Assembly (NCBI RefSeq): GCF_900105535.1 | Contig: NZ_LT629779.1 | Coordinates: 2,542,001-2,606,000 of the forward strand | Length of the DNA: 64,000 nt | Direction: 5' to 3' | DNA from: Pseudarthrobacter equi | GTDB lineage: Bacteria; Actinomycetota; Actinomycetes; Actinomycetales; Micrococcaceae | Notes under the pieces: generated by a model | Database searches by the model: none | What the model was told of the DNA's origin: nothing | What the model saw: only the letters and a program-made list of their open reading frames with translations | Part shown: piece after piece, positions 1-64,000 of the stretch | Layout of the letters: the number at the start of each line of letters is the position of its first letter | How positions within the stretch are numbered: the first letter of the stretch is position 1 | Position numbers and translations under genes: made by a program

Positions 1-246
1 GACGACACCACGGTCACCGTGCAGCTCACCAGGCAGGGCCGGGGCCTGGCAGAGGATTACTACGCGGACCGCACGGCGGACCTTCCCGACGGCGGACTCG
101 TGGCGGAGATACGCTTCGGAAACACCGGCTGGCTGCCCATGTTCGTGGCCCAGCATGGGGGAGCGGTCCGGATTCTCGAACCTGCCGGGCTTGCTGACAC
201 GGCCCGGGACTGGCTGGAAGCCGCCCTGGCCCGGTACGGCGGCTAG
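1..246 (+). CDS. pafC: PafC-like WYL-domain regulator, C-terminal end (partial)
   Basis: An open frame enters from the left edge and ends at a TAG at 244-246, giving the last 81 residues of a protein that starts outside the window. What is visible is an acidic alpha/beta segment ending in a helix (RDWLEAALARYGG), which fits the C-terminal extension of WYL-domain proteins. The identity rests mainly on context: in actinobacteria pafB-pafC, which encode WYL transcription factors of the DNA-damage response, directly precede tatA-tatC-helY, the order seen here. The WYL motif itself is outside the window, so another WYL-type protein is possible. Confidence 0.65.
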   Translation, partial: DDTTVTVQLTRQGRGLAEDYYADRTADLPDGGLVAEIRFGNTGWLPMFVAQHGGAVRILEPAGLADTARDWLEAALARYGG

Positions 247-249
247 ACT
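244..249 (+). promoter_or_regulatory. -10 box of a leaderless promoter (TAGACT, 7 nt, ATG)
   Basis: TAGACT ends 7 nt before the ATG at 257 and there is no Shine-Dalgarno sequence. Transcription would start at or next to the start codon. The first three bases of the box are also the stop codon of the pafC-like gene. Confidence 0.5.
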
Positions 250-256
250 TCTCAGC

Positions 257-613
257 ATGCCTTGGTGGTTCTGGATCCTGTTATGGGTGGCGTTGGTTGC
301 CGTGTCACTCCTTTTCTATTTCGTGCTGGGCGTTCGCCTGTTCCGTAAGTTCATGGCCACAGTCAAGGACCTGGGTGCCGCGGGCGACAAGTTGGGCCAC
401 ATTGGCCCGCTCCCCGGGGTCGATCCCCATGATCACCAGGCCGGCATGGGGCGTCCGGCCGCCGGCTCTGCCATTTTTGCCTCGCCAGCCGACATGAGAC
501 ATGATTACGAGGCATCCAAGTCCTCCCGCCGGGAAGAACGCCGCCTTCGGCGAGTGCAGCGCAAGAAGGACCGGGGCCAGCCGCAGGCTCTCACAGATCT
601 CGACTTCACATAG
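257..613 (+). CDS. Small membrane protein with basic C-terminal tail
   Basis: A 118-residue protein between pafC and tatA. Residues 3-24 (starting MPWWFWILLW) form one strong membrane segment. The middle is Gly/Pro-rich, and the C-terminus is highly charged, with a run RREERRLRRVQRKK near residues 88-102 that would lie in the cytosol. The ATG at 257 is chosen because the membrane helix begins there and a leaderless -10 box sits just upstream; an open extension to 155 would lie inside pafC. No catalytic motif is visible. Its place before tatA suggests an envelope role, but that is inference. Confidence 0.75.
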   Translation: MPWWFWILLWVALVAVSLLFYFVLGVRLFRKFMATVKDLGAAGDKLGHIGPLPGVDPHDHQAGMGRPAAGSAIFASPADMRHDYEASKSSRREERRLRRVQRKKDRGQPQALTDLDFT

Positions 614-645
614 AAGTAGGATGTTTTTAGAGGAAAGGATTTCCC

Positions 646-918
646 ATGGGAAGACTCTTTGATGGCCCCTGGCCCATCGTTATCATCATCGTTGTCGCAT
701 TGCTTCTCTTTGCCGCCCCCAAGCTCCCTGCCATGGCGCGCAGCCTTGGCCAGTCCATGCGGATCATCAAGTCCGAGGTCAAGGAAATGAAGAACGACGG
801 CAAAACCGAGTCCACCGACGCCTCCGGCCCGGTGGAAGGCACCATCGTGAACCACCCCAAGGCGAAGCCGGGAGAGCCGACCGACGGCACTGACGTTCCG
901 CCGTCGAACCGCGCCTAA
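646..918 (+). CDS. tatA: Sec-independent protein translocase subunit TatA
   Basis: A 90-residue TatA/E-family protein. Residues 9-24 are the short N-terminal membrane helix (GPWPIVIIIVVALLLFAAPK), followed by the conserved hinge and amphipathic helix (LPAMARSLGQSMRIIKSEV) and an acidic unstructured tail. TatA oligomers form the passage for folded twin-arginine substrates across the cytoplasmic membrane, recruited by TatC, encoded 6 bp downstream. A ribosome-binding site (AGGAAAGGA) lies just before the ATG. The helix starts with Pro/Trp rather than the frequent FG/LG hinge entry but remains typical of actinobacterial TatA. No tatB is adjacent; if present it must be elsewhere. Confidence 0.95.
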   Translation: MGRLFDGPWPIVIIIVVALLLFAAPKLPAMARSLGQSMRIIKSEVKEMKNDGKTESTDASGPVEGTIVNHPKAKPGEPTDGTDVPPSNRA

Positions 919-924
919 ACCCCA

Positions 925-1761
925 GTGGCACTGAAGCGGGCCCGTAAAGCCAACCCAGAGGGGCGGATGTCCCTCTGGGACCACCTCAAGGAGCTGAAAA
1001 ACCGGCTGATCAAGTCGGCGATCGGCGTCGTCATCGGCGGCATCGGCGGCTGGATACTTTACGATCCGCTGCTGAAGGCCCTGGCAGAGCCCGTCAACCG
1101 TATTTCGGATCAGACCGGCGGCCTTGCCGCCATCAACTTCGGCAGCATCGCATCCCCGTTCGATTTCAAGCTCCAGATGTCGCTCCTCATCGGCGTGGTC
1201 ATCTCCAGCCCCATCTGGATCTACCAGCTGTGGGCCTTCATCACCCCGGGCCTGACGTCGAAGGAGCGCCACTACACGCTGGGCTACATGGCTGCGGCGG
1301 TTCCGCTGTTCCTGGCCGGAATCTGGGCCGGCTGGCTGGTGGTACCCCAGGTGGTCCATGCCCTGACACAGTTCACGCCCGAAGGCTCCTCAAGCGTTAT
1401 TGATGCGCGAACCTACATCGAGTTCGTCACACGCATGGTCCTGGTCCTGGGTATAGCTTTCCTGGTGCCGGTGGTACTGGTAGGCATCAACATGGCCGGC
1501 ATCCTGTCCGGACGCACCATCCTCAAAGCCTGGCGCATCACTGTCTTCCTGGTGTTCGTGCTGGCGGCCATCGCCGCGCCTGGCGCCGATGCCATCTCCA
1601 TGTTCATGCTTGCGGGTCCGCTGCTGGTGCTCTTCTTCGCAGCGATCGGTGTCTGCCTCATGAATGACAAACGCCGTGCGCGCCGCGAGTCCAAGGTGGC
1701 TGCCGAAACCGAGGCCACCGCAGACGTCGCAACCCCCAGCAGTGAACTGGGGAACCTCTAA
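925..1761 (+). CDS. tatC: Sec-independent protein translocase subunit TatC
   Basis: A 278-residue polytopic protein with about six membrane segments. Near the N-terminus it has the family signature MSLWDHLKELKNRLIKS (residues 14-30), the cytosolic part that helps bind twin-arginine signal peptides, and later the conserved stretch PIWIYQLWAFITPGLTSKER. TatC is the substrate receptor of the Tat translocase. The start is GTG at 925, 6 bp after the tatA stop, so the two are co-transcribed and probably translationally coupled. The C-terminal tail is Ala/Glu-rich and cytosolic. Confidence 0.96.
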   Translation: MALKRARKANPEGRMSLWDHLKELKNRLIKSAIGVVIGGIGGWILYDPLLKALAEPVNRISDQTGGLAAINFGSIASPFDFKLQMSLLIGVVISSPIWIYQLWAFITPGLTSKERHYTLGYMAAAVPLFLAGIWAGWLVVPQVVHALTQFTPEGSSSVIDARTYIEFVTRMVLVLGIAFLVPVVLVGINMAGILSGRTILKAWRITVFLVFVLAAIAAPGADAISMFMLAGPLLVLFFAAIGVCLMNDKRRARRESKVAAETEATADVATPSSELGNL

Positions 1762-1769
1762 GCTCCCAT

Positions 1770-1775
1770 TAGGCT
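1770..1775 (+). promoter_or_regulatory. -10 box of leaderless helY promoter (TAGGCT, 6 nt, ATG)
   Basis: TAGGCT is followed by 6 nt and the ATG at 1782, with no Shine-Dalgarno sequence between tatC and helY. helY can therefore be transcribed independently of tatAC. Confidence 0.5.
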
Positions 1776-1781
1776 TGGTAT

Positions 1782-4736
1782 ATGTCCTCCAATACCGGGC
1801 CGTTCTCCACAGGCCCAACCACCAGCGGACCGTTCTCGCCGGGGCCGGGTGACGATGTCGAAGAACTCTCACCCGCCGAAAGGTACCGGGCCAGCGCGGA
1901 GCGGCGCGCGGAGGCCGCCACGGACCTCGGTGCCTTCATCCAGACCCTCGACTTCGAGCTCGACGACTTCCAGCGGCAGGCGTGCCGGTCCCTTGAAGGG
2001 GGCAAGGGCGTCCTGGTGGCCGCACCGACGGGTGCCGGTAAGACCATCGTCGGTGAATTCGCCATCTACCTGGCCCTCAAGCGCGGTCTTAAGGCCTTTT
2101 ACACCACCCCCATCAAGGCGCTCAGCAACCAGAAATTCAGCGAACTGGGTGAAAAATACGGGGCCGAGAATGTCGGACTGCTGACGGGCGACACCAGCAT
2201 CAACGGCGAGGCCCCGGTGGTGGTCATGACCACCGAAGTCCTCCGCAACATGCTTTACGCCGATTCGGCCACCCTGGACGACCTGGGGTACGTGGTCATG
2301 GATGAAGTGCACTACCTGGCCGACAGGTTCCGCGGCGCCGTGTGGGAGGAAGTCATCATCCACCTGCCAAGCGAAGTGCAGGTGGTCTCCCTCAGCGCCA
2401 CGGTATCCAACGCAGAGGAGTTCGGGGCGTGGCTGGACACTGTCCGCGGCGACACGGACATCATCGTCTCCGAACACCGGCCGGTTCCCCTCTGGCAACA
2501 CGTCATGGTGGGCCGCCGGATCATGGACCTGTTCGCCGGCGAAACCACTTTCGACGAAATCGCCCCTGCGGTGGATGCTGCCGAGGATGAACAGCCTAAA
2601 GCGGTCACCGGCAAAAACCGGAACAAAGACACCAACCGCGGCTTCGACGTCAACCCGGAACTCCTGACCGTTGCCCGCAACGAAGGCCAGCAGGGCTTGC
2701 GGAGCCGGCCCGGACGCGTGCAGCGCGGCCGCCGGGGCAACGACCGGCCGGCACGTCCTGCCGAGCAAACGGGCGTGCGGCGGGCCAGCCGCCCCCAGGT
2801 CATCGCCAGCCTGGACCGGATGGACCTGTTGCCCGCCATCACGTTCATCTTTTCCAGGGCCGGTTGCGACGCCGCAGTGGCCCAGTGTGTTGCTTCCGGT
2901 TTGTGGCTGACCACGGAAAAGGAACAGCGGATCATCGCCGAACGCGTCGATGAGGCCGGCCGTGACATTCCGCCGGATGACCTCGACGTCCTCGGCTTCT
3001 GGAGCTGGCGCGACGGCCTGCTCCGCGGTTTCGCCGCCCACCACGCCGGGATGTTGCCCACCTTCAAGGAAGTGGTGGAGAAGCTCTTCGCCGACGGAAT
3101 GGTCAAGGCCGTCTTCGCCACGGAGACCCTTGCCCTGGGTGTGAACATGCCGGCACGGTCGGTGGTGCTGGAAAAGCTCGACAAGTTCAACGGTGAAGCC
3201 CACGTGGACATCACTGCCGGCGAGTACACGCAGCTCACCGGGCGGGCGGGCCGGCGCGGCATCGACGTCGAGGGCCACGCCGTGGTCCTGTGGCAGCCGG
3301 GAGGGGACCCAACAGCGGTGGCCGGCCTGGCCTCCAGGCGGACTTACCCGCTCAACTCCAGTTTCCGCCCCACGTACAACATGAGCATCAACCTGCTGGC
3401 CCAGTTTGGCCGCGCCCGGGCCCGGGAAATCCTCGAGTCCTCCTTCGCACAGTTCCAGGCCGACCGGTCAGTGGTGGGCCTGGCCAGGCAGGTGCGCAGC
3501 CGTGAGGAATCCCTTGCCGGCTTCGCCAAGTCCATGACCTGCCATCTCGGTGACTTCACTGAATACGCACGGCTGCGCCGCGAACTCTCTGACGTGGAAA
3601 ACGCTGCGTCGCGCACCACAACCCGCGCACGCAAGTCGATGAGCGACGACTCCCTGGCCCGCCTCATGCCCGGCGACGTGGTGGATGTTCCCGGCGGCCG
3701 CGCACCCGGCCCGGCCATCGTCCTCAGCTCGGACCACAGCAGCAGGGAACCGAGGCCCGCTGTCCTGACCCTCGATAACCAGCTGCGCAGGATCGGCACG
3801 GACGACCTGGAGGGCCCCATCGCGCCCGTTACCCGGATCCGCATCCCCAAGTCCTTCAACGCCAAGGTCCCCAAGTCGCGCCGCGATCTGGCGTCCTCGG
3901 CCAGGAACGCCTTGCGCGAGAACCGGCCGCCCGCGCCGGGCCACAACCGCAACAACGACTTTGGCCTTGCCACCGCGATGCCGGACCAGGAGAAGCGCAT
4001 CGCCGATCTCCGGCGTGCCCTCCGCGCCCACCCGTGCCACGGGTGCAGCGAACGGGAAGACCACGCCCGCTGGTCCGAGCGCTGGTGGAAGCTGCGGCGC
4101 GAAACAGACAACCTGGTACGCCAGATCCAGGGGCGGACCAACACCATTGCCAAGACTTTTGACCGGGTCTGCGACGTCCTGTCCGCCTACGGATACCTGG
4201 ACGCCTCAACTGACGGGCGGCTGGCCATCAGCCCGGACGGGCAGCGGCTCCGGCGGATCTATGGGGAGAAGGACCTCCTGATTTCCCAGTCGCTCCGCCT
4301 TGGCGCCTTCGCCGACCTCGACGCCGTCGAGGTCGCCGCCCTGGCCAGCGTGCTCGTCTACCAGGCAAAGCGCGAGGACCGCGGGTTGCGCCCGCGGATG
4401 CCCAGCGTCTCCCTGGAAACGTCAGTAGACATCGTGGTCCGGGAATGGTCCGCGCTCGAGGACGTCGAAGAAGCGAACAAGCTGCCGCTCACCGGTGAGC
4501 CCGAGCTCGGCCTGGTGTGGCCCATCTACAAGTGGGCCCGCGGGCGCCACCTGCAGGATGTGCTGAGCGGCACCGACCTCGCCGCCGGAGACTTCGTCCG
4601 CTGGGTCAAGCAGGTGGTGGACCTGCTGGACCAGATCGCCAAGATTCCAGGCCTCGAACCACGGCTCGCGCGGCTGTGCGGCGAGGCCATCAACCTGATC
4701 CGCCGCGGCGTCGTGGCCTATTCATCTGTCCAGTAA
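1782..4736 (+). CDS. helY: Ski2/Mtr4-like DExH-box RNA/DNA helicase HelY
   Basis: A 984-residue superfamily 2 helicase. Residues 80-88 are the Walker A motif (APTGAGKT), 174-177 the DEVH Walker B box, followed by motif III (SLSAT). The second RecA-like domain carries FATETLALGVNMPARSV and the arginine-finger motif QLTGRAGRRG. An insert near residues 270-345 is rich in Arg/Gly/Asn, and the long C-terminal half fits the winged-helix/ratchet and DSHCT-like domains of Mtr4/Ski2 proteins. The family unwinds structured RNA or RNA/DNA duplexes; the bacterial role is poorly defined. Its position after tatC matches other actinobacteria. Confidence 0.93.
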   Translation: MSSNTGPFSTGPTTSGPFSPGPGDDVEELSPAERYRASAERRAEAATDLGAFIQTLDFELDDFQRQACRSLEGGKGVLVAAPTGAGKTIVGEFAIYLALKRGLKAFYTTPIKALSNQKFSELGEKYGAENVGLLTGDTSINGEAPVVVMTTEVLRNMLYADSATLDDLGYVVMDEVHYLADRFRGAVWEEVIIHLPSEVQVVSLSATVSNAEEFGAWLDTVRGDTDIIVSEHRPVPLWQHVMVGRRIMDLFAGETTFDEIAPAVDAAEDEQPKAVTGKNRNKDTNRGFDVNPELLTVARNEGQQGLRSRPGRVQRGRRGNDRPARPAEQTGVRRASRPQVIASLDRMDLLPAITFIFSRAGCDAAVAQCVASGLWLTTEKEQRIIAERVDEAGRDIPPDDLDVLGFWSWRDGLLRGFAAHHAGMLPTFKEVVEKLFADGMVKAVFATETLALGVNMPARSVVLEKLDKFNGEAHVDITAGEYTQLTGRAGRRGIDVEGHAVVLWQPGGDPTAVAGLASRRTYPLNSSFRPTYNMSINLLAQFGRARAREILESSFAQFQADRSVVGLARQVRSREESLAGFAKSMTCHLGDFTEYARLRRELSDVENAASRTTTRARKSMSDDSLARLMPGDVVDVPGGRAPGPAIVLSSDHSSREPRPAVLTLDNQLRRIGTDDLEGPIAPVTRIRIPKSFNAKVPKSRRDLASSARNALRENRPPAPGHNRNNDFGLATAMPDQEKRIADLRRALRAHPCHGCSEREDHARWSERWWKLRRETDNLVRQIQGRTNTIAKTFDRVCDVLSAYGYLDASTDGRLAISPDGQRLRRIYGEKDLLISQSLRLGAFADLDAVEVAALASVLVYQAKREDRGLRPRMPSVSLETSVDIVVREWSALEDVEEANKLPLTGEPELGLVWPIYKWARGRHLQDVLSGTDLAAGDFVRWVKQVVDLLDQIAKIPGLEPRLARLCGEAINLIRRGVVAYSSVQ

Positions 4737-4802
4737 ACGCACCGTCCGCCCCATTGTGCCGGGGCTGTTCCGGCACGCCCCTATGCGAGGAGCCTTTCGC
4801 CA

Positions 4803-6458
4803 ATGACCACGTCCGGTCCAGAGTCCAATACCCGTTCCAAGGCAGTGCTCTACCGCAACGGATCCGTCTACACGGCGGCCGATCCGTTTGCCACGGCCAT
4901 GTTGGTGGACGGCGATACAGTGGCCTGGGTGGGGTCCGAGCAGGCGGCGTCCTCCATTGCTGATTCAAAGATGGACATCATCGACCTGCGGGGCGCCCTT
5001 GTCACGCCGGGGTTTGTGGATTCCCATGCGCACCTGACGGAAACCGGCATTGCCCTGGACTCCCTGAAGCTTGCATCCGTGAACTCCGCCCGTGAACTCC
5101 TGGACGCCGTTGCTGCGGCCGGCGGGAGCGGACCCGTCCTGGGCCACGGCTGGGATGAGACGCAATGGACCGACGCCACGTTGCCCACCACTGACGAACT
5201 CGACCGGGCGGCAGGCGGCCGGTCCGTTTACCTGTCGCGCGTGGACGTCCACTCTGCGCTGGTCTCCGGTGCCCTGGCGCGGGAGCCCGGCCTGCAGGAC
5301 GCAGAGGGGTACGACGGCGGTGCGAAAGTCACGCGTGCGGCCCACACGGCTGCCAGGCGGTCCGCCCGCAGCCTGCCCGCCGACGTCCTTCGGAGATACC
5401 AGGCAAAGGCCCTGGCAGAGGCGGCAGCAAATGGCTACGTGGCCCTTGCCGAAATGGGTGCCCCGCACATTGGCGGCGCGGATGACCTGCGTCTTGCGGC
5501 GGCGTGGAACACCGCCGATCCCGGGTTGCCTGCACAACCGGAAATCCTGCCCTACTGGGGCGAGCTGGCAGCAACCGAGGAACAGGCACGCAGCCTCATT
5601 TCGCAGTTCGGCTTCACTATCCGCGGCCTGGCTGGTGACCTGAACATTGATGGTTCGATCGGTTCACGCACCGCAGCCCTGCGCTCCGGCTACAGCGACG
5701 CCCCCGAAGAGCGGGGCAGCCTGTACCTGGGCGTTGAGGAAGCCGCGGCGCACCTGGCAGCCTGCTCGCTGGCCGGCATCCAGGGCGGATTCCATGTGAT
5801 CGGGGACGCCGGCCTGGACACGGCACTCGCGGCGCTGGACCTTGCTGCGGAACAGGTGGGAGAGCAGCGTGTGCGCGCGGCGGGCCACCGCCTTGAACAT
5901 GTGGAAATGACGGACGCCGATGCGATAGCCCGGCTGGCCAAATATTCGGTGACCGTCAGCGCGCAGCCGGCGTTCGATGCTGCGTGGGGCGGACCCGGCG
6001 GGCTGTATGGCCAGCGCCTGGGGGAGCGGAGCGGGTCCATGAACCAGTTCGCGGCCCTGTACTCCGCAGGTGTGCCCGTGTGCTTCGGCAGTGATAGCCC
6101 GGTGACTCCGCTCCGCCCCTGGTCGAGCGTGCGTGCATGCCTGGAACACCACAACGACGGGCAGCGCATCTCCGCCCGCGCCGCGTTCCTGGGACACACC
6201 CGTGCCGGCTGGCGGGCCGCCAAGTACTCCGACCCAATGGCCGGACAGCTCGTACCGGGAGCACCGGCAAGCTTTGCCGTGTGGGAGGTCGAAGAGCTGA
6301 TGGTCCAGGTGGCCGACGGCCGCGTCCAGTCCTGGAGTACCGATCCCCGGGCGCGCACACCGCTGCTGCCCGCACTGGACACCGGATCCGACCCCGCCTG
6401 CCTGCAAACGGTGCGGAACGGCGTCGAACTGTTCGCAAGCTCCGCCCTGCGATCCTGA
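4803..6458 (+). CDS. YtcJ-like metal-dependent amidohydrolase
   Basis: A 551-residue amidohydrolase-superfamily protein. After an N-terminal beta-sandwich strand (LYRNGSVYTAADP) comes the barrel motif GFVDSHAHL, with the metal-binding His pair at residues 75 and 77. Further ligands are expected in the HVIGDAGLD segment (about residue 330) and FGSDSPVTPLRPW (about 425), the typical C-terminal Asp region of the YtcJ subgroup. These enzymes hydrolyse C-N bonds in small molecules; the substrate cannot be read from sequence. A good ribosome-binding site (GAGGAG) precedes the ATG. It follows helY and is probably a stand-alone gene. Confidence 0.88.
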   Translation: MTTSGPESNTRSKAVLYRNGSVYTAADPFATAMLVDGDTVAWVGSEQAASSIADSKMDIIDLRGALVTPGFVDSHAHLTETGIALDSLKLASVNSARELLDAVAAAGGSGPVLGHGWDETQWTDATLPTTDELDRAAGGRSVYLSRVDVHSALVSGALAREPGLQDAEGYDGGAKVTRAAHTAARRSARSLPADVLRRYQAKALAEAAANGYVALAEMGAPHIGGADDLRLAAAWNTADPGLPAQPEILPYWGELAATEEQARSLISQFGFTIRGLAGDLNIDGSIGSRTAALRSGYSDAPEERGSLYLGVEEAAAHLAACSLAGIQGGFHVIGDAGLDTALAALDLAAEQVGEQRVRAAGHRLEHVEMTDADAIARLAKYSVTVSAQPAFDAAWGGPGGLYGQRLGERSGSMNQFAALYSAGVPVCFGSDSPVTPLRPWSSVRACLEHHNDGQRISARAAFLGHTRAGWRAAKYSDPMAGQLVPGAPASFAVWEVEELMVQVADGRVQSWSTDPRARTPLLPALDTGSDPACLQTVRNGVELFASSALRS

Positions 6459-6473
6459 CCCAGCCACCCGCCC

Positions 6474-6479
6474 TATAAT
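6474..6479 (+). promoter_or_regulatory. Candidate -10 box (TATAAT) for the mannosyltransferase gene
   Basis: A perfect TATAAT stands in the amidohydrolase/mannosyltransferase gap about 70 nt before the GTG at 6551. No convincing -35 hexamer is seen. Confidence 0.4.
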
Positions 6480-6550
6480 GGGGAGTTGCGCCAACAGGCA
6501 GCTAGCTTGCCGGCCGGTGCACCGACCGCTCCCACCAGGAAAGGCCCTCT

Positions 6551-7291
6551 GTGCGCGTCCTTACGATCATCCCCACCTACAACGAACTGGAATCGCTGCC
6601 CAAGACGCTCCAGCGCCTTCGGACCGCCGTGCCGGCGTCGGATGTGCTGGTAGTGGATGACAACAGCCCCGACGGCACCGGCCAGCTGGCCGATGCCAAG
6701 GCGGCCGAAGATTCCCAGGTCCACGTCCTGCACCGCAAGGGCAAGGAAGGACTCGGCGCCGCCTACATCGCCGGGTTCAAGTGGGGACTCGACGCCGGCT
6801 ACGACGTGCTCGTGGAAATGGATGCCGACGGCTCCCACCAGCCCGAACAGCTGCCCCAATTGCTTGAGGCCGTGGAGCAGGGCGCAGACCTGGCCATGGG
6901 GTCGCGCTGGGTTCCCGGTGGCAGCGTGGTCAACTGGCCGCTGTACCGCCAGGCCATTTCCCGGGTGGGCAGTACGTACGCCCGCCTGATGCTGGGCCTG
7001 AAGATCAAGGACGTGACCGGCGGCTACCGCGCCTTCCGCAGGTCAACCCTTGAGAAGCTCAACCTGGACCAGGTGGATTCCGTGGGCTACGGCTTCCAGG
7101 TGGACCTGGCCTGGCGTGTGGCGCGGATGGGCCTGCGCATCGAGGAACGCCCCATCACGTTCGTGGAACGTGAACTGGGCGCTTCGAAGATGAGCGGCAA
7201 CATCGTTGTCGAGGCCATGATCAACGTCACCAAATGGGGCCTGGCCGCCCGCTGGAACACCCTCACCCGCAAGGCCGGCGCGAAGCGGTAG
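6551..7291 (+). CDS. ppm1: Polyprenol-phosphate mannosyltransferase (GT2, DPM1/Ppm1-like)
   Basis: A 246-residue family 2 glycosyltransferase. The GT-A fold signatures are the first beta strand ([13 protein letters not shown]), the nucleotide-binding Asp pair in [13 protein letters not shown] and the metal-binding DxD in [14 protein letters not shown]. The enzyme transfers mannose from GDP-mannose to polyprenyl phosphate, providing the lipid-linked donor for lipomannan-type glycolipids and protein O-mannosylation. It is the soluble catalytic form, without the fused acyltransferase or C-terminal membrane helices of some homologues. The start is GTG with AGGAAAGG upstream. The neighbouring convergent rbpA is the same pairing as in mycobacteria (ppm1/rbpA). 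Confidence 0.9.
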
Positions 7292-7313
7292 CTTTCGGCT
7301 CCCTGAAGCAAAA

Positions 7314-7353
7314 AAAGGAACTGCCCCGGCACATGTGCCGGGGCAGTTCCTTT
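7314..7353. terminator. Bidirectional rho-independent terminator between ppm1 and rbpA
   Basis: A near-perfect hairpin whose arms include GGAACTGCCCCGGCAC and its complement, flanked by an A-run on the left and T on the right. It can end both the plus-strand mannosyltransferase and the minus-strand rbpA transcripts. Confidence 0.9.
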
Positions 7354-7372
7354 ACGTGGTGGCTGGTGGAGC

Positions 7373-7720
7373 CTAGGCCGAGCGGCGCTCTCCGCGGCGT
7401 TCGCGCAGGATGGTCAGCCGGTCTTCCAGGATCTGTTCCAGCTCTGGCAGGGAGCGGCGTTCCAGGAGCATGTCCCAGTGGGTGCGCACTGCTTTGTCAT
7501 TGCTGGTATCGGGGCGTTCGCCGTCGACCAGCAGCGCTTCCTTACCGGTCTTGGAAACCCACACCGGCGGGATCTCTGCCTCGGAGGAGAAAGTGACGAA
7601 GACCTGCTCGCCGTCCTCGCAACGGTATTCGACACGCTGGCGCGGAGCCGGCTCGACGCCTGACTCTGTCTCCATGCTCTGCGCGCCAAGGCGCATACCC
7701 CGCAGGCTGCGATCGCTCAT
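7373..7720 (-). CDS. rbpA: RNA polymerase-binding protein RbpA
   Basis: A 115-residue protein matching actinobacterial RbpA over its full length: N-terminal SDRSLRGMRLGAQSME, a beta-barrel core (VEYRCEDGEQVFVTFSSEAEIP), a basic linker and a C-terminal sigma-interaction helix (RTHWDMLLERRSLPELEQIL). RbpA binds RNA polymerase and group 1/2 sigma factors and stabilises the open promoter complex. The ATG has a good ribosome-binding site (AGGGAGAAATC). The gene is preceded by a long untranslated region holding a dyad, and by a TATAAT box at 7880-7885. Confidence 0.95.
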   Translation of the reverse strand: MSDRSLRGMRLGAQSMETESGVEPAPRQRVEYRCEDGEQVFVTFSSEAEIPPVWVSKTGKEALLVDGERPDTSNDKAVRTHWDMLLERRSLPELEQILEDRLTILRERRGERRSA

Positions 7721-7841
7721 GATTTCTCCCTCTGGTCGGTTCGCGGAATGAAAACCCGCGCCAGCCGGCAGCGTCGAAACGCCGCCGGACTACTGTTTGC
7801 TCTGTGCTGCATCATAAGATTCAACGCATTCCGAAGCTTTG

Positions 7842-7858
7842 TTGTTCCAGCGGAACAA
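7842..7858. repeat. Perfect 7-bp inverted repeat in the rbpA leader region
   Basis: TTGTTCC, AGC, GGAACAA. It lies about 20 nt downstream of the rbpA -10 candidate and 120 nt before the start codon, where an operator or RNA hairpin could act. The function is unknown. Confidence 0.45.
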
Positions 7859-7879
7859 TACCTGCCGGACAAATACCCC

Positions 7880-7885
7880 ATTATA
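7880..7885 (-). promoter_or_regulatory. Candidate -10 box (TATAAT) for rbpA
   Basis: A perfect TATAAT on the minus strand, with TTGGTC 18 nt upstream as a weak -35. It implies a leader of about 150 nt on the rbpA mRNA. No SigR-type promoter (GGAAT and GTT at the right spacing) was found. Confidence 0.45.
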
Positions 7886-7909
7886 CGGGTTTCAGACACG
7901 GGGGACCAA

Positions 7910-7947
7910 AACAAGGGGAGGAACCCGTGAAAGTTCCTCCCCTTGTT
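7910..7947 (-). terminator. Rho-independent terminator after the SPFH gene
   Basis: A 15-bp perfect stem (AACAAGGGGAGGAAC and complement) with an 8-nt loop, followed on the minus strand by TT and a short T-rich stretch. It ends the nfeD-SPFH transcript just before the rbpA promoter. Confidence 0.85.
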
Positions 7948-7974
7948 GATCAGGCTCTGACGCCCCTGATCAGA

Positions 7975-8922
7975 TCAGGATTCAGGCGTCTTGGCCGCTG
8001 TTTGATCGAACAGGCCGCCCGCTGCTGCGGGGTCCGGGTTGGTTCCGCCCAAAGCGCTGCCGATGCCCTTGAGCGCCTCGCCAACTTCACTGGGGATGAT
8101 CCACAACTTGTTGGACGAACCTTCTGCCAGCTTCGGCAGGGTCTGCAGGTACTGGTAAGCCAGAAGTTTCTGGTCCGGGTTGCCCTTATGGATTGCGTCG
8201 AAGACCTTCTGAATGGCCTGGGACTCGCCATCCGCCCTGAGGATGGCGGCCTTGGCGTCACCTTCCGCTTTCAGGATGGCGGCCTGCCGCTGACCTTCAG
8301 CGGTCAGGATGGCTGACTGCTTGGTGCCTTCAGCCGTGAGGATGGCGGCCCGGCGGTCGCGCTCGGCGCGCATCTGCTTTTCCATGGAGTCCTGGATGGA
8401 GTGCGGCGGGTCAATGGCCTTGAGCTCCACCCGGGAAACCCTGATGCCCCAACGGCCGGTGGCTTCGTCCAGCACGCCACGGAGCTGTCCGTTGATCTGG
8501 TCGCGGGAGGTCAGCGCCTCCTCCAGGTTGAGTCCACCCACGACGTTACGCAGGGTGGTGGTGGTGAGCTGTTCCACGGCCTGGATGTAGTTGGCGATCT
8601 CGTACGTGGCAGCCCGCGCATCGGTGACCTGGAAGTAGACCACGGTGTCGATGCTGACCACGAGGTTGTCCTCGGTGATGACCGGCTGGGGTGGGAACGA
8701 GACCACCTGTTCGCGGAGGTCCAGCAGGGGGAGGAGGCGGTCCACGAACGGAATCAGGATGGTAAGCCCCGGGTTGAGCGTCCGCTGGTACTTGCCCAGG
8801 CGCTCCACGACTCCCGCCCGGGCCTGCGGCACGATGCGTACCGACCGCACCAGGACGATGATCACAAAGATGATAAGTACTACCAGCACGACGGCCAAGG
8901 CGGTACTGCCTGCGTTATCCAT
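7975..8922 (-). CDS. SPFH/band 7 (stomatin-like) membrane protein
   Basis: A 315-residue stomatin/QmcA-type protein. Residues 7-28 are an N-terminal membrane segment, followed by the SPFH domain (RIVPQARAGVVERLGKYQRT to about residue 190). Next comes a coiled-coil stretch with repeated AEGxxQAAIL units, then a Gly/Pro-rich tail. Such proteins form membrane scaffolds that organise lipid microdomains and may control proteases. The nfeD gene lies 33 bp upstream on the same strand, a pairing found across bacteria. The ATG is preceded by GAAGGAAATGT. Confidence 0.9.
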   Translation of the reverse strand: MDNAGSTALAVVLVVLIIFVIIVLVRSVRIVPQARAGVVERLGKYQRTLNPGLTILIPFVDRLLPLLDLREQVVSFPPQPVITEDNLVVSIDTVVYFQVTDARAATYEIANYIQAVEQLTTTTLRNVVGGLNLEEALTSRDQINGQLRGVLDEATGRWGIRVSRVELKAIDPPHSIQDSMEKQMRAERDRRAAILTAEGTKQSAILTAEGQRQAAILKAEGDAKAAILRADGESQAIQKVFDAIHKGNPDQKLLAYQYLQTLPKLAEGSSNKLWIIPSEVGEALKGIGSALGGTNPDPAAAGGLFDQTAAKTPES

Positions 8923-8955
8923 ACATTTCCTTCTTCCCCAATTGATAAAGCTGTG

Positions 8956-9420
8956 TCAGGTACGGTCTTCGGCCGGAGGCTGCGCCGAAACAACGGCGGT
9001 GGCGCCATCGATGGCTGCGACGACCACCATCTGGCCGGCCGACAGGATGCCGGCCGCGGAGCGTGCGCTCCAGATGTCGCCGCCGATCTTCACCAGGCCG
9101 CCATCCGAGGTCACTGCCTCCATGACTACGGCATGCTCGCCGATGAGGCGGTCCACATTCGTCCGCTGCTCGGCGGGGCCCTTCTTCAGGTGGGACAGGG
9201 CCACGGGCCGGACGAAGGCGACCATGAGCAAGGAGACAACGCAGAAGATGACGATCTGCAGCCAGGGGTCTGCACCGGCGAAATCGGACACCAGGGCGGC
9301 CAGCGCACCGCCGCCCAGCATGATGAAGAACAGGTCGAGGGTGATCATTTCGACCACCGCGAACGCCAGGAATGCGGTCAGCCACACGGCCCACCAGTTT
9401 TCACCCAACCACTCGAACAC
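8956..9420 (-). CDS. NfeD-family membrane protein
   Basis: A 154-residue protein with a short N-terminal part, two to three membrane segments (about residues 10-80) and a C-terminal soluble domain starting near LIGEHAVVMEAVTSDGG, which fits the OB-fold of short NfeD proteins. NfeD1b proteins work with the adjacent SPFH proteins, probably in membrane microdomain organisation. This is the short form without the serine-protease domain. The two genes form an operon ending at the 7910-7947 terminator. Confidence 0.85.
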   Translation of the reverse strand: MFEWLGENWWAVWLTAFLAFAVVEMITLDLFFIMLGGGALAALVSDFAGADPWLQIVIFCVVSLLMVAFVRPVALSHLKKGPAEQRTNVDRLIGEHAVVMEAVTSDGGLVKIGGDIWSARSAAGILSAGQMVVVAAIDGATAVVSAQPPAEDRT

Positions 9421-9544
9421 TGTGTTCCCCCTTCGTTACAAGGTCCTGACGCGGACCTTTGAGTAACTGTGACTTCCATCCTAGTCGGGCACCACAGGCG
9501 GGGTGCGGGCCGGGAGCGGAAGACCGGGGATAGTGGCCAAGTCG

Positions 9545-10429
9545 TTACAGGCGGCTCTTTGGCCGGTACACCAGCACCTTGAACTTCGCGTCGGCTGCCA
9601 GGGGCTCGGGGCTGCTGTCCAAGCGGTCTGCGATGGCGTCCCGGCCCTGGTGGTGCCCGGCGGGTCCCATGAAGGCCAGGTCGGCGGCTTCCCGGCGGGT
9701 GAGGGACAGCGGGATATCGACGTCGGTACCGGACTCTGCGTCGAAGTGCTCCGCCATGGCCGCGGCCAGGCGGGAGTCCTTGCCTTCCTCGATCCCCAGC
9801 ATGCCGGTCAGCGCGGCAAGGGTGGACAGGTGCCCGGCCCTTGGCGTGACAACGATCAGGCGGCCGTGCGGCCGGAGGACGCGGGCGAACTCCGGGGGGT
9901 TCCTTGGGGCGAAAATGACCGTCACCGCATCCACCGACCCATCGGCCAGGGGGATGCGCTTCCACACGTCCCAGACGAGGTTGACCGCCTCCGGGTTGAG
10001 CCGCGCCGCCCGCCGAAGGGCAAACTTCGAGATATCGAGCCCCACAGCGTTCACCGTCCGGCCCTGCTCCGCGGCAGCGTCCAGCACGGCCCTCAAATAG
10101 TGGCCGGTGCCGGTCCCGGAATCCAGGACGGCTGCATGTTCGCGGGAAAGGCAAGGTACGACGGCGGCTGCCACCTCGCGTGCCAGCGTTGCGTAGTGTC
10201 CCGCGCCAAGGAAGGTGGAACGGGCGTCGGCCATCGCAGCCGTGTCCGCTTCGAATGAAGTGCCCTTGCCCACCAGCATGTTGAAGTAGCCCTGCCGCGC
10301 CGCGTCGAAGCTGTGTCCGGAACCGCATGCCATTCGGGCAGGTCCGGCGGGTCGGGTATCGGCCGCCGCCAACGGCTTCAAACAGAGGGGGCACAACAGC
10401 GGCAGGTCACTGGGAAGGGGCATGGCCAC
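9545..10429 (-). CDS. RlmA-like rRNA (guanine-N1) methyltransferase
   Basis: A 294-residue SAM-dependent methyltransferase. It opens with a zinc-binding segment (LLCPLCLKPL, then MACGSGHSFDAARQGYFNML) typical of the RlmA group, which methylates a guanine in 23S rRNA helix 35. The Rossmann part has the SAM loop VLDSGTGTGHYL (glycine motif) and the motif-IV-like VIFAPRNPPEFARVL. Members include RlmAI (G745) and RlmAII (G748, tylosin-resistance type); which base is modified cannot be told here. Two in-frame ATG codons (10429, 10423) are possible starts. Its neighbour def suggests a translation-related cluster. Confidence 0.82.
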   Translation of the reverse strand: MAMPLPSDLPLLCPLCLKPLAAADTRPAGPARMACGSGHSFDAARQGYFNMLVGKGTSFEADTAAMADARSTFLGAGHYATLAREVAAAVVPCLSREHAAVLDSGTGTGHYLRAVLDAAAEQGRTVNAVGLDISKFALRRAARLNPEAVNLVWDVWKRIPLADGSVDAVTVIFAPRNPPEFARVLRPHGRLIVVTPRAGHLSTLAALTGMLGIEEGKDSRLAAAMAEHFDAESGTDVDIPLSLTRREAADLAFMGPAGHHQGRDAIADRLDSSPEPLAADAKFKVLVYRPKSRL

Positions 10430-10441
10430 TATCTTAAGCGG

Positions 10442-11122
10442 CTAGGGCACACTGATTCCCGCAGGGCCGTCATTGAAGCCCAGGCCCTCGCTTGCCTTGC
10501 CGATCCCCGGCTCAGCCCAGTGGGCAGCGTACTCCGCGTTGCTGCTCAACGATCGGAGCTGCGCCCGGTCCACGTAGAGGATGCCGTTCAGGTGATCCGT
10601 CTCATGCTGGACGATACGTGCCTGCCAGCCGGAGAACTCACGCTGCTCCGCGCCGCCGTCGGGCCTGACGTAGTCCAGCAGCACGGCCTGCGGGCGTGAA
10701 ACCACCGCCTGCAGGCCGTTGAGGGAAAGGCAGCCTTCGTAGAAGGCGGCACGGTCAGGGCCTGCTGGGGTGTAGGCGGGGTTCAGGATGGCCAGGAATT
10801 CGAGCGGCGCGCGTTTGCGGAGGGCCGCTGCCTCGTGGTCCACGTGGTACTGGTCCTCCAGGACGGCCAGCTGCAGGGGAATGCCGAGCTGCGGCGCTGC
10901 AAGCCCCACACCGGGAGCCTCATGCATGACCTGCCGCATGAGCTCTATAAGCCGCGCCAGCTGGTCGGGACTTATTTGGCCGTCGAAGGGAGCAGCCTTC
11001 TGCCGCAGCGCCGGGTGGCCTGCCTGCACGATCGGCGGCAGGGTTCCGGCGGACAGGATGCGCTCCACAGTCTCGCGGATCTGCTCTGCGGTGAGGGCCG
11101 TGGGTGGTGCCGAGAGGGTCAT
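10442..11122 (-). CDS. def: Peptide deformylase
   Basis: A 226-residue peptide deformylase. All three family motifs are present: GVGLAAPQLG (motif 1), EGCLSL (motif 2, Cys metal ligand) and QHETDHLNG (motif 3, the HExxH-like metal site with catalytic Glu). The enzyme removes the N-terminal formyl group from nascent proteins. An N-terminal extension of about 20 residues precedes the usual start, so an internal start cannot be excluded. It lies 12 bp upstream of the RlmA-like gene on the same strand. Confidence 0.93.
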   Translation of the reverse strand: MTLSAPPTALTAEQIRETVERILSAGTLPPIVQAGHPALRQKAAPFDGQISPDQLARLIELMRQVMHEAPGVGLAAPQLGIPLQLAVLEDQYHVDHEAAALRKRAPLEFLAILNPAYTPAGPDRAAFYEGCLSLNGLQAVVSRPQAVLLDYVRPDGGAEQREFSGWQARIVQHETDHLNGILYVDRAQLRSLSSNAEYAAHWAEPGIGKASEGLGFNDGPAGISVP

Positions 11123-11165
11123 GGTGAAAGCCTAACGGCCGGTCCAAGAGACTCCGGTCCTCCGC

Positions 11166-11171
11166 TAAGGT
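11166..11171 (+). promoter_or_regulatory. -10 box of a leaderless promoter (TAAGGT, 7 nt, ATG)
   Basis: TAAGGT ends 7 nt before the ATG at 11179 and no Shine-Dalgarno sequence is present in the def/NTF2 gap. Confidence 0.45.
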
Positions 11172-11178
11172 CTATTCC

Positions 11179-11646
11179 ATGGCTGACGAAACCCCTGTGC
11201 CTGCCGCACCTGCTGTGCCTGTTGAACCCACCACGCCGGACGAAACCACGGCGGGCCCCAGACCGGTGGACCGCGTCCTCGAGTTCATCCGGATCCTGGA
11301 AGCCGGCGGGGGAGCGGCCGAGATCAGGCCCTACCTGGCTGATACTTTCACGCTCGTGGAGGCACCCCATCTGCTGGCGCCCGAGGGCTCCACCCGCACC
11401 CTCGCGGACGTGTTGGCAGGCGCCGACCAAAGTTCGGAGGTGGTGGCCAACCAGGAGTTCACCATCAGGAGGACAACCAGCGAAGGCGGACGCGTGGCTG
11501 TCGAGGCTGACTGGTCCGCAACCGTGCTGATGGACATCCGCTACTGGGACCGCGGTGAGACTATCCGGGCGCGGACCTCGTCGGTCTTCGAAGTCCGTGA
11601 CGGTCTGATCGTCAGCCAGGACAGCTACGACTGCTACTTCCGCTGA
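11179..11646 (+). CDS. NTF2/SnoaL-like protein
   Basis: A 155-residue protein with a Pro/Ala/Thr-rich N-terminus (residues 1-30), then a cone-shaped alpha+beta fold resembling NTF2/SnoaL proteins: helix PVDRVLEFIRILEAGGG, an ADTFTLVEAPHLL strand and C-terminal strands RARTSSVFEVRDGLIVSQDSYDCYF. Such folds bind small hydrophobic ligands or act as cyclases/isomerases; the active residues cannot be assigned. The 3' end overlaps that of the convergent FAD monooxygenase by 35 bp. Whether it works with the polyketide operon next to it is unknown. Confidence 0.75.
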   Translation: MADETPVPAAPAVPVEPTTPDETTAGPRPVDRVLEFIRILEAGGGAAEIRPYLADTFTLVEAPHLLAPEGSTRTLADVLAGADQSSEVVANQEFTIRRTTSEGGRVAVEADWSATVLMDIRYWDRGETIRARTSSVFEVRDGLIVSQDSYDCYFR

Positions 11647-12814
11647 CAACGCTTGCGTCGAACTCCTGCTGCATGGTGAACCGCCCGGCAACCCATTGAT
11701 TGACTACAGGGGACGCCGCGGCCGCGCCGATCACGGAGTTCCGCAATGCCAGGACCGGGGCAGGCAGCGGCCGGCCCAGCAGCATATTGATTTCAGCTTG
11801 GCGCCGCGCCCGCAGGGCCGCCTGGTAGCGGCCGCGCTCGTAGTCGCGGAAGTCCTCCGGGGTATGCCTGCCGGTGACTGTCTGGACGATCAGCGGGGCC
11901 AGTGCCTGGGCGTCGAGCCAGCCCAGGTTCATTCCCTGGCCGCCGATGGGGCTGATTTCGTGGGCGGCGTCGCCCACCAGGATCACGCGTCCGGACACAG
12001 TCCTGCGGGCGATCGATGATCTGACGCTGAAGGCGCTGAGCATGGTGTTGGTGGCGGCCTCCGGGTGAATTTCGGTGCGGTCCGCCACGAGCCGGGCCAG
12101 TGCCTCCGGTGTTGCGCCGCCGACTGGTTTTCCCAGCCGGACCACCCAGCGGCGGACGGCGCCCGGCAGCGGAAACGACTCTACGATGCCGCTGCTCTCA
12201 AGGAAGAGCACGGCCCGGTCACCAAATTCCGGGTGGTCCGCGAAGTCACCCATCACATAGTGGTCCGGGTAGGTTTTCCGCTGGACCGGGACGCCGATCA
12301 GGTCCCTGATCCCGGACCGTGGACCGTCCGCGCCGATCACTATCGACGCCCGGAACGTACTGCTCCCTTGCGCGGCACCCCCGGCGGGCCTTGCCGACAC
12401 ACTGGCGCTGCCGCCGTCGTGCGCTACTTCAAGTACCTCCATCCCGCTCACGAGCGCGCCGCTGTCCAGGGCGCGCACCTGCTCTTCCAGCAGCTGCTCG
12501 GTCCGGTACTGGGGCAGCGAAAGGACGAACGGGAATGCTTCCGATACTCCGGCGAACGGCATGTGGCCCACGGTCCGGCCACGGCTGACTGCCAGCCCGG
12601 AACGGATGGGGACGCCTTCCGCCACCATCCGGCGGGCGATGCCCAGCTGGTCCAAGGCGGCGAGAGCCGGCGGATGGATGCCAATGGCCCGGGAATGATG
12701 GTTCCTCGCGATCCTCCGCTCCAGGACGCGGACGGAAACGCCTTGCCGAAGGAGGACGGCGGCGAGGTACAGGCCCACCGGTCCGCCCCCGACGATGACC
12801 ACATCAGCGTTCAT
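11612..12814 (-). CDS. FAD-dependent monooxygenase of the type III PKS operon
   Basis: A 400-residue group A flavin monooxygenase (PHBH fold). It shows the dinucleotide-binding GGGPVG (residues 9-14), the DG motif in VIGADGPRSGIR and the GD motif LVGDAAHEISPIGGQGMN. These enzymes hydroxylate aromatic or quinone-like substrates using NAD(P)H and O2. It is the third gene of a minus-strand operon with a type III polyketide synthase and a methyltransferase and overlaps the methyltransferase by 11 bp. In related clusters (Streptomyces srs, Actinoplanes agq) such enzymes oxidise alkylresorcinol rings to hydroquinones or quinones. That substrate is inferred here. Confidence 0.88.
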   Translation of the reverse strand: MNADVVIVGGGPVGLYLAAVLLRQGVSVRVLERRIARNHHSRAIGIHPPALAALDQLGIARRMVAEGVPIRSGLAVSRGRTVGHMPFAGVSEAFPFVLSLPQYRTEQLLEEQVRALDSGALVSGMEVLEVAHDGGSASVSARPAGGAAQGSSTFRASIVIGADGPRSGIRDLIGVPVQRKTYPDHYVMGDFADHPEFGDRAVLFLESSGIVESFPLPGAVRRWVVRLGKPVGGATPEALARLVADRTEIHPEAATNTMLSAFSVRSSIARRTVSGRVILVGDAAHEISPIGGQGMNLGWLDAQALAPLIVQTVTGRHTPEDFRDYERGRYQAALRARRQAEINMLLGRPLPAPVLALRNSVIGAAAASPVVNQWVAGRFTMQQEFDASVVSGSSSRSCPG

Positions 12815-13502
12815 GGCCGTCCTTGCGCAGTGCCAGTACCTGGTGGAAGGCTGCCCCGGGTTCCACGGTCCAGCCCGGGGGAGTGAGTGCGGACAGCTCC
12901 GCTGCCGTGTAGCTGCGCCGGATCGAGGTCAGCCCGTCCTCCCGGATGAAAGAGTTCTGGAGCGGGAGCGTGGCGACGCCGAAAAGGGCGAAAGCCAGGG
13001 GGCTGCGGCGCAGGTCGTTGTGCAGGGCCTTCTTCCGGGCAAGCACATCCGAGTGGGCCAGCAGGTTGTTGAATTCTTCCGTTCCGAGGTGGTGCAGGAC
13101 ATGGTTGGAAATAACGACGTCGAACGCGGCACCTTCGCCAACCAGCTCGGCACTGTGCGCCTGCCGGAAGTCCACGCCACGGGTCGGCGGCCGGTTGAGG
13201 GCGAAGGCAGCCGCGCGCGGATCGGGGTCGACGCCGGTGATCCGGACAGCCAGCCCGTCCTTGGCTGCCCAGCGGGCAAGCATGACGGCGAGATCTCCGC
13301 CGCCGGAGCCGATGTCAAGGATGCTGGCCGGTGCTGCTGACAGGACAGGACGCAGTTCGTTGACGTACAGCTGCCTCCACCCGGACACGATCCTGTTGAT
13401 ATGGCCGAACTGGCGGTAGGTGTTCTCCAGCTTCCGCGCATCACAGTCCGGCAGGTCCATTTGTTCCAGCTCGCCTGTCGCACGCTCGGGCCAGATGCGC
13501 AC
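12804..13502 (-). CDS. Class I SAM-dependent methyltransferase of the type III PKS operon
   Basis: A 232-residue methyltransferase. Motif I is ILDIGSGGGDLAVML (about residues 61-75), motif II the acidic end of strand 2 in TGVDPD, and the post-I region includes FDVVISNHVLHHLG. The N-terminus (LENTYRQFGHINRIVSGW) is typical of UbiE/phytoene-type lipid or quinone methyltransferases. It starts 4 bp after the polyketide synthase stop and overlaps the monooxygenase by 11 bp, so the three are probably translated as one unit. It may O- or C-methylate the polyketide product. It is not of the membrane ICMT type used by the srs cluster. Confidence 0.88.
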   Translation of the reverse strand: MRIWPERATGELEQMDLPDCDARKLENTYRQFGHINRIVSGWRQLYVNELRPVLSAAPASILDIGSGGGDLAVMLARWAAKDGLAVRITGVDPDPRAAAFALNRPPTRGVDFRQAHSAELVGEGAAFDVVISNHVLHHLGTEEFNNLLAHSDVLARKKALHNDLRRSPLAFALFGVATLPLQNSFIREDGLTSIRRSYTAAELSALTPPGWTVEPGAAFHQVLALRKDGHER

Positions 13503-13506
13503 CGGG

Positions 13507-14703
13507 TCAGGCCACCGGGATTTCCTGCAGCAGCTGATCCTGCCCCGCCTCTGCGGTGTTTTCCGCCCCCGGCGCCTGCCGCAGCTTGGTCAGGAGCGCT
13601 GTTTCCACCGTCAGGCCGGGGCCGAACGCCATCGAACAGATCCGTTCGTCTCCCGGCTGGCTGTCCTGTTCGAGGATGTGCCGGAGGACAAACAGCACCG
13701 TGGCGCTGCTCATGTTCCCGTAGTTGCGCAGGACTTCACGGGCGGGGACCAGCTGCTCGTCGGTGAGGCCCAACCGGGTCTGGACCTTGTCAAGGATGCT
13801 GCGGCCGCCCGGGTGGATGGCCCAGTGCCTGATGCCGGTGTAGGGGAGTGCTTCGAGGTGGGGCTCGCGGGCCAGCAGCGGCTGCAGGGCGCCCACGATG
13901 TGATCGTCGATGATGTGCGGGACGTAGTTGCCCAGCACCATTTCGAAGCCGTGGTCGCCGATGTTCCAGGCCATGGAGTCCTCGCCAACCGGCGTCAGCA
14001 CCGTTTCGAAGTGGTCGAGCTGCAGCAGGGCGGTTTCTTCCGCCGCCGGGTTGGCCGTGACGATGGCGGCCGCGGCTCCGTCGGCAAACAGCGCCGATCC
14101 CATGATGGTGTCCGGGTCATTGGACGTCCGGACGTGCAGGGAGCACAGTTCAGCACAGACCACGAGGACGACGGCGTTTGGGTCGGCTTCGCAGAACAGT
14201 TTGGCCGCGCGGAGGGCCGGGAAGGCCGCGTAACAGCCCATGAAGCCGAGGTGGTAGCGCTGCACCGACGGGTCGAGGCCCAGCTCACGGACGATCTTGT
14301 AGTCAGGCCCGGGGTTGAAAAAGCCGGTGCAGGAGACAGTCACCAGGTGAGTTATGTCAAGTAAATCGAGATCCGGGCAGGCTTTGACTGCGGCAGCGGA
14401 CGCCTGCACAAACAACTTGGTGGCTTCCCGGGCGAAGATGTCGTTGCGGACCTTCGTGCTGGGATTCAGGAGAAGCCCCGAGTCCGGGTCATAGAACTGT
14501 GGATCTTCAGAGCGGAATGCGTTGGTGAGCTCGTCAACGGCCGTGAACCTGGTCTCAATGGCAGCGGAATCGAAACAAGTGCTCACCAGCCGTGAACCGA
14601 GCCTGCTGAGTCCCGGTTGCGCTGCGAAAACGTCACGCGCCTCCGCCTGGATCAGCTTTGTTGCCGGAACTGCAGTTTCAAGTGAACGCACGTAGACCGT
14701 CAT
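13507..14703 (-). CDS. Type III polyketide synthase (chalcone/stilbene synthase family)
   Basis: A 398-residue thiolase-fold enzyme. The catalytic triad is visible: Cys125 in VTVSCTGFFNPG, His297 in HWAIHPGGRS and Asn330 in NYGNMSSA. Type III synthases elongate a CoA starter with malonyl-CoA and cyclise the chain. The downstream methyltransferase and FAD monooxygenase resemble operons making methylated alkylresorcinols or alkylquinones, so phenolic membrane lipids are the best guess. The starter is unknown. Only a weak ribosome-binding site precedes the ATG. It is the first gene of the operon, and the candidate mobile element begins about 120 bp upstream. Confidence 0.93.
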   Translation of the reverse strand: MTVYVRSLETAVPATKLIQAEARDVFAAQPGLSRLGSRLVSTCFDSAAIETRFTAVDELTNAFRSEDPQFYDPDSGLLLNPSTKVRNDIFAREATKLFVQASAAAVKACPDLDLLDITHLVTVSCTGFFNPGPDYKIVRELGLDPSVQRYHLGFMGCYAAFPALRAAKLFCEADPNAVVLVVCAELCSLHVRTSNDPDTIMGSALFADGAAAAIVTANPAAEETALLQLDHFETVLTPVGEDSMAWNIGDHGFEMVLGNYVPHIIDDHIVGALQPLLAREPHLEALPYTGIRHWAIHPGGRSILDKVQTRLGLTDEQLVPAREVLRNYGNMSSATVLFVLRHILEQDSQPGDERICSMAFGPGLTVETALLTKLRQAPGAENTAEAGQDQLLQEIPVA

Positions 14704-14805
14704 TGACCCATTCTTAACGAGCCCATCCGCAAAGACAATGGCTCAGCGGTCTGACCTGCGGAATCGCCGCTCCTGCCCCTCTCCAAGCAGGTTAGTGGAC
14801 TGGCA

Positions 14806-14832
14806 GCGGGACGTGTTGATGTGGGACGAGTT
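14806..14832. repeat. Left-end repeats of the candidate element
   Basis: Two direct copies 15 bp apart, GCGGGACGTGTT (14806-14817) and GTGGGACGAGTT (14821-14832). The second is the inverse of the copy at 18293-18303. These repeats may be recombinase-binding sites or the element end. Confidence 0.45.
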
Positions 14833-14858
14833 GCTGTTCTAATCAGCTCGAAATCGCT

Positions 14859-14864
14859 TAGGCT
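14859..14864 (+). promoter_or_regulatory. -10 box of a leaderless promoter (TAGGCT, 6 nt, ATG)
   Basis: TAGGCT, 6 nt, then the ATG at 14871, identical in layout to the helY promoter. No Shine-Dalgarno sequence is present. Confidence 0.45.
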
Positions 14865-14870
14865 CGGGCA

Positions 14871-15191
14871 ATGAGTAGACCTGCGGATTCCCCAAAATTC
14901 GCCCGTGCCCGGGTTGCAAAGGTCATGGAAGTGCTGATCTTCGTGTGTTGGGGGGTCATTGCCGTCAGTTTTGTCGCCGTCACCCTAGCCGGGCATATGC
15001 GACCTCTGTCTTTGGTGACACTTGCTGGCGCGATGGCTTGTCTGGCGGGGATCCTTTTCGTTCTCTTCTCGAGCTGGAAAAAGTGGGCGCATGACACCAG
15101 CTACTCCCTCTCAGGCAAAGGACTTGGCCTCATTTTTGCATTGGTGGGTGTAAGCCTGTTGTTCGTCGTGTTGACGGTGGTCCTGCAATAG
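14871..15191 (+). CDS. Small three-helix membrane protein (possible element passenger)
   Basis: A 106-residue protein with three hydrophobic segments (about residues 18-40, 45-67 and 83-105) and a short basic N-terminus. No family motif is recognised. It converges on the recombinase operon: its stop is 6 bp from the stop of the last recombinase gene. It lies inside the proposed element boundaries, so it may be a passenger, or a host gene beside which the module inserted. It is visibly less GC-rich than its neighbours, and a leaderless -10 box precedes the ATG. Confidence 0.65.
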   Translation: MSRPADSPKFARARVAKVMEVLIFVCWGVIAVSFVAVTLAGHMRPLSLVTLAGAMACLAGILFVLFSSWKKWAHDTSYSLSGKGLGLIFALVGVSLLFVVLTVVLQ

Positions 15192-15197
15192 ATGGGG

Positions 15198-16343
15198 TCA
15201 TCGGTGAAGCGTCGAGATGTATTGCGCATAGTTTGCTGATGAGGCGAGGGCGTGGCGATCTATCGTGGTCGGGGAGTAGCCGAGGGCTTCGGCGATGATG
15301 GCCACTGGGGCGAGTTTGGTGAGTTCGTGGAGGGTTCCTAGTCTGGCCGCCCTGCTGCTGAACGAAGCGCTGAGCTGCTCCGTGAGGGTTGAGGCCTGGA
15401 GGTGCTGGCCGGGTAAGCCTCCTCGGAATACCCAGTTGCTGTTGGGGTGCGCTGCTGTCTGATGGTGGGTTGGGGTGGCTGCGAGTTCTCGCCAGGGTTC
15501 ATCGAGCGGTGGCGTAAGTGCGATTTCGACGGTTCCGAGCGTGATGGTGACGAGTTCCTCTGTCACGGTGACGTTGTCCCAGGTTAGTTGGACGATGTCT
15601 GAGACTTGTTGGCCGAAGACCAGGATGAGGATGGCTGCGGCGCGGTGTCGAGGGTTCATGTCGGTCGTGTGGCTGAGATTGGTAACGAGTTCGGTCTGGG
15701 CGGCGGCGTCGAGCCGCGGGCTGGTGCCGCGGCGGTGAGGCTGCAGTTTCAGGGACGGGTCGATGAGGTTGGTCTTGATTGCCCAGTCAAGAAAGCGTGA
15801 AGCGATGCCTCGTGTCGTGGGGCCTTCTGCCTGCCATCGGTCCAGGTGCGCCTGGTTCAATTGCGCGAGTTCGGCGCCTTGATCGGTGAGCCAGTTCAGC
15901 AGTTCGATAGCGACGGTGACTGCCTGTTTGGCCCGCAGGAACGTTCCTCGGGTGACTGCGTCCATCTGGTTCATGCGGCGCTGGTGGTGCCAGCGGATAT
16001 AGCGACGGGTGATGTCGCGGTGGCGCGGGTTGGTGATCCGGTCGAGGGCCTGCTCGGCCCAGTCGCTGAACCTAGTGCTGAGTTCATCGCGGCGCGGCAG
16101 CGCGTTGTGTTCGACCAGTAGGCCGCGGACGTATTCGCGGGTGCGCGATGCCGGTAGTTCGTCGAGGCGGGCGTGGGTGATCACAGGTTCGGCAGCGAGT
16201 TGTTGGAGGAACTCGGCGACGTGTGGCTGCTGGATCCAGGTGAGGCCGCTGTTAGCGCGTTTCATGGACTTCAGAGCGGTGGCGACTGCCTGGAGTTCGG
16301 CCGGAGGGCGGCTGGTTTTCCGGCGGGTTGAGGATCCGGTCAA
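15198..16343 (-). CDS. Degenerate tyrosine-recombinase-family protein lacking catalytic residues
   Basis: A 381-residue protein, last of a four-gene minus-strand operon. The C-terminal half resembles an integrase catalytic domain: FGQQVSDIVQLTWDNV (about 243-258) aligns with the usual G-L-R-x-x-E-L motif but has Gln in place of the first catalytic Arg. ARLGTLHELTKLAP (333-346) aligns with the H-x-x-R box without the Arg. LGYSPTTIDRHALA (354-367) aligns with the LGH...Y motif without the His and with no Tyr at the nucleophile position. The N-terminal half is helical, like core-binding domains. The frame is uninterrupted, so this looks like a maintained non-catalytic partner rather than a pseudogene. 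An alternative start at 16265 would cut the overlap with the upstream gene from 92 to 14 bp. Confidence 0.7.
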   Translation of the reverse strand: MTGSSTRRKTSRPPAELQAVATALKSMKRANSGLTWIQQPHVAEFLQQLAAEPVITHARLDELPASRTREYVRGLLVEHNALPRRDELSTRFSDWAEQALDRITNPRHRDITRRYIRWHHQRRMNQMDAVTRGTFLRAKQAVTVAIELLNWLTDQGAELAQLNQAHLDRWQAEGPTTRGIASRFLDWAIKTNLIDPSLKLQPHRRGTSPRLDAAAQTELVTNLSHTTDMNPRHRAAAILILVFGQQVSDIVQLTWDNVTVTEELVTITLGTVEIALTPPLDEPWRELAATPTHHQTAAHPNSNWVFRGGLPGQHLQASTLTEQLSASFSSRAARLGTLHELTKLAPVAIIAEALGYSPTTIDRHALASSANYAQYISTLHR

Positions 16344-16653
16344 CGGTCATGGCAAGGATGCATGACCAGCATCGGTTGCCTGAGTGGAGTTCGTCTTCTT
16401 TGCCGCATCCGGCGCAGTCGATGTTGAGGCGGACGCCGGAGCATTTCCGGCATGCCGGCCGGGTGTCGACGCGGCCAGGCAGTACCCCTTCGTGGCCGCA
16501 GGCGCAGGTGCCGCGGGTTCTTTTGGCTTGCTGGTAGCAGTAGCCGCAGATTCCGCCGTCGGGCCAACGGACCGCGATTTTGTGGTGTTCGGCGCAGCGG
16601 GCGCAGGCTTCCGGGCATTTTTTGGGATCGCTGGCTTTGCGGGGCCTAGTCAT
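16252..16653 (-). CDS. Cysteine-rich zinc-ribbon-like protein of the recombinase operon
   Basis: A 133-residue protein with about six paired-cysteine groups, including CPEACARC, CGYC, CACG, CRKC, CAGC and CWSC, in the pattern of tandem zinc ribbons, followed by a basic C-terminus. The start is the ATG at 16653, because it overlaps the stop of the HTH gene in the 8-bp sequence ATGACTAG, a translational-coupling layout. It may be a DNA- or protein-binding accessory factor for recombination. No homologous family of known function is recognised. Confidence 0.7.
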   Translation of the reverse strand: MTRPRKASDPKKCPEACARCAEHHKIAVRWPDGGICGYCYQQAKRTRGTCACGHEGVLPGRVDTRPACRKCSGVRLNIDCAGCGKEDELHSGNRCWSCILAMTVDRILNPPENQPPSGRTPGSRHRSEVHETR

Positions 16654-16999
16654 CTTCGTCCGGTGGCAGTACCCGGATCCGTCGGGCGATCGGCGCCCCG
16701 GGTGTGATGCCCAGGTCTTCTGGCCGTTTTGGGGCGTTGGCAGTCTTGGCGGCGCGCATCTGCACGTAGGGTTCAAAAAGGTCGTTGGGCGTGCATTCGA
16801 GGATGTCGCAGAGTGCTGCGAAGGTCTGGGCGGGAATGCGTTCGGGTGTTCCGGTGACCAGACGGTGGACCTGGGCGTTGGAGAGGTTGATGCCCCGGGC
16901 TTTGAGCAGGGGAAGCAGCTCGGTGGTCTTCCAGAGGTTTCGTTGGGCCATCAGCTGCCGGAGGTTCCAGCGGTAGCCGATCCGTCGCTGTTCAGCCAT
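16646..16999 (-). CDS. XRE-family helix-turn-helix protein of the recombinase operon
   Basis: A 117-residue protein with a Cro/CI-type DNA-binding domain at residues 10-75 (LLPLLKARGINLSNAQVHRL as the HTH core, then the helix TFAALCDILECTPNDLF) and a charged tail. It probably regulates the operon or helps set recombination direction, as excisionase-like or repressor proteins do. The ATG overlaps the recombinase stop in the 8-bp ATGGCTGA. A perfect 11-bp dyad just upstream of the recombinase gene is a candidate operator for it. Confidence 0.82.
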   Translation of the reverse strand: MAEQRRIGYRWNLRQLMAQRNLWKTTELLPLLKARGINLSNAQVHRLVTGTPERIPAQTFAALCDILECTPNDLFEPYVQMRAAKTANAPKRPEDLGITPGAPIARRIRVLPPDEDD

Positions 17000-18122
17000 G
17001 GCTGTTCCCCTCGCCGTCGCCCTTGCGTAGCCGCTGAGCGATCATTTTCTGGATGGTCTTCTGTTTGAAGTCCGCCGACACGGAAGTATAGAGGGCCGTG
17101 GTGGAGGAGTAGCTGTGCCCGACCTGCTGCTGGATAAACAGGGGGTCGTAGCCGGCCTCGATCAGATGCGTCACGTACGAGTGCCTCAGCGTGTGCAGGG
17201 TCAGTTCTTCCGGGAGCCCGGCGATTTGCCGCACCCGCTGGAACGAACGGTCGAAGTTGCGGTGAACAGTCGAGCCGGAGCGCTCCGATGGCCACAGGCT
17301 GGCGGACCGGTCAGCGGTAGGGAATCTTTTGCGGCCGTCAGAGGAGAGCCAGTACTCAAGGAGCCCCACCACCCAGTCGAATTCCGGGACGGTGAGCACG
17401 GTCCGGCGGCGGGGCCCTGAACCCTTGGTGCCCTTTGCCCAGCGCACCTGCAGCGCTCCGAAGCGGCCGAACTGTTCAACGTGCGGGTTGGGGCCGAAAT
17501 CGACGTACTCAAGCATCACCAGTTCACGCCGGCGCAGCCCGTAGGCATAGGCGACCTTGAACGCCGTCGAGTCCCTCAGTGCCGGCAGCCAGCGCTTTGA
17601 ACCCTTGGCGAACTCGGTGTCGACCAGGTCGTCGGCGGCGTCAAAGAACGACTGCAGTTCGGTCCGTGTGAACGCCCGGCGGCGTGCCGGCACGGCATCG
17701 TCCGTCGTATGCCGGGGAGAGTTCCACTCGAAGACCACCTGCACCGGTATGTCGGCGAAGACCCGTTCGCAGAATGACGCCCAGCCGTAGCGTCCGTCCG
17801 TCAGGTAGGAGCAGAATGCCCTGATGGCTCCGGAATTAGCCCTTAGGGTTGTCAACGCGAGTCCTTTATCAGAACTGCGCCGGTCCGCCAGGAACTCGTC
17901 CACGTGATGCGCCGACCACGTCCACGGATACTCGTTGGCGTGCTCCTGGAACAGTTGGACCGTCCCGCACGAGCTCTTGATGTAAGACGTCGACAGGCCG
18001 CGTGCCAGCATCTGCGCACGCCAGCCATCCAGCATCGCCTCGAAAACGCGATCCTCGGCCCGCAGCAGCCCGACATTCACGTTGGTCAGAAAGGCAGGAA
18101 TCCGCCCAGGTTCGATGCTCAC
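16992..18122 (-). CDS. Tyrosine recombinase/integrase with complete active site
   Basis: A 376-residue recombinase. An N-terminal SAM-like core-binding domain (residues 22-115) is followed by the catalytic domain with Arg197 (YGLRRREL), a Lys at 230 or 233 (WAKGTKG), His310-x-x-Arg313 (LHTLRHSYVTHL), His336 (VGHSYSSTT) and the nucleophile Tyr345. It is therefore predicted to be active. The start is GTG at 18122 with a weak GGTGA upstream. It heads a coupled operon with an HTH protein, a cysteine-rich protein and a non-catalytic recombinase relative. It is unlikely to be the host XerC or XerD because of this operon and its long N-terminus. Confidence 0.9.
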   Translation of the reverse strand: MSIEPGRIPAFLTNVNVGLLRAEDRVFEAMLDGWRAQMLARGLSTSYIKSSCGTVQLFQEHANEYPWTWSAHHVDEFLADRRSSDKGLALTTLRANSGAIRAFCSYLTDGRYGWASFCERVFADIPVQVVFEWNSPRHTTDDAVPARRRAFTRTELQSFFDAADDLVDTEFAKGSKRWLPALRDSTAFKVAYAYGLRRRELVMLEYVDFGPNPHVEQFGRFGALQVRWAKGTKGSGPRRRTVLTVPEFDWVVGLLEYWLSSDGRKRFPTADRSASLWPSERSGSTVHRNFDRSFQRVRQIAGLPEELTLHTLRHSYVTHLIEAGYDPLFIQQQVGHSYSSTTALYTSVSADFKQKTIQKMIAQRLRKGDGEGNSHG

Positions 18123-18141
18123 TCACCAAACTGTACGCAAA

Positions 18142-18164
18142 AATCTCTCATTTAATGAGAGATT
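18142..18164. promoter_or_regulatory. Perfect 11-bp dyad upstream of the recombinase (candidate operator)
   Basis: Arms AATCTCTCATT and AATGAGAGATT separated by one T, centred 31 bp before the recombinase GTG. On the minus strand it is followed by a short T-run. It could be the operator of the XRE protein, a recombinase core site or an AT-rich attenuator. The 8-mer TCTCTCAT recurs at 18277. Confidence 0.6.
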
Positions 18165-18265
18165 ACGTTGCTAGCCCGCGCCGCCACGTACAGCCACCGG
18201 TTCATGCCACTCGGCTTCGAACTCTCACTGCAACCGTTTGACCTGTATGAACACCCAAAAGCAAC

Positions 18266-18303
18266 GTGGGACGGGTTCTCTCATCTACTTCTACTCGTCC
18301 CAC
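18266..18303. repeat. Right-end inverted repeat of the candidate element
   Basis: Arms GTGGGACGGGT (18266-18276) and ACTCGTCCCAC (18293-18303) differ at one position and are 16 bp apart. The outer arm mirrors the left-end copy at 14821-14831. The spacer holds TCTCTCAT, shared with the 18142-18164 dyad. Confidence 0.5.
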
Positions 18304-18306
18304 TCA

Positions 18307-18334
18307 AACGCCGATAATCTACATTATGTAAAGT
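18307..18334 (+). other. dif: Candidate dif site (XerCD chromosome dimer resolution)
   Basis: A 28-bp sequence with the 11-6-11 layout of dif: XerC arm AACGCCGATAA, centre TCTACA, XerD arm TTATGTAAAGT. By eye it matches the E. coli dif, as I remember it, at 19 of 28 positions, including the inner halves of both arms (ATAA and TTATGT). It is intergenic, AT-rich against its surroundings, and lies among genes that sit near the terminus in mycobacteria. It is 3 bp from the candidate element end. No second copy is seen in the window. Confidence 0.68.
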
Positions 18335-18355
18335 AACTGTAATCAGCCGCGCTGG

Positions 18356-18379
18356 AAGGGGCGGTCACCCGCTCCCCTT
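18356..18379 (-). terminator. Probable terminator after the papain-like lipoprotein gene
   Basis: Stem AAGGGGCGG / CCGCTCCCCTT with one bulged base and a TCAC loop, 32 bp downstream of the minus-strand stop at 18411. There is no clear T-run. Confidence 0.45.
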
Positions 18380-18410
18380 ACCCTGTGTGCGAGGCCTTTA
18401 GGCAGGCCCA

Positions 18411-19232
18411 TCAGGCGGCGGCCTGTGGAAGCACCAGGAGGTATCCGGCGGGCAGCTGCGAACTCCATCGCCGGGGTTCCCTGACAACAAACTGGGTGGC
18501 GAGTTCCTCAGGCGTCAGCAGGCTGTTGGGTGCCGGTGACGGCCCCCATTGTTGGCTGCCGTAGGGATAGAGCGGGTCCAGGACATTGACTCCGGTAACA
18601 CGGAAGTCCTGGAATTTCGCAGGATCGCCCATCGACTCAAAACCGCTCATCACCCATGCATGCCGGCCGCTCCACATCACCAGGCCCACCGGCTGGCCCG
18701 TTTCGGCGATCGCACGCGCCGCCGCCTGCAGGGCGGCCCCGTAGTCGGCGATGCTGACCACGCTGTAGGGACCCATCCCGGAAGCGGTGAGCACCTGCGC
18801 CCAGCCGTATGGGTTGGCACCGTTGAAGGAATCGGATGACCGTGCGCGGGCCAGTTCCCACAACTCCCCCTGCTGCGCACTGTCCGACCATGTTCCCCCA
18901 CCTGTGTCGTCGATCAGGTTGTGGGCCATCTGGATGCTCGCCGCAACGCACCAGTCGAAGGTGTACTGCGGCACGAAGTCACCATCCCGGTACAGATTGA
19001 TGGCATAGGCGCCGGGCTCAGGCGGCGGAGTGACAGCAGCGAGGGGCGCCGGTGCTGTGGTGGAAGCACTGGGCTGTGAGGCCTGCTCAGCAGTCCCGGC
19101 CGCCGGTTGTACGGTCGCCAGGGGCGAAGCGCCGCCGCCAGATGTATCAGTGCCGTTGACCGGGGTGCATGCCACAAGCAGGCTGGCCAAGGCTGCCAGC
19201 CATATGGTGTGACGGGGGCGCGCGCCGTTCAT
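18411..19232 (-). CDS. Lipoprotein with papain-like (peptidase C39-type) domain
   Basis: A 273-residue exported lipoprotein. The signal peptide ends in the lipobox LLVAC with the lipidated Cys at residue 22, followed by a long Ser/Thr/Ala/Pro linker. The folded part starts near residue 80. FDWCVAASIQMA supplies a likely nucleophile Cys, SGRHAWVMSGFES a His and VNVLDPLYP the following acidic/Asn position, the order found in C39-like and other papain-fold peptidases. The substrate is unknown. It follows a 49-aa membrane protein gene by 12 bp on the same strand. A TAGACT box overlaps the stop of that small gene and could give a second promoter. Confidence 0.75.
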   Translation of the reverse strand: MNGARPRHTIWLAALASLLVACTPVNGTDTSGGGASPLATVQPAAGTAEQASQPSASTTAPAPLAAVTPPPEPGAYAINLYRDGDFVPQYTFDWCVAASIQMAHNLIDDTGGGTWSDSAQQGELWELARARSSDSFNGANPYGWAQVLTASGMGPYSVVSIADYGAALQAAARAIAETGQPVGLVMWSGRHAWVMSGFESMGDPAKFQDFRVTGVNVLDPLYPYGSQQWGPSPAPNSLLTPEELATQFVVREPRRWSSQLPAGYLLVLPQAAA

Positions 19233-19244
19233 GACCGTTCCAGT

Positions 19245-19394
19245 CTAGCGCCGGACGCCTATGCCGGCCCCGACCACCGCCCCCAGGCCGAGTCCAAGCG
19301 CGAAGCCCAGGAAGGGGCTGTCAAAGAATGCCAGCCCGATGGCGATGCCCAATGCAGCGCCGAGCAGGCAGCAAATCCAGAGCGGCTTGTTCAC
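19245..19394 (-). CDS. 49-residue glycine-rich membrane protein
   Basis: A short frame of 49 codons starting at GTG (19394) behind a strong ribosome-binding site, GGAGGAACC. The product begins MNKPLWICCLLGAALGIAIG, continues through FFDSPFLGFALGLGLG and ends GAGIGVRR. It is one or two glycine-zipper-like membrane helices with a basic end that should stay in the cytosol. The stop is 12 bp before the papain-like lipoprotein start, so the two form an operon. The strong ribosome-binding site and regular hydrophobic/glycine pattern argue that it is real despite its size. Confidence 0.7.
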   Translation of the reverse strand: MNKPLWICCLLGAALGIAIGLAFFDSPFLGFALGLGLGAVVGAGIGVRR

Positions 19395-19675
19395 GGTTCC
19401 TCCAACGCAGTCAATCGTCCAGCGGGCAGGCGTAGAACAGAATCTACTTCATCCAGCCAAACCTCCCCGAGACCGCCTTCGGACAGGTAGCCCGCGGCCG
19501 GCAAGTCGGGTACTGCCTACGGATGCCAAACGGCTTCCGGTGCGAATATCGTCGTTCCCCTAAGGCGCCCTCAATCCGGACCAGCCTGCCGGCAGAGCCT
19601 GGTGGCGGCGTCTCCAAAAGCCGCCTGCGCCTATGAAAATGGTGCCGGTGCAACTTCTTAGCGCCAGGACGTCCG

Positions 19676-19948
19676 ATGCCGCAGTCCCCGTATCTCGAAG
19701 ACCAGAACACACCACCGTTTGTACTCCCCCAGTCCCCCGGCCGCCGGACGCGGAGTGCACTGCGGGAAGAAGCGCTGACGCACGCACCGGGAAGGCCTGT
19801 GCTGATGCTCCGGCCGGCGCCGGTGAAAGTGCGGGCCGCGTTTGGCTCTGCCATCGCCTACACGGTCACGCACATCCTTGTTGAACAGGACGGCAACGGC
19901 CCGTACTACGTCCGGTGGGAACCTGGCTGGCTGGTCCACCGCCTCTGA
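19676..19948 (+). CDS. Small hypothetical protein
   Basis: A 90-residue frame whose C-terminal half (AYTVTHILVEQDGNGPYYVRWEPGWLVHRL) looks like a real beta-rich protein with aromatic residues, while the N-terminal part is Arg/Pro-rich and less convincing. A shorter start at the Met at 19802 is possible. There is no strong ribosome-binding site. No family is recognised. The 280 bp before it, back to 19395, hold no gene I can support. Confidence 0.5.
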   Translation: MPQSPYLEDQNTPPFVLPQSPGRRTRSALREEALTHAPGRPVLMLRPAPVKVRAAFGSAIAYTVTHILVEQDGNGPYYVRWEPGWLVHRL

Positions 19949-19997
19949 GCCTGCTTCCGCGGCAGTTGCCGATGCGGGCAGCCTCGCGGCGGACAGA

Positions 19998-20003
19998 TAG
20001 GCT
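19998..20003 (+). promoter_or_regulatory. -10 box of a leaderless promoter (TAGGCT, 7 nt, ATG)
   Basis: TAGGCT ends 7 nt before the ATG at 20011, with no Shine-Dalgarno sequence. This promoter fixes the start of the DUF3054 protein against a longer open frame from 19915. Confidence 0.45.
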
Positions 20004-20010
20004 CGAAACC

Positions 20011-20406
20011 ATGAGTCTTTCAACATCCGGGCCTGCCCCCGGCCCCCGCGGCTTGGTCGTTGCCGCCGCCGTGGCGGACTTCGTCCTGATCCTGGTGTTC
20101 GCGGCGATAGGCCGCGACGCACACGCCCGGGACGGGATCATCACCGGCGTCTTCCTCACGGCGTGGCCCTTCCTCGCCGGGGCGGCCGCAGGCTGGCTCG
20201 CAACCCGCGCATGGCGCGCCCCCATGTCACTGCGCCGGGCCGGCACCGGAGCATGGCTGGGCAGCCTCATCGGCGGCATGTTGCTCAGGGCCCTCACTGG
20301 GCAGACCGTCGTGGTGCCTTTCGTCGTCGTCGCACTCCTCAGCCTTGGCGTGCTCCTCATGGGGTACCGGGCGCTGTACCGCATCATCCGGCGCCGCCGC
20401 AGCTGA
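20011..20406 (+). CDS. DUF3054 family membrane protein
   Basis: A 131-residue protein with four hydrophobic segments (about residues 14-34, 44-64, 78-92 and 98-117) and a basic C-terminus (IIRRRRS). The core AAAVADFVLILVFAAIGRDAHARDGIITGVFLTAWPFLAG is recognisable as DUF3054, a small integral membrane family of unknown function common in actinobacteria and archaea. The start is chosen by the leaderless -10 box; the upstream extension has poor coding character. Confidence 0.82.
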   Translation: MSLSTSGPAPGPRGLVVAAAVADFVLILVFAAIGRDAHARDGIITGVFLTAWPFLAGAAAGWLATRAWRAPMSLRRAGTGAWLGSLIGGMLLRALTGQTVVVPFVVVALLSLGVLLMGYRALYRIIRRRRS

Positions 20407-20414
20407 GCACCGGC

Positions 20415-20449
20415 GCTCCCCCGGCCCAACGCGTTGGGTCCGGCCGGGG
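20415..20449. terminator. GC-rich hairpin after the DUF3054 gene
   Basis: Contains a perfect 14-bp palindrome (CCCAACGCGTTGGG) extended by CCGG arms. It can fold, but no T-run follows, so termination is only possible. Confidence 0.35.
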
Positions 20450-20530
20450 CGGGCACTGATGTAATAGGCTGGCAGGACCAAGAAACGCGCCGGTCAACGC
20501 CGCGGCGCAACAGATCCGGAGGGTTTCAAC

Positions 20531-20812
20531 GTGATCACCGCATTCGTCCTGATCAAAACGGACGCTTCCCGCATTCCCGAGACGGCCGAGGAGATCTCAG
20601 CGATCGAAGGCATCAGCGAGGTGTACTCCGTCACCGGCGAGTGGGACCTGATCGCCGTCGCCAGGGTTTCCCGGCATGAGGATCTTGCGGACGTCATTGC
20701 CGACCGGCTTTCGAAAGTCCCGGCAGTGGTCCACACCACCACCCACATAGCCTTCCGGGCCTACTCCCAGCATGACCTTGACGCGGCTTTTTCGTTGGGG
20801 TTTGAACAGTAG
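20531..20812 (+). CDS. Lrp/AsnC-type ligand-binding (RAM) domain protein
   Basis: A 93-residue stand-alone RAM domain: ITAFVLIKTDASRIPETAEEI, then EVYSVTGEWDLIAVARV and TTTHIAFRAYSQHD, the beta-alpha-beta-beta-alpha-beta fold of Lrp/AsnC effector domains. There is no DNA-binding part. Such proteins bind amino acids and may modulate full-length Lrp regulators. The GTG start follows a GGAGGG ribosome-binding site. It converges on trpD, the two stops being 15 bp apart. Confidence 0.85.
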   Translation: MITAFVLIKTDASRIPETAEEISAIEGISEVYSVTGEWDLIAVARVSRHEDLADVIADRLSKVPAVVHTTTHIAFRAYSQHDLDAAFSLGFEQ

Positions 20813-20827
20813 GCGAGGCAACTGCCC

Positions 20828-21883
20828 CTACGAGGCAGTGAGTGAGACCCACTTATCAAGCACTGCCGCCGCGGATCCGCTTTCAATGGACGCAGCCGCC
20901 CGGGCGTAGGCACCGCGCATCCTGTCCAGGAATGTTCCCTCGGCTGAAAGATCGAAGGCCACCAGGCCGGCGGCAGCATTAAGCAGGACTGCGTCCCGCG
21001 CCGGGCCCTCCTTGCCCGCCAGGACTTCGCGGACAACCACCGCGTTCGCCTTCGCGTCGCCGCCACGGAGCTCTTCCACGGTAGCCGGGCTGATGCCGAG
21101 GTCCCGGGGCGAGAATTCCAATGCATCGACGCTGCCGTTACGGATCTCCCACACCGTGGAAGGGCCGGTGGTGGTGAGCTCATCAAGGCCGTCGTTACCG
21201 CGGAACACCAGGCCCCTGCTCCCCCGCCGTGCCAGGACACCGGCCACCAGGGGCGCCATCCGGGCGTTTGCGACGCCGACGGCTGATGCCTGGACCTTGG
21301 CCGGGTTGGTCAGCGGGCCGAGGAAGTTGAAGGCAGTGGGGATCGCGAGTTCTTTCCTCGGCACGGCGGTATGGCGGAACGAGGGATGGAATACCTGGGC
21401 AAAGCAAAAGGTGATTCCCGCCTCTTCTGCGTTCCTGGCGACGCGGTCGATGGACAGGTCCAGCCGCACGCCGAGTGCCTCCAGCACGTCGGCAGAGCCG
21501 GACGACGACGACGCGGCCCGGTTGCCGTGCTTCACCACCCGGGCACCGGCGCCGGCCGCGACCAGCGCCGCCATCGTGGAGATGTTGACGGTGTTCAGCT
21601 GGTCACCGCCGGTACCGACGATGTCGAGTTTCTCCCCTGAGATGGTGATGGGTTTGGCGTGTGCGAGCATGGCGTCCACCAGGCCAGACAGCTCCTCGAC
21701 CGTCTCCCCCTTGCCACTGAGTGCGACGAGGAAGCCGGCGATCTGCGCAGGAGTGGCTTCTCCGGACATGATGGTGTCCATGGCCCAGGACGTGTTGTCC
21801 GCGGTGAGGTCACGCCCGCTGATCAGTGCTGAGATCAGTCGGGGCCAGGTGTTGCCGGACGCTGGGGAAGCCTGTGAAGTCAC
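20828..21883 (-). CDS. trpD: Anthranilate phosphoribosyltransferase
   Basis: A 351-residue enzyme of tryptophan synthesis that transfers the phosphoribosyl group of PRPP to anthranilate. The PRPP-binding loop is [17 protein letters not shown] (about residues 82-98). The family segment [21 protein letters not shown] follows, and the Asp/Glu metal site is expected near FRGNDGLDE. The start is GTG with a TAGCAT box 6 nt upstream, so it is probably leaderless. It stands apart from other trp genes, as in other actinobacteria, and diverges from ctaE. Confidence 0.96.
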
Positions 21884-21889
21884 CTGCTG

Positions 21890-21895
21890 ATGCTA
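21890..21895 (-). promoter_or_regulatory. -10 box of leaderless trpD promoter (TAGCAT, 6 nt, GTG)
   Basis: On the minus strand TAGCAT is followed by 6 nt and the GTG at 21883. No Shine-Dalgarno sequence is present. Confidence 0.45.
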
Positions 21896-21990
21896 TCGAG
21901 GGATGGCGGCGGCTGACCAATATGAACCGGTGCGGGAACTTTTCCGCGCGATTTCGCGTCTTTGTAGAAAAAGTCCTCCGAAAAGGCGGT

Positions 21991-22031
21991 TTGCGTTGGG
22001 CAGCACGGACTTTTACAGACATAATGTCTAT
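21991..22031 (+). promoter_or_regulatory. Candidate ctaE promoter, probably near-leaderless
   Basis: TTGCGT (21991) and TACAGA (22014) are 17 bp apart; alternatively CATAAT ends 6 nt before the GTG at 22032. Either way the mRNA would have almost no leader. No ribosome-binding site is seen. Confidence 0.4.
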
Positions 22032-22670
22032 GTGACATCTGCGACCCATGCCCCCAGTACCCCGGCGCACCCCACGCTGAACCGCCCCAATATGGTTTCT
22101 GTCGGAACCGTTGTGTGGCTGTCCAGCGAGTTGATGTTCTTCGCCGGTCTCTTCGCCATGTACTTCACACTGCGCTCCACGAGTGCTCAGATGTGGGCGG
22201 ACGAGACAGCCAAGCTCAACTTCCCCTTTGCGCTCGTTAACACCATCGTCCTCGTGGCAAGTTCCTTTACTTGCCAGATGGGCGTCTTCGCCGCCGAACG
22301 GCTCCAGCCGCGCCGCACCGGAGGGGTGTTCTCGTTCTCCCGTTGGGGCATGAACGAATGGTTCACCCTGACGTTCATCATGGGTGCGTTTTTCGTCGCG
22401 GGCCAGACCACCGAGTACGCGATGCTGGTTTCCGAGCACGTCTCGCTTTCCTCCAACGCCTACGGCTCCGCTTTCTACATGACCACTGGCTTCCACGGCC
22501 TGCACGTCATCGGCGGCCTCGTTGCCTTCCTGCTCATCATGGGCCGGTCGTTCGCCGCGAAGAAGTTCGGTCACTTCGAAGCCACCTCGGCGATTGTCAC
22601 CTCTTACTACTGGCACTTCGTTGACGTCGTGTGGATCGGCCTCTTCTTGGTCATCTACGTACTCAAGTAA
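22032..22670 (+). CDS. ctaE: Cytochrome c oxidase subunit III
   Basis: A 212-residue heme-copper oxidase subunit III with five membrane segments, typical of the short actinobacterial form. Recognisable segments are [55 protein letters not shown] and the end [19 protein letters not shown]. The start is GTG at 22032; the open extension to 21903 is not supported. It leads the ctaE-qcrC-qcrA-qcrB operon, which in actinobacteria encodes parts of the obligate bc1-aa3 supercomplex. Confidence 0.95.
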
Positions 22671-22756
22671 CCAGTTTTGAAACTTTTTCTACACGAGGCA
22701 GAATTTCAGGTCGCGGCTCCACAAGCCGTCGCAGGAACGAATAAAGGAACCACCAC

Positions 22757-23545
22757 GTGAAGGCACTCTCACAAAAGCGGCGTCACCCACTGGCAGCAAT
22801 AGCGCTGCTCCTGATGGGGCTACTCCTTACGGGTGGGCTGTACGCTGTGGCAACCACCGTCAACGAGGCCAAGGCTTCCACCACCACCTACAGTGCCAAC
22901 GACACTGAAGAAGGCGGCAAGCTCTTCGCGGCGAACTGCGCCACGTGCCACGGCATGGGTGCCAGCGGCACCGCTGACGGCCCTTCACTGGTGGGCGTTG
23001 GCGCCGCTGCTGTTGACTTCCAGGTGGGCACCGGCCGCATGCCGATGCAGATGAACGGACCGCAGGCCCTCAAGAAGCCCGCCCAGTTCAACGACGAGCA
23101 AACCCACCAGCTTTCAGCCTATGTCGCTTCCCTGGGCGCCGGCCCTGCAGTTCCTGAAGAGGACCTGGTGAACGGCGGCGGTGACGCAGCCGCCGGCGGT
23201 GAGCTGTTCCGCACCAACTGCGCCATGTGCCACAACGCCGCCGCTGCCGGTGGTGCCCTGACCCGTGGCAAGTTCGCACCGGCCCTCGCCGATGTTTCGG
23301 GTAAGCACATCTACGAAGCAATGGCGACCGGTCCGCAGAACATGCCGGTCTTCAGTGACTCGAACATCACCCCTGAAGGCAAGAAGGACATCATCACGTT
23401 CCTGAAGCAGATCGAAAGCACCGGTTCCCCGGGCGGAGCCGACCTCGGCTCGCTGGGTCCTGTTGCTGAAGGCCTCTTCGTTTGGGTTGCAGGCCTGGGC
23501 GTCATCATTGCCTTCACCATCTGGCTGACGTCCCGCACATCCTGA
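22757..23545 (+). CDS. qcrC: Diheme cytochrome c subunit of the bc1 complex
   Basis: A 262-residue membrane-anchored diheme cytochrome c. There is an N-terminal signal/anchor (residues 10-36) and two heme-binding CxxCH motifs (CATCHGMGASG about residue 60, CAMCHNAAAAGG about 157). A C-terminal membrane helix (LFVWVAGLGVIIAFTIWLT) closes it. This is the actinobacterial QcrC that replaces soluble cytochrome c and passes electrons directly to the CuA site of CtaC. The GTG start has AAGGAACC upstream. Confidence 0.96.
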   Translation: MKALSQKRRHPLAAIALLLMGLLLTGGLYAVATTVNEAKASTTTYSANDTEEGGKLFAANCATCHGMGASGTADGPSLVGVGAAAVDFQVGTGRMPMQMNGPQALKKPAQFNDEQTHQLSAYVASLGAGPAVPEEDLVNGGGDAAAGGELFRTNCAMCHNAAAAGGALTRGKFAPALADVSGKHIYEAMATGPQNMPVFSDSNITPEGKKDIITFLKQIESTGSPGGADLGSLGPVAEGLFVWVAGLGVIIAFTIWLTSRTS

Positions 23546-23643
23546 CGCGGTCCCCGCACCAAACTTTCTGCTGCAAAGTCCAGCAGGTTGATATTAGAAA
23601 CTAACCCGGCAGCCGCCGGGACGAGAGAAGGATGAGGCGAATT

Positions 23644-24714
23644 ATGGGCAACCATAGTGACGGCAGTCCGAACCACTCGGGCACCGTAGCTACGGCTGGT
23701 CAGAATGAGGTGGAGAAGTTCCAGGATCCTGGAATTCCCCCGCATCGTTTGCGCCTGGCTGACACGGATCCGAAGGCCGCAAAGCGGGCAGAACGGCAGG
23801 TCGCCTTACTATTTGGCATCTCTGTCGTTGGAACCCTGATCTTCCTGGTGGCGTACTTCGCCATCGACCTTGGCGAGGATTCCAACATCGCAACCATCCG
23901 GTTGCAGAATGCGCTCCTTGGTGTCGGCACGGCATTCGCCATGCTCGGTATCGGTACCGGCATCGTCCACTGGGCCAAGGCCCTGATGCCGGACCACGAA
24001 GTATCGGAAGAGCGCCACGCTATCCGCTACGAAGAGGACCGCCAGGCTGCAGTCCGCATCGTTGACGACATTGTGGAAGAGACCGGCATCAAGCGCCGCC
24101 CCCTGATCCGCAACACCCTCCTCGGCGCCGTGGCCCTCGCTCCGCTGCCCGCAGTGGCAATATTCGGCGATCTGGGCCCCCGGCCCGATAACAAGCTTGC
24201 CCACACCATGTGGGCACCGCAGGACGGCAAGCTCAAGCGCCTGGCCCGCGACCCCGACGGCACGCCGATCAAGGCGGCGGACGTCACCATCGGTTCGGCC
24301 TTCCACGTCATTCCCGAAGGCCTGAACGAACTCCACGAGGGCAAGCTCAACGAGAAGGCCAAGGCCGTTGTGCTGCTCATGCGCCTGGACCCGGCATCGC
24401 TGCATCCCTCTGAAGGCCGCGAGAACTGGGGATACAACGGCATCGTTGCGTACTCCAAGATCTGCACCCACGTTGGCTGCCCCGTTGCTCTTTACGAGCA
24501 GCAGACGCACCACCTGCTGTGCCCGTGCCACCAGTCCACCTTTGACCTCACTCAAGAGTGCAAGGTGATCTTCGGACCGGCCAGCCGCCCTCTCCCCCAG
24601 CTGCCCATCGCAGTTGATGACGAAGGCTACCTCGTCGCCACCAGCGACTTCCATGAACCTGTAGGACCGAGTTACTGGGAGCGTGATATGCATGAGCGCA
24701 GCAACAACAGCTGA
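23644..24714 (+). CDS. qcrA: Rieske iron-sulfur subunit of the bc1 complex
   Basis: A 356-residue QcrA. The N-terminal half has three membrane segments (about residues 60-80, 92-115 and 160-177), as in actinobacteria. The Rieske domain holds the [2Fe-2S] ligands in CTHVGCPVALYE and CPCHQST. It oxidises menaquinol together with QcrB and delivers one electron to QcrC. The ATG at 23644 is preferred over the ATG at 23632 because the ribosome-binding sequence (AAGGATGAGG) is well spaced for it; the longer form would add four residues. It overlaps qcrB by 23 bp. Confidence 0.94.
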   Translation: MGNHSDGSPNHSGTVATAGQNEVEKFQDPGIPPHRLRLADTDPKAAKRAERQVALLFGISVVGTLIFLVAYFAIDLGEDSNIATIRLQNALLGVGTAFAMLGIGTGIVHWAKALMPDHEVSEERHAIRYEEDRQAAVRIVDDIVEETGIKRRPLIRNTLLGAVALAPLPAVAIFGDLGPRPDNKLAHTMWAPQDGKLKRLARDPDGTPIKAADVTIGSAFHVIPEGLNELHEGKLNEKAKAVVLLMRLDPASLHPSEGRENWGYNGIVAYSKICTHVGCPVALYEQQTHHLLCPCHQSTFDLTQECKVIFGPASRPLPQLPIAVDDEGYLVATSDFHEPVGPSYWERDMHERSNNS

Positions 24715-26362
24715 GCCCGCTTTCGTCGCCAAAACCAAGGCAGGCCGGGTTACCGACTTCGTCGATTCCCGAGTTGGCGGTTCCGGAATCCTTCGGGAGT
24801 TCGGCCGAAAAGTCTTCCCCGACCACTGGTCCTTCATGTTCGGCGAGGTTGCTCTCTACTCGTTCGTAATCCTGCTGCTTTCGGGTACGTTCCTGACGTT
24901 CTTCTTCGACCCGTCCATGGCGGAGACCCACTACGACGGATCGTATGTGCCCCTCAAGGGCGTCGAAATGTCAGTGGCCTACAGCTCGTCGCTGAACATC
25001 TCCTTCGATATCCGTGGCGGCCTGTTCATGCGCCAGGTCCACCACTGGGCAGCCCTGCTGTTCGTGGCATCCATCGCCGTGCACATGCTCCGGGTGTTCT
25101 TCACCGGCGCATTCCGCCGTCCGCGTGAAATGAACTGGGTTGTGGGCTGCGTCCTGCTCATCTTGGCCATGGCTGCCGGCTTCACCGGCTACTCACTTCC
25201 TGACGACCTGCTCTCGGGCAACGGCCTGCGCATCATTGACGGCGTCATCAAGTCCATCCCGGTAGTTGGTACCTACATCTCCTTCTTCCTGTTCGGTGGA
25301 GAGTTCCCGGGAACGGCAATCATCAGCCGCCTCTACATGCTGCACATCCTGCTGGTGCCGGCGCTGATCCTCCTGATGATCGTGCTCCACCTCTTCATGG
25401 TTGTGGTTCACAAGCACACCCAGTACCCCGGCCCGGGCCGCAACGACAACAACGTTGTCGGCTACCCCCTTGGCCCCGTGTACGCAGCCAAGGCCGGCGG
25501 CTTCTTCTTCATCGTCTTCGGTGTCCTGGCACTGATGGCAGCGTTCTTCACCATCAACCCGATCTGGAACTACGGTCCCTACGATCCGTCCCCCGTTTCC
25601 GCCGGTACCCAGCCTGACTGGTATATCGGATTCGTGGACGGCGCGCTGCGCCTGATGCCCGGCACCTTTGGTGACTGGCACGTGGAGCAGACCTGGCTGG
25701 GCTTTGTCTTCACGTTCAATGTGCTGCTTCCCGCCCTGGTACCCGCCGGCATCCTGTTCACGGTGATGTTCACCTACCCGTGGATCGAACGCTGGATCAC
25801 CAAGGACAACCGCGAACACCACGTCCTGGACCGTCCCCGCAACGCCCCTACACGTACCGGCATTGGTGTTGCAGGTTTCATCTGGTACTGCGTCATGTGG
25901 GCGGCCGCCGGCTCTGACCTCATTGCCACGCACTTCCACGTGTCCCTCAACGACGTCACCTACTGGCTTCGTGCCCTGTTCTTCATCGGCCCGATCATCG
26001 GATTCATCGTTGCCAAGCGCGTCGCTCTTGCGCTCCAGCGCAAGGACCGCGAGATTGCACTTCACGGCCGGGAAACCGGACGCATCGTGCGCCTGCCCCA
26101 CGGTGAGTTCATCGAGGTTCACGCTCCGCTCGATGAGTACAAGCGCTACAAGCTCGTCGGTTTCGAGTCTCCTGAGGTTCTCCCCGCCGTGCCGAACGAG
26201 CATGGTGTGGTGACCGGCAACGAGAAGCGCCGCGCCTTCCTCTCCAAGTGGTTCTTTGAGGACCGCGTAGCTCCGGCTACACCCGCAGAGCTTGAAGCAG
26301 CCCATGGCCACGGCCACGCGGCAGTGGAAGCCTCTGAGGAAGCCAAGAGCCTGTCCCACTAG
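24692..26362 (+). CDS. qcrB: Cytochrome b subunit of the bc1 complex
   Basis: A 556-residue cytochrome b, larger than mitochondrial forms because of the actinobacterial C-terminal extension. Heme-ligand His pairs lie in HHWAALLFVASIAVHMLRVF and in the HILLVPALILLMIVLHLF helix. The Qo-site region corresponds to PEWY-like residues, here PDWYIGFVDG. The start is ATG at 24692 inside the end of qcrA; a GTG 9 bp upstream is a less likely start. It is the last gene of ctaE-qcrCAB and ends at a strong terminator. Confidence 0.95.
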   Translation: MSAATTAEPAFVAKTKAGRVTDFVDSRVGGSGILREFGRKVFPDHWSFMFGEVALYSFVILLLSGTFLTFFFDPSMAETHYDGSYVPLKGVEMSVAYSSSLNISFDIRGGLFMRQVHHWAALLFVASIAVHMLRVFFTGAFRRPREMNWVVGCVLLILAMAAGFTGYSLPDDLLSGNGLRIIDGVIKSIPVVGTYISFFLFGGEFPGTAIISRLYMLHILLVPALILLMIVLHLFMVVVHKHTQYPGPGRNDNNVVGYPLGPVYAAKAGGFFFIVFGVLALMAAFFTINPIWNYGPYDPSPVSAGTQPDWYIGFVDGALRLMPGTFGDWHVEQTWLGFVFTFNVLLPALVPAGILFTVMFTYPWIERWITKDNREHHVLDRPRNAPTRTGIGVAGFIWYCVMWAAAGSDLIATHFHVSLNDVTYWLRALFFIGPIIGFIVAKRVALALQRKDREIALHGRETGRIVRLPHGEFIEVHAPLDEYKRYKLVGFESPEVLPAVPNEHGVVTGNEKRRAFLSKWFFEDRVAPATPAELEAAHGHGHAAVEASEEAKSLSH

Positions 26363-26382
26363 GTTCACCCAGACACCAAACT

Positions 26383-26425
26383 GAGCAGGGCCCGGTCCAA
26401 ATTGGACCGGGCCCTGCTCTGTTTA
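26383..26425. terminator. Bidirectional terminator between qcrB and gntR
   Basis: An almost perfect dyad with 18-bp arms (GAGCAGGGCCCGGTCCAA and complement) followed by TGTTTAG. It separates the converging respiratory operon and regulator gene. Confidence 0.85.
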
Positions 26426-26487
26426 GTTTCACGTCCAGGTGGCCGCAGCACCGGGACTTGGTGGGGCCAGTCCCCTGCGCGGCCCGC

Positions 26488-27258
26488 CTAGAGGTTACGC
26501 GCCCGACGTGCCCCGGGGCGCTGCAGGGGCACCCAGAGCTTGTAGCGGTCTGCGCGGTAGTAGGAAACGGAGTAGTCCACCATGGAGCGGGCCACAAAGG
26601 CGTGCCGTTGGATCTTCAACAGCGGTGATCCCACTTCCACGTTGAGCAGGCGCGCCGTGGACGGGGACGCTGCGGTCGCCTCGATCATGTCCTCACCCCA
26701 CTCCATGACCAGGCCGAACTGTTCGCTCAGGACGTTGTACAAGGAAGTGGGCGGCTCGCCGTCGAGGAGGCCCGGGACGCGGTGGGCGGGGATGAAGTTC
26801 TCATCCACGCTCATTGGCTCCCCGTCCGCCAGCAGGAGCCTGCGGAAACGCACCAGCGGAGTGCCCTCGTCCAGCTGCAGTTCGCGGGCGAGGAACGCGC
26901 TGGCACCGATCTGCTCGAAGCTGAGGACCTTAGCCGCGGGCACCATGCCACGGCGCTGCATTTCCTCGCTGTAGGAGGTGAGCTTGACCTGGAGGTCAAG
27001 CTTTGGACGGCGGACAAAGGTACCCAGGCCAACAACGCGTTCGATGACTTCCTCGCCTACCAGTGCATCGATGGCTTGGCGGACTGTCATCCGGGCAAGA
27101 CCGAAGCGTTCGGCCAAGTCGCGTTCTGAAGGCAGTGCCGAACCCGGTGGGCATGCCTCCGCGATGTAGGCGCGCAGGATCTCCCGCAATTGAATGTAGA
27201 TGGCGATACCGCTGGTGCGGTCTATGTCGCCCTTGATGGTCTTGGCTGCAGCCGCCAT
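26488..27258 (-). CDS. GntR-family regulator, HutC/DasR subfamily
   Basis: A 256-residue regulator. The winged HTH lies at residues 15-85 (YIQLREILRAYIAEACPPGS, then LPSERDLAERFGLARMTVRQ) and a UTRA effector domain at about 100-245. DasR/NagR-type members bind phosphorylated amino sugars and control N-acetylglucosamine use and PTS genes. Here the regulator diverges from ptsH (HPr), and the gap holds a palindrome matching the core of the DasR dre site, so self-regulation and control of ptsH are likely. The ligand is inferred. No nag genes are in the window. Confidence 0.88.
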   Translation of the reverse strand: MAAAAKTIKGDIDRTSGIAIYIQLREILRAYIAEACPPGSALPSERDLAERFGLARMTVRQAIDALVGEEVIERVVGLGTFVRRPKLDLQVKLTSYSEEMQRRGMVPAAKVLSFEQIGASAFLARELQLDEGTPLVRFRRLLLADGEPMSVDENFIPAHRVPGLLDGEPPTSLYNVLSEQFGLVMEWGEDMIEATAASPSTARLLNVEVGSPLLKIQRHAFVARSMVDYSVSYYRADRYKLWVPLQRPGARRARNL

Positions 27259-27300
27259 GAGTCCGCCTTTTCCTGCTTGACGCCACCTCTAATCGTAGGT

Positions 27301-27315
27301 CAGGTCTAGACCAGC
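27301..27315. promoter_or_regulatory. dre-like operator (AGGTCTAGACCA) between gntR and ptsH
   Basis: The 10-bp perfect palindrome GGTCTAGACC (27303-27312) extended to AGGTCTAGACCA is the centre of the DasR/NagR consensus. It is 43 bp from the gntR start and about 50 bp before the ptsH -10 candidate. Confidence 0.7.
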
Positions 27316-27363
27316 TGTGTTCCCGCAGCTGATTTCGTGGAGGCAGCGCCGGGCCGCCGGATA

Positions 27364-27369
27364 TATATT
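27364..27369 (+). promoter_or_regulatory. Candidate -10 box (TATATT) for ptsH
   Basis: It lies in an AT-rich patch (ATATATATTT) of an otherwise GC-rich gap, about 60 nt before the TTG start of ptsH. The -35 is unclear. Confidence 0.35.
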
Positions 27370-27427
27370 TGGGCAGGAAGATTTACGCGACAGACGGACG
27401 GGTCCGTCAAGACGAAGGAGTCCCCCT

Positions 27428-27739
27428 TTGCCATCACACAAGGCCATGGTCACGGCTTCTGTAGGCCTTCATGCAAGGCCAGCGGCCGACTTTGTCCGGG
27501 CCGTCATGGACACGGGCCTTCCCGTGGTCATTGCCAAGGACGGCAACCCGGGCGTCGATGCGCGGTCGCTGCTTCAGGTGATGGCTGCCGATTTCCAGCA
27601 CGGCTGCACAGTGGAGCTCACGGTCCGCGAGACAGCCTTGGATGGGCCTGGAAGCGCGGAAAATGCCGCGGGGGTCCTCCAGTTCCTCGGGGACCTCCTC
27701 GCGGCGCAGGGAGCCCTCCAGCCCGCCGCTCGGCACTAG
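27428..27739 (+). CDS. ptsH: Phosphocarrier protein HPr of the PTS
   Basis: A 103-residue HPr. With the TTG start at 27428 the active His falls exactly at position 15 (SVGLHARPAADFV), as in classical HPr, and AAGGAG stands 7 nt upstream; both decide the start. The regulatory serine region is DARSLLQVM (Ser47). HPr relays phosphate from enzyme I to sugar-specific PTS enzymes. The C-terminal tail is slightly longer than usual. Its pairing with a DasR-type regulator and dre site suggests amino-sugar control. Confidence 0.9.
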   Translation: MPSHKAMVTASVGLHARPAADFVRAVMDTGLPVVIAKDGNPGVDARSLLQVMAADFQHGCTVELTVRETALDGPGSAENAAGVLQFLGDLLAAQGALQPAARH

Positions 27740-27806
27740 CCCGGCACCAGGCCGAACCAGCCCCGGAACCAGCCTGATTCAGTCCCGAACAAACTGGCCC
27801 AGACAC

Positions 27807-27848
27807 AACGACGCCGGCCCCCACCAAAAGGTGGGGGCCGGCGTCGTT
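27807..27848. terminator. Bidirectional terminator between ptsH and ctaF
   Basis: Perfect 19-bp arms (AACGACGCCGGCCCCCACC and complement) with an AAAA loop, followed by ATTAAG. It serves both converging transcripts. Confidence 0.9.
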
Positions 27849-27862
27849 ATTAAGTGTGTTGC

Positions 27863-28264
27863 CTAGTGGGCGTGGTCCCCACGGCTGTATTCGTATACCC
27901 AGCCAACAAGCGCTACGACCGCAAGGCCGGCAGCAATGAAGACAATCCAGAACCCAACAGCCAGGCCGAGGAACCCGGTGGCGCAAGCCAGGCCGAGGAC
28001 CAGGGGCCACCAGCTCCAGGGGCTGAAGTGCCCCTGCTCGCCGGCGCCTTCGTGGATCTCAGCGTCGCTGCGGTCCTCGGGGCGCATGCCCACGCGCTTG
28101 GCGGTGAAGCCAAGGTACGCGCCGATCATGCCGGCCAGTCCGCCTACGAGCAGGACACCGAGGGTGCCGACCCACTCGTTCCAGTGCGTCAGGAACCCGT
28201 ACACGATGGAGACAGGGATGAAGAAGAAGACTCCCGATCCAAAGATCCAAGATTCGATTTTCAC
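27863..28264 (-). CDS. ctaF: Cytochrome c oxidase subunit IV (actinobacterial type)
   Basis: A 133-residue protein with four membrane segments in two pairs: residues 5-25 and 31-52, a polar loop ([20 protein letters not shown]), then about 83-103 and 104-122. This is the layout of actinobacterial subunit IV of the aa3 oxidase. It directly follows ctaD (4-bp overlap), the standard ctaC-ctaD-ctaF order, and ends at a strong terminator. Confidence 0.92.
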
Positions 28265-29988
28265 TGTGCGGTGTCCTTCTGGTCGGCGTTGCCGAGAACG
28301 CTGGCCGCAGGTGCCGGCGAATCGACGGTGTGGACCTGGCGCAGTTCAGGGTGGTGCAGGTCCAGGGCGGGGCGCTCCGAACGGATCCGGGGCAGCGAGG
28401 TGAAGTTGTGGCGCGGCGGCGGGCAGGACGTGGCCCATTCGAGGGAGGCACCGAAGCCCCAAGGGTCATCAACCTGCACCCTTTCGGCCTTCCGCCACGT
28501 GATGTAGACGTTCCAGAAGAACGGAATCAGCGAGGCGCCGAGGACGAAGGACGCCACAGTCGAGAACTGGTTCATCCAGGTGAAGTTATCTTCCACCAGG
28601 TAGTCGGCGTAGCGGCGGGGCATGCCCTCGACACCGAGCCAGTGCTGGATGAGGAACGTGCCGTGGAAGCCCAGGAACAGGAGCCAGAAGTGGATCTTGC
28701 CGAGGCGCTCGTTGAGCATCTTTCCGGTCCACTTGGGCCACCAGAAGTAGAAGCCGGCGAACATGGCGAACACCACGGTTCCGAAGACCACGTAGTGGAA
28801 GTGCGCCACCACGAAGTAGGAGTCCGAGACGTGGAAGTCGAGCGGAGGCGAGGCCAGGATGATGCCGGTGAGGCCACCGAAGAGGAACGTCACGAGGAAC
28901 CCGATACTCCAGAGCATGGGGGTTTCAAACGTGATGGAACCGCGCCACATGGTGCCGATCCAGTTGAAGAACTTCACGCCGGTCGGAACAGCGATGAGCA
29001 TCGTCATGAAGGCGAAGAACGGCAGCAGCACCGAGCCGGTGACGTACATGTGGTGGGCCCACACCGTCACGGACAGTGCGGCGATGGCGATCGTGGCGTA
29101 AACGAGGCCCTTGTAGCCGAAGATCGGCTTGCGGCTGAACACCGGGAAGATCTCAGACACGATGCCGAAGAACGGCAGCGCGATGATGTACACCTCGGGG
29201 TGGCCGAAGAACCAGAACAGGTGCTGCCAGAGGACGGCACCGCCGTTTTCGGGATCGAAGATGTGTGCACCAAACCTGCGGTCGGCGCCCAGGGCGAACA
29301 GTGCGGCGGCCAGCGGGGGGAACGCCATCAGGACCAGGATGGCCGTGATCAGGGTGTTCCAGGTGAAGATCGGCATGCGCCACATGGTCATGCCCGGGGC
29401 GCGCATGCAGATGATGGTGGTGATGAAGTTGACCGCACCGAGGATGGTTCCGAAGCCGGAGAGCGCCAGGCCGAAGACCCACAGGTCACCGCCGATGCCG
29501 GGGCTGAATGTGGTGTTCGACAGTGGTGCGTAGGCGAACCAGCCGAAAGATGCCGCACCCTGCGGGGTGATGAAGCCGGACACCGCAATGGTGGAACCGA
29601 AGAGGAAGAACCAGAAGGCCAGGGCGTTCAGACGCGGGAATGCGACGTCGGGGGCGCCGATCTGGAGCGGCATGATGACGTTGGCGAAGCCCGCGAACAG
29701 CGGGGTGGCGAACATCAGGAGCATGACCGTGCCGTGCATGGTGAACAGCTGGTTGTACTGTTCCTTCGTCTGCAGGATCTGCATGCCGGGCTCGAAGAGT
29801 TCGGCACGGATGAGCAGCGCCATGACGCCGCCGAGGCAGAAGAAGACGAACGAGGCGATCAGGTACATGTACCCGATGGTCTTGTGGTCAGTGGAGGTGA
29901 TCCAGTTGACGACGATGCGTCCCTTGGATTTGGGTACCACCGGAGCCTGCAGGGCTCCTGTGGGTGCGGATTGAGTGTACGTAGCCAC
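28261..29988 (-). CDS. ctaD: Cytochrome c oxidase subunit I
   Basis: A 575-residue heme-copper oxidase catalytic subunit with twelve membrane helices. Visible signatures are the CuB/proton-channel segment [17 protein letters not shown], the His pair in [11 protein letters not shown], and the heme a/a3 ligands in [14 protein letters not shown]. The enzyme reduces oxygen to water, pumping protons, with electrons from CtaC. The C-terminus is extended and cytosolic. It starts 10 bp after ctaC and overlaps ctaF by 4 bp. Confidence 0.97.
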
Positions 29989-29998
29989 GTCGCTCCCC

Positions 29999-30871
29999 TT
30001 ACTTAATTTCGTTCAGGTTAGGGTTGCGGTCGTACTCCACGCCCAGCAGCCCGGTGTTGCCGGCTGCCTTCAGCCCGTCCATGTGGGCCTGGAATTCAGA
30101 TTCCGACACCACCTTGACGCGGAACAGCATTTCGGAGTGGTACTCGCCGCAGAGTTCGGCACACTTGCCGTCGTAGGTGCCCTCTTTAGTGGGGGTGAAC
30201 CTGATGTAGTTGGTCTTTCCGGGGATCATGTCGCGCTTCTGCAGGAAGGCGGGAACCCAGAACGAGTGGATAACGTCGCGGGCGTTGAGCTCGAGGTCAA
30301 CGGACTTGTTCACCGGCAAGTACAGCGTGGGGAGCTGTTCCTTGTCGATGGTGTTGCCGGTCAGGTGCGCCTGGACACCGGCTTCGTGGAGGTCTTCCTG
30401 GATGACGTCGCCGGACTTGTAGTTGAAGTCCCAGGCCCACTGCTTGCCGCGGACGTCAACTACGACGTCGGCCGGCTGGGAGCGGTCATCAATGGCCTGC
30501 TGGTCACGGTCGGTGAAGTAGAAGAACACCAGGACCATGAAGATCGGGATGGTCAGGTAGAAGACCTCAAGGGGAAGGTTGAAACTGGTCTGCCGGGGGA
30601 AACCAACGGTCCCCTTGCGGCGGCGGTACGCCACCAGGCACCAGATGATGAGGCCCCAGGTAATGGTGCCCACCACCAGCGCGGCAATCCATGAGTTGAC
30701 CCAGAGGTCCATGATGCGGTCGGTGTTGCTGGTGGTGCCGCGTTCAGTCGGCAGCCACCCCTTCTCTACCTCTGGCGAACATCCGGTCAAAACCAACGCG
30801 CCGGCAATTGCCAAGCCAGTGATCGTTGTGATCGTTTTGCGTCGGCTGCCGGTTCGGTTCTGCGAACTCAC
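29999..30871 (-). CDS. ctaC: Cytochrome c oxidase subunit II
   Basis: A 290-residue subunit II. The signal peptide ends in a lipobox (LVLTGC, lipidated Cys near residue 31). Two membrane helices follow (about 60-80 and 100-122), then a cupredoxin domain with the CuA ligands in [12 protein letters not shown] and an upstream His in DVIHSFWVP. It accepts electrons from QcrC. The GTG start has GGAAGGGCC upstream. It heads ctaC-ctaD-ctaF. Confidence 0.96.
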
Positions 30872-31058
30872 AGACGGCCCTTCCTACTTGTTGCTGTTGT
30901 CCGGGCAGCCATCGGCGGCCCCGGGCACACTAAAAGTTTTACTACTCGGTGTAGAGCTTACCGCTCCCCCGGACGTTTCGCCCACATGTCGGCGCCGCGC
31001 CTCCCAGCCAATCTTGTTGGCAGGAGACACGGCGCAGGCATACGGCAAAATGACCGGC

Positions 31059-31445
31059 TTAGTGGAAGGAATCTCCACAGGCGCAGGAGCCACCGGCATT
31101 GGGGTTGTCGATGGTGAATCCCTGCTTGGAAATGGTGTCTTCGAAGTCGATGCTGGCGCCGCTGAGGTACGGAACGCTCATCTTGTCCACCACGACCTCG
31201 ACACCGTCGTAATCACGTACGGCGTCGCCGTCGAGAATCCGCTCGTCGAAGTACAGCTGGTAGATCAGGCCGGAGCAGCCGCCGGGCTGCACGGCAACCC
31301 GAAGGCGCAAATCCGTGCGGCCTTCCTGTTCGAGAAGGCTGCGTACCTTGCCTGCGGCGACATCGGTCAGGTTGACCTCGTGGACCGGCAGTTCGCCGGA
31401 TTCGCTGGTGGTTGCGGTGCTGTTCTCATTGGTTGCGGTGCTCAT
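31059..31445 (-). CDS. erpA: Iron-sulfur cluster insertion protein ErpA/IscA
   Basis: A 128-residue A-type carrier. The three cluster-binding cysteines are in QPGGCSGLIYQL and the C-terminal GGSCACGDSFH. Residues 1-20 are a Ser/Thr-rich extension typical of actinobacterial members. It delivers [4Fe-4S] or [2Fe-2S] clusters to apo-proteins, possibly including the neighbouring respiratory proteins, though that link is only positional. A GAAGG ribosome-binding site precedes the ATG. The 187-bp gap to ctaC holds the ctaC promoter region but no gene. Confidence 0.93.
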   Translation of the reverse strand: MSTATNENSTATTSESGELPVHEVNLTDVAAGKVRSLLEQEGRTDLRLRVAVQPGGCSGLIYQLYFDERILDGDAVRDYDGVEVVVDKMSVPYLSGASIDFEDTISKQGFTIDNPNAGGSCACGDSFH

Positions 31446-31574
31446 TGGCCTACCTTCTTGGGACGGGTCCTGGCGGCTCCGCTTCTGCGGTGCCTGCCCC
31501 TACGGATTGGGTATGGGCTATAGCTACATGCTACGTCGGACAGCCTTGTAGCTCTAACTCCTGACGTAACCATG

Positions 31575-31620
31575 AAAGGGCTCCCGTTGTTCCCTGGGCC
31601 GCTTGGCGGCGGGAGCCCTG
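31575..31620 (-). terminator. Probable terminator after the dipeptidase gene
   Basis: Arms AGGGCTCCCG and CGGGAGCCCT with a 23-nt loop that can form its own small hairpin, followed on the minus strand by TTTC. Confidence 0.6.
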
Positions 31621-31637
31621 CCCGACTGTCAGCGGAA

Positions 31638-33092
31638 TCAGCCGGGCTGCACGTCCAGGCCCCCGCTGTTGAGGCGGGCAAGCATGAGCGCCTCGGCCAG
31701 GATTGCATGCCGGAAGTCGCCCAGGTGCAGTGATTCGTTGGCACTGTGCGCCCTCGAGTCCGGGTCCTCAACGCCCGTGACGAGGATCTGCACCTCCGGG
31801 TACAGCTCCAGCAGGTCTGCAATAAAGGGGATGGAACCGCCTATGCCCGTTTCGACGGCCGGGACGCCCCAGGCCTCCCCCAGGGCCCACATTGCCAGGC
31901 GGGCCGCCGGTGACGCCGTGTCCGTCTGGAAGGGATTGCCGCTCTCCCCCGGTGTGAAGATGACCTTCGCACCGAACGGCGCGTTGGCTTCAACATGGCG
32001 GCCCACAGCCTCCATGGCCGCGGCGGGATCCTGGCCCGGCGCGAGGCGGAGGCTGAACTTGGCACGGGCACGCGGCAGCAGCGTGTTTGAGGCGACGTCC
32101 ACGGCTGGGGCGTCAAAGCCGATGATGGACAGTGCAGGCTTGGTCCACAGGCGCGAGGCAATGCTGCCCGTTCCGGCGAGACGAACGCCGTCGAGCACTG
32201 AAGCATCGGCACGGTAGTCGGCTTCCGGGAGGTCCACGGCAGCGTTGTCCGTGGCCACTAGCCCTTCGATCGCGACGTTGCCGTCGTCGTCATGGAGTGT
32301 GGCGATCAGCCGCGACAGGAGCGTGGGGGCATCCAGCACCGGGCCGCCGTACATACCGGAATGCACAGCGTGGTCGAGGACCTGCACTTCAATGGTGCCG
32401 TCAACGAGGCCACGCAGGCTGGTGGTCAGGGCAGGAACGCCCACTTTCCAGTTGCTGGAGTCCGCGACGACGATCACGTCGGCCCGCAACAACTCGCGGT
32501 TGGCCTCCAGGAAGGGCCGGAAGGTGGGCGATCCGGCTTCCTCTTCGCCTTCGAAGAAGAACGTCACGCCGAGTCCCAGCTCGCCTACAACTTCCGAGAC
32601 GGCGGCGTAGGCGGCAATGTGGGCCATGATGCCGGCTTTGTCGTCAGCGGCGCCCCTGCCGTAGAGCCGGCCATCCTTTTCCACTGCGGTGAACGGTTGT
32701 GTTTCCCACAGGGCTTCGTCGCCGGGAGGCTGGACGTCATGGTGTGCGTACAGCAGGATGGTGGGCTTGCCGGGCGCCGCGGGACGGCGGGCGACGACGG
32801 CGGGTCCGCCGGGCGTGCCGTCCGGCTTGGGGCAGGTGAGGGTCTGCACTTCGTCCAGGCCGGCGTCACGAAGCAGTTCCGCCACCGCTTCGGCACTGCG
32901 TTCCAGCGGTGCCCGGTCAAAGCTGGGCCAGGCGATCCCGGGAATCGCCACAAGGTCTTTGAGGCGGCGCAGGGTTTGGTCGAAGGAACGGTCGACGGCG
33001 GCCCGGAGTTGGTCCGTCTGGCCGGTTGTCCCAGGGCCCGGGGATGAGGGGCCATGCGGATCGTACGGGGTTGCCATTGGCGAGGAAGTCAT
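31638..33092 (-). CDS. M20-family dipeptidase
   Basis: A 484-residue metallopeptidase of the M20 (dipeptidase/CNDP-like) family. Metal-site segments are ILLYAHHDVQPPG, LYGRGAADDKAGIMAHIAA and FFFEGEEEAGS, with the later ligands near VADSSNW and the C-terminal GGSIPFI. A lid/dimerisation domain lies in the middle. Members cleave dipeptides or N-acyl amino acids using two zinc ions. The ATG at 33092 is preferred over a longer frame to 33167, whose extra residues have no support; an ATG at 33077 is also possible. Confidence 0.9.
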   Translation of the reverse strand: MTSSPMATPYDPHGPSSPGPGTTGQTDQLRAAVDRSFDQTLRRLKDLVAIPGIAWPSFDRAPLERSAEAVAELLRDAGLDEVQTLTCPKPDGTPGGPAVVARRPAAPGKPTILLYAHHDVQPPGDEALWETQPFTAVEKDGRLYGRGAADDKAGIMAHIAAYAAVSEVVGELGLGVTFFFEGEEEAGSPTFRPFLEANRELLRADVIVVADSSNWKVGVPALTTSLRGLVDGTIEVQVLDHAVHSGMYGGPVLDAPTLLSRLIATLHDDDGNVAIEGLVATDNAAVDLPEADYRADASVLDGVRLAGTGSIASRLWTKPALSIIGFDAPAVDVASNTLLPRARAKFSLRLAPGQDPAAAMEAVGRHVEANAPFGAKVIFTPGESGNPFQTDTASPAARLAMWALGEAWGVPAVETGIGGSIPFIADLLELYPEVQILVTGVEDPDSRAHSANESLHLGDFRHAILAEALMLARLNSGGLDVQPG

Positions 33093-33169
33093 GGCCAAAA
33101 CATTACTCCCGTCACATCTGTTGCTTCGGCAACAGCCGCGGGCAAGGAATCCCGACACCTCCCGCAAGG

Positions 33170-33175
33170 TATTCT
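33170..33175 (+). promoter_or_regulatory. -10 box of a leaderless promoter (TATTCT, 6 nt, GTG)
   Basis: TATTCT is followed by 6 nt and the GTG at 33182 and no Shine-Dalgarno sequence. It decides the start of the DUF3043 gene. Confidence 0.5.
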
Positions 33176-33181
33176 GTTCAG

Positions 33182-33784
33182 GTGTTCGGACGTAAAAAAG
33201 AAGCGCCCTCGGCGCAGGAGACAGTAGACCAGCAGGCGGCGGAAGCGGCGGCGCGCCAGGAGGGTGTCATCGGCAAGGGTGCCCCCACTCCAACACGGAG
33301 GGCCCAGGAAGCCGCCCGCAAGCGTCCGCTGGTGCCGGAGGACCGCAAGGCTTCCAAGGCTGCCGAGCGCCAGGTCATCCAGGACCAGCGGCAGAAGATG
33401 CGCCAGGCCCTTGATACCGGAGACGAAAAGTTCCTGCCCTTGCGGGACAAGGGACCGCAGAAGCGGTTTGCCCGCGACTTCGTCGATGCCCGGTTCAGCC
33501 TGGGCGAGTTCCTGATGTTCGGCGCACTTGTTTTCGTTCTGGTCTCCCTGGTGGTGCCGGCATCCAGCGATTACATGATTTACGTCCTGGGTGGTTTCTG
33601 GGTCATGTTCCTCGCGGTGTTCGTGGACGTGTTCCTGCTGTCCCGCAAACTGCGCAAGCGGCTGGCGGAGAAGTTTGGCGAGGTTGAGCGCGGCACTGTC
33701 TGGTACGGCTCCATGCGCTCCCTCCAGTTCCGCAAGCTGCGGCTGCCCAAGCCCCAGGTCAGCCGCGGCCAGTTCCCCTCCTGA
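33182..33784 (+). CDS. DUF3043 family membrane protein
   Basis: A 200-residue protein. The N-terminal half is charged and Ala/Gln-rich (TPTRRAQEAARKRPLVPEDR is the DUF3043 hallmark). Two membrane helices follow (about 112-130 and 138-158), then a basic cytosolic tail. DUF3043 proteins are conserved in actinobacteria, and their function is unknown. GTG is chosen as start because of the leaderless promoter and because the family begins VFGRKK or similar. A long perfect terminator follows. Confidence 0.88.
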   Translation: MFGRKKEAPSAQETVDQQAAEAAARQEGVIGKGAPTPTRRAQEAARKRPLVPEDRKASKAAERQVIQDQRQKMRQALDTGDEKFLPLRDKGPQKRFARDFVDARFSLGEFLMFGALVFVLVSLVVPASSDYMIYVLGGFWVMFLAVFVDVFLLSRKLRKRLAEKFGEVERGTVWYGSMRSLQFRKLRLPKPQVSRGQFPS

Positions 33785-33800
33785 TTCAGAGTTTCCGTTT

Positions 33801-33843
33801 AAACAGCAGTCCCCGGCAGGTCACCTGCCGGGGACTGCTGTTT
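33801..33843. terminator. Bidirectional terminator between the DUF3043 gene and pyrD
   Basis: Perfect 21-bp arms around one C, beginning AAACAGCAGTCCCCGG, with AAA and TTT at the outer ends for both directions. Confidence 0.92.
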
Positions 33844-33867
33844 AAGCGGGTCAGGACCCGAAGTGTT

Positions 33868-34938
<1,071 letters not shown>

Positions 34939-35033
34939 GCAACCAGTTTTCCGCCTCGCGGGCCGTGGACCAAAACGGAGACGTCCCACAACCGGCGTGA
35001 CCTGATGGGAGCGGTTCCCTCCGGGTGCCGGTT

Positions 35034-35039
35034 TAGCAT
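35034..35039 (+). promoter_or_regulatory. -10 box of a leaderless promoter (TAGCAT, 6 nt, ATG)
   Basis: TAGCAT, 6 nt, ATG at 35046, without a Shine-Dalgarno sequence. Confidence 0.45.
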
Positions 35040-35045
35040 GGGTCC

Positions 35046-36053
35046 ATGGCATGGGAAGAGGACATCCTGGGCGCCGAATTCCAGTCCCTGGCGTTCGAGG
35101 CCAAGGGACCCGACGGCGTGCAACGGACCGCCACGCTGGTGCGCTTCCGGCTGGAGCCTGACAGCGGTGCCCCGCGGCGCCGACAGCGGCCGGCAGTCCT
35201 TTTCCTGCATGGCTGGAGTGACTACTTTTTCAACGTGGACCTGGCCAGGTTCTGGAACTCGGCAGGCTATGACTTCTACGCCCTGGACATGCATAACCAC
35301 GGCAGGAGCCTGCACCCTGGTTCACCCGGAGGGTTTGTGTCGCGTCTGGCTGACTACGATGCCGAGATTGCGGCGGCCCTGGTCATTATCGGAGGCGGGG
35401 ACCCGCCCGGGCCCATCACCCTGATGGGGCATTCGACCGGCGGCCTGGTCGCAGCGCTGTGGGCCGCGGATAACCCCGGTTCCGTGTCGCGGCTGGTGCT
35501 CAACAGCCCCTGGCTGGAAATGCACGGCAGCTCATTGGTCCGGCGCGCTGCCTCAGGTCTTATGGCGCCGATGGCGAGGCTGCGGCCCACGGCTGTCCTC
35601 CGGCTGCCCGAACGGGGTTACTACTGGCGGACCATCAGCAGCGCGGCCGAGGGAGAGTGGACCATCGACGACCGGTACCGGCCGCCGATGGCCTTCCCGG
35701 TACGGGCCGGCTGGTTGAGCGCAGTGCTGGCCGGCCATGCGCGCGTTGCCCGGGGGCTGAACATCCAGGTGCCCATCCTGGTGCTGTTGTCCGCCGGGAG
35801 TGCAACCGGATTGCTGTGGTCCGAAGCCATGCGCCGCACTGACGCGGTGCTGGATGTGGATATCATCGGCGCCAGGGCCCTGGCATTGGGCCGGAGCGTC
35901 ACGGTGGAGCGGATTGAGGGTGCCCTGCACGATGTCTTCCTCTCCCCCGCCGGGGTGCGCGCCGACGCCTACGCACGCCTGGCGCGCTGGCTGCGTGCCT
36001 ACGGGGCCGGCGAGCCGCCGGGCCGGGCCGCTGCATCCACTGCGCCGCCGTAG
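35046..36053 (+). CDS. Alpha/beta hydrolase (lysophospholipase-like)
   Basis: A 335-residue alpha/beta-hydrolase. The oxyanion region is [13 protein letters not shown], the nucleophile elbow is [15 protein letters not shown] (Ser near 130), and the C-terminal His is in [11 protein letters not shown]. The general shape resembles monoacylglycerol lipase/lysophospholipase proteins; the substrate is unknown. The last 55 bp overlap the 3' end of the convergent uppS. It may be transcribed without a leader. Confidence 0.86.
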
Positions 36054-36838
36054 CGCCGGTCACGCTGCGCGTATTCCTCTACCGCTGCCCACAGCGTCCG
36101 CCGGTCCACGTCCGGCCACAACGTGTCCATGAACACGAACTCGGCATACGCCGATTGCCAGAGCAGGAAGTTCGACAACCGCTGTTCCCCCGAGCTGCGA
36201 AGGAAAAGATCCACATCGGGAAGGTCCGGTTCATCGAGGTACTTCTGGATGGTGCGCTCCGTAATGGCACCGGGCTTCAGCCGTCCTGCAGCGACCTCTG
36301 CAGCGATGGCAGACACAGCATCGGTGATCTCCGCCCGTCCGCCGTAATTAACACACATGGTCAACGTGCAGGTGCTGTTGCCGGCTGTGAAGGCCTCTGC
36401 CTCCTCCAACTCCCGGATTACCGAGCCCCAGAGCTTTGGCCGCCGGCCCGACCAGCGGACCCGGACGCCCCATTCGTCCAGCTGGTTGCGCTGGCGACGC
36501 AGCACGTCCTTGTTAAAACCCATGAGGAAGCGGACCTCTTCGGGGGACCTGCGCCAGTTCTCCGTGGAGAATGCGTAGACACTCACATACTCGATGCCAA
36601 GCTGGATGGCGCCGGCCATGACATCGAGCAGTGCGGGTTCGCCCGCCTTATGCCCTTCGATCCGGGGAAGTCCCCGCTGGTTTGCCCAGCGGCCGTTGCC
36701 GTCCATGACGATGGCCACGTGGCGGGGAATGAATTCAGCCGGGATGGACGGCGGAACTGCCCCTGAGGGGTGCGGGTAGGGCGCGACCACCGGTTCGGTG
36801 CGTCGGCGGGCGGGGGTCGTCTTTTTTCCCAAGGCCAC
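35999..36838 (-). CDS. uppS: Isoprenyl (undecaprenyl/polyprenyl) diphosphate synthase
   Basis: A 279-residue cis-prenyltransferase. Residues 38-60 hold the catalytic Asp and diphosphate loop ([20 protein letters not shown]), and the substrate pocket and lower motif include [15 protein letters not shown] and [20 protein letters not shown]. It makes the long-chain polyprenyl carrier lipid for peptidoglycan and other wall polymers. The GTG start is 2 bp after the recO stop, so the two are coupled. The C-terminal end overlaps the convergent hydrolase by 55 bp. Confidence 0.96.
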
Positions 36839-36840
36839 TG

Positions 36841-37593
36841 TCAGCTACGCTCCACATGTTTGAGTGATTTCAGCACCCGTTCGAGATGCCATTGCAGGTA
36901 TGCGGCCACGAGGCCGGCGGCTTCCTTGCGGTGCAGCGGCAAGGAAGCGTCGGCCGTTGGCCAGTCTCCCGTGAGCAGGGCCGCCAGCAGCATGACAGTT
37001 TCGGCGGCCGGCGCGGGCGAGCCCGGCGGCCTGCAGTCCGGGCACACCATGCCGCCCAGCGCAGTAGCGAAGGCCTTATGCGGACCGGGCATTCCGCACC
37101 GGGCGCAGTCGGTGAAGCTGGGGGCCCAGCCTCCGGTGGCCAGTGCCCGCAGGAGATAGGAGTCGAGGATCAGGCCGGCGGCGTGCTCGTTCCGGCTGAG
37201 GGCTGCCAGTGCACCCACCAGCAGGTTGTACTGGGCTGTGGCCGCCTCACCGTCCACGTCGGTGAGCTTCTCGGCTGTTTCGGTCATGGCGGCGGCGACG
37301 GTGTAGCGGCCGTAATCGGCGGCGATGCTGCCGCCGTAGGCGCCTTTTGCCACAGCCTGGGTCACGATGTCCAGGCTACGGCCTGAGATCAGCTGGAGGT
37401 CAGCCACCATGAACGGCTCGAGCCGCGCTCCAAAACGGCTGCTGGTGCGGCGGACGCCTTTGGCGACTGCGCGGACCTGCCCGTGGTGCTTCGTGAGGAG
37501 CGTGATGATCCTGTCGGCTTCGCCCAGCTTGTGCGTACGGAGAACCACAGCGTCATCGCGGTATGCCCGGGAGGCGAAGGATTGTTGAGCCAC
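36841..37593 (-). CDS. recO: DNA repair and recombination protein RecO
   Basis: A 250-residue RecO. An N-terminal OB-fold ([20 protein letters not shown]) precedes a helical part and a four-cysteine zinc site ([13 protein letters not shown] and MVCPDC, about residues 153-178). RecO loads RecA onto single-stranded DNA and anneals strands in the RecFOR pathway. It forms a tight recO-uppS pair. The gene starts at GTG with only a weak ribosome-binding site. Confidence 0.95.
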
Positions 37594-37678
37594 GCTCTAT
37601 CTTCCCATCCCCGAGGGGTGGGGCAGCCCCTGCGCCGCCGCGTGGCCCCGAAATAAGGGCAACGCGGCGGCCTGCGTA

Positions 37679-39433
<1,755 letters not shown>

Positions 39434-39497
39434 CTATGGATCTTCAGTGAAAGGGTGGCCGGGCAACACAAACTCCGCAGCGAGGGTGGGCCTTGCG

Positions 39498-39554
39498 CTA
39501 GATAGCGTCTGTAGCCTCGCCGCGGCAGCTAAGGAGGAGGAACTCTGCACGCAC
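39498..39554 (-). CDS. leuA leader peptide (MRAEFLLLSCRGEATDAI)
   Basis: An 18-codon frame from GTG (39554) to TAG, with three consecutive leucine codons (CTC CTC CTT) at positions 6-8. A TACCCT box ends 6 nt before the GTG, so the transcript would start at or next to it (leaderless translation). The placement between promoter and leuA, and the leucine run, fit a translation-sensing leader like those known upstream of leuA in corynebacteria. The downstream 79 bp contain GC-rich segments able to pair, but I did not establish exact alternative hairpins. Confidence 0.75.
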   Translation of the reverse strand: MRAEFLLLSCRGEATDAI

Positions 39555-39560
39555 CTTTTG

Positions 39561-39566
39561 AGGGTA
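39561..39566 (-). promoter_or_regulatory. -10 box of the leuA leader transcript (TACCCT)
   Basis: On the minus strand TACCCT is followed by 6 nt and the GTG of the leader peptide. No good -35 is visible. Confidence 0.5.
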
Positions 39567-39669
39567 ACACGGGTGCGTAAGATGAAAGGGCACTACCGTC
39601 CGTAAAGTCCATCATGCAGACGCACCGGGTATTTGTGCCCGCAGCGGCGTCGCAGCAAAAGGAGTTTCA

Positions 39670-41622
39670 GTGCCCATTTCGGGGATCGACCTTTCCACCA
39701 TTGATCACACGGTCCGGCCGCAGGACGACCTTTACCAGCACGTCAACGGTGCCTGGCTGAAGGCCACCGAGATCCCGGACGACCGGCCGCTGGAAGGGAC
39801 CTTCACCGCGTTGCGGGACGGCTCGGAACTCGCCGTTCGGGACATCATCGAGGAAGCCGCGGCCAAGGGTGACGCGGCAAGCGGTATAGAACGCAAGATC
39901 GGCGGGCTGTACAACAGCTTCATGGATGAGGCTGCCGCCGAAGCGAAGGGCATCGATCCGATCCGCCAAAGGCTCGAGGACGTCTACGCCACGGGCTCTG
40001 TCACTGACCTCGTTGCCTTGGCCGGACGGCTCTTCCGCTCGGACGTGGGCGGGCTCTTCTACATCTACCCGGCCCCCGATGCCGGAAATCCGGACCGTGT
40101 TCTGCTGTACACCGGACAGGGCGGCCTCGGCCTTCCCGATGAGTCCTACTACCGTGACGAAAAATTCGCCCCGACCGTCGCCGCGTACCGGACCCACATA
40201 GCCACGATGCTGGCCCTGGCGGGGCGGAAGGACGCAGAGGCTGCTGCGGAACGTGTGGTGGACCTGGAAACAAAGCTGGCCTCGCACCACTGGGACAACG
40301 TCACCCTGCGGGATCCGCAAAAGACCTACAACCTCAAAACAGCAGAGCAAGCGGCGGAACTGTTCCCACTTCTTGCCACCTGGTTCGAGGCCGCGGACAT
40401 CGCCGGAGACAAACGGCAGGAAATCGTGGTGAGCACCCCCGACTTCTTCTCGGGCGCGGCAGCTCTCCTGGATTCCGAACCGCTGGATGCGTGGCGGGAC
40501 TGGCTGGCGATGCGCGTTATCAGCGCCGCGGCTCCCTACCTGTCGCAGGCCGTCGTCGACGCGAATTTTGCCTTTTACGGAACCACCATCAGTGGCACCC
40601 CGCGGAACAAGGACCGTTGGAAGCGCGGCGTCGCTGTAGTGGAGGCGGCCCTCGGTGAGGCAGTTGGGCAGATCTACGTGGCACGGCACTTCCCGGAATC
40701 CCACAAAGACAGGATGCAGACCCTCGTGGGCAACCTTATCGAGGCGTACCGGAGCAGCATCACCGAAGTGGGCTGGATGGGGTCGGACACCAAAGCCGAA
40801 GCCCTGCGCAAACTGGACGGGTTCCGCGCCAAGATAGGCTTCCCCGATGAGTGGATCGACTACTCTGCCGTGGAGATCGACCCCAACGACCTCCTCGGGA
40901 ACGTGGAGCGCGCCCATAACGCCGACGTCGACCGGCACCTCGATGAGGTGGGCAAGCCTGTGGACCGCAACAAGTGGCTCATGACACCGCAGACCGTCAA
41001 CGCCTACTACCACCCCATGATGAACGAAATTGTTTTCCCGGCAGCCATCCTGCAGCCGCCGTTCTTCACGGCCGACGCCGATGACGCCGTCAACTACGGC
41101 GGTATCGGGGCTGTGATCGGTCATGAGATCGGCCACGGCTTTGACGACCAGGGATCCCAGTTCGACGGCGGCGGCGCCCTCCGTAACTGGTGGACGGATG
41201 AGGACCGGCAGGCTTTCGAGAAGCTCACTGCCCGCCTCGTGGCGCAGTACGACGCCCTCTCCCCCGCGGCCGCCCCGGGACACCATGTCAACGGCCGGCT
41301 GACGCTGGGCGAGAACATTGGCGACCTCGCAGGTTTGGCCATCGCCCACAAGGCCTACCGAATCAGCCTGGAAGGCCAGGAACCGGAGGTCCTGGACGGC
41401 CTGACCGGCCACCAGCGCTTCTTCGCTTCGTGGGCGGCCGGCTGGCGCCAGGTCATCCGGCAGGAGGAGGCCATCCGCCGCCTGGCCACTGACCCGCACT
41501 CCCCCAACGAGTTCAGGACCAACGCCATCGCCCGCAACCTCGACGCTTTCCACGACGCCTTCGAGGTGACCGAACAGGACGAGATGTGGATGCCGCCGGC
41601 CGAGCGGGTCAGCATCTGGTAA
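39670..41622 (+). CDS. M13-family zinc endopeptidase (PepO/neprilysin-like)
   Basis: A 650-residue metallopeptidase. The zinc site is VIGHEIGHGFDDQG (HExxH near residue 485) with the downstream Glu ligand in GENIGDLAG (about 547), the M13 signature pair. The large N-terminal helical domain closes over the active site. There is no signal peptide, so it is probably cytosolic and degrades small peptides. The GTG start has AAAGGAG upstream. The product ends in the M13-typical VSIW. Confidence 0.93.
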   Translation: MPISGIDLSTIDHTVRPQDDLYQHVNGAWLKATEIPDDRPLEGTFTALRDGSELAVRDIIEEAAAKGDAASGIERKIGGLYNSFMDEAAAEAKGIDPIRQRLEDVYATGSVTDLVALAGRLFRSDVGGLFYIYPAPDAGNPDRVLLYTGQGGLGLPDESYYRDEKFAPTVAAYRTHIATMLALAGRKDAEAAAERVVDLETKLASHHWDNVTLRDPQKTYNLKTAEQAAELFPLLATWFEAADIAGDKRQEIVVSTPDFFSGAAALLDSEPLDAWRDWLAMRVISAAAPYLSQAVVDANFAFYGTTISGTPRNKDRWKRGVAVVEAALGEAVGQIYVARHFPESHKDRMQTLVGNLIEAYRSSITEVGWMGSDTKAEALRKLDGFRAKIGFPDEWIDYSAVEIDPNDLLGNVERAHNADVDRHLDEVGKPVDRNKWLMTPQTVNAYYHPMMNEIVFPAAILQPPFFTADADDAVNYGGIGAVIGHEIGHGFDDQGSQFDGGGALRNWWTDEDRQAFEKLTARLVAQYDALSPAAAPGHHVNGRLTLGENIGDLAGLAIAHKAYRISLEGQEPEVLDGLTGHQRFFASWAAGWRQVIRQEEAIRRLATDPHSPNEFRTNAIARNLDAFHDAFEVTEQDEMWMPPAERVSIW

Positions 41623-41640
41623 TCCATCCGAAGAACGGCA

Positions 41641-41681
41641 ACGGCCGCGGAGCCAGCCTGATGGGCTGGCACCGCGGCCGT
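41641..41681. terminator. Bidirectional terminator between the M13 peptidase and LCP genes
   Basis: A long stem (ACGGCCGCGG, A, GCCAGCC and complement) with a TGAT loop, followed by TTTG. It lies between the two converging genes. Confidence 0.85.
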
Positions 41682-41717
41682 TTGCTAGGGGCTCCGAACC
41701 GGGGCGCGGTGCGGGCG

Positions 41718-43298
41718 CTACCGGACGATCAGTTCGGGGTTGGCCTGCTGGCAGCGGGCATCCCCGGCAGTCTGGTTGACAATGTCGTTCGGGAGGGCCG
41801 CGCCGGATCCACTCCCGTAGGTGGCCCCGGACGTGAAATCGCTGCCGAGGTAGACCTGCACGCCGGTTACCCCGGGAGCCGGGATCACCTGTGACGCGGG
41901 AATCCCGAGGAGCGCGGCCACGTCCGCTGCGACGTCGGCGTAATTGGCACCGTAGTAGACACCCGACTTGGCGATGGCCTGCGCTTCGAACTGGGCTGCC
42001 TGGGTAAAGCCGCCGGAGACCAGTGCCTGGACGATCTCCTGGGAACGTCCGGGAACGCCCGAGCCGTTTGCCACCGAGACCGGTTGGAGGGCCTTGTTGT
42101 ACGGCGGGAGCGGCGCTTCGGTTTCCGTCGGAGTCGCTGACGGGGACGGGCTTTCAGTGGGTGACGGCGTGGTGGGCGCCGTGGGGTCCGTCAGGTCGAC
42201 GTCCTTCTGCAGCGCGGTGAAGAGCTGGGAACCTGCGGGCTCGGCAATTTCGAGGCGGTTGGGATCGGACACGGCGGGCGTGGTGGGCACGGATACAAAC
42301 GCCACCTTCCCGAGGTCGATGTCCTTGAGCCGGTTGCCGATGGTCAGCAGGGTCGGCACCGAGGCCAGCCCGTCGTCCACCGTGAGGTTCTGGGTGACGA
42401 CGTCGGCGATCTTCAGCATCCGGGCCGGATCCGACAACGTTCCCTCGTCCTTGATTTTCCGGGTCAGTGAGGACAGGAAACCCTGCTGTGCCTGGATTCG
42501 CCCCAGGTCTCCGCCGTCGGCGAAGGCGTGCCGCGTGCGAAGGAAGGCGAGTGCCTGCTCACCCTGCACGGCGGAGGTTCCTGCCGGCAGCCGGAGCCGG
42601 GAATCCGGATCATAGATGGCATCGCTGACGCACACGTCCACGCCGCCCACGGCGTTGGACAACTCCTTGACGGCGTTGAAGTCGGCCATCATGAAATGGT
42701 CCACTTCCAGTCCGGTCAGTTTGTTGACGGTATCCACGGCACAGCCGATTCCGGCCTCGCCCATGGCTTCGTTGATCATCACTCCACTGCGCGCGGGATA
42801 TTCACGGCCGGTCTTGGAGTCCTTGCATGCGGGGATGTTGACCAGCAGGTCACGCGGGAAGCTGATGACGCTGACGCGCTTGTTGTCCTCGGAGATGTCC
42901 ATCAGCATCATGACGTCGGACTTGCCGTAGCCCGTCGAGTCATCGGAGGTGCCGTATTCCGAGTTCTTGCCGTCGCGGGTGTCAGACCCGAGGATCAGGA
43001 TCTGCATCCGCCCGGTGGCATTATTAACCGGCCCCTCGGTACCCGATCCGCCGGCGTTCAGTGGCGCCTTGGAGATGTTGTTCTGGAGCCGGATGAACCA
43101 GAACCCGGCAAAGGCAAGGCCGCCCACCAACGCCACAGCGACGATGGCGGTGATGATCTTCAGCCAGACGGGCATCCCCCGGATGGGTCCAAGATGCCGG
43201 GCAGCGCCCAGGCCGGCCTGGTCGGCGTGCCTGGAAACGGGGCCAGAGCCGGGTGGCGACTCAGCGCCGAACTCGTTTTTGCCACGGCCTCGCGCCAC
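41718..43298 (-). CDS. LCP (LytR-CpsA-Psr) family cell-wall ligase with LytR_C domain
   Basis: A 526-residue membrane protein. A cytosolic N-terminus of about 43 residues precedes one membrane helix (about 44-68). The extracellular LCP domain has the conserved MQILILGSDTRDG and the Arg-containing VISFPRDLLVNIP. A Pro/Ser/Thr linker (near 390-410) leads to a C-terminal LytR_C domain. LCP proteins transfer polyprenyl-linked glycopolymers (teichoic-acid-like or arabinogalactan-type) to peptidoglycan. The product in this organism is not known. No adjacent glycan genes are seen. Confidence 0.92.
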   Translation of the reverse strand: MARGRGKNEFGAESPPGSGPVSRHADQAGLGAARHLGPIRGMPVWLKIITAIVAVALVGGLAFAGFWFIRLQNNISKAPLNAGGSGTEGPVNNATGRMQILILGSDTRDGKNSEYGTSDDSTGYGKSDVMMLMDISEDNKRVSVISFPRDLLVNIPACKDSKTGREYPARSGVMINEAMGEAGIGCAVDTVNKLTGLEVDHFMMADFNAVKELSNAVGGVDVCVSDAIYDPDSRLRLPAGTSAVQGEQALAFLRTRHAFADGGDLGRIQAQQGFLSSLTRKIKDEGTLSDPARMLKIADVVTQNLTVDDGLASVPTLLTIGNRLKDIDLGKVAFVSVPTTPAVSDPNRLEIAEPAGSQLFTALQKDVDLTDPTAPTTPSPTESPSPSATPTETEAPLPPYNKALQPVSVANGSGVPGRSQEIVQALVSGGFTQAAQFEAQAIAKSGVYYGANYADVAADVAALLGIPASQVIPAPGVTGVQVYLGSDFTSGATYGSGSGAALPNDIVNQTAGDARCQQANPELIVR

Positions 43299-43394
43299 GT
43301 GTTGAACCTTCCTCTAATTACAAAATCCGGTCCATTTTAGTGGCCGAGTCTGGGAAAACGCCGGGCGGTGACCTGCGACACCCCGCCCGGAACA

Positions 43395-44354
43395 TCAGAA
43401 ACCGAGCTTGACCAGCTGTTTTGGATCCCGCTGCCAGTCTTTTGCCACCTTCACATGGAGATCCAGGTAGATGCGTGTGCCAAGCAGCGCCTCGATGCCC
43501 TTGCGCGCGTTGGTCCCCACCTCCCGCAGCCTGCTCCCGCCCTTGCCGATGATGATGGCTTTCTGGGACGGACGTTCCACGTAGAGGTTTACCCGCACGT
43601 CGAGGAGCGGGTTGTCTTCCGGCCGGTCCTCACGGGGAACGATCTCTTCCACCACCACGGCGAGTGAGTGCGGAAGTTCATCCCGGACGCCTTCCAGCGC
43701 CGCCTCGCGGATCAGTTCGGCCACCATGACAGCTTCGGGCTCGTCGGTCAGTTCGCCGTCCGGGTACAGAGGGGGCGACGGCGGCATGTGGCTGATGAGG
43801 ACATCGGCCACAGTGCCCACCTGGAATCCGTCGCTCGCGGAGACGGGGACGATGTCCCTCCACCCGTCTTCGCCCAGCACTTCACGGCCGAGGGCATCGA
43901 CGGCCAGCAGCTGTTCGGTGAGCGCCTGCTTGTCCACAAGGTCGGCCTTCGTCACGATGGCGATGACAGGCTTCCCGCCAATGGCGGCAAGCTGGGCCGC
44001 GATGAACTTGTCGCCGGGGCCGATCTTTTCGTTGGCGGGCAGGCAGAAGCCGATGGCATCCACCTCTGCGAGGGTGTCGGCCACAAGGTCGTTCAGGCGC
44101 TTGCCGAGCAGGGTCCGCGGCCGGTGCAGCCCCGGTGTGTCCACCAGGATCAGCTGGGCGTCCTCGCGGTGGACGATCCCCCGGATGGTGTGCCGGGTGG
44201 TCTGCGGTTTGGCAGAGGTGATGGCTATCTTCTTACCCACCAGGGCGTTGGTCAAAGTGGACTTGCCCGCGTTGGGACGCCCGACGAGGACCGAGAACCC
44301 CGCCCGGAATCCGCCGAAATCGTCCTCTGCCTGGGCCTTACTTTTCTTGCTCAC
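43395..44354 (-). CDS. era: GTPase Era
   Basis: A 319-residue GTPase with a KH domain. G1 is GRPNAGKST, G3 is in VDTPG and G4 is TKAD; the C-terminal KH domain includes IIGKGGSRLREVG. Era binds the 3' end of 16S rRNA during small-subunit assembly. The GTG at 44354 is preferred to a longer frame because GGGAG sits 7 nt upstream. It overlaps the end of the CNNM/CBS gene by 17 bp. It closes the phoH-ybeY-CNNM-era operon. Confidence 0.96.
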   Translation of the reverse strand: MSKKSKAQAEDDFGGFRAGFSVLVGRPNAGKSTLTNALVGKKIAITSAKPQTTRHTIRGIVHREDAQLILVDTPGLHRPRTLLGKRLNDLVADTLAEVDAIGFCLPANEKIGPGDKFIAAQLAAIGGKPVIAIVTKADLVDKQALTEQLLAVDALGREVLGEDGWRDIVPVSASDGFQVGTVADVLISHMPPSPPLYPDGELTDEPEAVMVAELIREAALEGVRDELPHSLAVVVEEIVPREDRPEDNPLLDVRVNLYVERPSQKAIIIGKGGSRLREVGTNARKGIEALLGTRIYLDLHVKVAKDWQRDPKQLVKLGF

Positions 44355-45669
44355 GTGGAACTCCCTGCTGGGTTGCTTCCGCCTCATGGAAGAGGTCTTC
44401 AAGGTCAGTGTCTACTGTTGGCACGGGTGCCGCAATGATATGGCTGACGCGGTTGCGGCGGCCCTCGAGCCGGTCGGCCCGCAACGATACGCCCTGGACT
44501 TCAACCCGGCTGCCCACGATGGGAACGCGTCCCAGCGCTTTGGCGAGCAGTCCGCCCACGGTGTCCACTTCGTCGTCGTCAAGCTCAATGTCAAAAAGTT
44601 CTCCGAGGTCATCGATGCTCATCCTGGAGCTGACCCGGTAGGAACCGTCGCCGAGCTCTACGGCCTCGGCGCTTTCGGTGTCGTATTCGTCAACGATCTC
44701 GCCAACGATTTCCTCAATCAGGTCCTCAAGCGTGACCAGGCCGGCCGTGCCGCCGTACTCGTCGATGACGATGGCCACGTGCGTGGACTCCTTCTGCAGT
44801 TCCCGCAGCAGGTCGCTCACGGGTTTTGATTCCGGCACGTAGCGGACCTCACGGGCCATGGAGTCAACTGTGGGAGGTTCTGCGCCTGCATCCAGTTCAT
44901 GCACGACGGCGGCCACGTCCTTGAGGTAGACGATCCCCAGGATGTGGTCGGTGTCTTCGCCGATGACCGGGACCCGGGAGTAGCCGGACCGGAGGAACAG
45001 GGACATTGCCTCGTGCAGGCTCGAACCGGAGTCGATGCCGACAATGTCCGTCCTGGGCACCATGACGGCACGGACCAGCGTGTCCCCAAAATCGAACACC
45101 GACTGGATCATCTCGGCTTCCGTGTCCTCGATCATGTCGGATTCGCTGGCGCGGTCCACCAGTTCACGGAATTCCTGTTCGCTGAAGAAGGCTTCGTCCC
45201 CTCCGGGTGCGCCCGGGGCGGCAGCGCTTCCCACCGCGACGAGCCATCCCGGTATGGGCCCAAGGACCCACGTCAGGAAGCGGATCATCGGCGCCGTGAA
45301 GCGCACTACCGCGGCCGAGTGGAGCCTGCCCAGCTGGCGGGGTGAGACACCCACGATCACGAACCCCAGCAGCGCCATGATGCCGGTTGCTGCAAGGCCG
45401 GCCAGCCAGATGTTGTCCAGGAGACTGTAAAGCAGCACCGAGACGGCGACAGCGGAGGCCATTTCGAACCAGACCCGCCAGAACCTCAGGGCCCGGATAT
45501 GCGCAACGGGCTCGCGGAGAATACTGCGCATTGCCGTTCCGCGGCTTCGGAGCAACGCTTCTTCCGCATCGTGCCGCGGGAGGAAATTGAAGGCGGCCTC
45601 GGCCGCGGTCAGTACGGCGGCGATGGCCAGGAAGACCAGGGCCATCGCCACCAGGAGGAGGGGCGTCAC
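44338..45669 (-). CDS. CNNM/CorC-type membrane protein with CBS domains
   Basis: A 443-residue HlyC/CorC-family protein. An N-terminal DUF21 (CNNM) membrane domain has about four helices (residues 1-150). Two CBS domains follow ([20 protein letters not shown] and [20 protein letters not shown]), then a C-terminal CorC_HlyC domain. Related proteins export magnesium or regulate its transport. The old name hemolysin is misleading. It overlaps ybeY by 4 bp and era by 17 bp, within the ribosome-maturation operon, as in many actinobacteria. Confidence 0.92.
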
Positions 45670-46139
45670 AGAGTGGTCTCGGCGGGCGCTTCCTTGCCGG
45701 TGAAGCCGGTCAGGAGTTCGCGCTGGAGCCCGAACATCTCTTCCTTCTCTTCGGGCTCGGCATGGTCATAGCCCAAAAGGTGCAGGATGCCGTGGGTGGT
45801 CAGCAGCAGCATCTCATCCTGGAGGGCGTGGCCGGCGTTTTTGGCCTGGACCTGCGCCACCTGGGGGCAGATGGCGATGTCGCCGAGCATCCCCTGCGGG
45901 GTGGGTCGGTCCGGAGTTCCGGGCGTGAGTTCATCCATCGGCACCGACAACACGTCGGTTGCCCCGGGCTCGTCCATCAGTTCGATGTGGAGCTTCTCCA
46001 TGGCAGGCTCATCCACCAGGAGAATGGACAGTTCTGCCTGCGGATGGATGTAAAGCTGTTCAAAAATGTACCGGGACAGGGCTACCAGCCCCGCCTCGTC
46101 CACCTGGACGCCGGATTCGTTGTTCACCTCGATGCTCAT
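45666..46139 (-). CDS. ybeY: Endoribonuclease/rRNA maturation factor YbeY
   Basis: A 157-residue metalloprotein. The zinc-binding signature is THGILHLLGYDHAEPEEKEEM (the HxxxHxxGxDH motif near residues 123-133). YbeY takes part in 16S rRNA 3'-end maturation and ribosome quality control. It overlaps phoH and the CNNM gene by 4 bp each, so the three are translationally coupled. Its length is usual for the family. Confidence 0.96.
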   Translation of the reverse strand: MSIEVNNESGVQVDEAGLVALSRYIFEQLYIHPQAELSILLVDEPAMEKLHIELMDEPGATDVLSVPMDELTPGTPDRPTPQGMLGDIAICPQVAQVQAKNAGHALQDEMLLLTTHGILHLLGYDHAEPEEKEEMFGLQRELLTGFTGKEAPAETTL

Positions 46140-47224
46140 GCGTGTTCCCCCCGCTTCTCCCGGCCGGCCGTTTGTCGGGCACGGTTCCTTTGCCTGTCGT
46201 CCCAGATGCTGTAGGCATTGACAATGTCTCCCACGAGGCGGTGCCGCACCACGTCCGCGGCATCAAGGACGGAGAAGTTCACGCCTTCGATGCCGTGCAG
46301 GATCTCCTCCACGATCCGCAGCCCGGACCGCGTGCCGAAGGGCAGGTCCACCTGGGTGACGTCACCGGTGACCACCATCTTGGACCCGAAGCCCAGGCGG
46401 GTGAGGAACATCTTCATCTGTTCCGGGGTGGTGTTCTGGGCCTCATCCAGGATGATGAACGCGTCATTGAGCGTCCGGCCACGCATATAGGCCAGCGGAG
46501 CCACCTCAATGGTTCCGGCTGCCATGAGCCGTGGAATCGATTCAGGGTCCATCATGTCGTGGAGGGCATCGTAGAGCGGCCTCAGGTAGGGGTCGATCTT
46601 GTCGCTCAGGGTTCCGGGCAGGAACCCGAGGCGTTCGCCTGCTTCGACGGCCGGTCGGGTAAGGATGATGCGGCTGACTTCCTTCTGCTGAAGCGCCTGC
46701 ACAGCCTTGGCCATGGCCAGGTACGTCTTGCCGGTTCCGGCGGGGCCGATGCCAAAAATGACGGTGTTGTCATCGATGGCGTCGACATAGTTCTTCTGGT
46801 TCAGCGTCTTGGGCCGGATGGTCCTGCCCCGGCTGGAAAGGATGTCGTGCGTCAGCACATCCACGGGGTTCTGGAGCGACTGGCTCCGGAGCAGTGCCAC
46901 CAGCTGCTGCAGGACCGCGGGGGTGATAACGGTGCCGCGTGCCACCAGGCCACGGACTTCCTGGAGGAGCCGCATGATCCGGGGAACGTCGCCGGCCGGG
47001 CCGCTGAGGGAAAGTTCGTTGCCGCGGACGTGGAAGTTCACGTCCGGGAACTGCTCCTCGATGTACCGCAGCGCCTCATCGTGGCTGCCGAGTGACTGGA
47101 CCATCTGATCGGAATTGTCGAAAAGGACTACCTCGGTCCGGACGCCGGGAAGGGTGTGGGGAAATTCCCCGGCAGTGCCCTCTCCCGTGTTGAGCCGGCG
47201 CTTTCCGTTGGCTGATTCAGTCAT
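46136..47224 (-). CDS. phoH: PhoH-like ATPase
   Basis: A 362-residue PhoH protein. Walker A is GPAGTGKTYLAMA (about residues 156-168), Walker B is FIILDEAQNTTPEQMK. The N-terminal part includes a KH-like segment before the P-loop. PhoH proteins are ATPases and probable RNA helicases; they are often encoded beside ybeY and linked to rRNA processing. Regulation by phosphate is known for some members only. It heads the phoH-ybeY-CNNM-era operon. A TAAGAT box (47323-47328, minus) is a possible -10. Confidence 0.94.
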   Translation of the reverse strand: MTESANGKRRLNTGEGTAGEFPHTLPGVRTEVVLFDNSDQMVQSLGSHDEALRYIEEQFPDVNFHVRGNELSLSGPAGDVPRIMRLLQEVRGLVARGTVITPAVLQQLVALLRSQSLQNPVDVLTHDILSSRGRTIRPKTLNQKNYVDAIDDNTVIFGIGPAGTGKTYLAMAKAVQALQQKEVSRIILTRPAVEAGERLGFLPGTLSDKIDPYLRPLYDALHDMMDPESIPRLMAAGTIEVAPLAYMRGRTLNDAFIILDEAQNTTPEQMKMFLTRLGFGSKMVVTGDVTQVDLPFGTRSGLRIVEEILHGIEGVNFSVLDAADVVRHRLVGDIVNAYSIWDDRQRNRARQTAGREKRGEHA

Positions 47225-47600
47225 GGTGCTGGCCCGCAGGCCTGTGGTCCCCTCGAGGTAGTTTCTGCTGTCGTCCCGGCCCGGGAAACCAGTGCCTGGT
47301 TTCTGCGTTCCGTGATCCTTTTATCTTACGCCAGCGCACCCCGCCTGCCGGTAAAGCCGGACAACCACGGGCCCTCGGCATCCACAGGCAGCAGGGCGCA
47401 GTCACCAAAGGCGCCACGGCAGGATCGGTCATTAGGTATCAACTTCATATCGTCCTCATATCGTTCCCGTTGCAGTTGTGCCCCACGGCCGGAACCGGGC
47501 AAATCGCTTCGCCGGGCTGTGCAATGCTGGAAATCCAGCCACGGCTGTGACATCGGGCCGACCGGGGAACGGCCCTCACGACAGGAAAGGAAAGGCACAA
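47225..47600. other. Divergent intergenic region with an 11-bp tandem repeat
   Basis: This 376-bp gap holds no gene I can support. It must contain the phoH promoter (minus; TAAGAT at 47323-47328 is a candidate) and the GerMN lipoprotein promoter (plus). A tandem repeat, TCATATCGTCC then TCATATCGTTCC, occupies 47445-47467. Repeat units spaced 11 bp apart are typical of OmpR-family response-regulator sites. Confidence 0.5.
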
Positions 47601-48554
47601 GTGCCGGATACCGTTGCGCCCCGCCGGGCAGGTCGACACGTGGGCCGCGCCCGCGCGATCATGCTGGCCGGCGTCCTGACGGTCGTGCCGATCCTTGCCG
47701 GTTGCGTTGCGGAACCTGGCCCCTCCCCCACGGGCACCCTTCTGACCGGGCCTGCCACCACGGGAAGCCCGGAGCCGCCCTCCACCAGCGCCCCACTGGA
47801 AACCACGCAGTCCTCCAACAAGGCGCCTGTCTACTGGATCGGCCGCAGCAGCAGCAACGTCTTCCTGTACCGGGAGTTCCGGGATGTACCCGAACAGGAG
47901 AACCCGGTAACGCGCGCACTGCGTGCCATGATGTCCGATAAACCCCTTGACCCTGACTACTTCACCCCGTGGCAGAATCCCGGCAAGCTGGCCACCTCGA
48001 TTTCCGGCAAGGACGTCATCACCGTCGATGTCTCCGAGGACGCTTTCAACAGCAACCTTGATGCGGACATGGCAGCCCGGGCAGTCCAGCAGCTCGTCTA
48101 CACGGCCACTGCTGCCGCAGCCAGTTCCGGGTTGATCGACTCCGGCCAGCAGATCCGGGTTCGGATCCTGGTGGACGGCCACACCGACTACATGGCTTTC
48201 GGGCAGGTCCAGCTTGGCGCCCTGATGACCAGGACGGCGGGCCTGGCTGCTCCTGTCTGGATCATCGATCCCCAGCAAGGCTCCGAAGTCGCGGACGGCA
48301 GCGTCAAAATCACCGGACGCAGCACGTCGGCGGGCGGCAAGCTTCGCTGGCAGATCCTGCGGACCGGGGACAACGGCGCCAAGGCACCCTTCCTCACCGG
48401 CGAAACCACGGCGTCATCGGAACAGGGGCAGGCAGGGGTATTCACGCTGGCCTTGACCCTGCCCGCCGGAGACTACGAGCTGAGGGTGGCCCAGGCCGGG
48501 TCTGACGGCGGCCCGGACCAGTTCGAAGACAACCGGTCCTTCAAGGTCAGGTAG
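47601..48554 (+). CDS. Lipoprotein with GerMN and Gmad2-like domains
   Basis: A 317-residue secreted lipoprotein. The signal peptide ends in the lipobox ILAGC (Cys near residue 34), followed by a Pro/Ser/Thr linker to about residue 75. The first domain (VYWIGRSSSNVFLYREFRDV to about 200) is GerMN-like, the second (about 220-317) an immunoglobulin-like Gmad2 fold (APVWIIDPQQGSEVADG). Such proteins sit on the outer face of the membrane; the role is unknown. The GTG start has AGGAAAGG upstream. The stop overlaps rsmE by 8 bp in convergence. Confidence 0.85.
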   Translation: MPDTVAPRRAGRHVGRARAIMLAGVLTVVPILAGCVAEPGPSPTGTLLTGPATTGSPEPPSTSAPLETTQSSNKAPVYWIGRSSSNVFLYREFRDVPEQENPVTRALRAMMSDKPLDPDYFTPWQNPGKLATSISGKDVITVDVSEDAFNSNLDADMAARAVQQLVYTATAAAASSGLIDSGQQIRVRILVDGHTDYMAFGQVQLGALMTRTAGLAAPVWIIDPQQGSEVADGSVKITGRSTSAGGKLRWQILRTGDNGAKAPFLTGETTASSEQGQAGVFTLALTLPAGDYELRVAQAGSDGGPDQFEDNRSFKVR

Positions 48555-49320
48555 CGTCCCAGCGCCCCAGGATGTCGCTGGAGAGCACTACGGCGGCAGG
48601 ACCGGCCGTGGACGAGCGCAGCACGTGGTGGCCCAGGAGCGCCGTGACGGCTCCGCGGTCGCAGAGGCGCGTCACCTCCCGGGGGCTGATTCCACCCTCC
48701 GGGCCCACGATAAGGAGCACTTCACGGGTTCCTGCGCCGCTGGCATCGTCCCAGCCTTCCAGGACAGAACGGAGCGGCCGCACTGCGTCTTCGTGGAGGA
48801 TGACCGCCAGGTCCGCGGCTTCCACTGCTGCAGCAAGGGCAGCGGTGTCGACGGCGGGACGCACCTCAGGGATCCAGGCCCGCCGCGCCTGCTTGGCCGC
48901 AGCGCCCACCACGGACTGCCATTTGGCGTGCGCCTTGGCCGCCCGGTCACCCTTCCACCGGACGATGGAACGTTCGGACTGCCAGGGGATCACGGCGTCG
49001 ATGCCCAGTTCCGTGGCGGTCTCGATGGCAAGCTCATCACGGTCACCCTTGGCGAGGGCCTGCACCAGCACCAGCCGGACACTGGGGCGGGCCTCCTCCA
49101 CCAGGGAACCGCACCGCACGGTGAGGCGGGTGCCGGCGGCCTCGGACACCGTCCCGCTCATACGGGTACCGGCGCCGTCGACGATGTCCACGGCCTCACC
49201 CGCTGCGAGGCGCTTTACGGAAACCGCGTGGCGCGCCTCCGGCCCTTCCAGGACAAACTCCATGCCCTCCTCCAGCCCGTCGAGGGATCCGGCGGAGGTA
49301 AAAAAGACAGGGTTGCTCAC
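48547..49320 (-). CDS. rsmE: 16S rRNA m3U1498 methyltransferase RsmE
   Basis: A 257-residue SPOUT methyltransferase. The N-terminal PUA-like part is GPEARHAVSVKRLAAGEAVDIVDG. The knot region holds LIVGPEGGISPREV and LGHHVLRSSTAGPAAV, the SAM-binding trefoil motifs. It methylates U1498 in the decoding site. It starts 2 bp after the dnaJ stop, the standard hrcA-dnaJ-rsmE order of actinobacteria. Confidence 0.95.
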   Translation of the reverse strand: MSNPVFFTSAGSLDGLEEGMEFVLEGPEARHAVSVKRLAAGEAVDIVDGAGTRMSGTVSEAAGTRLTVRCGSLVEEARPSVRLVLVQALAKGDRDELAIETATELGIDAVIPWQSERSIVRWKGDRAAKAHAKWQSVVGAAAKQARRAWIPEVRPAVDTAALAAAVEAADLAVILHEDAVRPLRSVLEGWDDASGAGTREVLLIVGPEGGISPREVTRLCDRGAVTALLGHHVLRSSTAGPAAVVLSSDILGRWDAT

Positions 49321-49322
49321 CG

Positions 49323-50450
49323 CTACAGGTTCCCCAGCCGGTCCCGCAGCTTCGCGAACATCCCGCCACTGGCGGCGAGCTTGCCTTCGGTGATCTGTTC
49401 TCCGCGGAGCTTGGCAAGCTGCCGGAGGAGCTCCTCCTGGGCTGCGTCGAGCTTGGCCGGCGTTTCCACCTGCAGGTGCACCTTCAGGTCACCGCGGCCG
49501 TATCCGCGCAGGTGGGTGACACCCAGGCCGCGGAGGGTGATGATTTCACCGGACTGGGTGCCCGGCTTCACGTCGATGTCCTGGGTTCCGTCGAAGGTCT
49601 CCAGGCTGACGTCGGTGCCCAGCGCCGCGGCGGTCATGGGGATGTTCAGGGTTGCGTGCAGGTCGTCGCCGTCACGCACATACGTGGCGTCGTTGTTGAC
49701 GCGGACCTCCACGTAGAGGTCGCCGGAGGGGCCGCCCGCGGGGCCGGCTTCGCCCTGCCCGGTCAGCTGGATGCGTGTTCCGGTTGCGACGCCGGCGGGA
49801 ACCTTGATGGTCAGGGAGCGGCGGCTCCGGATGCGGCCCTGGCCGCTGCATTCATTGCAGGGATCTTTGATGACAGTGCCGAAGCCCTCGCAGGTGCCGC
49901 ACGGTGCAGCGGTCATGACCTGGCCGAGGATGGAACGGACAGCGCGCTGGACCTGGCCGCTGCCGCCGCAGATGTCGCAGCGTTCGGGGTGCGTCCCCGG
50001 GCGGCAACATGATCCCTCACAGGTGGGGCAAGTGACTGCAGTGTCCACCTCAAGCTTTTTGTTGACGCCAAAGACGGCGTCGCGCAGTTCGATGCGGACG
50101 CTGATGAGTGCATCCTGGCCGCGGCGGACCCGTGAGGCGGGTCCGGACGATCCGCCGGCGCCGAAGAACGTGTCGAAGATGTCCTGGAAGGCAAAGCCCT
50201 GGCCGGCGTAGCTTCCTCCGCCGAATCCATTGTCAGTGCCGTTCTCGTTGCCGGTGGTGTCGTAGACCCGGCGTTTCTGCGGGTCGGAGAGGACTTCGTA
50301 GGCGTGGGTCACCGCCTTGAAGCGGTCCTGCGCATCTTCGCCCGGGTTGACGTCGGGGTGGAGTGTCCGGGCCAGCTTGCGGTAGGCCTTTTTGATTTCT
50401 TCTCCGGTGGCTTCCGGTGAAACTCCAAGGACGTCATAGTGGCTGCTCAA
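49323..50450 (-). CDS. dnaJ: Chaperone DnaJ (DnaJ2 type)
   Basis: A 375-residue class A J-protein. The J domain (residues 1-70) carries HPD in [14 protein letters not shown] Gly/Phe region follows, then four zinc-binding CxxCxGxG-like repeats ([32 protein letters not shown]) and the substrate-binding C-terminus. It works with DnaK in protein folding. It follows hrcA, so it should be under CIRCE/HrcA control. It represents the second actinobacterial DnaJ, separate from the dnaK operon. Confidence 0.95.
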
Positions 50451-50531
50451 AGTTCGTATCTCTTCCTTGTTGTACTGCCTGCGGTGGGACTGCCGTGCGG
50501 GCCCGGCGGCTGTGGTGCCGGGGCGGGCCGG

Positions 50532-51545
50532 TCAGGGACCCAGGATGCGGGAAAGGTAACGGGCAACTGCCCTGACGGCCGCCATGGTGTTGGGATAGTC
50601 CATCCGGGTGGGACCCAGGATGCCGATCTTGGCCACGCTGTCCGGGCCGTAGCCGGTGGCCACGACGGACGCCTCGGCCAGGCCGTCGTAAGGGTTTTCG
50701 CGGCCGATGCTGACGGCCACGCCACGGTGGTCCTGCGCCATGTCGCTCAGCAGCCGCAGCATCACCACCTGCTCTTCCAAAGCTTCCAGCACGGGGCCGA
50801 TGCTCAGCGGAAAGTCGACATTGGACCGGGCCAGGTTGGCCGTGCCGGCCATGACCATGCGGTCCTCGCGGCTGCTGTGCGCAAGGATCTCCAGGGCGTG
50901 CGCCAGCGACTGCGCCGCCTGCCGCTCCCCCGGACTGACAGAGGAGACGACGGCGGGAAGGGCCTGCGGCAGCCGGGCCAGCGGTGTTCCGGCCAGGGTT
51001 CCCAGAAACCGGGTACGCAGCGCGGACAACGCTTCGTCCGCGAGGTCCTGCCCGACGTCGATGACGCGCTGCTCCACGTTGCCGCTGTTCGCGATCAGGA
51101 CCACAAGGACCTTGCGCGGGGCCAGCAGGACGAACTCGATGTGCCGGATCAGTGCCCGGCTGAGGTGGGGGTACTGGACCACCGCCACCTGGTTGGTCAG
51201 CTGGGACAACAGCCGCACGGTGCGGTCGAGGACGTCGTCGAGGTCGTCGGATCCCTCCAGGAGGGACTGGATGGCGCGCCGTTCGGCTTGCGAGAGCGGC
51301 TTCACGGCCGAAATCTGGTCCACGAACAGCCGGTAACCCTTGTCCGTGGGAATCCGGCCGGCACTGGTATGCGGCGCCGTGATGAGGCCCTCGTCCTCAA
51401 GCGCCGCCATGTCGTTCCGGATGGTGGCGCTGGAAACCCCCAGGTGATGCCGTTCCACCAGGGCCTTGGAGCCTACCGGTTCGCGGGAGTGGACGTAGTC
51501 CTCCACGATGGCCCGCAGTACTTCAAGCTTGCGCGGCTCACTCAC
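50532..51545 (-). CDS. hrcA: Heat-inducible transcription repressor HrcA
   Basis: A 337-residue repressor. An N-terminal winged HTH (RKLEVLRAIVEDYVHSREPV, then LGVSSATIRNDMAALEDEG) precedes the GAF-like dimerisation and inserted domains. HrcA binds CIRCE and blocks chaperone genes in the absence of heat stress. A CIRCE element lies 83 bp upstream, so the gene is autoregulated. The GTG at 51545 is preferred, with GGAGG upstream; the longer open frame to 51635 would run into CIRCE. Confidence 0.95.
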   Translation of the reverse strand: MSEPRKLEVLRAIVEDYVHSREPVGSKALVERHHLGVSSATIRNDMAALEDEGLITAPHTSAGRIPTDKGYRLFVDQISAVKPLSQAERRAIQSLLEGSDDLDDVLDRTVRLLSQLTNQVAVVQYPHLSRALIRHIEFVLLAPRKVLVVLIANSGNVEQRVIDVGQDLADEALSALRTRFLGTLAGTPLARLPQALPAVVSSVSPGERQAAQSLAHALEILAHSSREDRMVMAGTANLARSNVDFPLSIGPVLEALEEQVVMLRLLSDMAQDHRGVAVSIGRENPYDGLAEASVVATGYGPDSVAKIGILGPTRMDYPNTMAAVRAVARYLSRILGP

Positions 51546-51604
51546 ACTCCACCTCCATCCAGTCGGGGTGGATAAGCCACCCGTTCCTTCCTGCCAGTCT
51601 GCAC

Positions 51605-51640
51605 GCACTCGAACATGCACTCGAACTGTTAGCACTCGAC
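51605..51640 (-). repeat. Three tandem CIRCE half-site-like repeats
   Basis: GCACTCGAAC at 51605-51614 and 51617-51626, and AGCACTCGAC at 51631-51640, the last being part of CIRCE. They lie between CIRCE and hrcA. Confidence 0.5.
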
Positions 51641-51655
51641 ATGCCTAAGTGCTAA
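51629..51655. promoter_or_regulatory. CIRCE operator (HrcA binding site)
   Basis: TTAGCACTC and AAGTGCTAA separated by 9 bp, differing from the consensus TTAGCACTC-N9-GAGTGCTAA by one base. It lies upstream of hrcA and between hrcA and the divergent DUF3097 gene. Confidence 0.93.
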
Positions 51656-51742
51656 CAGTCTATTATGCCTTGGCCCGTTGTTAGCATTGGTACCGCTCCG
51701 GGCGAAATTCCGGGACAGCACCTACGGCGAGGCGGAGTGACC

Positions 51743-52594
51743 ATGGATTACCGGAACTGGGGCCCGCGGGACATGTCCGCTCCCGCGCGTACGCAACTGC
51801 CTGAAGTGCCCGTGGAACGGGGCATGGTGCTCGAAGACGTACAGTCCGGCTGGGTGGGGGCCGTCACCCGGGTGGAAAAGTCCGGCGGCATGCATGTGGT
51901 GGCCCTTGAGGACCGGCGCGGAAAGTCGCGGACCTTCCGGCTGGGATTCGGGTTCCTCCTCGAGGGCCGTGCCATCAGGCTGATGCCACCGGCACCCCGG
52001 CCCGCAGCGGGCGGTCCGTCAGCCGGGCGCACAGCCTCAGGCTCCGTACGCGTCGCAGGCCAGCGTGCACAGGTGGCCAAGGCGAGCCGCATCTGGGTGG
52101 AAGGAAAGCACGACGCCGAACTCGTCGAGAAGGTATGGGGAGACGATCTCCGGGTGGAGGGCATCGTCGTCGAACCCCTGCATGGCATCGACGACCTCGC
52201 CGGCGCCGTGAAGGAATTCGGGCCAGGGCCGGGGCGCCGGCTGGGTGTGCTGGTGGACCACCTGGTCCCGGACTCCAAGGAATCCCGTATTGCTGAGGCT
52301 GTCATGGCCGGCCCTGGCGCTGCAGGCAACGTCCTGATTGTCGGCCACCCCTACGTGGATGTGTGGCAGGCCATCCGGCCCTCCGTGCTGGGCATTCCGC
52401 AATGGCCGTCAGTACCGCGGGGCCAGGACTGGAAAACCGGGATCCTCAAGGCGTTCGGCTGGCCGCACTCCACTAAGGAGGACATCGGGCTCGGATGGCA
52501 GAAACTGCTCGGTGCGGTCCACACTTACGCAGACCTGGAGGCGTCGCTGCTGGGCCGGGTCGAGGAAGTCATCGACTTCCTCACAGCACCCTGA
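51743..52594 (+). CDS. DUF3097 family protein
   Basis: A 283-residue protein. The N-terminal part (ending near residue 85) contains a small barrel-like region (MVLEDVQSGWVGAVTRVEKS). After a linker, the C-terminal domain starts ASRIWVEGKHDAELVEKVWG and continues LGVLVDHLVPDSKESRI and WPSVPRGQDWKTGILKAFGW. The VEGKHD and LVDHLVPDS segments recall Toprim-type metal sites, which would suggest nucleic-acid cleavage or topology, but this is only a resemblance. It is conserved in actinobacteria next to hrcA. The start at 51743 has AGGCGGAG upstream. Confidence 0.85.
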   Translation: MDYRNWGPRDMSAPARTQLPEVPVERGMVLEDVQSGWVGAVTRVEKSGGMHVVALEDRRGKSRTFRLGFGFLLEGRAIRLMPPAPRPAAGGPSAGRTASGSVRVAGQRAQVAKASRIWVEGKHDAELVEKVWGDDLRVEGIVVEPLHGIDDLAGAVKEFGPGPGRRLGVLVDHLVPDSKESRIAEAVMAGPGAAGNVLIVGHPYVDVWQAIRPSVLGIPQWPSVPRGQDWKTGILKAFGWPHSTKEDIGLGWQKLLGAVHTYADLEASLLGRVEEVIDFLTAP

Positions 52595-52715
52595 CGGACG
52601 CCGGACCGGCAAACACCAGTATTCTTGATACTGCGGTGGCCCCCGCGATCCGCAGCGGGCCCCGAAGCATCAACTGCATCCCCAGCATCAATTGCACTTT
52701 TCGAAGGAACAGACT

Positions 52716-53135
52716 GTGGCAGAAAACGCACGCGAGCACAGGGACGGCCAAAGCAGCACCGGCCGTTCCGAATACCACGGCGTCCCCGCGAATGCGCTGC
52801 CGCTCACGGCCAGCGAGGACCGGCAGTGGGCCACCCTGGCACACTTCGGCGGGATCCTGGGATGCGTCCCCGCCCTGCTGATCTTCCTCATCTTCCGCGA
52901 CCGCGGGCCCTTCACGGCCCAGGAGTCGAAGGAAGCCCTGAACTTCAGCCTGCCTCCCACCATCGCAGCGGTAGTGGCGAACATCCTGGTGTTCATTCCC
53001 GTGGTCGGAAACATTTTTGCCGTGATCGCCACATTGATCTGGATTGCACTGACGTGCTTTTCGGTGGCGGCAGGCATCCACGTCAACCGCGGCCAACCGC
53101 ACCGCTACCAGTTCAACCTGCGCTGGATCAAGTAG
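52716..53135 (+). CDS. DUF4870-like membrane protein
   Basis: A 139-residue protein. A polar N-terminus leads to WATLAHFGGILGCVPALLIFL, the FTAQESKEALNF segment typical of DUF4870, and two further membrane helices (about 80-100 and 104-122), ending in NRGQPHRYQFNLRWIK. The function of the family is unknown. The GTG start at 52716 is chosen for the GAAGGAAC ribosome-binding site. It converges on hemW. Confidence 0.85.
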   Translation: MAENAREHRDGQSSTGRSEYHGVPANALPLTASEDRQWATLAHFGGILGCVPALLIFLIFRDRGPFTAQESKEALNFSLPPTIAAVVANILVFIPVVGNIFAVIATLIWIALTCFSVAAGIHVNRGQPHRYQFNLRWIK

Positions 53136-53195
53136 TCCCCGTCGGCTCCCAGCCGCAGCAAGCCTGACCTCGCAGGCGTGGCCGGTAAACCCGCG

Positions 53196-54425
53196 TTAGT
53201 CGGGCAGGATCCGGCGGACCACCGCGTCGGCCAGGAGCCGGCCCTTCAACGTCAGGACCAGCATCCCCCGGAATGCTGCGCCCGGCTCAACCAGCCCCTC
53301 GGCAATCAGCCCGGCGATCTGGTGCCGCCCCACAATGTCCAGGCTTGCCACTTCCAGCCCGGACTGGAGGCGGGCCTCAAGCATGACCCGCTCCACGTTC
53401 CGGGTCTCTGCGTCCAGGGTTTCGCGTCCGGCAGCCGGTGAGTTTCCCTGCGCCAGCCGGCCGGCGTACGCGGTTGGGTGTTTGACGTTCCACCAGCGCA
53501 CACCGCCCACATGTGAATGCGCGCCCGGCCCGATCCCCCACCAATCATCGCCGCGCCAGTAGGCGAGGTTGTGCCGGCAGGCCTGTTCGGGCGTGCGCGC
53601 CCAGTTGCTGACCTCGTACCACTCCAGGCCTGCAGAGGTGATCAGGCGGTCGGCGAGCTCGTACTTGTCGGCGTGATCGTCGTCGTCGATGCCCGGGACC
53701 TCGCCGCGCCGGATCTGCGCCGCCAACTTGGTGCCGTCCTCAACGATCAGCGCGTAGGCGCTGATGTGGTCCGGCTCGTACGACAACGCGGTTTCCAGGG
53801 AGTACTGCCAGTCGGCCAGCGACTCCCCCGGCGTCCCGTAGATCAGGTCGAGGCTCACTGCCAGGCCGGCGTCACGGGCCCACTGCACCACCTGGGGAAC
53901 CCTGCTCGGGGTGTGGGTGCGGTCCAGGACCTTCAGGACGTGCGGAACGGCGGACTGCATCCCGAACGAGACGCGCGTAAAGCCGGCATCCCTGAGCACA
54001 GCCAGGGACTCCGGTGTCACCGAATCCGGATTCGCCTCAGTGGTCACCTCGGCGCCGTCCTCGATCCCCCATTGGTGGATGGCCGTCCGAAGAATCAATG
54101 CGAGGTCTTCGGCGGGCAACAGCGTGGGTGTGCCGCCGCCGAAGAACACAGTGCTGAGCTTTCGGTCCGGTACACCGGACGCCTTGAGCGCCGTGGCCGC
54201 AAACGCCACCTCGGATGCTGCCGTAGCGGCATAGGCATCCTGGGAGGCACCGCCGCCGAGTTCGGTGGCCGTGTAGGTGTTGAAGTCGCAGTACCCGCAG
54301 CGCACGGCGCAGAAAGGGATGTGGACATACAGCCCGAACCCGCGGTCCCCCGCGCCGACGGCCGCCTGCGGAGGCAGGATGCCGTCCGACGGCGCCGGGT
54401 CACCGAGGGGAAGTACGCTGGGCAT
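53196..54425 (-). CDS. hemW: HemW, coproporphyrinogen oxidase-like radical SAM protein
   Basis: A 409-residue radical SAM protein. The cluster motif is VHIPFCAVRCGYCDFNTYTA (C-x3-C-x2-C near residues 38-45). Next come FFGGGTPTLLPAEDL and the SAM-binding stretch EVTTEANPDSV. A C-terminal HemN-like domain follows. Unlike true HemN, this group lacks the extra N-terminal part and acts as a heme chaperone. The older annotation as oxygen-independent coproporphyrinogen oxidase would probably be wrong. It follows lepA by 25 bp. Confidence 0.93.
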   Translation of the reverse strand: MPSVLPLGDPAPSDGILPPQAAVGAGDRGFGLYVHIPFCAVRCGYCDFNTYTATELGGGASQDAYAATAASEVAFAATALKASGVPDRKLSTVFFGGGTPTLLPAEDLALILRTAIHQWGIEDGAEVTTEANPDSVTPESLAVLRDAGFTRVSFGMQSAVPHVLKVLDRTHTPSRVPQVVQWARDAGLAVSLDLIYGTPGESLADWQYSLETALSYEPDHISAYALIVEDGTKLAAQIRRGEVPGIDDDDHADKYELADRLITSAGLEWYEVSNWARTPEQACRHNLAYWRGDDWWGIGPGAHSHVGGVRWWNVKHPTAYAGRLAQGNSPAAGRETLDAETRNVERVMLEARLQSGLEVASLDIVGRHQIAGLIAEGLVEPGAAFRGMLVLTLKGRLLADAVVRRILPD

Positions 54426-54450
54426 CAGCGGGTACCCCGCTGCGCGGTGG

Positions 54451-56307
54451 TCACTTCTTCTTGGCCTTGTCCTTCGATTCGTCGGTGGTGAGGGCGGCGA
54501 TGAACGCTTCCTGCGGCACCTCCACGGTGCCCACCATCTTCATGCGCTTCTTGCCTTCTTTTTGCTTCTCCAGCAGCTTGCGCTTACGTGAGATGTCACC
54601 GCCGTAGCACTTCGCCAGGACGTCCTTGCGGATGGCCCGGATGCTTTCGCGCGCGATGATCCTCGAACCGATGGCCGCCTGGATGGGCACCTCGAACTGC
54701 TGCCGCGGGATCAGTTCGCGGAGCTTTCCGGTCATCATCACGCCGTAGGCATACGCCTTTTCCCGGTGCGTGATGGCACTGAAGGCATCCACCTGTTCAC
54801 CCTGGAGCATGATGTCCACCTTCACGAGGTCGGCAACCTGCTCACCGTCGGCCTTCCAGTCCAGGGAGCCGTAGCCACGGGTTTTGGACTTGAGGATGTC
54901 GAAGAAATCGAACACGATTTCCGCCAGCGGCAGGCGGTAACGGATTTCCACCCGGTCCTCGGAAAGGTAGTCCATCCCACCCATGACGCCGCGGCGTGAC
55001 TGGCAGAGTTCCATGATGGCGCCCACGAACTCGTTGGGAGCCAGGATGGTGGCGGAGACCATGGGTTCGCGGACTTCGGCGATCTTGCCGGTGGGGTACT
55101 CGCTGGGGTTGGTCACGCGGACCACCTTCTTGTCCTCCAGGGTCACCTCGTACTCCACGTTCGGAGCGGTGGAAATGAGGTCGAGGTTGTATTCGCGCTC
55201 CAGGCGTTCGCGGGTGATCTCGAGGTGGAGGAGGCCCAGGAAGCCCACGCGGAAACCGAAGCCCAGCGCTGCAGAGGTTTCGGGTTCGTAGACCAGCGCA
55301 GCGTCGTTGAGCATGAGCTTCTCAAGGGCGTCACGCAGTACCGGGTAGTCGGCACCGTCCAGCGGATAGAGGCCGGAGAACACCATCGGCTTTGCGTCGG
55401 CGTAGCCAGGCAGCGATTGGGCGGCCGGCTTGGCCAGGTTGGTGACGGTGTCGCCCACCTTGGACTGGCGGACGTCCTTCACACCGGTGATCAGGTAGCC
55501 CACTTCGCCGACGCCCAGGCCCTTGGAGGGTGTGGGTTCCGGGGAGCTGACGCCGATTTCCAGGAGCTCGTGGGAGGCCCTGGTGGACATCATCTGGATG
55601 CGTTCACGCGGGTGGAGCATGCCGTCCACCACGCGGACGTAGGTCACCACGCCGCGGTAGGTGTCGTAGACCGAATCGAAGATCATGGCACGGGCGGGGG
55701 CATCGGGATTGCCCTCCGGTGCCGGCAGATCGCGGACAATCTTGTCCAGGAGGGCTTCCACGCCGACGCCGGTCTTGCCGGACACGCGCAGCACGTCTTC
55801 GGGATCGCCGCCGATAAGGCTTGCAAGCTCCGCTGCGTATTTTTCCGGCTGCGCTGCCGGAAGGTCGATCTTGTTCAGCACCGGGATGATGGCGAGGTTG
55901 TTTTCCATCGCCAGGTAAAGGTTGGCAAGCGTCTGGGCCTCAATACCCTGGGCAGCGTCCACCAGCAGGACTGCGCCCTCGCAGGCGGCAAGGGACCGTG
56001 ACACCTCATAGGTGAAGTCCACGTGGCCCGGCGTGTCGATCATGTTCAGCGCGTAGCTGACGCCTTCCACTTCCCACGGCATGCGCACAGCCTGCGACTT
56101 GATGGTAATGCCGCGTTCACGCTCAATGTCCATCCGGTCCAGGTACTGGGCCTTCATGTCCCGCGCCTGGACTACTCCGGTGGACTGCAGCATCCGGTCA
56201 GCCAGGGTGGACTTGCCGTGGTCAATGTGCGCGATGATGCAAAAGTTCCGAATAATAGCCGGATCTGTCGCGGCGGGCACCGGTGCGGTGCGGGCCATGG
56301 GAGACAC
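54451..56307 (-). CDS. lepA: Elongation factor 4 (LepA)
   Basis: A 618-residue translational GTPase. The P-loop is [15 protein letters not shown]2/G3 are [10 protein letters not shown] and [13 protein letters not shown]4 is NKID. The C-terminal LepA-specific domain ([21 protein letters not shown]) binds the ribosome. It acts in ribosome back-translocation or biogenesis under stress. The GTG at 56307 has AAGGA suitably placed. A lysine-rich C-terminus closes the protein. Confidence 0.96.
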
Positions 56308-56465
56308 GCAGGGTCCTTACTGTTGGCTTTTCCGCGGCCGCCCGGCAGGCACACCACATGCTGCCCGCGGATTAGCCGCACTTCTTCAGCCACCAGTGTC
56401 CCACGTCCTGGCCACTCGCACCGCATTACCTGCACGGGACCCAGGCCGTCTGCGGGCCCGGGCTA

Positions 56466-56471
56466 TAGGGT
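56466..56471 (+). promoter_or_regulatory. -10 box of a leaderless promoter (TAGGGT, 6 nt, ATG)
   Basis: TAGGGT, 6 nt, ATG at 56478. No Shine-Dalgarno sequence. Confidence 0.45.
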
Positions 56472-56477
56472 GGCGGC

Positions 56478-57026
56478 ATGGCGATCAACCTCCGCAGGCT
56501 GGGTAATGCTGTCCGGGCCGGCCTAAGGCTCCTTCGGAACGTGGACAAACCGGCGGCGCATCAGCGTCCCGCCCCGCGACCTGCCAGTCAGGACACCAAA
56601 GGCGCCATGGACGGCATGCGTACTGCAGGCTATCCCGGCGATTTCACCGGCCGGGCGGAAATCCGCTATTCGCCGCAGCCGGACGGTGAGCCCGATCCGG
56701 GCGAAGTCGTATGGACGTGGGTTCCCTATGAGGAAGACCATTCCCGGGGCAAGGACCGGCCCGTCCTCATCGTGGCCCGCAATGGAAAGTACCTGCTGGG
56801 ACTGATGCTCACCAGCAAGGACCGGGTACCGGCAGCGTCCGCTTCCCGCGACTATGTAGACGTGGGGGCCGGCGGATGGGACCGCCAGGGACGGCCCAGC
56901 GAAGCGAAACTGGACCGCGTGCTGCAGATCCGGCCGGACAGCATCCGCAGGGAGGGTGCCCTGCTGGACCGGGCACGGTTCGACGCTGTTGCCGCCGGAC
57001 TCAGGGCGCGACACGGCTGGCGGTAG
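56478..57026 (+). CDS. PemK/MazF-like protein without adjacent antitoxin
   Basis: A 182-residue protein. Residues 1-60 are basic and Pro/Ala-rich. From about 65 the sequence GEVVWTWVPYEEDHSRGKDR with the following PVLIVAR resembles the PemK/MazF fold (conserved Pro-x-Gly/Glu strand and GKxRPVLI). A further segment is KYLLGLMLTSKD. Typical toxins are 110-120 residues, and no antitoxin gene is next to it, so this is probably a domesticated or regulatory member, common in actinobacteria between lepA and rpsT. RNase activity is not established. Confidence 0.75.
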   Translation: MAINLRRLGNAVRAGLRLLRNVDKPAAHQRPAPRPASQDTKGAMDGMRTAGYPGDFTGRAEIRYSPQPDGEPDPGEVVWTWVPYEEDHSRGKDRPVLIVARNGKYLLGLMLTSKDRVPAASASRDYVDVGAGGWDRQGRPSEAKLDRVLQIRPDSIRREGALLDRARFDAVAAGLRARHGWR

Positions 57027-57176
57027 TACGGAAAATGGCCAGTCACGCCACTGGCCTGCTATTCTTTATAGCTGTGTGTCCGTGCAGGTCGACGGTCACT
57101 GATGGCTGGCCGCCATAGGTATCCCCACGCCGCTCAGTCAAGGCCAGCTTGAAAGCCCTCTAGACCATTTCCGCAT

Positions 57177-57182
57177 TACAAT
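57177..57182 (+). promoter_or_regulatory. Candidate -10 box (TACAAT) for rpsT
   Basis: TACAAT lies 13 nt before the GTG start, giving a very short leader with only a weak AGAGAG. A TTGAAA at 57149 is 22 bp upstream, too far for a normal spacer. Confidence 0.4.
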
Positions 57183-57195
57183 AGAGAGTTCACAC

Positions 57196-57456
57196 GTGGC
57201 GAATATCAAGTCCCAGAAGAAGCGCATCCTGACCAACGAAAAGGCCCGCCTGCGTAACAACGCAGTCAAGTCTGAGCTGCGGACGGCTATCCGCGCCGTC
57301 AACACGGCCGTTGAGTCGTCCGACAAGGACGCTGCTGCTACTGCGCTCGTTTCTGCCAGCCGCAAGCTGGACAAGGCTGTCAGCAAGGGTGTTCTGCACA
57401 AGAACAACGCAGCGAACCGCAAGTCGGCGATCTCCAAGAAGGTCAACGCACTGTAA
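57196..57456 (+). CDS. rpsT: 30S ribosomal protein S20
   Basis: An 86-residue all-helical basic protein. The N-terminus [20 protein letters not shown] and C-terminus [20 protein letters not shown] are diagnostic of S20. S20 binds 16S rRNA early in small-subunit assembly. The start is GTG. It is divergent from holA in the common rpsT/holA pairing and ends at a clear terminator. Confidence 0.98.
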
Positions 57457-57481
57457 GGTTTCCAGTTCCCTGAACTGATGT

Positions 57482-57518
57482 TGTGGCCGGTACCCTCGGG
57501 TACCGGCCACACGCCTTT
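57482..57518 (+). terminator. Rho-independent terminator after rpsT
   Basis: Perfect 14-bp arms (TGTGGCCGGTACCC and complement) around TC, followed by CGCCTTT. It may also stop the converging holA transcript. Confidence 0.85.
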
Positions 57519-57606
57519 AAGCTCCGGGATGCGCATTCGGGACGCCGTGGAGTGCTGGCCCCGGAAGCGCCGCACTGGTGCCTGTCCGGCGCTGCTGCTC
57601 CTGCCG

Positions 57607-58623
57607 CTACCTGCCCTGGACGGACATGGAGATCACTGTCACCGCATGTTCCACGGCGTAAACGGGGTCGCGTGACAACCCCTTCACCTGCGCGTCGGCT
57701 TCGGCCGTGGCCTGGATGGACCGCACCAGTCCGTCAGGGGTCCACCGGCGGACGTCCCGCTGGGCCTGCTCCACCAGCCAGGGCTGCATTCCCAGCTCTG
57801 CAGCAATCTGGGCCGCGGATCCTGACGCCCCGGCTACCCGGGCCACGGTCCTGAGCTTCGCAGCCAGCGCGGCAACCAGCGGTACGGGGTCCGCCCCGGT
57901 GGCCAGCGCATGGCGCAGGGTGGACAGGGCAAGCGGACCGTTTCCGGCCATTGCGGCGTCGGCCACCTTGAACGCCGTGGCTTCCACACGCCCGCCGTAA
58001 TATCGGTCCACGACATCCGGTGTGACAGTCCCCGTTGAGTCTGCAATGAGCTGGCTGCACGCTGCTGCAAGCTCGGAGAGGTTGGCGCCAACCGCATTCA
58101 CGAGGGCCAGCACGGCCTCCTGGTCGATGCGGCGCCCGGCCTCCTTGAATTCGGCGGACACGAACGCCATCTTGTCCGTGTCCTTTTTCAGCGGTTGGCA
58201 GTCAACTACAGGCCAGCCGCCCTTACGGACAGCGTCCAGGAGTTTCTTGCCACGCGCACCCCCGGCATGACGGAGGACCAGGACGGCATCATCGGCTGGC
58301 TGGCCGAGGTAGGACAGGGCGTCGGTGAGGAAGGCCTCATTCATGGCTTCCACCGCTTCGACCTCAATGAGCTTGCTCTCCCCGAACAGCGACGGGCTGA
58401 CCTGCATCAGGAGGGACCCGGGTTCGTAGGCGGCAGCGTTGATCCGGCTTACCTCGACGTCAGGTGCTGCCTGGCGGACCTGGGAGCGGACGCTGTCCAT
58501 GGCCCTGATGCCCAGGTAATCCTCCGGCCCGCTCACCAGGACGATGGCCGCGGGAGTCACGTCCCGCCAGGCCGCCGGATTCGACGCCGGCGGGCGGGTT
58601 CCGCGCTTTTGCGCAGCAGCCAT
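57607..58623 (-). CDS. holA: DNA polymerase III subunit delta
   Basis: A 338-residue clamp-loader delta subunit. Family segments are AIVLVSGPEDYLGIRAMDSV, LIEVEAVEAMNEAFLTDALS and the C-terminal WLVEQAQRDVRRWTPDGL. Delta opens the beta sliding clamp. It lacks a functional P-loop, as usual. The ATG has a strong ribosome-binding site (GGAAGGAACCCACC). The N-terminus overlaps the comEC 3' end by 67 bp on the same strand. Confidence 0.94.
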   Translation of the reverse strand: MAAAQKRGTRPPASNPAAWRDVTPAAIVLVSGPEDYLGIRAMDSVRSQVRQAAPDVEVSRINAAAYEPGSLLMQVSPSLFGESKLIEVEAVEAMNEAFLTDALSYLGQPADDAVLVLRHAGGARGKKLLDAVRKGGWPVVDCQPLKKDTDKMAFVSAEFKEAGRRIDQEAVLALVNAVGANLSELAAACSQLIADSTGTVTPDVVDRYYGGRVEATAFKVADAAMAGNGPLALSTLRHALATGADPVPLVAALAAKLRTVARVAGASGSAAQIAAELGMQPWLVEQAQRDVRRWTPDGLVRSIQATAEADAQVKGLSRDPVYAVEHAVTVISMSVQGR

Positions 58624-60692
58624 GGTGGGTTCCTTCCGGAATGATGTGTGGGGAATTTAAGCCTGCCACGTCTGCGCCGAACCGCAAAGCCGTGGGCGAA
58701 GGGGCCGGTGGCAGACGAGGCCGGGCAGCGCGGTCCTCTGGCGGCCCCGGGGCGTCTTTCCAACAACCACAGAAGCCTGACCACCCGGCGATGGCACCGG
58801 AGAACGAGGGCAATGACGCTGCGGGGCCGGGCGGCTGCCCAGACGGCGGCGAGGGTGAGGGCTGACAGGACCACCATTGTCAGCAGGCCCGGAACCCCCT
58901 CAGGCCACGGCAACGTGGAACCCGGAAGCCTGGCAAAGAACCAGGCCGTCGCGGCTACACCGGCGCTGAAGGTGCCTGCCACGGCGATCATCGCGACAGC
59001 CAGCCAAGGGGCAGCCACCAGCAGCGGAACGGCGGCCGTTCCCAGCAGGGTCACGGGAGCCACCAGCGGGGCCGCGGCTACATTGGCCAGCAGCGCGTAG
59101 GTGGAGAACTGCGGTTGCAGGAGCACGATGACGGGGCCGCACAGCATCTGGGCTGACAACGGCACCGCAACCGCGGCGGCCGCCCAGCGGGGCACGGCCG
59201 CAGGAGTCCAGTCCATGATGCGCCGGCCCAGCAGAATGATGCCCAGGGTGGCCAGGACGGACAGCAGGAACCCGAAACTTCCGCCCAGCGCCGGGTCCAG
59301 CAGGAGCAGGCCAATGACTGCCAGGCAAAGAAAGCTGAGCCCGCGGCCGGTCCGGCCGCCGGCGAGGGCAGCAATTCCGACAGCCCCCATCAGGGCTGCG
59401 CGCAGCACGCTGGCGTCAGGGCCTACCAGCACCACGAACAGTCCCAGTCCGGCCAACGCAGTCCCGGCGGCCGGAACCCGCGAGAGCCGGAGCCTGCGGC
59501 AGCCCGCCAACAATGCACCGAGGACCAGGCTGCAATTGGCCCCGCTGACAGCTGTCAGGTGGGTCATGCCGACGGTTTTCATCGCACTGGCCAGGCCCTC
59601 GTCCAGGGCGCTGGTGTCCCCCGTGACCATGCCGGGCAACAGCCCTGCAGCATCGGGTGGCAAGAATGCGGAAGCAGCCACAAACCGGGCACGCAGGTCC
59701 TTGGCGGCTGCTTCCAGCCCCCGCGCGCTGCCCCGCAGGTCAGGGGCGGTGGCCGCAGACATGCCGCCCGCCTCCGGCCTGCCCGGATCCGGCGGCCGAA
59801 GCTTGCCGGCAGCACGCACCGTCTGCCCCGGGACCAGCCGTTCCCAGTCCTTACCGCCGGTCACCACGAGCTGCGCCCGGGTCCGCAGCACCACGCCGCC
59901 GGTGCTGATTTCCCGAGTCCACACGGCCACGGACCACCGGGCGGATTCGCCGGACTGGCCAGGCGTGGGAAGCGGCCGCGGCGCGCCGGCCACCTCCAGC
60001 ACCGCCATCACGGATTTCCCCGCCGCCACCGCCTCAGCAAGCGGACCCTCAAACCGCTGGCTGGAAGCCACCGAGGAGTGCGCCGCCCCGGCCACCGCGA
60101 GCAGAAGGCCAACCGCAGTAGTCGCCAGGAAACTCCTCCTTTCCGGACGGCGCCCCGTCCAGGAACCCCCGCCGCCAGCCCTCGTCCGGCGTGTCCCGCC
60201 GCTCCGCAGCAGGACCAGCAGCAATACAGCGGCCAGGACAAGCAAGGCGACGCACAGCCCCAGCAACGCGGCCGGCGCCAGCCAGAGACCGGCCACGGCG
60301 GCGCCCCAGACCAGGACGGCAGGTAAGGCGAGCCGGACATCGGTACGCTTCCGGGGGCCGGCACCTTCGCCTGATGGCCTGCTCTCCCCCGCCGGAGCAG
60401 TCCGGTCTTGAATACCGAGTCGGCGCCGGGCATCACTGACGGCGCGCACACGGACCGACCGCAAGGCGCCCTTGCTCTTGCCTGCCGGCGTGGAATTCTT
60501 CCCACCTGCCGGTGCGGGGCTGTTCCCGCCACCCGAAAAGGATTGGCCGGCAACCGCGGTCCGGCGTGCGTCATCTGGAGATGGCCCTTCCTTTGCGCCG
60601 CGGACCGCGGACTCGACAAACCGGTTCCAGGGGCTTGGCGGCCCTTGCCAGGGACTTGGAGCCCGGCCTTTCCCGTTATCCGCAACCGGCAT
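58557..60692 (-). CDS. comEC: ComEC/Rec2-family DNA uptake channel
   Basis: A 711-residue integral membrane protein. An N-terminal basic/Ser-rich region (about 1-110) precedes several membrane helices. A DUF4131-like extracytoplasmic part comes before the competence domain, marked by VGMTHLTAVSGANCSLVLGA and further helices. ComEC transports single-stranded DNA during natural transformation. The C-terminal metallo-beta-lactamase domain of some homologues is absent. The last 45 residues are unusually basic (including VRRRRGRLKF) and overlap holA; a small frame error near the end cannot be excluded. It follows comEA by 1 bp. Confidence 0.86.
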   Translation of the reverse strand: MPVADNGKGRAPSPWQGPPSPWNRFVESAVRGAKEGPSPDDARRTAVAGQSFSGGGNSPAPAGGKNSTPAGKSKGALRSVRVRAVSDARRRLGIQDRTAPAGESRPSGEGAGPRKRTDVRLALPAVLVWGAAVAGLWLAPAALLGLCVALLVLAAVLLLVLLRSGGTRRTRAGGGGSWTGRRPERRSFLATTAVGLLLAVAGAAHSSVASSQRFEGPLAEAVAAGKSVMAVLEVAGAPRPLPTPGQSGESARWSVAVWTREISTGGVVLRTRAQLVVTGGKDWERLVPGQTVRAAGKLRPPDPGRPEAGGMSAATAPDLRGSARGLEAAAKDLRARFVAASAFLPPDAAGLLPGMVTGDTSALDEGLASAMKTVGMTHLTAVSGANCSLVLGALLAGCRRLRLSRVPAAGTALAGLGLFVVLVGPDASVLRAALMGAVGIAALAGGRTGRGLSFLCLAVIGLLLLDPALGGSFGFLLSVLATLGIILLGRRIMDWTPAAVPRWAAAAVAVPLSAQMLCGPVIVLLQPQFSTYALLANVAAAPLVAPVTLLGTAAVPLLVAAPWLAVAMIAVAGTFSAGVAATAWFFARLPGSTLPWPEGVPGLLTMVVLSALTLAAVWAAARPRSVIALVLRCHRRVVRLLWLLERRPGAARGPRCPASSATGPFAHGFAVRRRRGRLKFPTHHSGRNPPWLLRKSAEPARRRRIRRPGGT

Positions 60693-60693
60693 G

Positions 60694-61608
60694 TCAGACC
60701 GTCACCAGGGGCAGCAGCGTTTCAAGCATCTTGGGGCCAACGCCGTCCACAGCGTCCAGATCCTCGATCGCACTGAAGGGCCCGTGCTCTTTTCGCCAGT
60801 CGACGATCCGCTGGGCCAAGACGGGACCGACTTTCGGCAGGGCATCCAGCTCATCGACGCCGGCAGTGTTGATGTTGATCTTGGCACCCGTGCCGGCGGC
60901 CGCGGGCGGAGCGGCACTTCCCTGACCCTGGGATCCTGCGCCGCCCCCGGATGGTTGTTCTCCCTGCCGGGGGATGTGGATTTTCTGCCCGTCTTCCGCC
61001 ACGGCGGCGAGGTTGAGGACGTCCAGGTCAGCGTCGGCAGTCGCACCGCCGGCAGCCGAAATGGCCTGATGAACACGGCTTCCGGCCGGCAGGGTTACCA
61101 CGCCGGGGGCCAGGACGGCTCCTGATACGTGGACCACCATGACATCCCCCGGCGCCTTGGAGGGGTCGCCCGCTCCGGCGCCTTCCCCCTCGTCCGGGGT
61201 GGGGTGACTGTCCAGTTCTGGGTCCGGCGCCGGGGTGCTTTCGCGGCTGACGGTGTTCAACGGCAGGATCTCCGGCCGTCCACCGGCGGTCTGCCACCAG
61301 AACAGGACACCGGCCGCGACGGCCAGCAGGCCGATAGCTACGGCGACCCGCAGGCCAAGCCGCCAGCGCAGCGAAGGTACCGTGCCGGCCGGAGACTGCC
61401 TGTTCCCGCCGCTCTCCGCCGGTTGCGGCTCTCCGGCGACCAAACCGCCGGCCCCGGCGTCGCGGTACTCGAAGCCCCCGCCGTCGTCCTCGCCCAGGGC
61501 GTGGTCAACGGCCAGCATCCCGCCGGCTCCGCCACCGAGGGTTGCCTGCAGCCGGGCCCGGGCATGGCGAGCCCGCTGGCCTGCTGCTGGAGCATCCCGG
61601 CGTGACAT
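60694..61608 (-). CDS. comEA: ComEA-like helix-hairpin-helix DNA-binding protein
   Basis: A 304-residue membrane-anchored protein. A long cytosolic N-terminus (about 1-85) leads to one membrane helix (LGLRVAVAIGLLAVAAGVLF). A SLBB-like region follows (VVHVSGAVLAPGVVTLPAGS), and the C-terminal HhH pair is KININTAGVDELDALPKVGP and ILDAV-like IEDLDAVDGVGPKMLE. It binds incoming DNA outside the membrane and passes it to ComEC. A leaderless -10 box precedes the ATG. Together with comEC it suggests a potential for DNA uptake, but no pilus genes are in the window. Confidence 0.9.
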   Translation of the reverse strand: MSRRDAPAAGQRARHARARLQATLGGGAGGMLAVDHALGEDDGGGFEYRDAGAGGLVAGEPQPAESGGNRQSPAGTVPSLRWRLGLRVAVAIGLLAVAAGVLFWWQTAGGRPEILPLNTVSRESTPAPDPELDSHPTPDEGEGAGAGDPSKAPGDVMVVHVSGAVLAPGVVTLPAGSRVHQAISAAGGATADADLDVLNLAAVAEDGQKIHIPRQGEQPSGGGAGSQGQGSAAPPAAAGTGAKININTAGVDELDALPKVGPVLAQRIVDWRKEHGPFSAIEDLDAVDGVGPKMLETLLPLVTV

Positions 61609-61614
61609 AACTCA

Positions 61615-61620
61615 ACGCTA
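61615..61620 (-). promoter_or_regulatory. -10 box of leaderless comEA promoter (TAGCGT, 6 nt, ATG)
   Basis: On the minus strand TAGCGT is followed by 6 nt and the ATG at 61608. No Shine-Dalgarno sequence. Confidence 0.45.
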
Positions 61621-61656
61621 TGAAGCGTGCCGGTCCGGCAACAGACATGTCTTGGC

Positions 61657-62652
61657 CTATGTGGAAAGGCCCGCCGGCGCGGCGTCCTCCTGGCCGACGA
61701 TCACCGCAAGGACGCCCAGACCGGCATGGGCAGCCAGGACGGCAGGCAGCGAGCTGATCTGCGGCAGCGGGCAGTGCGGCAACGCGGCAGAAAGCCGAAC
61801 AGCAAGGCTTTCAGCCTCCTCCGGATTGCCGAAGTGGTGGACGGCCAACCGGACACTGCCGGCGGGACGGGCCTGGGCATCGGCGGCCACGATTTCCTCC
61901 AACCGCGCCACCGCTTTTGCCGCCGACCGCACCTTTTCCAGCGGGATGATCTTGCCTTCGTCCACCGCGAGGAGGGGCTTGATGGCCAGCATGGTTCCCC
62001 ACAGCGAAGCGGCGGCGCCGATGCGGCCGCCACGGCGCAGTTGTTCCAGGCTGGGAACATAGAAGTAAACCTTGGTGCGCTCCGCCTGGGCCTGGGCCGC
62101 CGCGGCAACGCCCGCCTGCCCGGCTCCCCCGGCGGCAGCCTTCACAGCGGCCTGCACGGCCATGCCCTGTGCCATGCCCACGGTCCGTGAGTCGATGACC
62201 TGCACGGGGATGCCCACGCGTTGGGCGGCCAGCCGGGCCGAGTCTGCCGTTCCGGAGAGGTCCCCTGAGATGTGCACGGAAACCACGGACTCGTACCCCT
62301 GCTGCTGCAGCGACCGGTAAGCCTGTTCAAACTGCCCGGGCGAAGGGCGCGATGTTTTGACCTGGGTGCCCGCAGCCAACGCCAGGGCAATGGTTTCCAG
62401 GATGTCGTCCTCGCCCTCACCGTAAATCTCCGAACCCACCATGACGGGCATCGGAGTGATGGTGAGGAGGCTGTGCACCGGCAGGCTGCGGAGATAGCCA
62501 ACCGGCAGCGCCGCGGCGGAATCGGTGACGACGGCGGTCCGCGCCACTGGCACGCCCGCACCGGAAACGGCTGCTCCGGGCCTGGCCGCCGGACGCAGCG
62601 CGGAAAGACGGGCCCGGACCCATGGCCAGGGGGCGGCATTACGGTCGGGCAC
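61657..62652 (-). CDS. DegV-family fatty-acid-binding protein
   Basis: A 331-residue DegV protein. The first domain starts TAVVTDSAAALPVGYL and contains TSRPSPGQFEQAYRSL, with the fatty-acid head-group serine expected in this stretch. SVHISGDLSGTADSARLAAQ is another conserved segment. DegV (FakB-like) proteins carry fatty acids to a FakA kinase; no fakA is nearby. The GTG at 62652 is chosen for the AGGAGG placed 4 nt upstream; a start nearer TAVVTDS is possible, as residues 1-40 look unlike the family. Confidence 0.85.
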   Translation of the reverse strand: MPDRNAAPWPWVRARLSALRPAARPGAAVSGAGVPVARTAVVTDSAAALPVGYLRSLPVHSLLTITPMPVMVGSEIYGEGEDDILETIALALAAGTQVKTSRPSPGQFEQAYRSLQQQGYESVVSVHISGDLSGTADSARLAAQRVGIPVQVIDSRTVGMAQGMAVQAAVKAAAGGAGQAGVAAAAQAQAERTKVYFYVPSLEQLRRGGRIGAAASLWGTMLAIKPLLAVDEGKIIPLEKVRSAAKAVARLEEIVAADAQARPAGSVRLAVHHFGNPEEAESLAVRLSAALPHCPLPQISSLPAVLAAHAGLGVLAVIVGQEDAAPAGLST

Positions 62653-62688
62653 ATTGCCTCCTGGTGTCCTCGTGCAGAGTCCGGAAAA

Positions 62689-62730
62689 GCCGGAACCGGC
62701 CGCCCGGTTTGACGGGCGGCCGGTTCCGGC
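62689..62730 (-). terminator. Rho-independent terminator after leuS
   Basis: Perfect 18-bp arms (GCCGGAACCGGCCGCCCG and complement) with a 6-nt loop, followed on the minus strand by TTTTCC. It lies between leuS and the degV gene, which begins within 40 bp. Confidence 0.9.
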
Positions 62731-62746
62731 GGTGGTGCAGCAGCGG

Positions 62747-64000
62747 CTAGGCCGGAACGATGTTGACCAGTTTAGGTGCCCGGACAATGACCGTGCGGAT
62801 GCCGCGGCCGTCCAGTGCACGCTGCACGTTCTCCGAGGCCAGCGCCAGTTCGCGCAGGCTGTCCTCGGAAATGTCCGGCGAGATTTCCAGCCGGTCCCGG
62901 ACCTTGCCCTGGACCTGGACCACAGCCGTGACGGTGTCCTGAACCAGCAGGGACGGATCGTGCGCCGGCCAGCCGGCGTTGGCCACGGACGCCGGGTGGC
63001 CCAGCACGTTCCACATGTCCTCCGCCGTGTACGGGGCGAACAGGCTGAGGATCACCGCCACTGCTTCGGCCGCTTCGCGGACTGCGGGGTCGGCCCCGCC
63101 GGCTCCGGAGTCGATGGCCTTGCGGGTGGCATTGACGAGTTCCATCAGCTTGGCAACAACGACGTTGAACTTGTTGGCGTCAAGCAGTTCGGCAGCGTCG
63201 GCGATGGTGCGGTGCGTGACGGACCGCAGTCCACGGTCCCCCGTGCCCGCCTCGGTACCGGGGACACTGGTCACGTCCTGGGCCAGGCGCCATGCCCGGG
63301 CAAGGAACTTCGCGGATCCGGACGGGGAGACGTCTGCCCAGTCCACATCGTCCTCAGGCGGGGACGCGAAGACCATGGTCAGGCGGACGGCATCCACGCC
63401 GTACTTGTCCAGCTGCTCGCCGAGGTCCACCCCGTTGCCCAGGGACTTGCTCATGGCTTTGCCGCCGTTGAGCACCTGGCCCTGGTTGAGGAGGGCGCTG
63501 AAGGGCTCATTGGCTTCAATCAGGCCAAGATCGTTGATGACCTTGGTGAAGAAGCGGGCGTACAGCAGGTGGAGGATAGCGTGCTCGACGCCGCCCACGT
63601 ACTGTCCCACCGGCATCCAGTCGTTGATCTTGGCCGGATCGAACGGACCCTCGGTGTAGTCCGGTGAGACAAAGCGCAGGAAGTACCAGGACGAATCCAC
63701 GAACGTGTCCATGGTGTCCGTGTCGCGCTTGGCGGCACCGTGGCAGTTGGGGCATTCCACGTTGACCCATTCCTCGGCCGCGGCCAGCGGGGAGGTGCCC
63801 TGGGGCGCGAGGTCCTCGCCGCGCAGGTCCGACGGGAGGGTGACGGGCAGCTGCTCGTCCGGCACCGGAACCTCTCCACAGGAGGGGCAGTGGATGATGG
63901 GGATGGGCGTGCCCCAGAACCGCTGGCGGCTGAGGAGCCAGTCACGAAGCCGGAAGTTCACGAACTTCTCGCCGGTGCCCTGGCGTTCCAGGATGGCGAT
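62747..64000 (-). CDS. leuS: Leucyl-tRNA synthetase, C-terminal part (partial)
   Basis: The last 417 residues of LeuRS; the frame stays open through the right edge of the window, so the start lies outside. Visible parts are [20 protein letters not shown] (with a zinc-binding Cys pair and a second pair in VECPNCHG), [17 protein letters not shown], the catalytic KMSKS loop as [12 protein letters not shown], the helical anticodon-binding domain and a C-terminal tail ending PKLVNIVPA. It charges tRNA-Leu. The HIGH motif and most of the editing domain are beyond the window. Confidence 0.96.

Follow-up and report, generated by a model that had tools for sequence, protein, structure and literature searches.

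Two questions are raised by the locus at 18307–18334 of the window, the term used here for the whole 64-kb stretch of DNA that was analysed (genome bases 2542001–2606000): whether a 28-bp sequence found there is the chromosomal dif site, and what the recombinase-bearing sequence that abuts it might be. Sites of this kind, where copied circular chromosomes get untangled, are kept by most circular chromosomes and by some plasmids. A sequence-only reading had described the 28-mer as an intergenic, AT-rich XerC/XerD site of 11-6-11 layout, single in the window, and had placed the replication terminus at it on condition that this probable identification is correct. The site is as follows:

18307–18334, + strand: chromosomal dif, with XerC arm AACGCCGATAA, centre TCTACA and XerD arm TTATGTAAAGT

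The 28-mer had the 11-6-11 layout and contained 9 G or C bases in 28; it fell between an ORF ending at 18122 and another starting at 18411, which agrees with the description of it as intergenic and AT-rich. A recount against the E. coli dif again gave 19 of 28 positions as equal. The earlier reading had proposed a search of the whole genome and an alignment to actinobacterial dif predictions. Only one copy was found in the window, where none of 100 shuffles matched at ≤3 mismatches, and a search of the 4,459,078-bp genome, also run at ≤3 mismatches, showed the 28-mer to be unique there too. The alignment gave strong agreement: among dif predictions for Actinobacteria, that for Frankia alni, as quoted in PMC3025954, was equal to the window site at 24 of 28 bases and different at 4. 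The chromosomal dif and XerCD system described in the available text of that source resembles the window site in its 28-bp length, 11-6-11 layout, inner arms (GATAA/TTATGT), single occurrence and location near the terminus, with no notable difference beyond the four bases that separate it from F. alni.

The position of the site was consistent with this identity. The start of dnaA lies near 339532, which puts the antipode near 2569071, and dif was 8,764 bp away from it (-0.2% of the genome). When dif was sought in relatives by a pattern allowing ≤2 mismatches, it was present in 35 of 36 relatives from the same genus (the exception being a 68%-complete genome); of 22 relatives from the order, 6 had it. 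Of these 35 chromosomal-type sites, 28 had TCTACA as their centre. Dif-like sites on six plasmids that were fetched had centres other than TCTACA, and the same pattern search found additional dif-like sites, again with other centres, on contigs of ~15–150 kb. dnaA was located in 24 genomes and offsets were computed for the 18 that had a dif coordinate; these ranged from -7.7 to +7.3%, with 13 of 18 within ~3%. The genome also encodes homologues of the proteins that would be required: XerD (340.8 bits against a cut-off of 329.6), FtsK (FtsK_SpoIIIE, 223 bits) and XerC, which was the best family for its protein at 322.2 bits, 13 under the NCBIfam cut-off of 335.15.

Base composition was a poor guide to the terminus. 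In 43 stretches covering ~0.86 of 4.46 Mb, GC skew hardly departed from zero on either replichore (positive in 12 of 21 stretches on one and in 10 of 22 on the other) and was too weak to locate a turning point, and the jump in GC skew near 18 kb inside the window was local. A local excursion of both GC skew and AT skew was observed at 14000–18000, roughly coincident with the element described below, and could mislead a terminus call based on skew. Polar octamers were more informative. The octamer CGGGGGAG was selected as the most strand-polar in 31 stretches remote from the presumed terminus and origin, where its polarity was 70:1 (z 8.2; the highest z in 20 label shuffles was 4.5); over the sampled stretches it was 97:2. 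Within the window its + strand occurrences were limited to 11307 and 12876, and ten - strand occurrences followed between 20416 and 62124, while in other stretches from 2.16–2.96 Mb the ratio was 6:1 left of dif and 0:9 right of it. The strand flip was thus bracketed between 12876 and 20416 (7.5 kb), and dif falls inside the bracket. From its distribution, the octamer is a candidate FtsK-guiding motif for these bacteria.

Antipodal position, presence in 35 of 36 relatives, the match to Frankia, the Xer and FtsK homologues and the octamer flip upheld the proposal of an XerC/XerD dif. The identification of 18307–18334 as the chromosomal dif is therefore supported, and the site itself is ordinary. 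The claim that the replication terminus is here held in part: dif is a marker for the region of the terminus, and replication does not have to end exactly at dif, as argued in PMC3025954.

What is not ordinary is the sequence on the left of the site, between dif and the chromosomal flank, which has the following parts:

14799–18306, unstranded: type A dif-edge element of 3508 bp, filling the interval from the left chromosomal flank to dif and delimited by the match to plasmid p232 and the empty site of genome G060
14799–14833, - strand: far element end, reading CAACTCGTCCCACATCAACACGTCCCGCTGCCAGT outward, with ACTCGTCCCAC common to the proximal end
14871–15191, + strand: cargo ORF, 106 aa, hydrophobic, 100% identical in p232, no family found
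15198–16776, - strand: Rec2 region, zinc-ribbon and recombinase-like, in two overlapping ORFs in different frames (15198–16343 and 16252–16776)
16646–16999, - strand: HTH protein, 117 aa, overlapping Rec1; PF13443, 60 bits
16992–18122, - strand: Rec1 tyrosine recombinase, 376 aa; PF00589, 65 bits; R, HxLR, GH and Y motifs
18268–18306, + strand: dif-proximal element end, with inverted repeat GGGACGGGT...ACTCGTCCC; similar sequence precedes dif in type A elements

Plasmid p232 of Arthrobacter sp. Rue61a was 97% identical over window positions 14798–18332, the homology ending at the end of dif. In p232, Rec2 is a single ORF of 484 aa; the window copy may be immobile, because its Rec2 is split over two frames. 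Those far ends that were located are conserved and terminate in TGCCAGT or a variant of it. Read outward (...TGCCAGT), the far end resembles the outer dif arm that the element would have displaced. The motif was assigned in 36 of 61 rows; some of the 25 rows without it were short loci, and for 4 of the 25 the end was placed by a comparison of copies. A larger, 5-kb unit marked by degenerate sites in p232 had been considered and was dropped once the motif at the far end had been recognised. Between Rec2 and the far end, 29 of 31 elements had an ORF of at least 50 aa; these ORFs were mostly different from one another and some are perhaps spurious. No Rfam family matched 14000–19500 of the window at the gathering threshold.

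The full catalytic set was found only in Rec1 among the proteins of the element. In an alignment of 30 Rec2 proteins the N-terminal cysteines were largely retained; by eye, Q or P occupied the position of the Rec1 catalytic arginine and there was no HxxR at the expected place, while a tyrosine near the C-terminus was invariant in two alignments. Matches of Rec2 to PF00589 were weak (15 of 25 members at E≤0.01, with scores of 23.4–27.4 bits against a cut-off of 27.1), and comparison of the Rec2 and Rec1 profiles failed to link the two; for these reasons Rec2 is called recombinase-like with reserve. Rec2 is apparently an inactive partner of Rec1.

The relationship between Rec1 and dif was then compared among homologues. 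The sample comprised 115 Rec1 matches in 128 loci, from which 24 fragments and 11 identical proteins were removed to leave 80 on the tree; a dif-like site was counted near Rec1 if it had ≤4 mismatches of 16. The type A clade (n = 25, support 1.0), which includes the window, had such a site in 23 of 25 cases with the XerC arm toward Rec1. The dif core was 175–191 bp from Rec1 (113 bp in L262); in the window, Rec1 starts 187 bp from the 23-bp core. The type B clade (n = 24, support 0.996) had the site in 22 of 24 cases, at 232–367 bp and with the XerD arm toward Rec1, the weakest being L250 with 4 mismatches. Misses in the two clades were L257, L264, which had 154 bp of upstream sequence, and two outer copies beside another element: L248, which abuts the far end of the dif-proximal copy, and L249, where the arrangement is similar. 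For comparison, 1000 control segments of 600 bp were drawn at random from the same loci, dif sites included; ≤4 mismatches, at any place and in any orientation, were reached in 53 of them. The prediction was also tested on plasmids of Kocuria rosea and Frondihabitans sucicola that were fetched later: in both, the site lay 188 bp from the Rec1 start as extrapolated and was oriented as predicted, with 1 mismatch in one plasmid and 0 in the other.

Elements of both types are found at the dif of chromosomes and at dif-like sites of plasmids. Their clades were not sisters on the midpoint-rooted Rec1 tree (supports 0.75–0.95), and the two sides of dif may therefore have been colonised independently. 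Among the 31 Rec1 proteins outside both clades, L165 had a good dif-like site, L191 and L268 had weak ones and 28 had none, which indicates that dif targeting is not a trait of the whole recombinase family. Most of the Rec1 relatives in L167–L194, L240–L242, L267–L269 and L275, at ~38–53% identity, lack a good upstream dif-like site, and for that reason other targets may exist; near-identical copies in G022 could reveal one. Rec1 matches at E≤1e-20 were found in 55 of 121 genomes of the genus and in 212 plasmid records, numbers that include distant relatives which need not target dif. At chromosomal dif itself, 33 loci were inspected (the window and 32 of the 35 relatives with a site): type A queries found Rec1 genes or fragments beside dif in 10, G020 having a fragment only, and nothing in 23, among them G003, which is cut at a contig end on the right side. 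Two plasmid loci had further features. In L012 (plasmid p232, 2573–8534), type A and type B three-gene modules stand back to back around one dif-like site, and in L014 (5640–6969), genes annotated as a Pycsar effector and cyclase lie by a plasmid dif-like site, opposite a type A element.

Genome G060, which has no type A element, provided an empty site (locus L273), since its left flank runs directly into dif. Its flanks and those of the window were 91.9% identical on the left (1222 bp) and 89.0% identical on the right (2569 bp). On the opposite side of dif, G060 carries a type B element; the window lacks one there. Immediately left of the junction, 110 flank bases aligned ungapped, with 93 identical; the alignment reached the first base of dif in G060 and, in the window, position 14798, where the far end begins. 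This pair alone leaves the junction uncertain by a few bases, because only 6 of the 14 columns next to it match. Sharper empty sites were found on plasmid-sized contigs (L265 against L082, 98.5% over 199 bp; L080 against L265, 88.8% over 197 bp), where the alignments began 2 and 4 bases from the junction respectively. A counterpart abutting dif was found for 13 of 33 far ends in the loci compared, with an offset of 0 in 11 cases, of 1 in one case and of 3 in one poor match; the other 20 had no such counterpart in those loci, one of them being too short to test. Flank bases 14794–14798 were not repeated before dif, indicating no target duplication there, and neither a motif search nor inspection by eye found a dif remnant at the left junction. 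Junctions could be placed to within a few bases, and at that resolution a 6-bp footprint of the Tn554/SE type was not clearly seen at the far end.

Copies within single genomes were also instructive. Those of G017 (99.7–99.9% identical) stood beside target centres TCTACA, TTGATA and TTGACC; those of G062 (99.8–99.9%) beside TGGAGA, TCTACA and TGGATA; and those of G115 (92–96%) beside TGAATC, TCTACA and TGAAGA. Since copies from the same genome differ in the centre, the dif centre and the outer bases of the arm are part of the target, with the element beginning beside them. Several far-end counterparts were, by eye, the proximal ends of older elements, so that newer copies land between dif and those already there. 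Nested arrays in which far ends abut the proximal ends of older elements were seen at dif in L055, L256, L064, L069, L248 and L238. In L256, three far ends are spaced by ~138 bp and may belong to miniature elements that lack recombinase genes.

Comparison of sequences thus established position, orientation, junctions (to a few bases), empty sites, differing target centres and nesting. For the window element, the data argue against exchange at the centre of dif and place the insertion immediately beyond one arm. It is very probable that host XerC/XerD and FtsK use this dif and that 14799–18306 is a single-cargo transposon landing at dif by means of its recombinase module. In the simplest mechanism Rec1, aided by the HTH protein and Rec2, would join the element ends. 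It would then catalyse strand exchange within the few bases farthest out in one arm of dif, which would be the XerC arm for type A and the XerD arm for type B, presumably through a circular or copied intermediate. The complex might recognise bare dif DNA or Xer-bound dif, in the latter case perhaps in contact with XerC/XerD. The 28-bp dif would remain intact beside the new copy, and because it stays intact, chromosome dimer resolution should not be harmed.

Other explanations of the locus were considered. The three-gene module could be a resident accessory that aids resolution of chromosome dimers or plasmid multimers at the adjacent dif, rather than an inserted transposon, and its fixed distance and orientation to dif would suit such a role. 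This is improbable, given that 23 of 33 chromosomal dif loci lack an adjacent Rec1 match (with one of those 23 truncated by the end of its contig), and given the mirror-image types, empty sites, nested copies and varying cargo. It is more improbable still that the 28-mer is a plasmid-type dif-like site imported by the element, with the true dif elsewhere. While the closest copy of the element that was found does sit on a plasmid, p232, the site is also present at the corresponding position in G060, which lacks a type A element, there is no second site in the genome and the position is antipodal; moreover, the TCTACA centre is that of 28 of 35 chromosomal-type sites in relatives, whereas the six fetched plasmids have other centres.

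Integration after the fashion of IMEX was also weighed. These are dif-integrating phages and islands without a recombinase of their own, which rely on host XerCD to exchange strands in the dif centre and have dif at both ends. They share with the dif-edge element the use of dif as an attachment site. A mobile element has reportedly been found at the dif of Legionellales (PMC9765430). A plasmid or island with its own dif-like site might have been integrated by host XerCD at the centre of chromosomal dif, and the module does occur on plasmids beside dif-like sites. The chance of this is very small: a second dif is absent at the far end, the centre is the chromosomal TCTACA, the flank joins the outer edge and not the centre, as the empty site of G060 also argues, and the element has its own recombinase, whereas IMEX exchange occurs at the centre. 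Its own recombinase, the edge junction and the lack of a second dif exclude the element from IMEX.

The transposon reading was therefore set against other known systems. Closest among the dif hunters found is the IS1202 family (ISAjo2 type), which likewise inserts at chromosomal dif and at plasmid pdif, in one orientation and without disrupting the site (PMC10132070). Members of that family have a DDE transposase, 24–26 bp TIRs and a 3–5 bp target duplication, and insert 3–5 bp from the XerC side only (PMC10132070); the window element, by contrast, has a tyrosine recombinase module (PF00589), lies ~0 bp from the arm and belongs to one of two lineages on opposite sides. Membership of IS1202 was ruled out by the PF00589 recombinase and by the lack of a target duplication at 14794–14798. 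Tn554 and its actinobacterial relatives are similar in having tyrosine recombinases and a small third protein, and in occurring on actinobacterial plasmids and chromosomes (PMC3414803). As described in the available text, Tn554-like elements have a recombinase of 611–828 aa and one of ~350 aa, mostly with TnpC (PMC3414803), whereas proteins of the dif-edge element are 376, 117 and ~484 aa, with the full catalytic set only in Rec1. Membership was rejected, there being no second recombinase >600 aa; Rec2, at ~484 aa, lacks R and HxxR by eye.

SE elements have two RHRY recombinases, Tfp and Srap, and RIT elements have three recombinases (PMC10214605). Together with GInt, they resemble the dif-edge element in their recombinase gene sets and target specificity, and both SE and GInt have a recombinase-like protein without RHRY; however, their gene content differs, and dif targeting is not described for them in the available text of PMC10214605. 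The part of the tyrosine recombinase classification PMC8138268 that was available contained no group like the dif-edge family, and a literature search with thin coverage of subscription papers and preprints returned no account of tyrosine-recombinase elements at the dif edge. The family is apparently undescribed. Tyrosine-recombinase transposons and dif-targeting elements are already known as kinds, and the dif-edge element is a variant of them. A stronger reading can be offered only tentatively, at somewhat short of an even chance: that these elements form a distinct Actinomycetota class of single-cargo transposons, whose recombinase complex reads the Xer site, possibly through dif-bound XerC (type A) or XerD (type B), and inserts flush with one arm.

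The chromosomal genes on either side are:

13507–14703, - strand: type III polyketide synthase, left of dif
18411–19232, - strand: first chromosomal gene right of dif, 273 aa, no family found

The type III polyketide synthase was within 9 kb of dif in 28 of the 32 relatives that were fetched. In the window it forms a cluster at 11612–14703 with a methyltransferase and an FAD oxidoreductase.

Dif-edge elements may explain part of the variable gene content near dif in these bacteria, and the fixed geometry of element and dif could aid dif finding in actinobacteria. If the two sides were colonised independently, dif would be a two-sided, growing cassette array, a possibility that is held jointly with the distinct-class reading and just as tentatively. 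A transposon that lands at the edge of dif without breaking it would acquire a long-term refuge, a route between plasmids and the chromosome, and a position to which the division machinery comes. With such a system one could also ask experimentally how one arm of a Xer site is picked by a tyrosine recombinase whose partner is apparently inactive.
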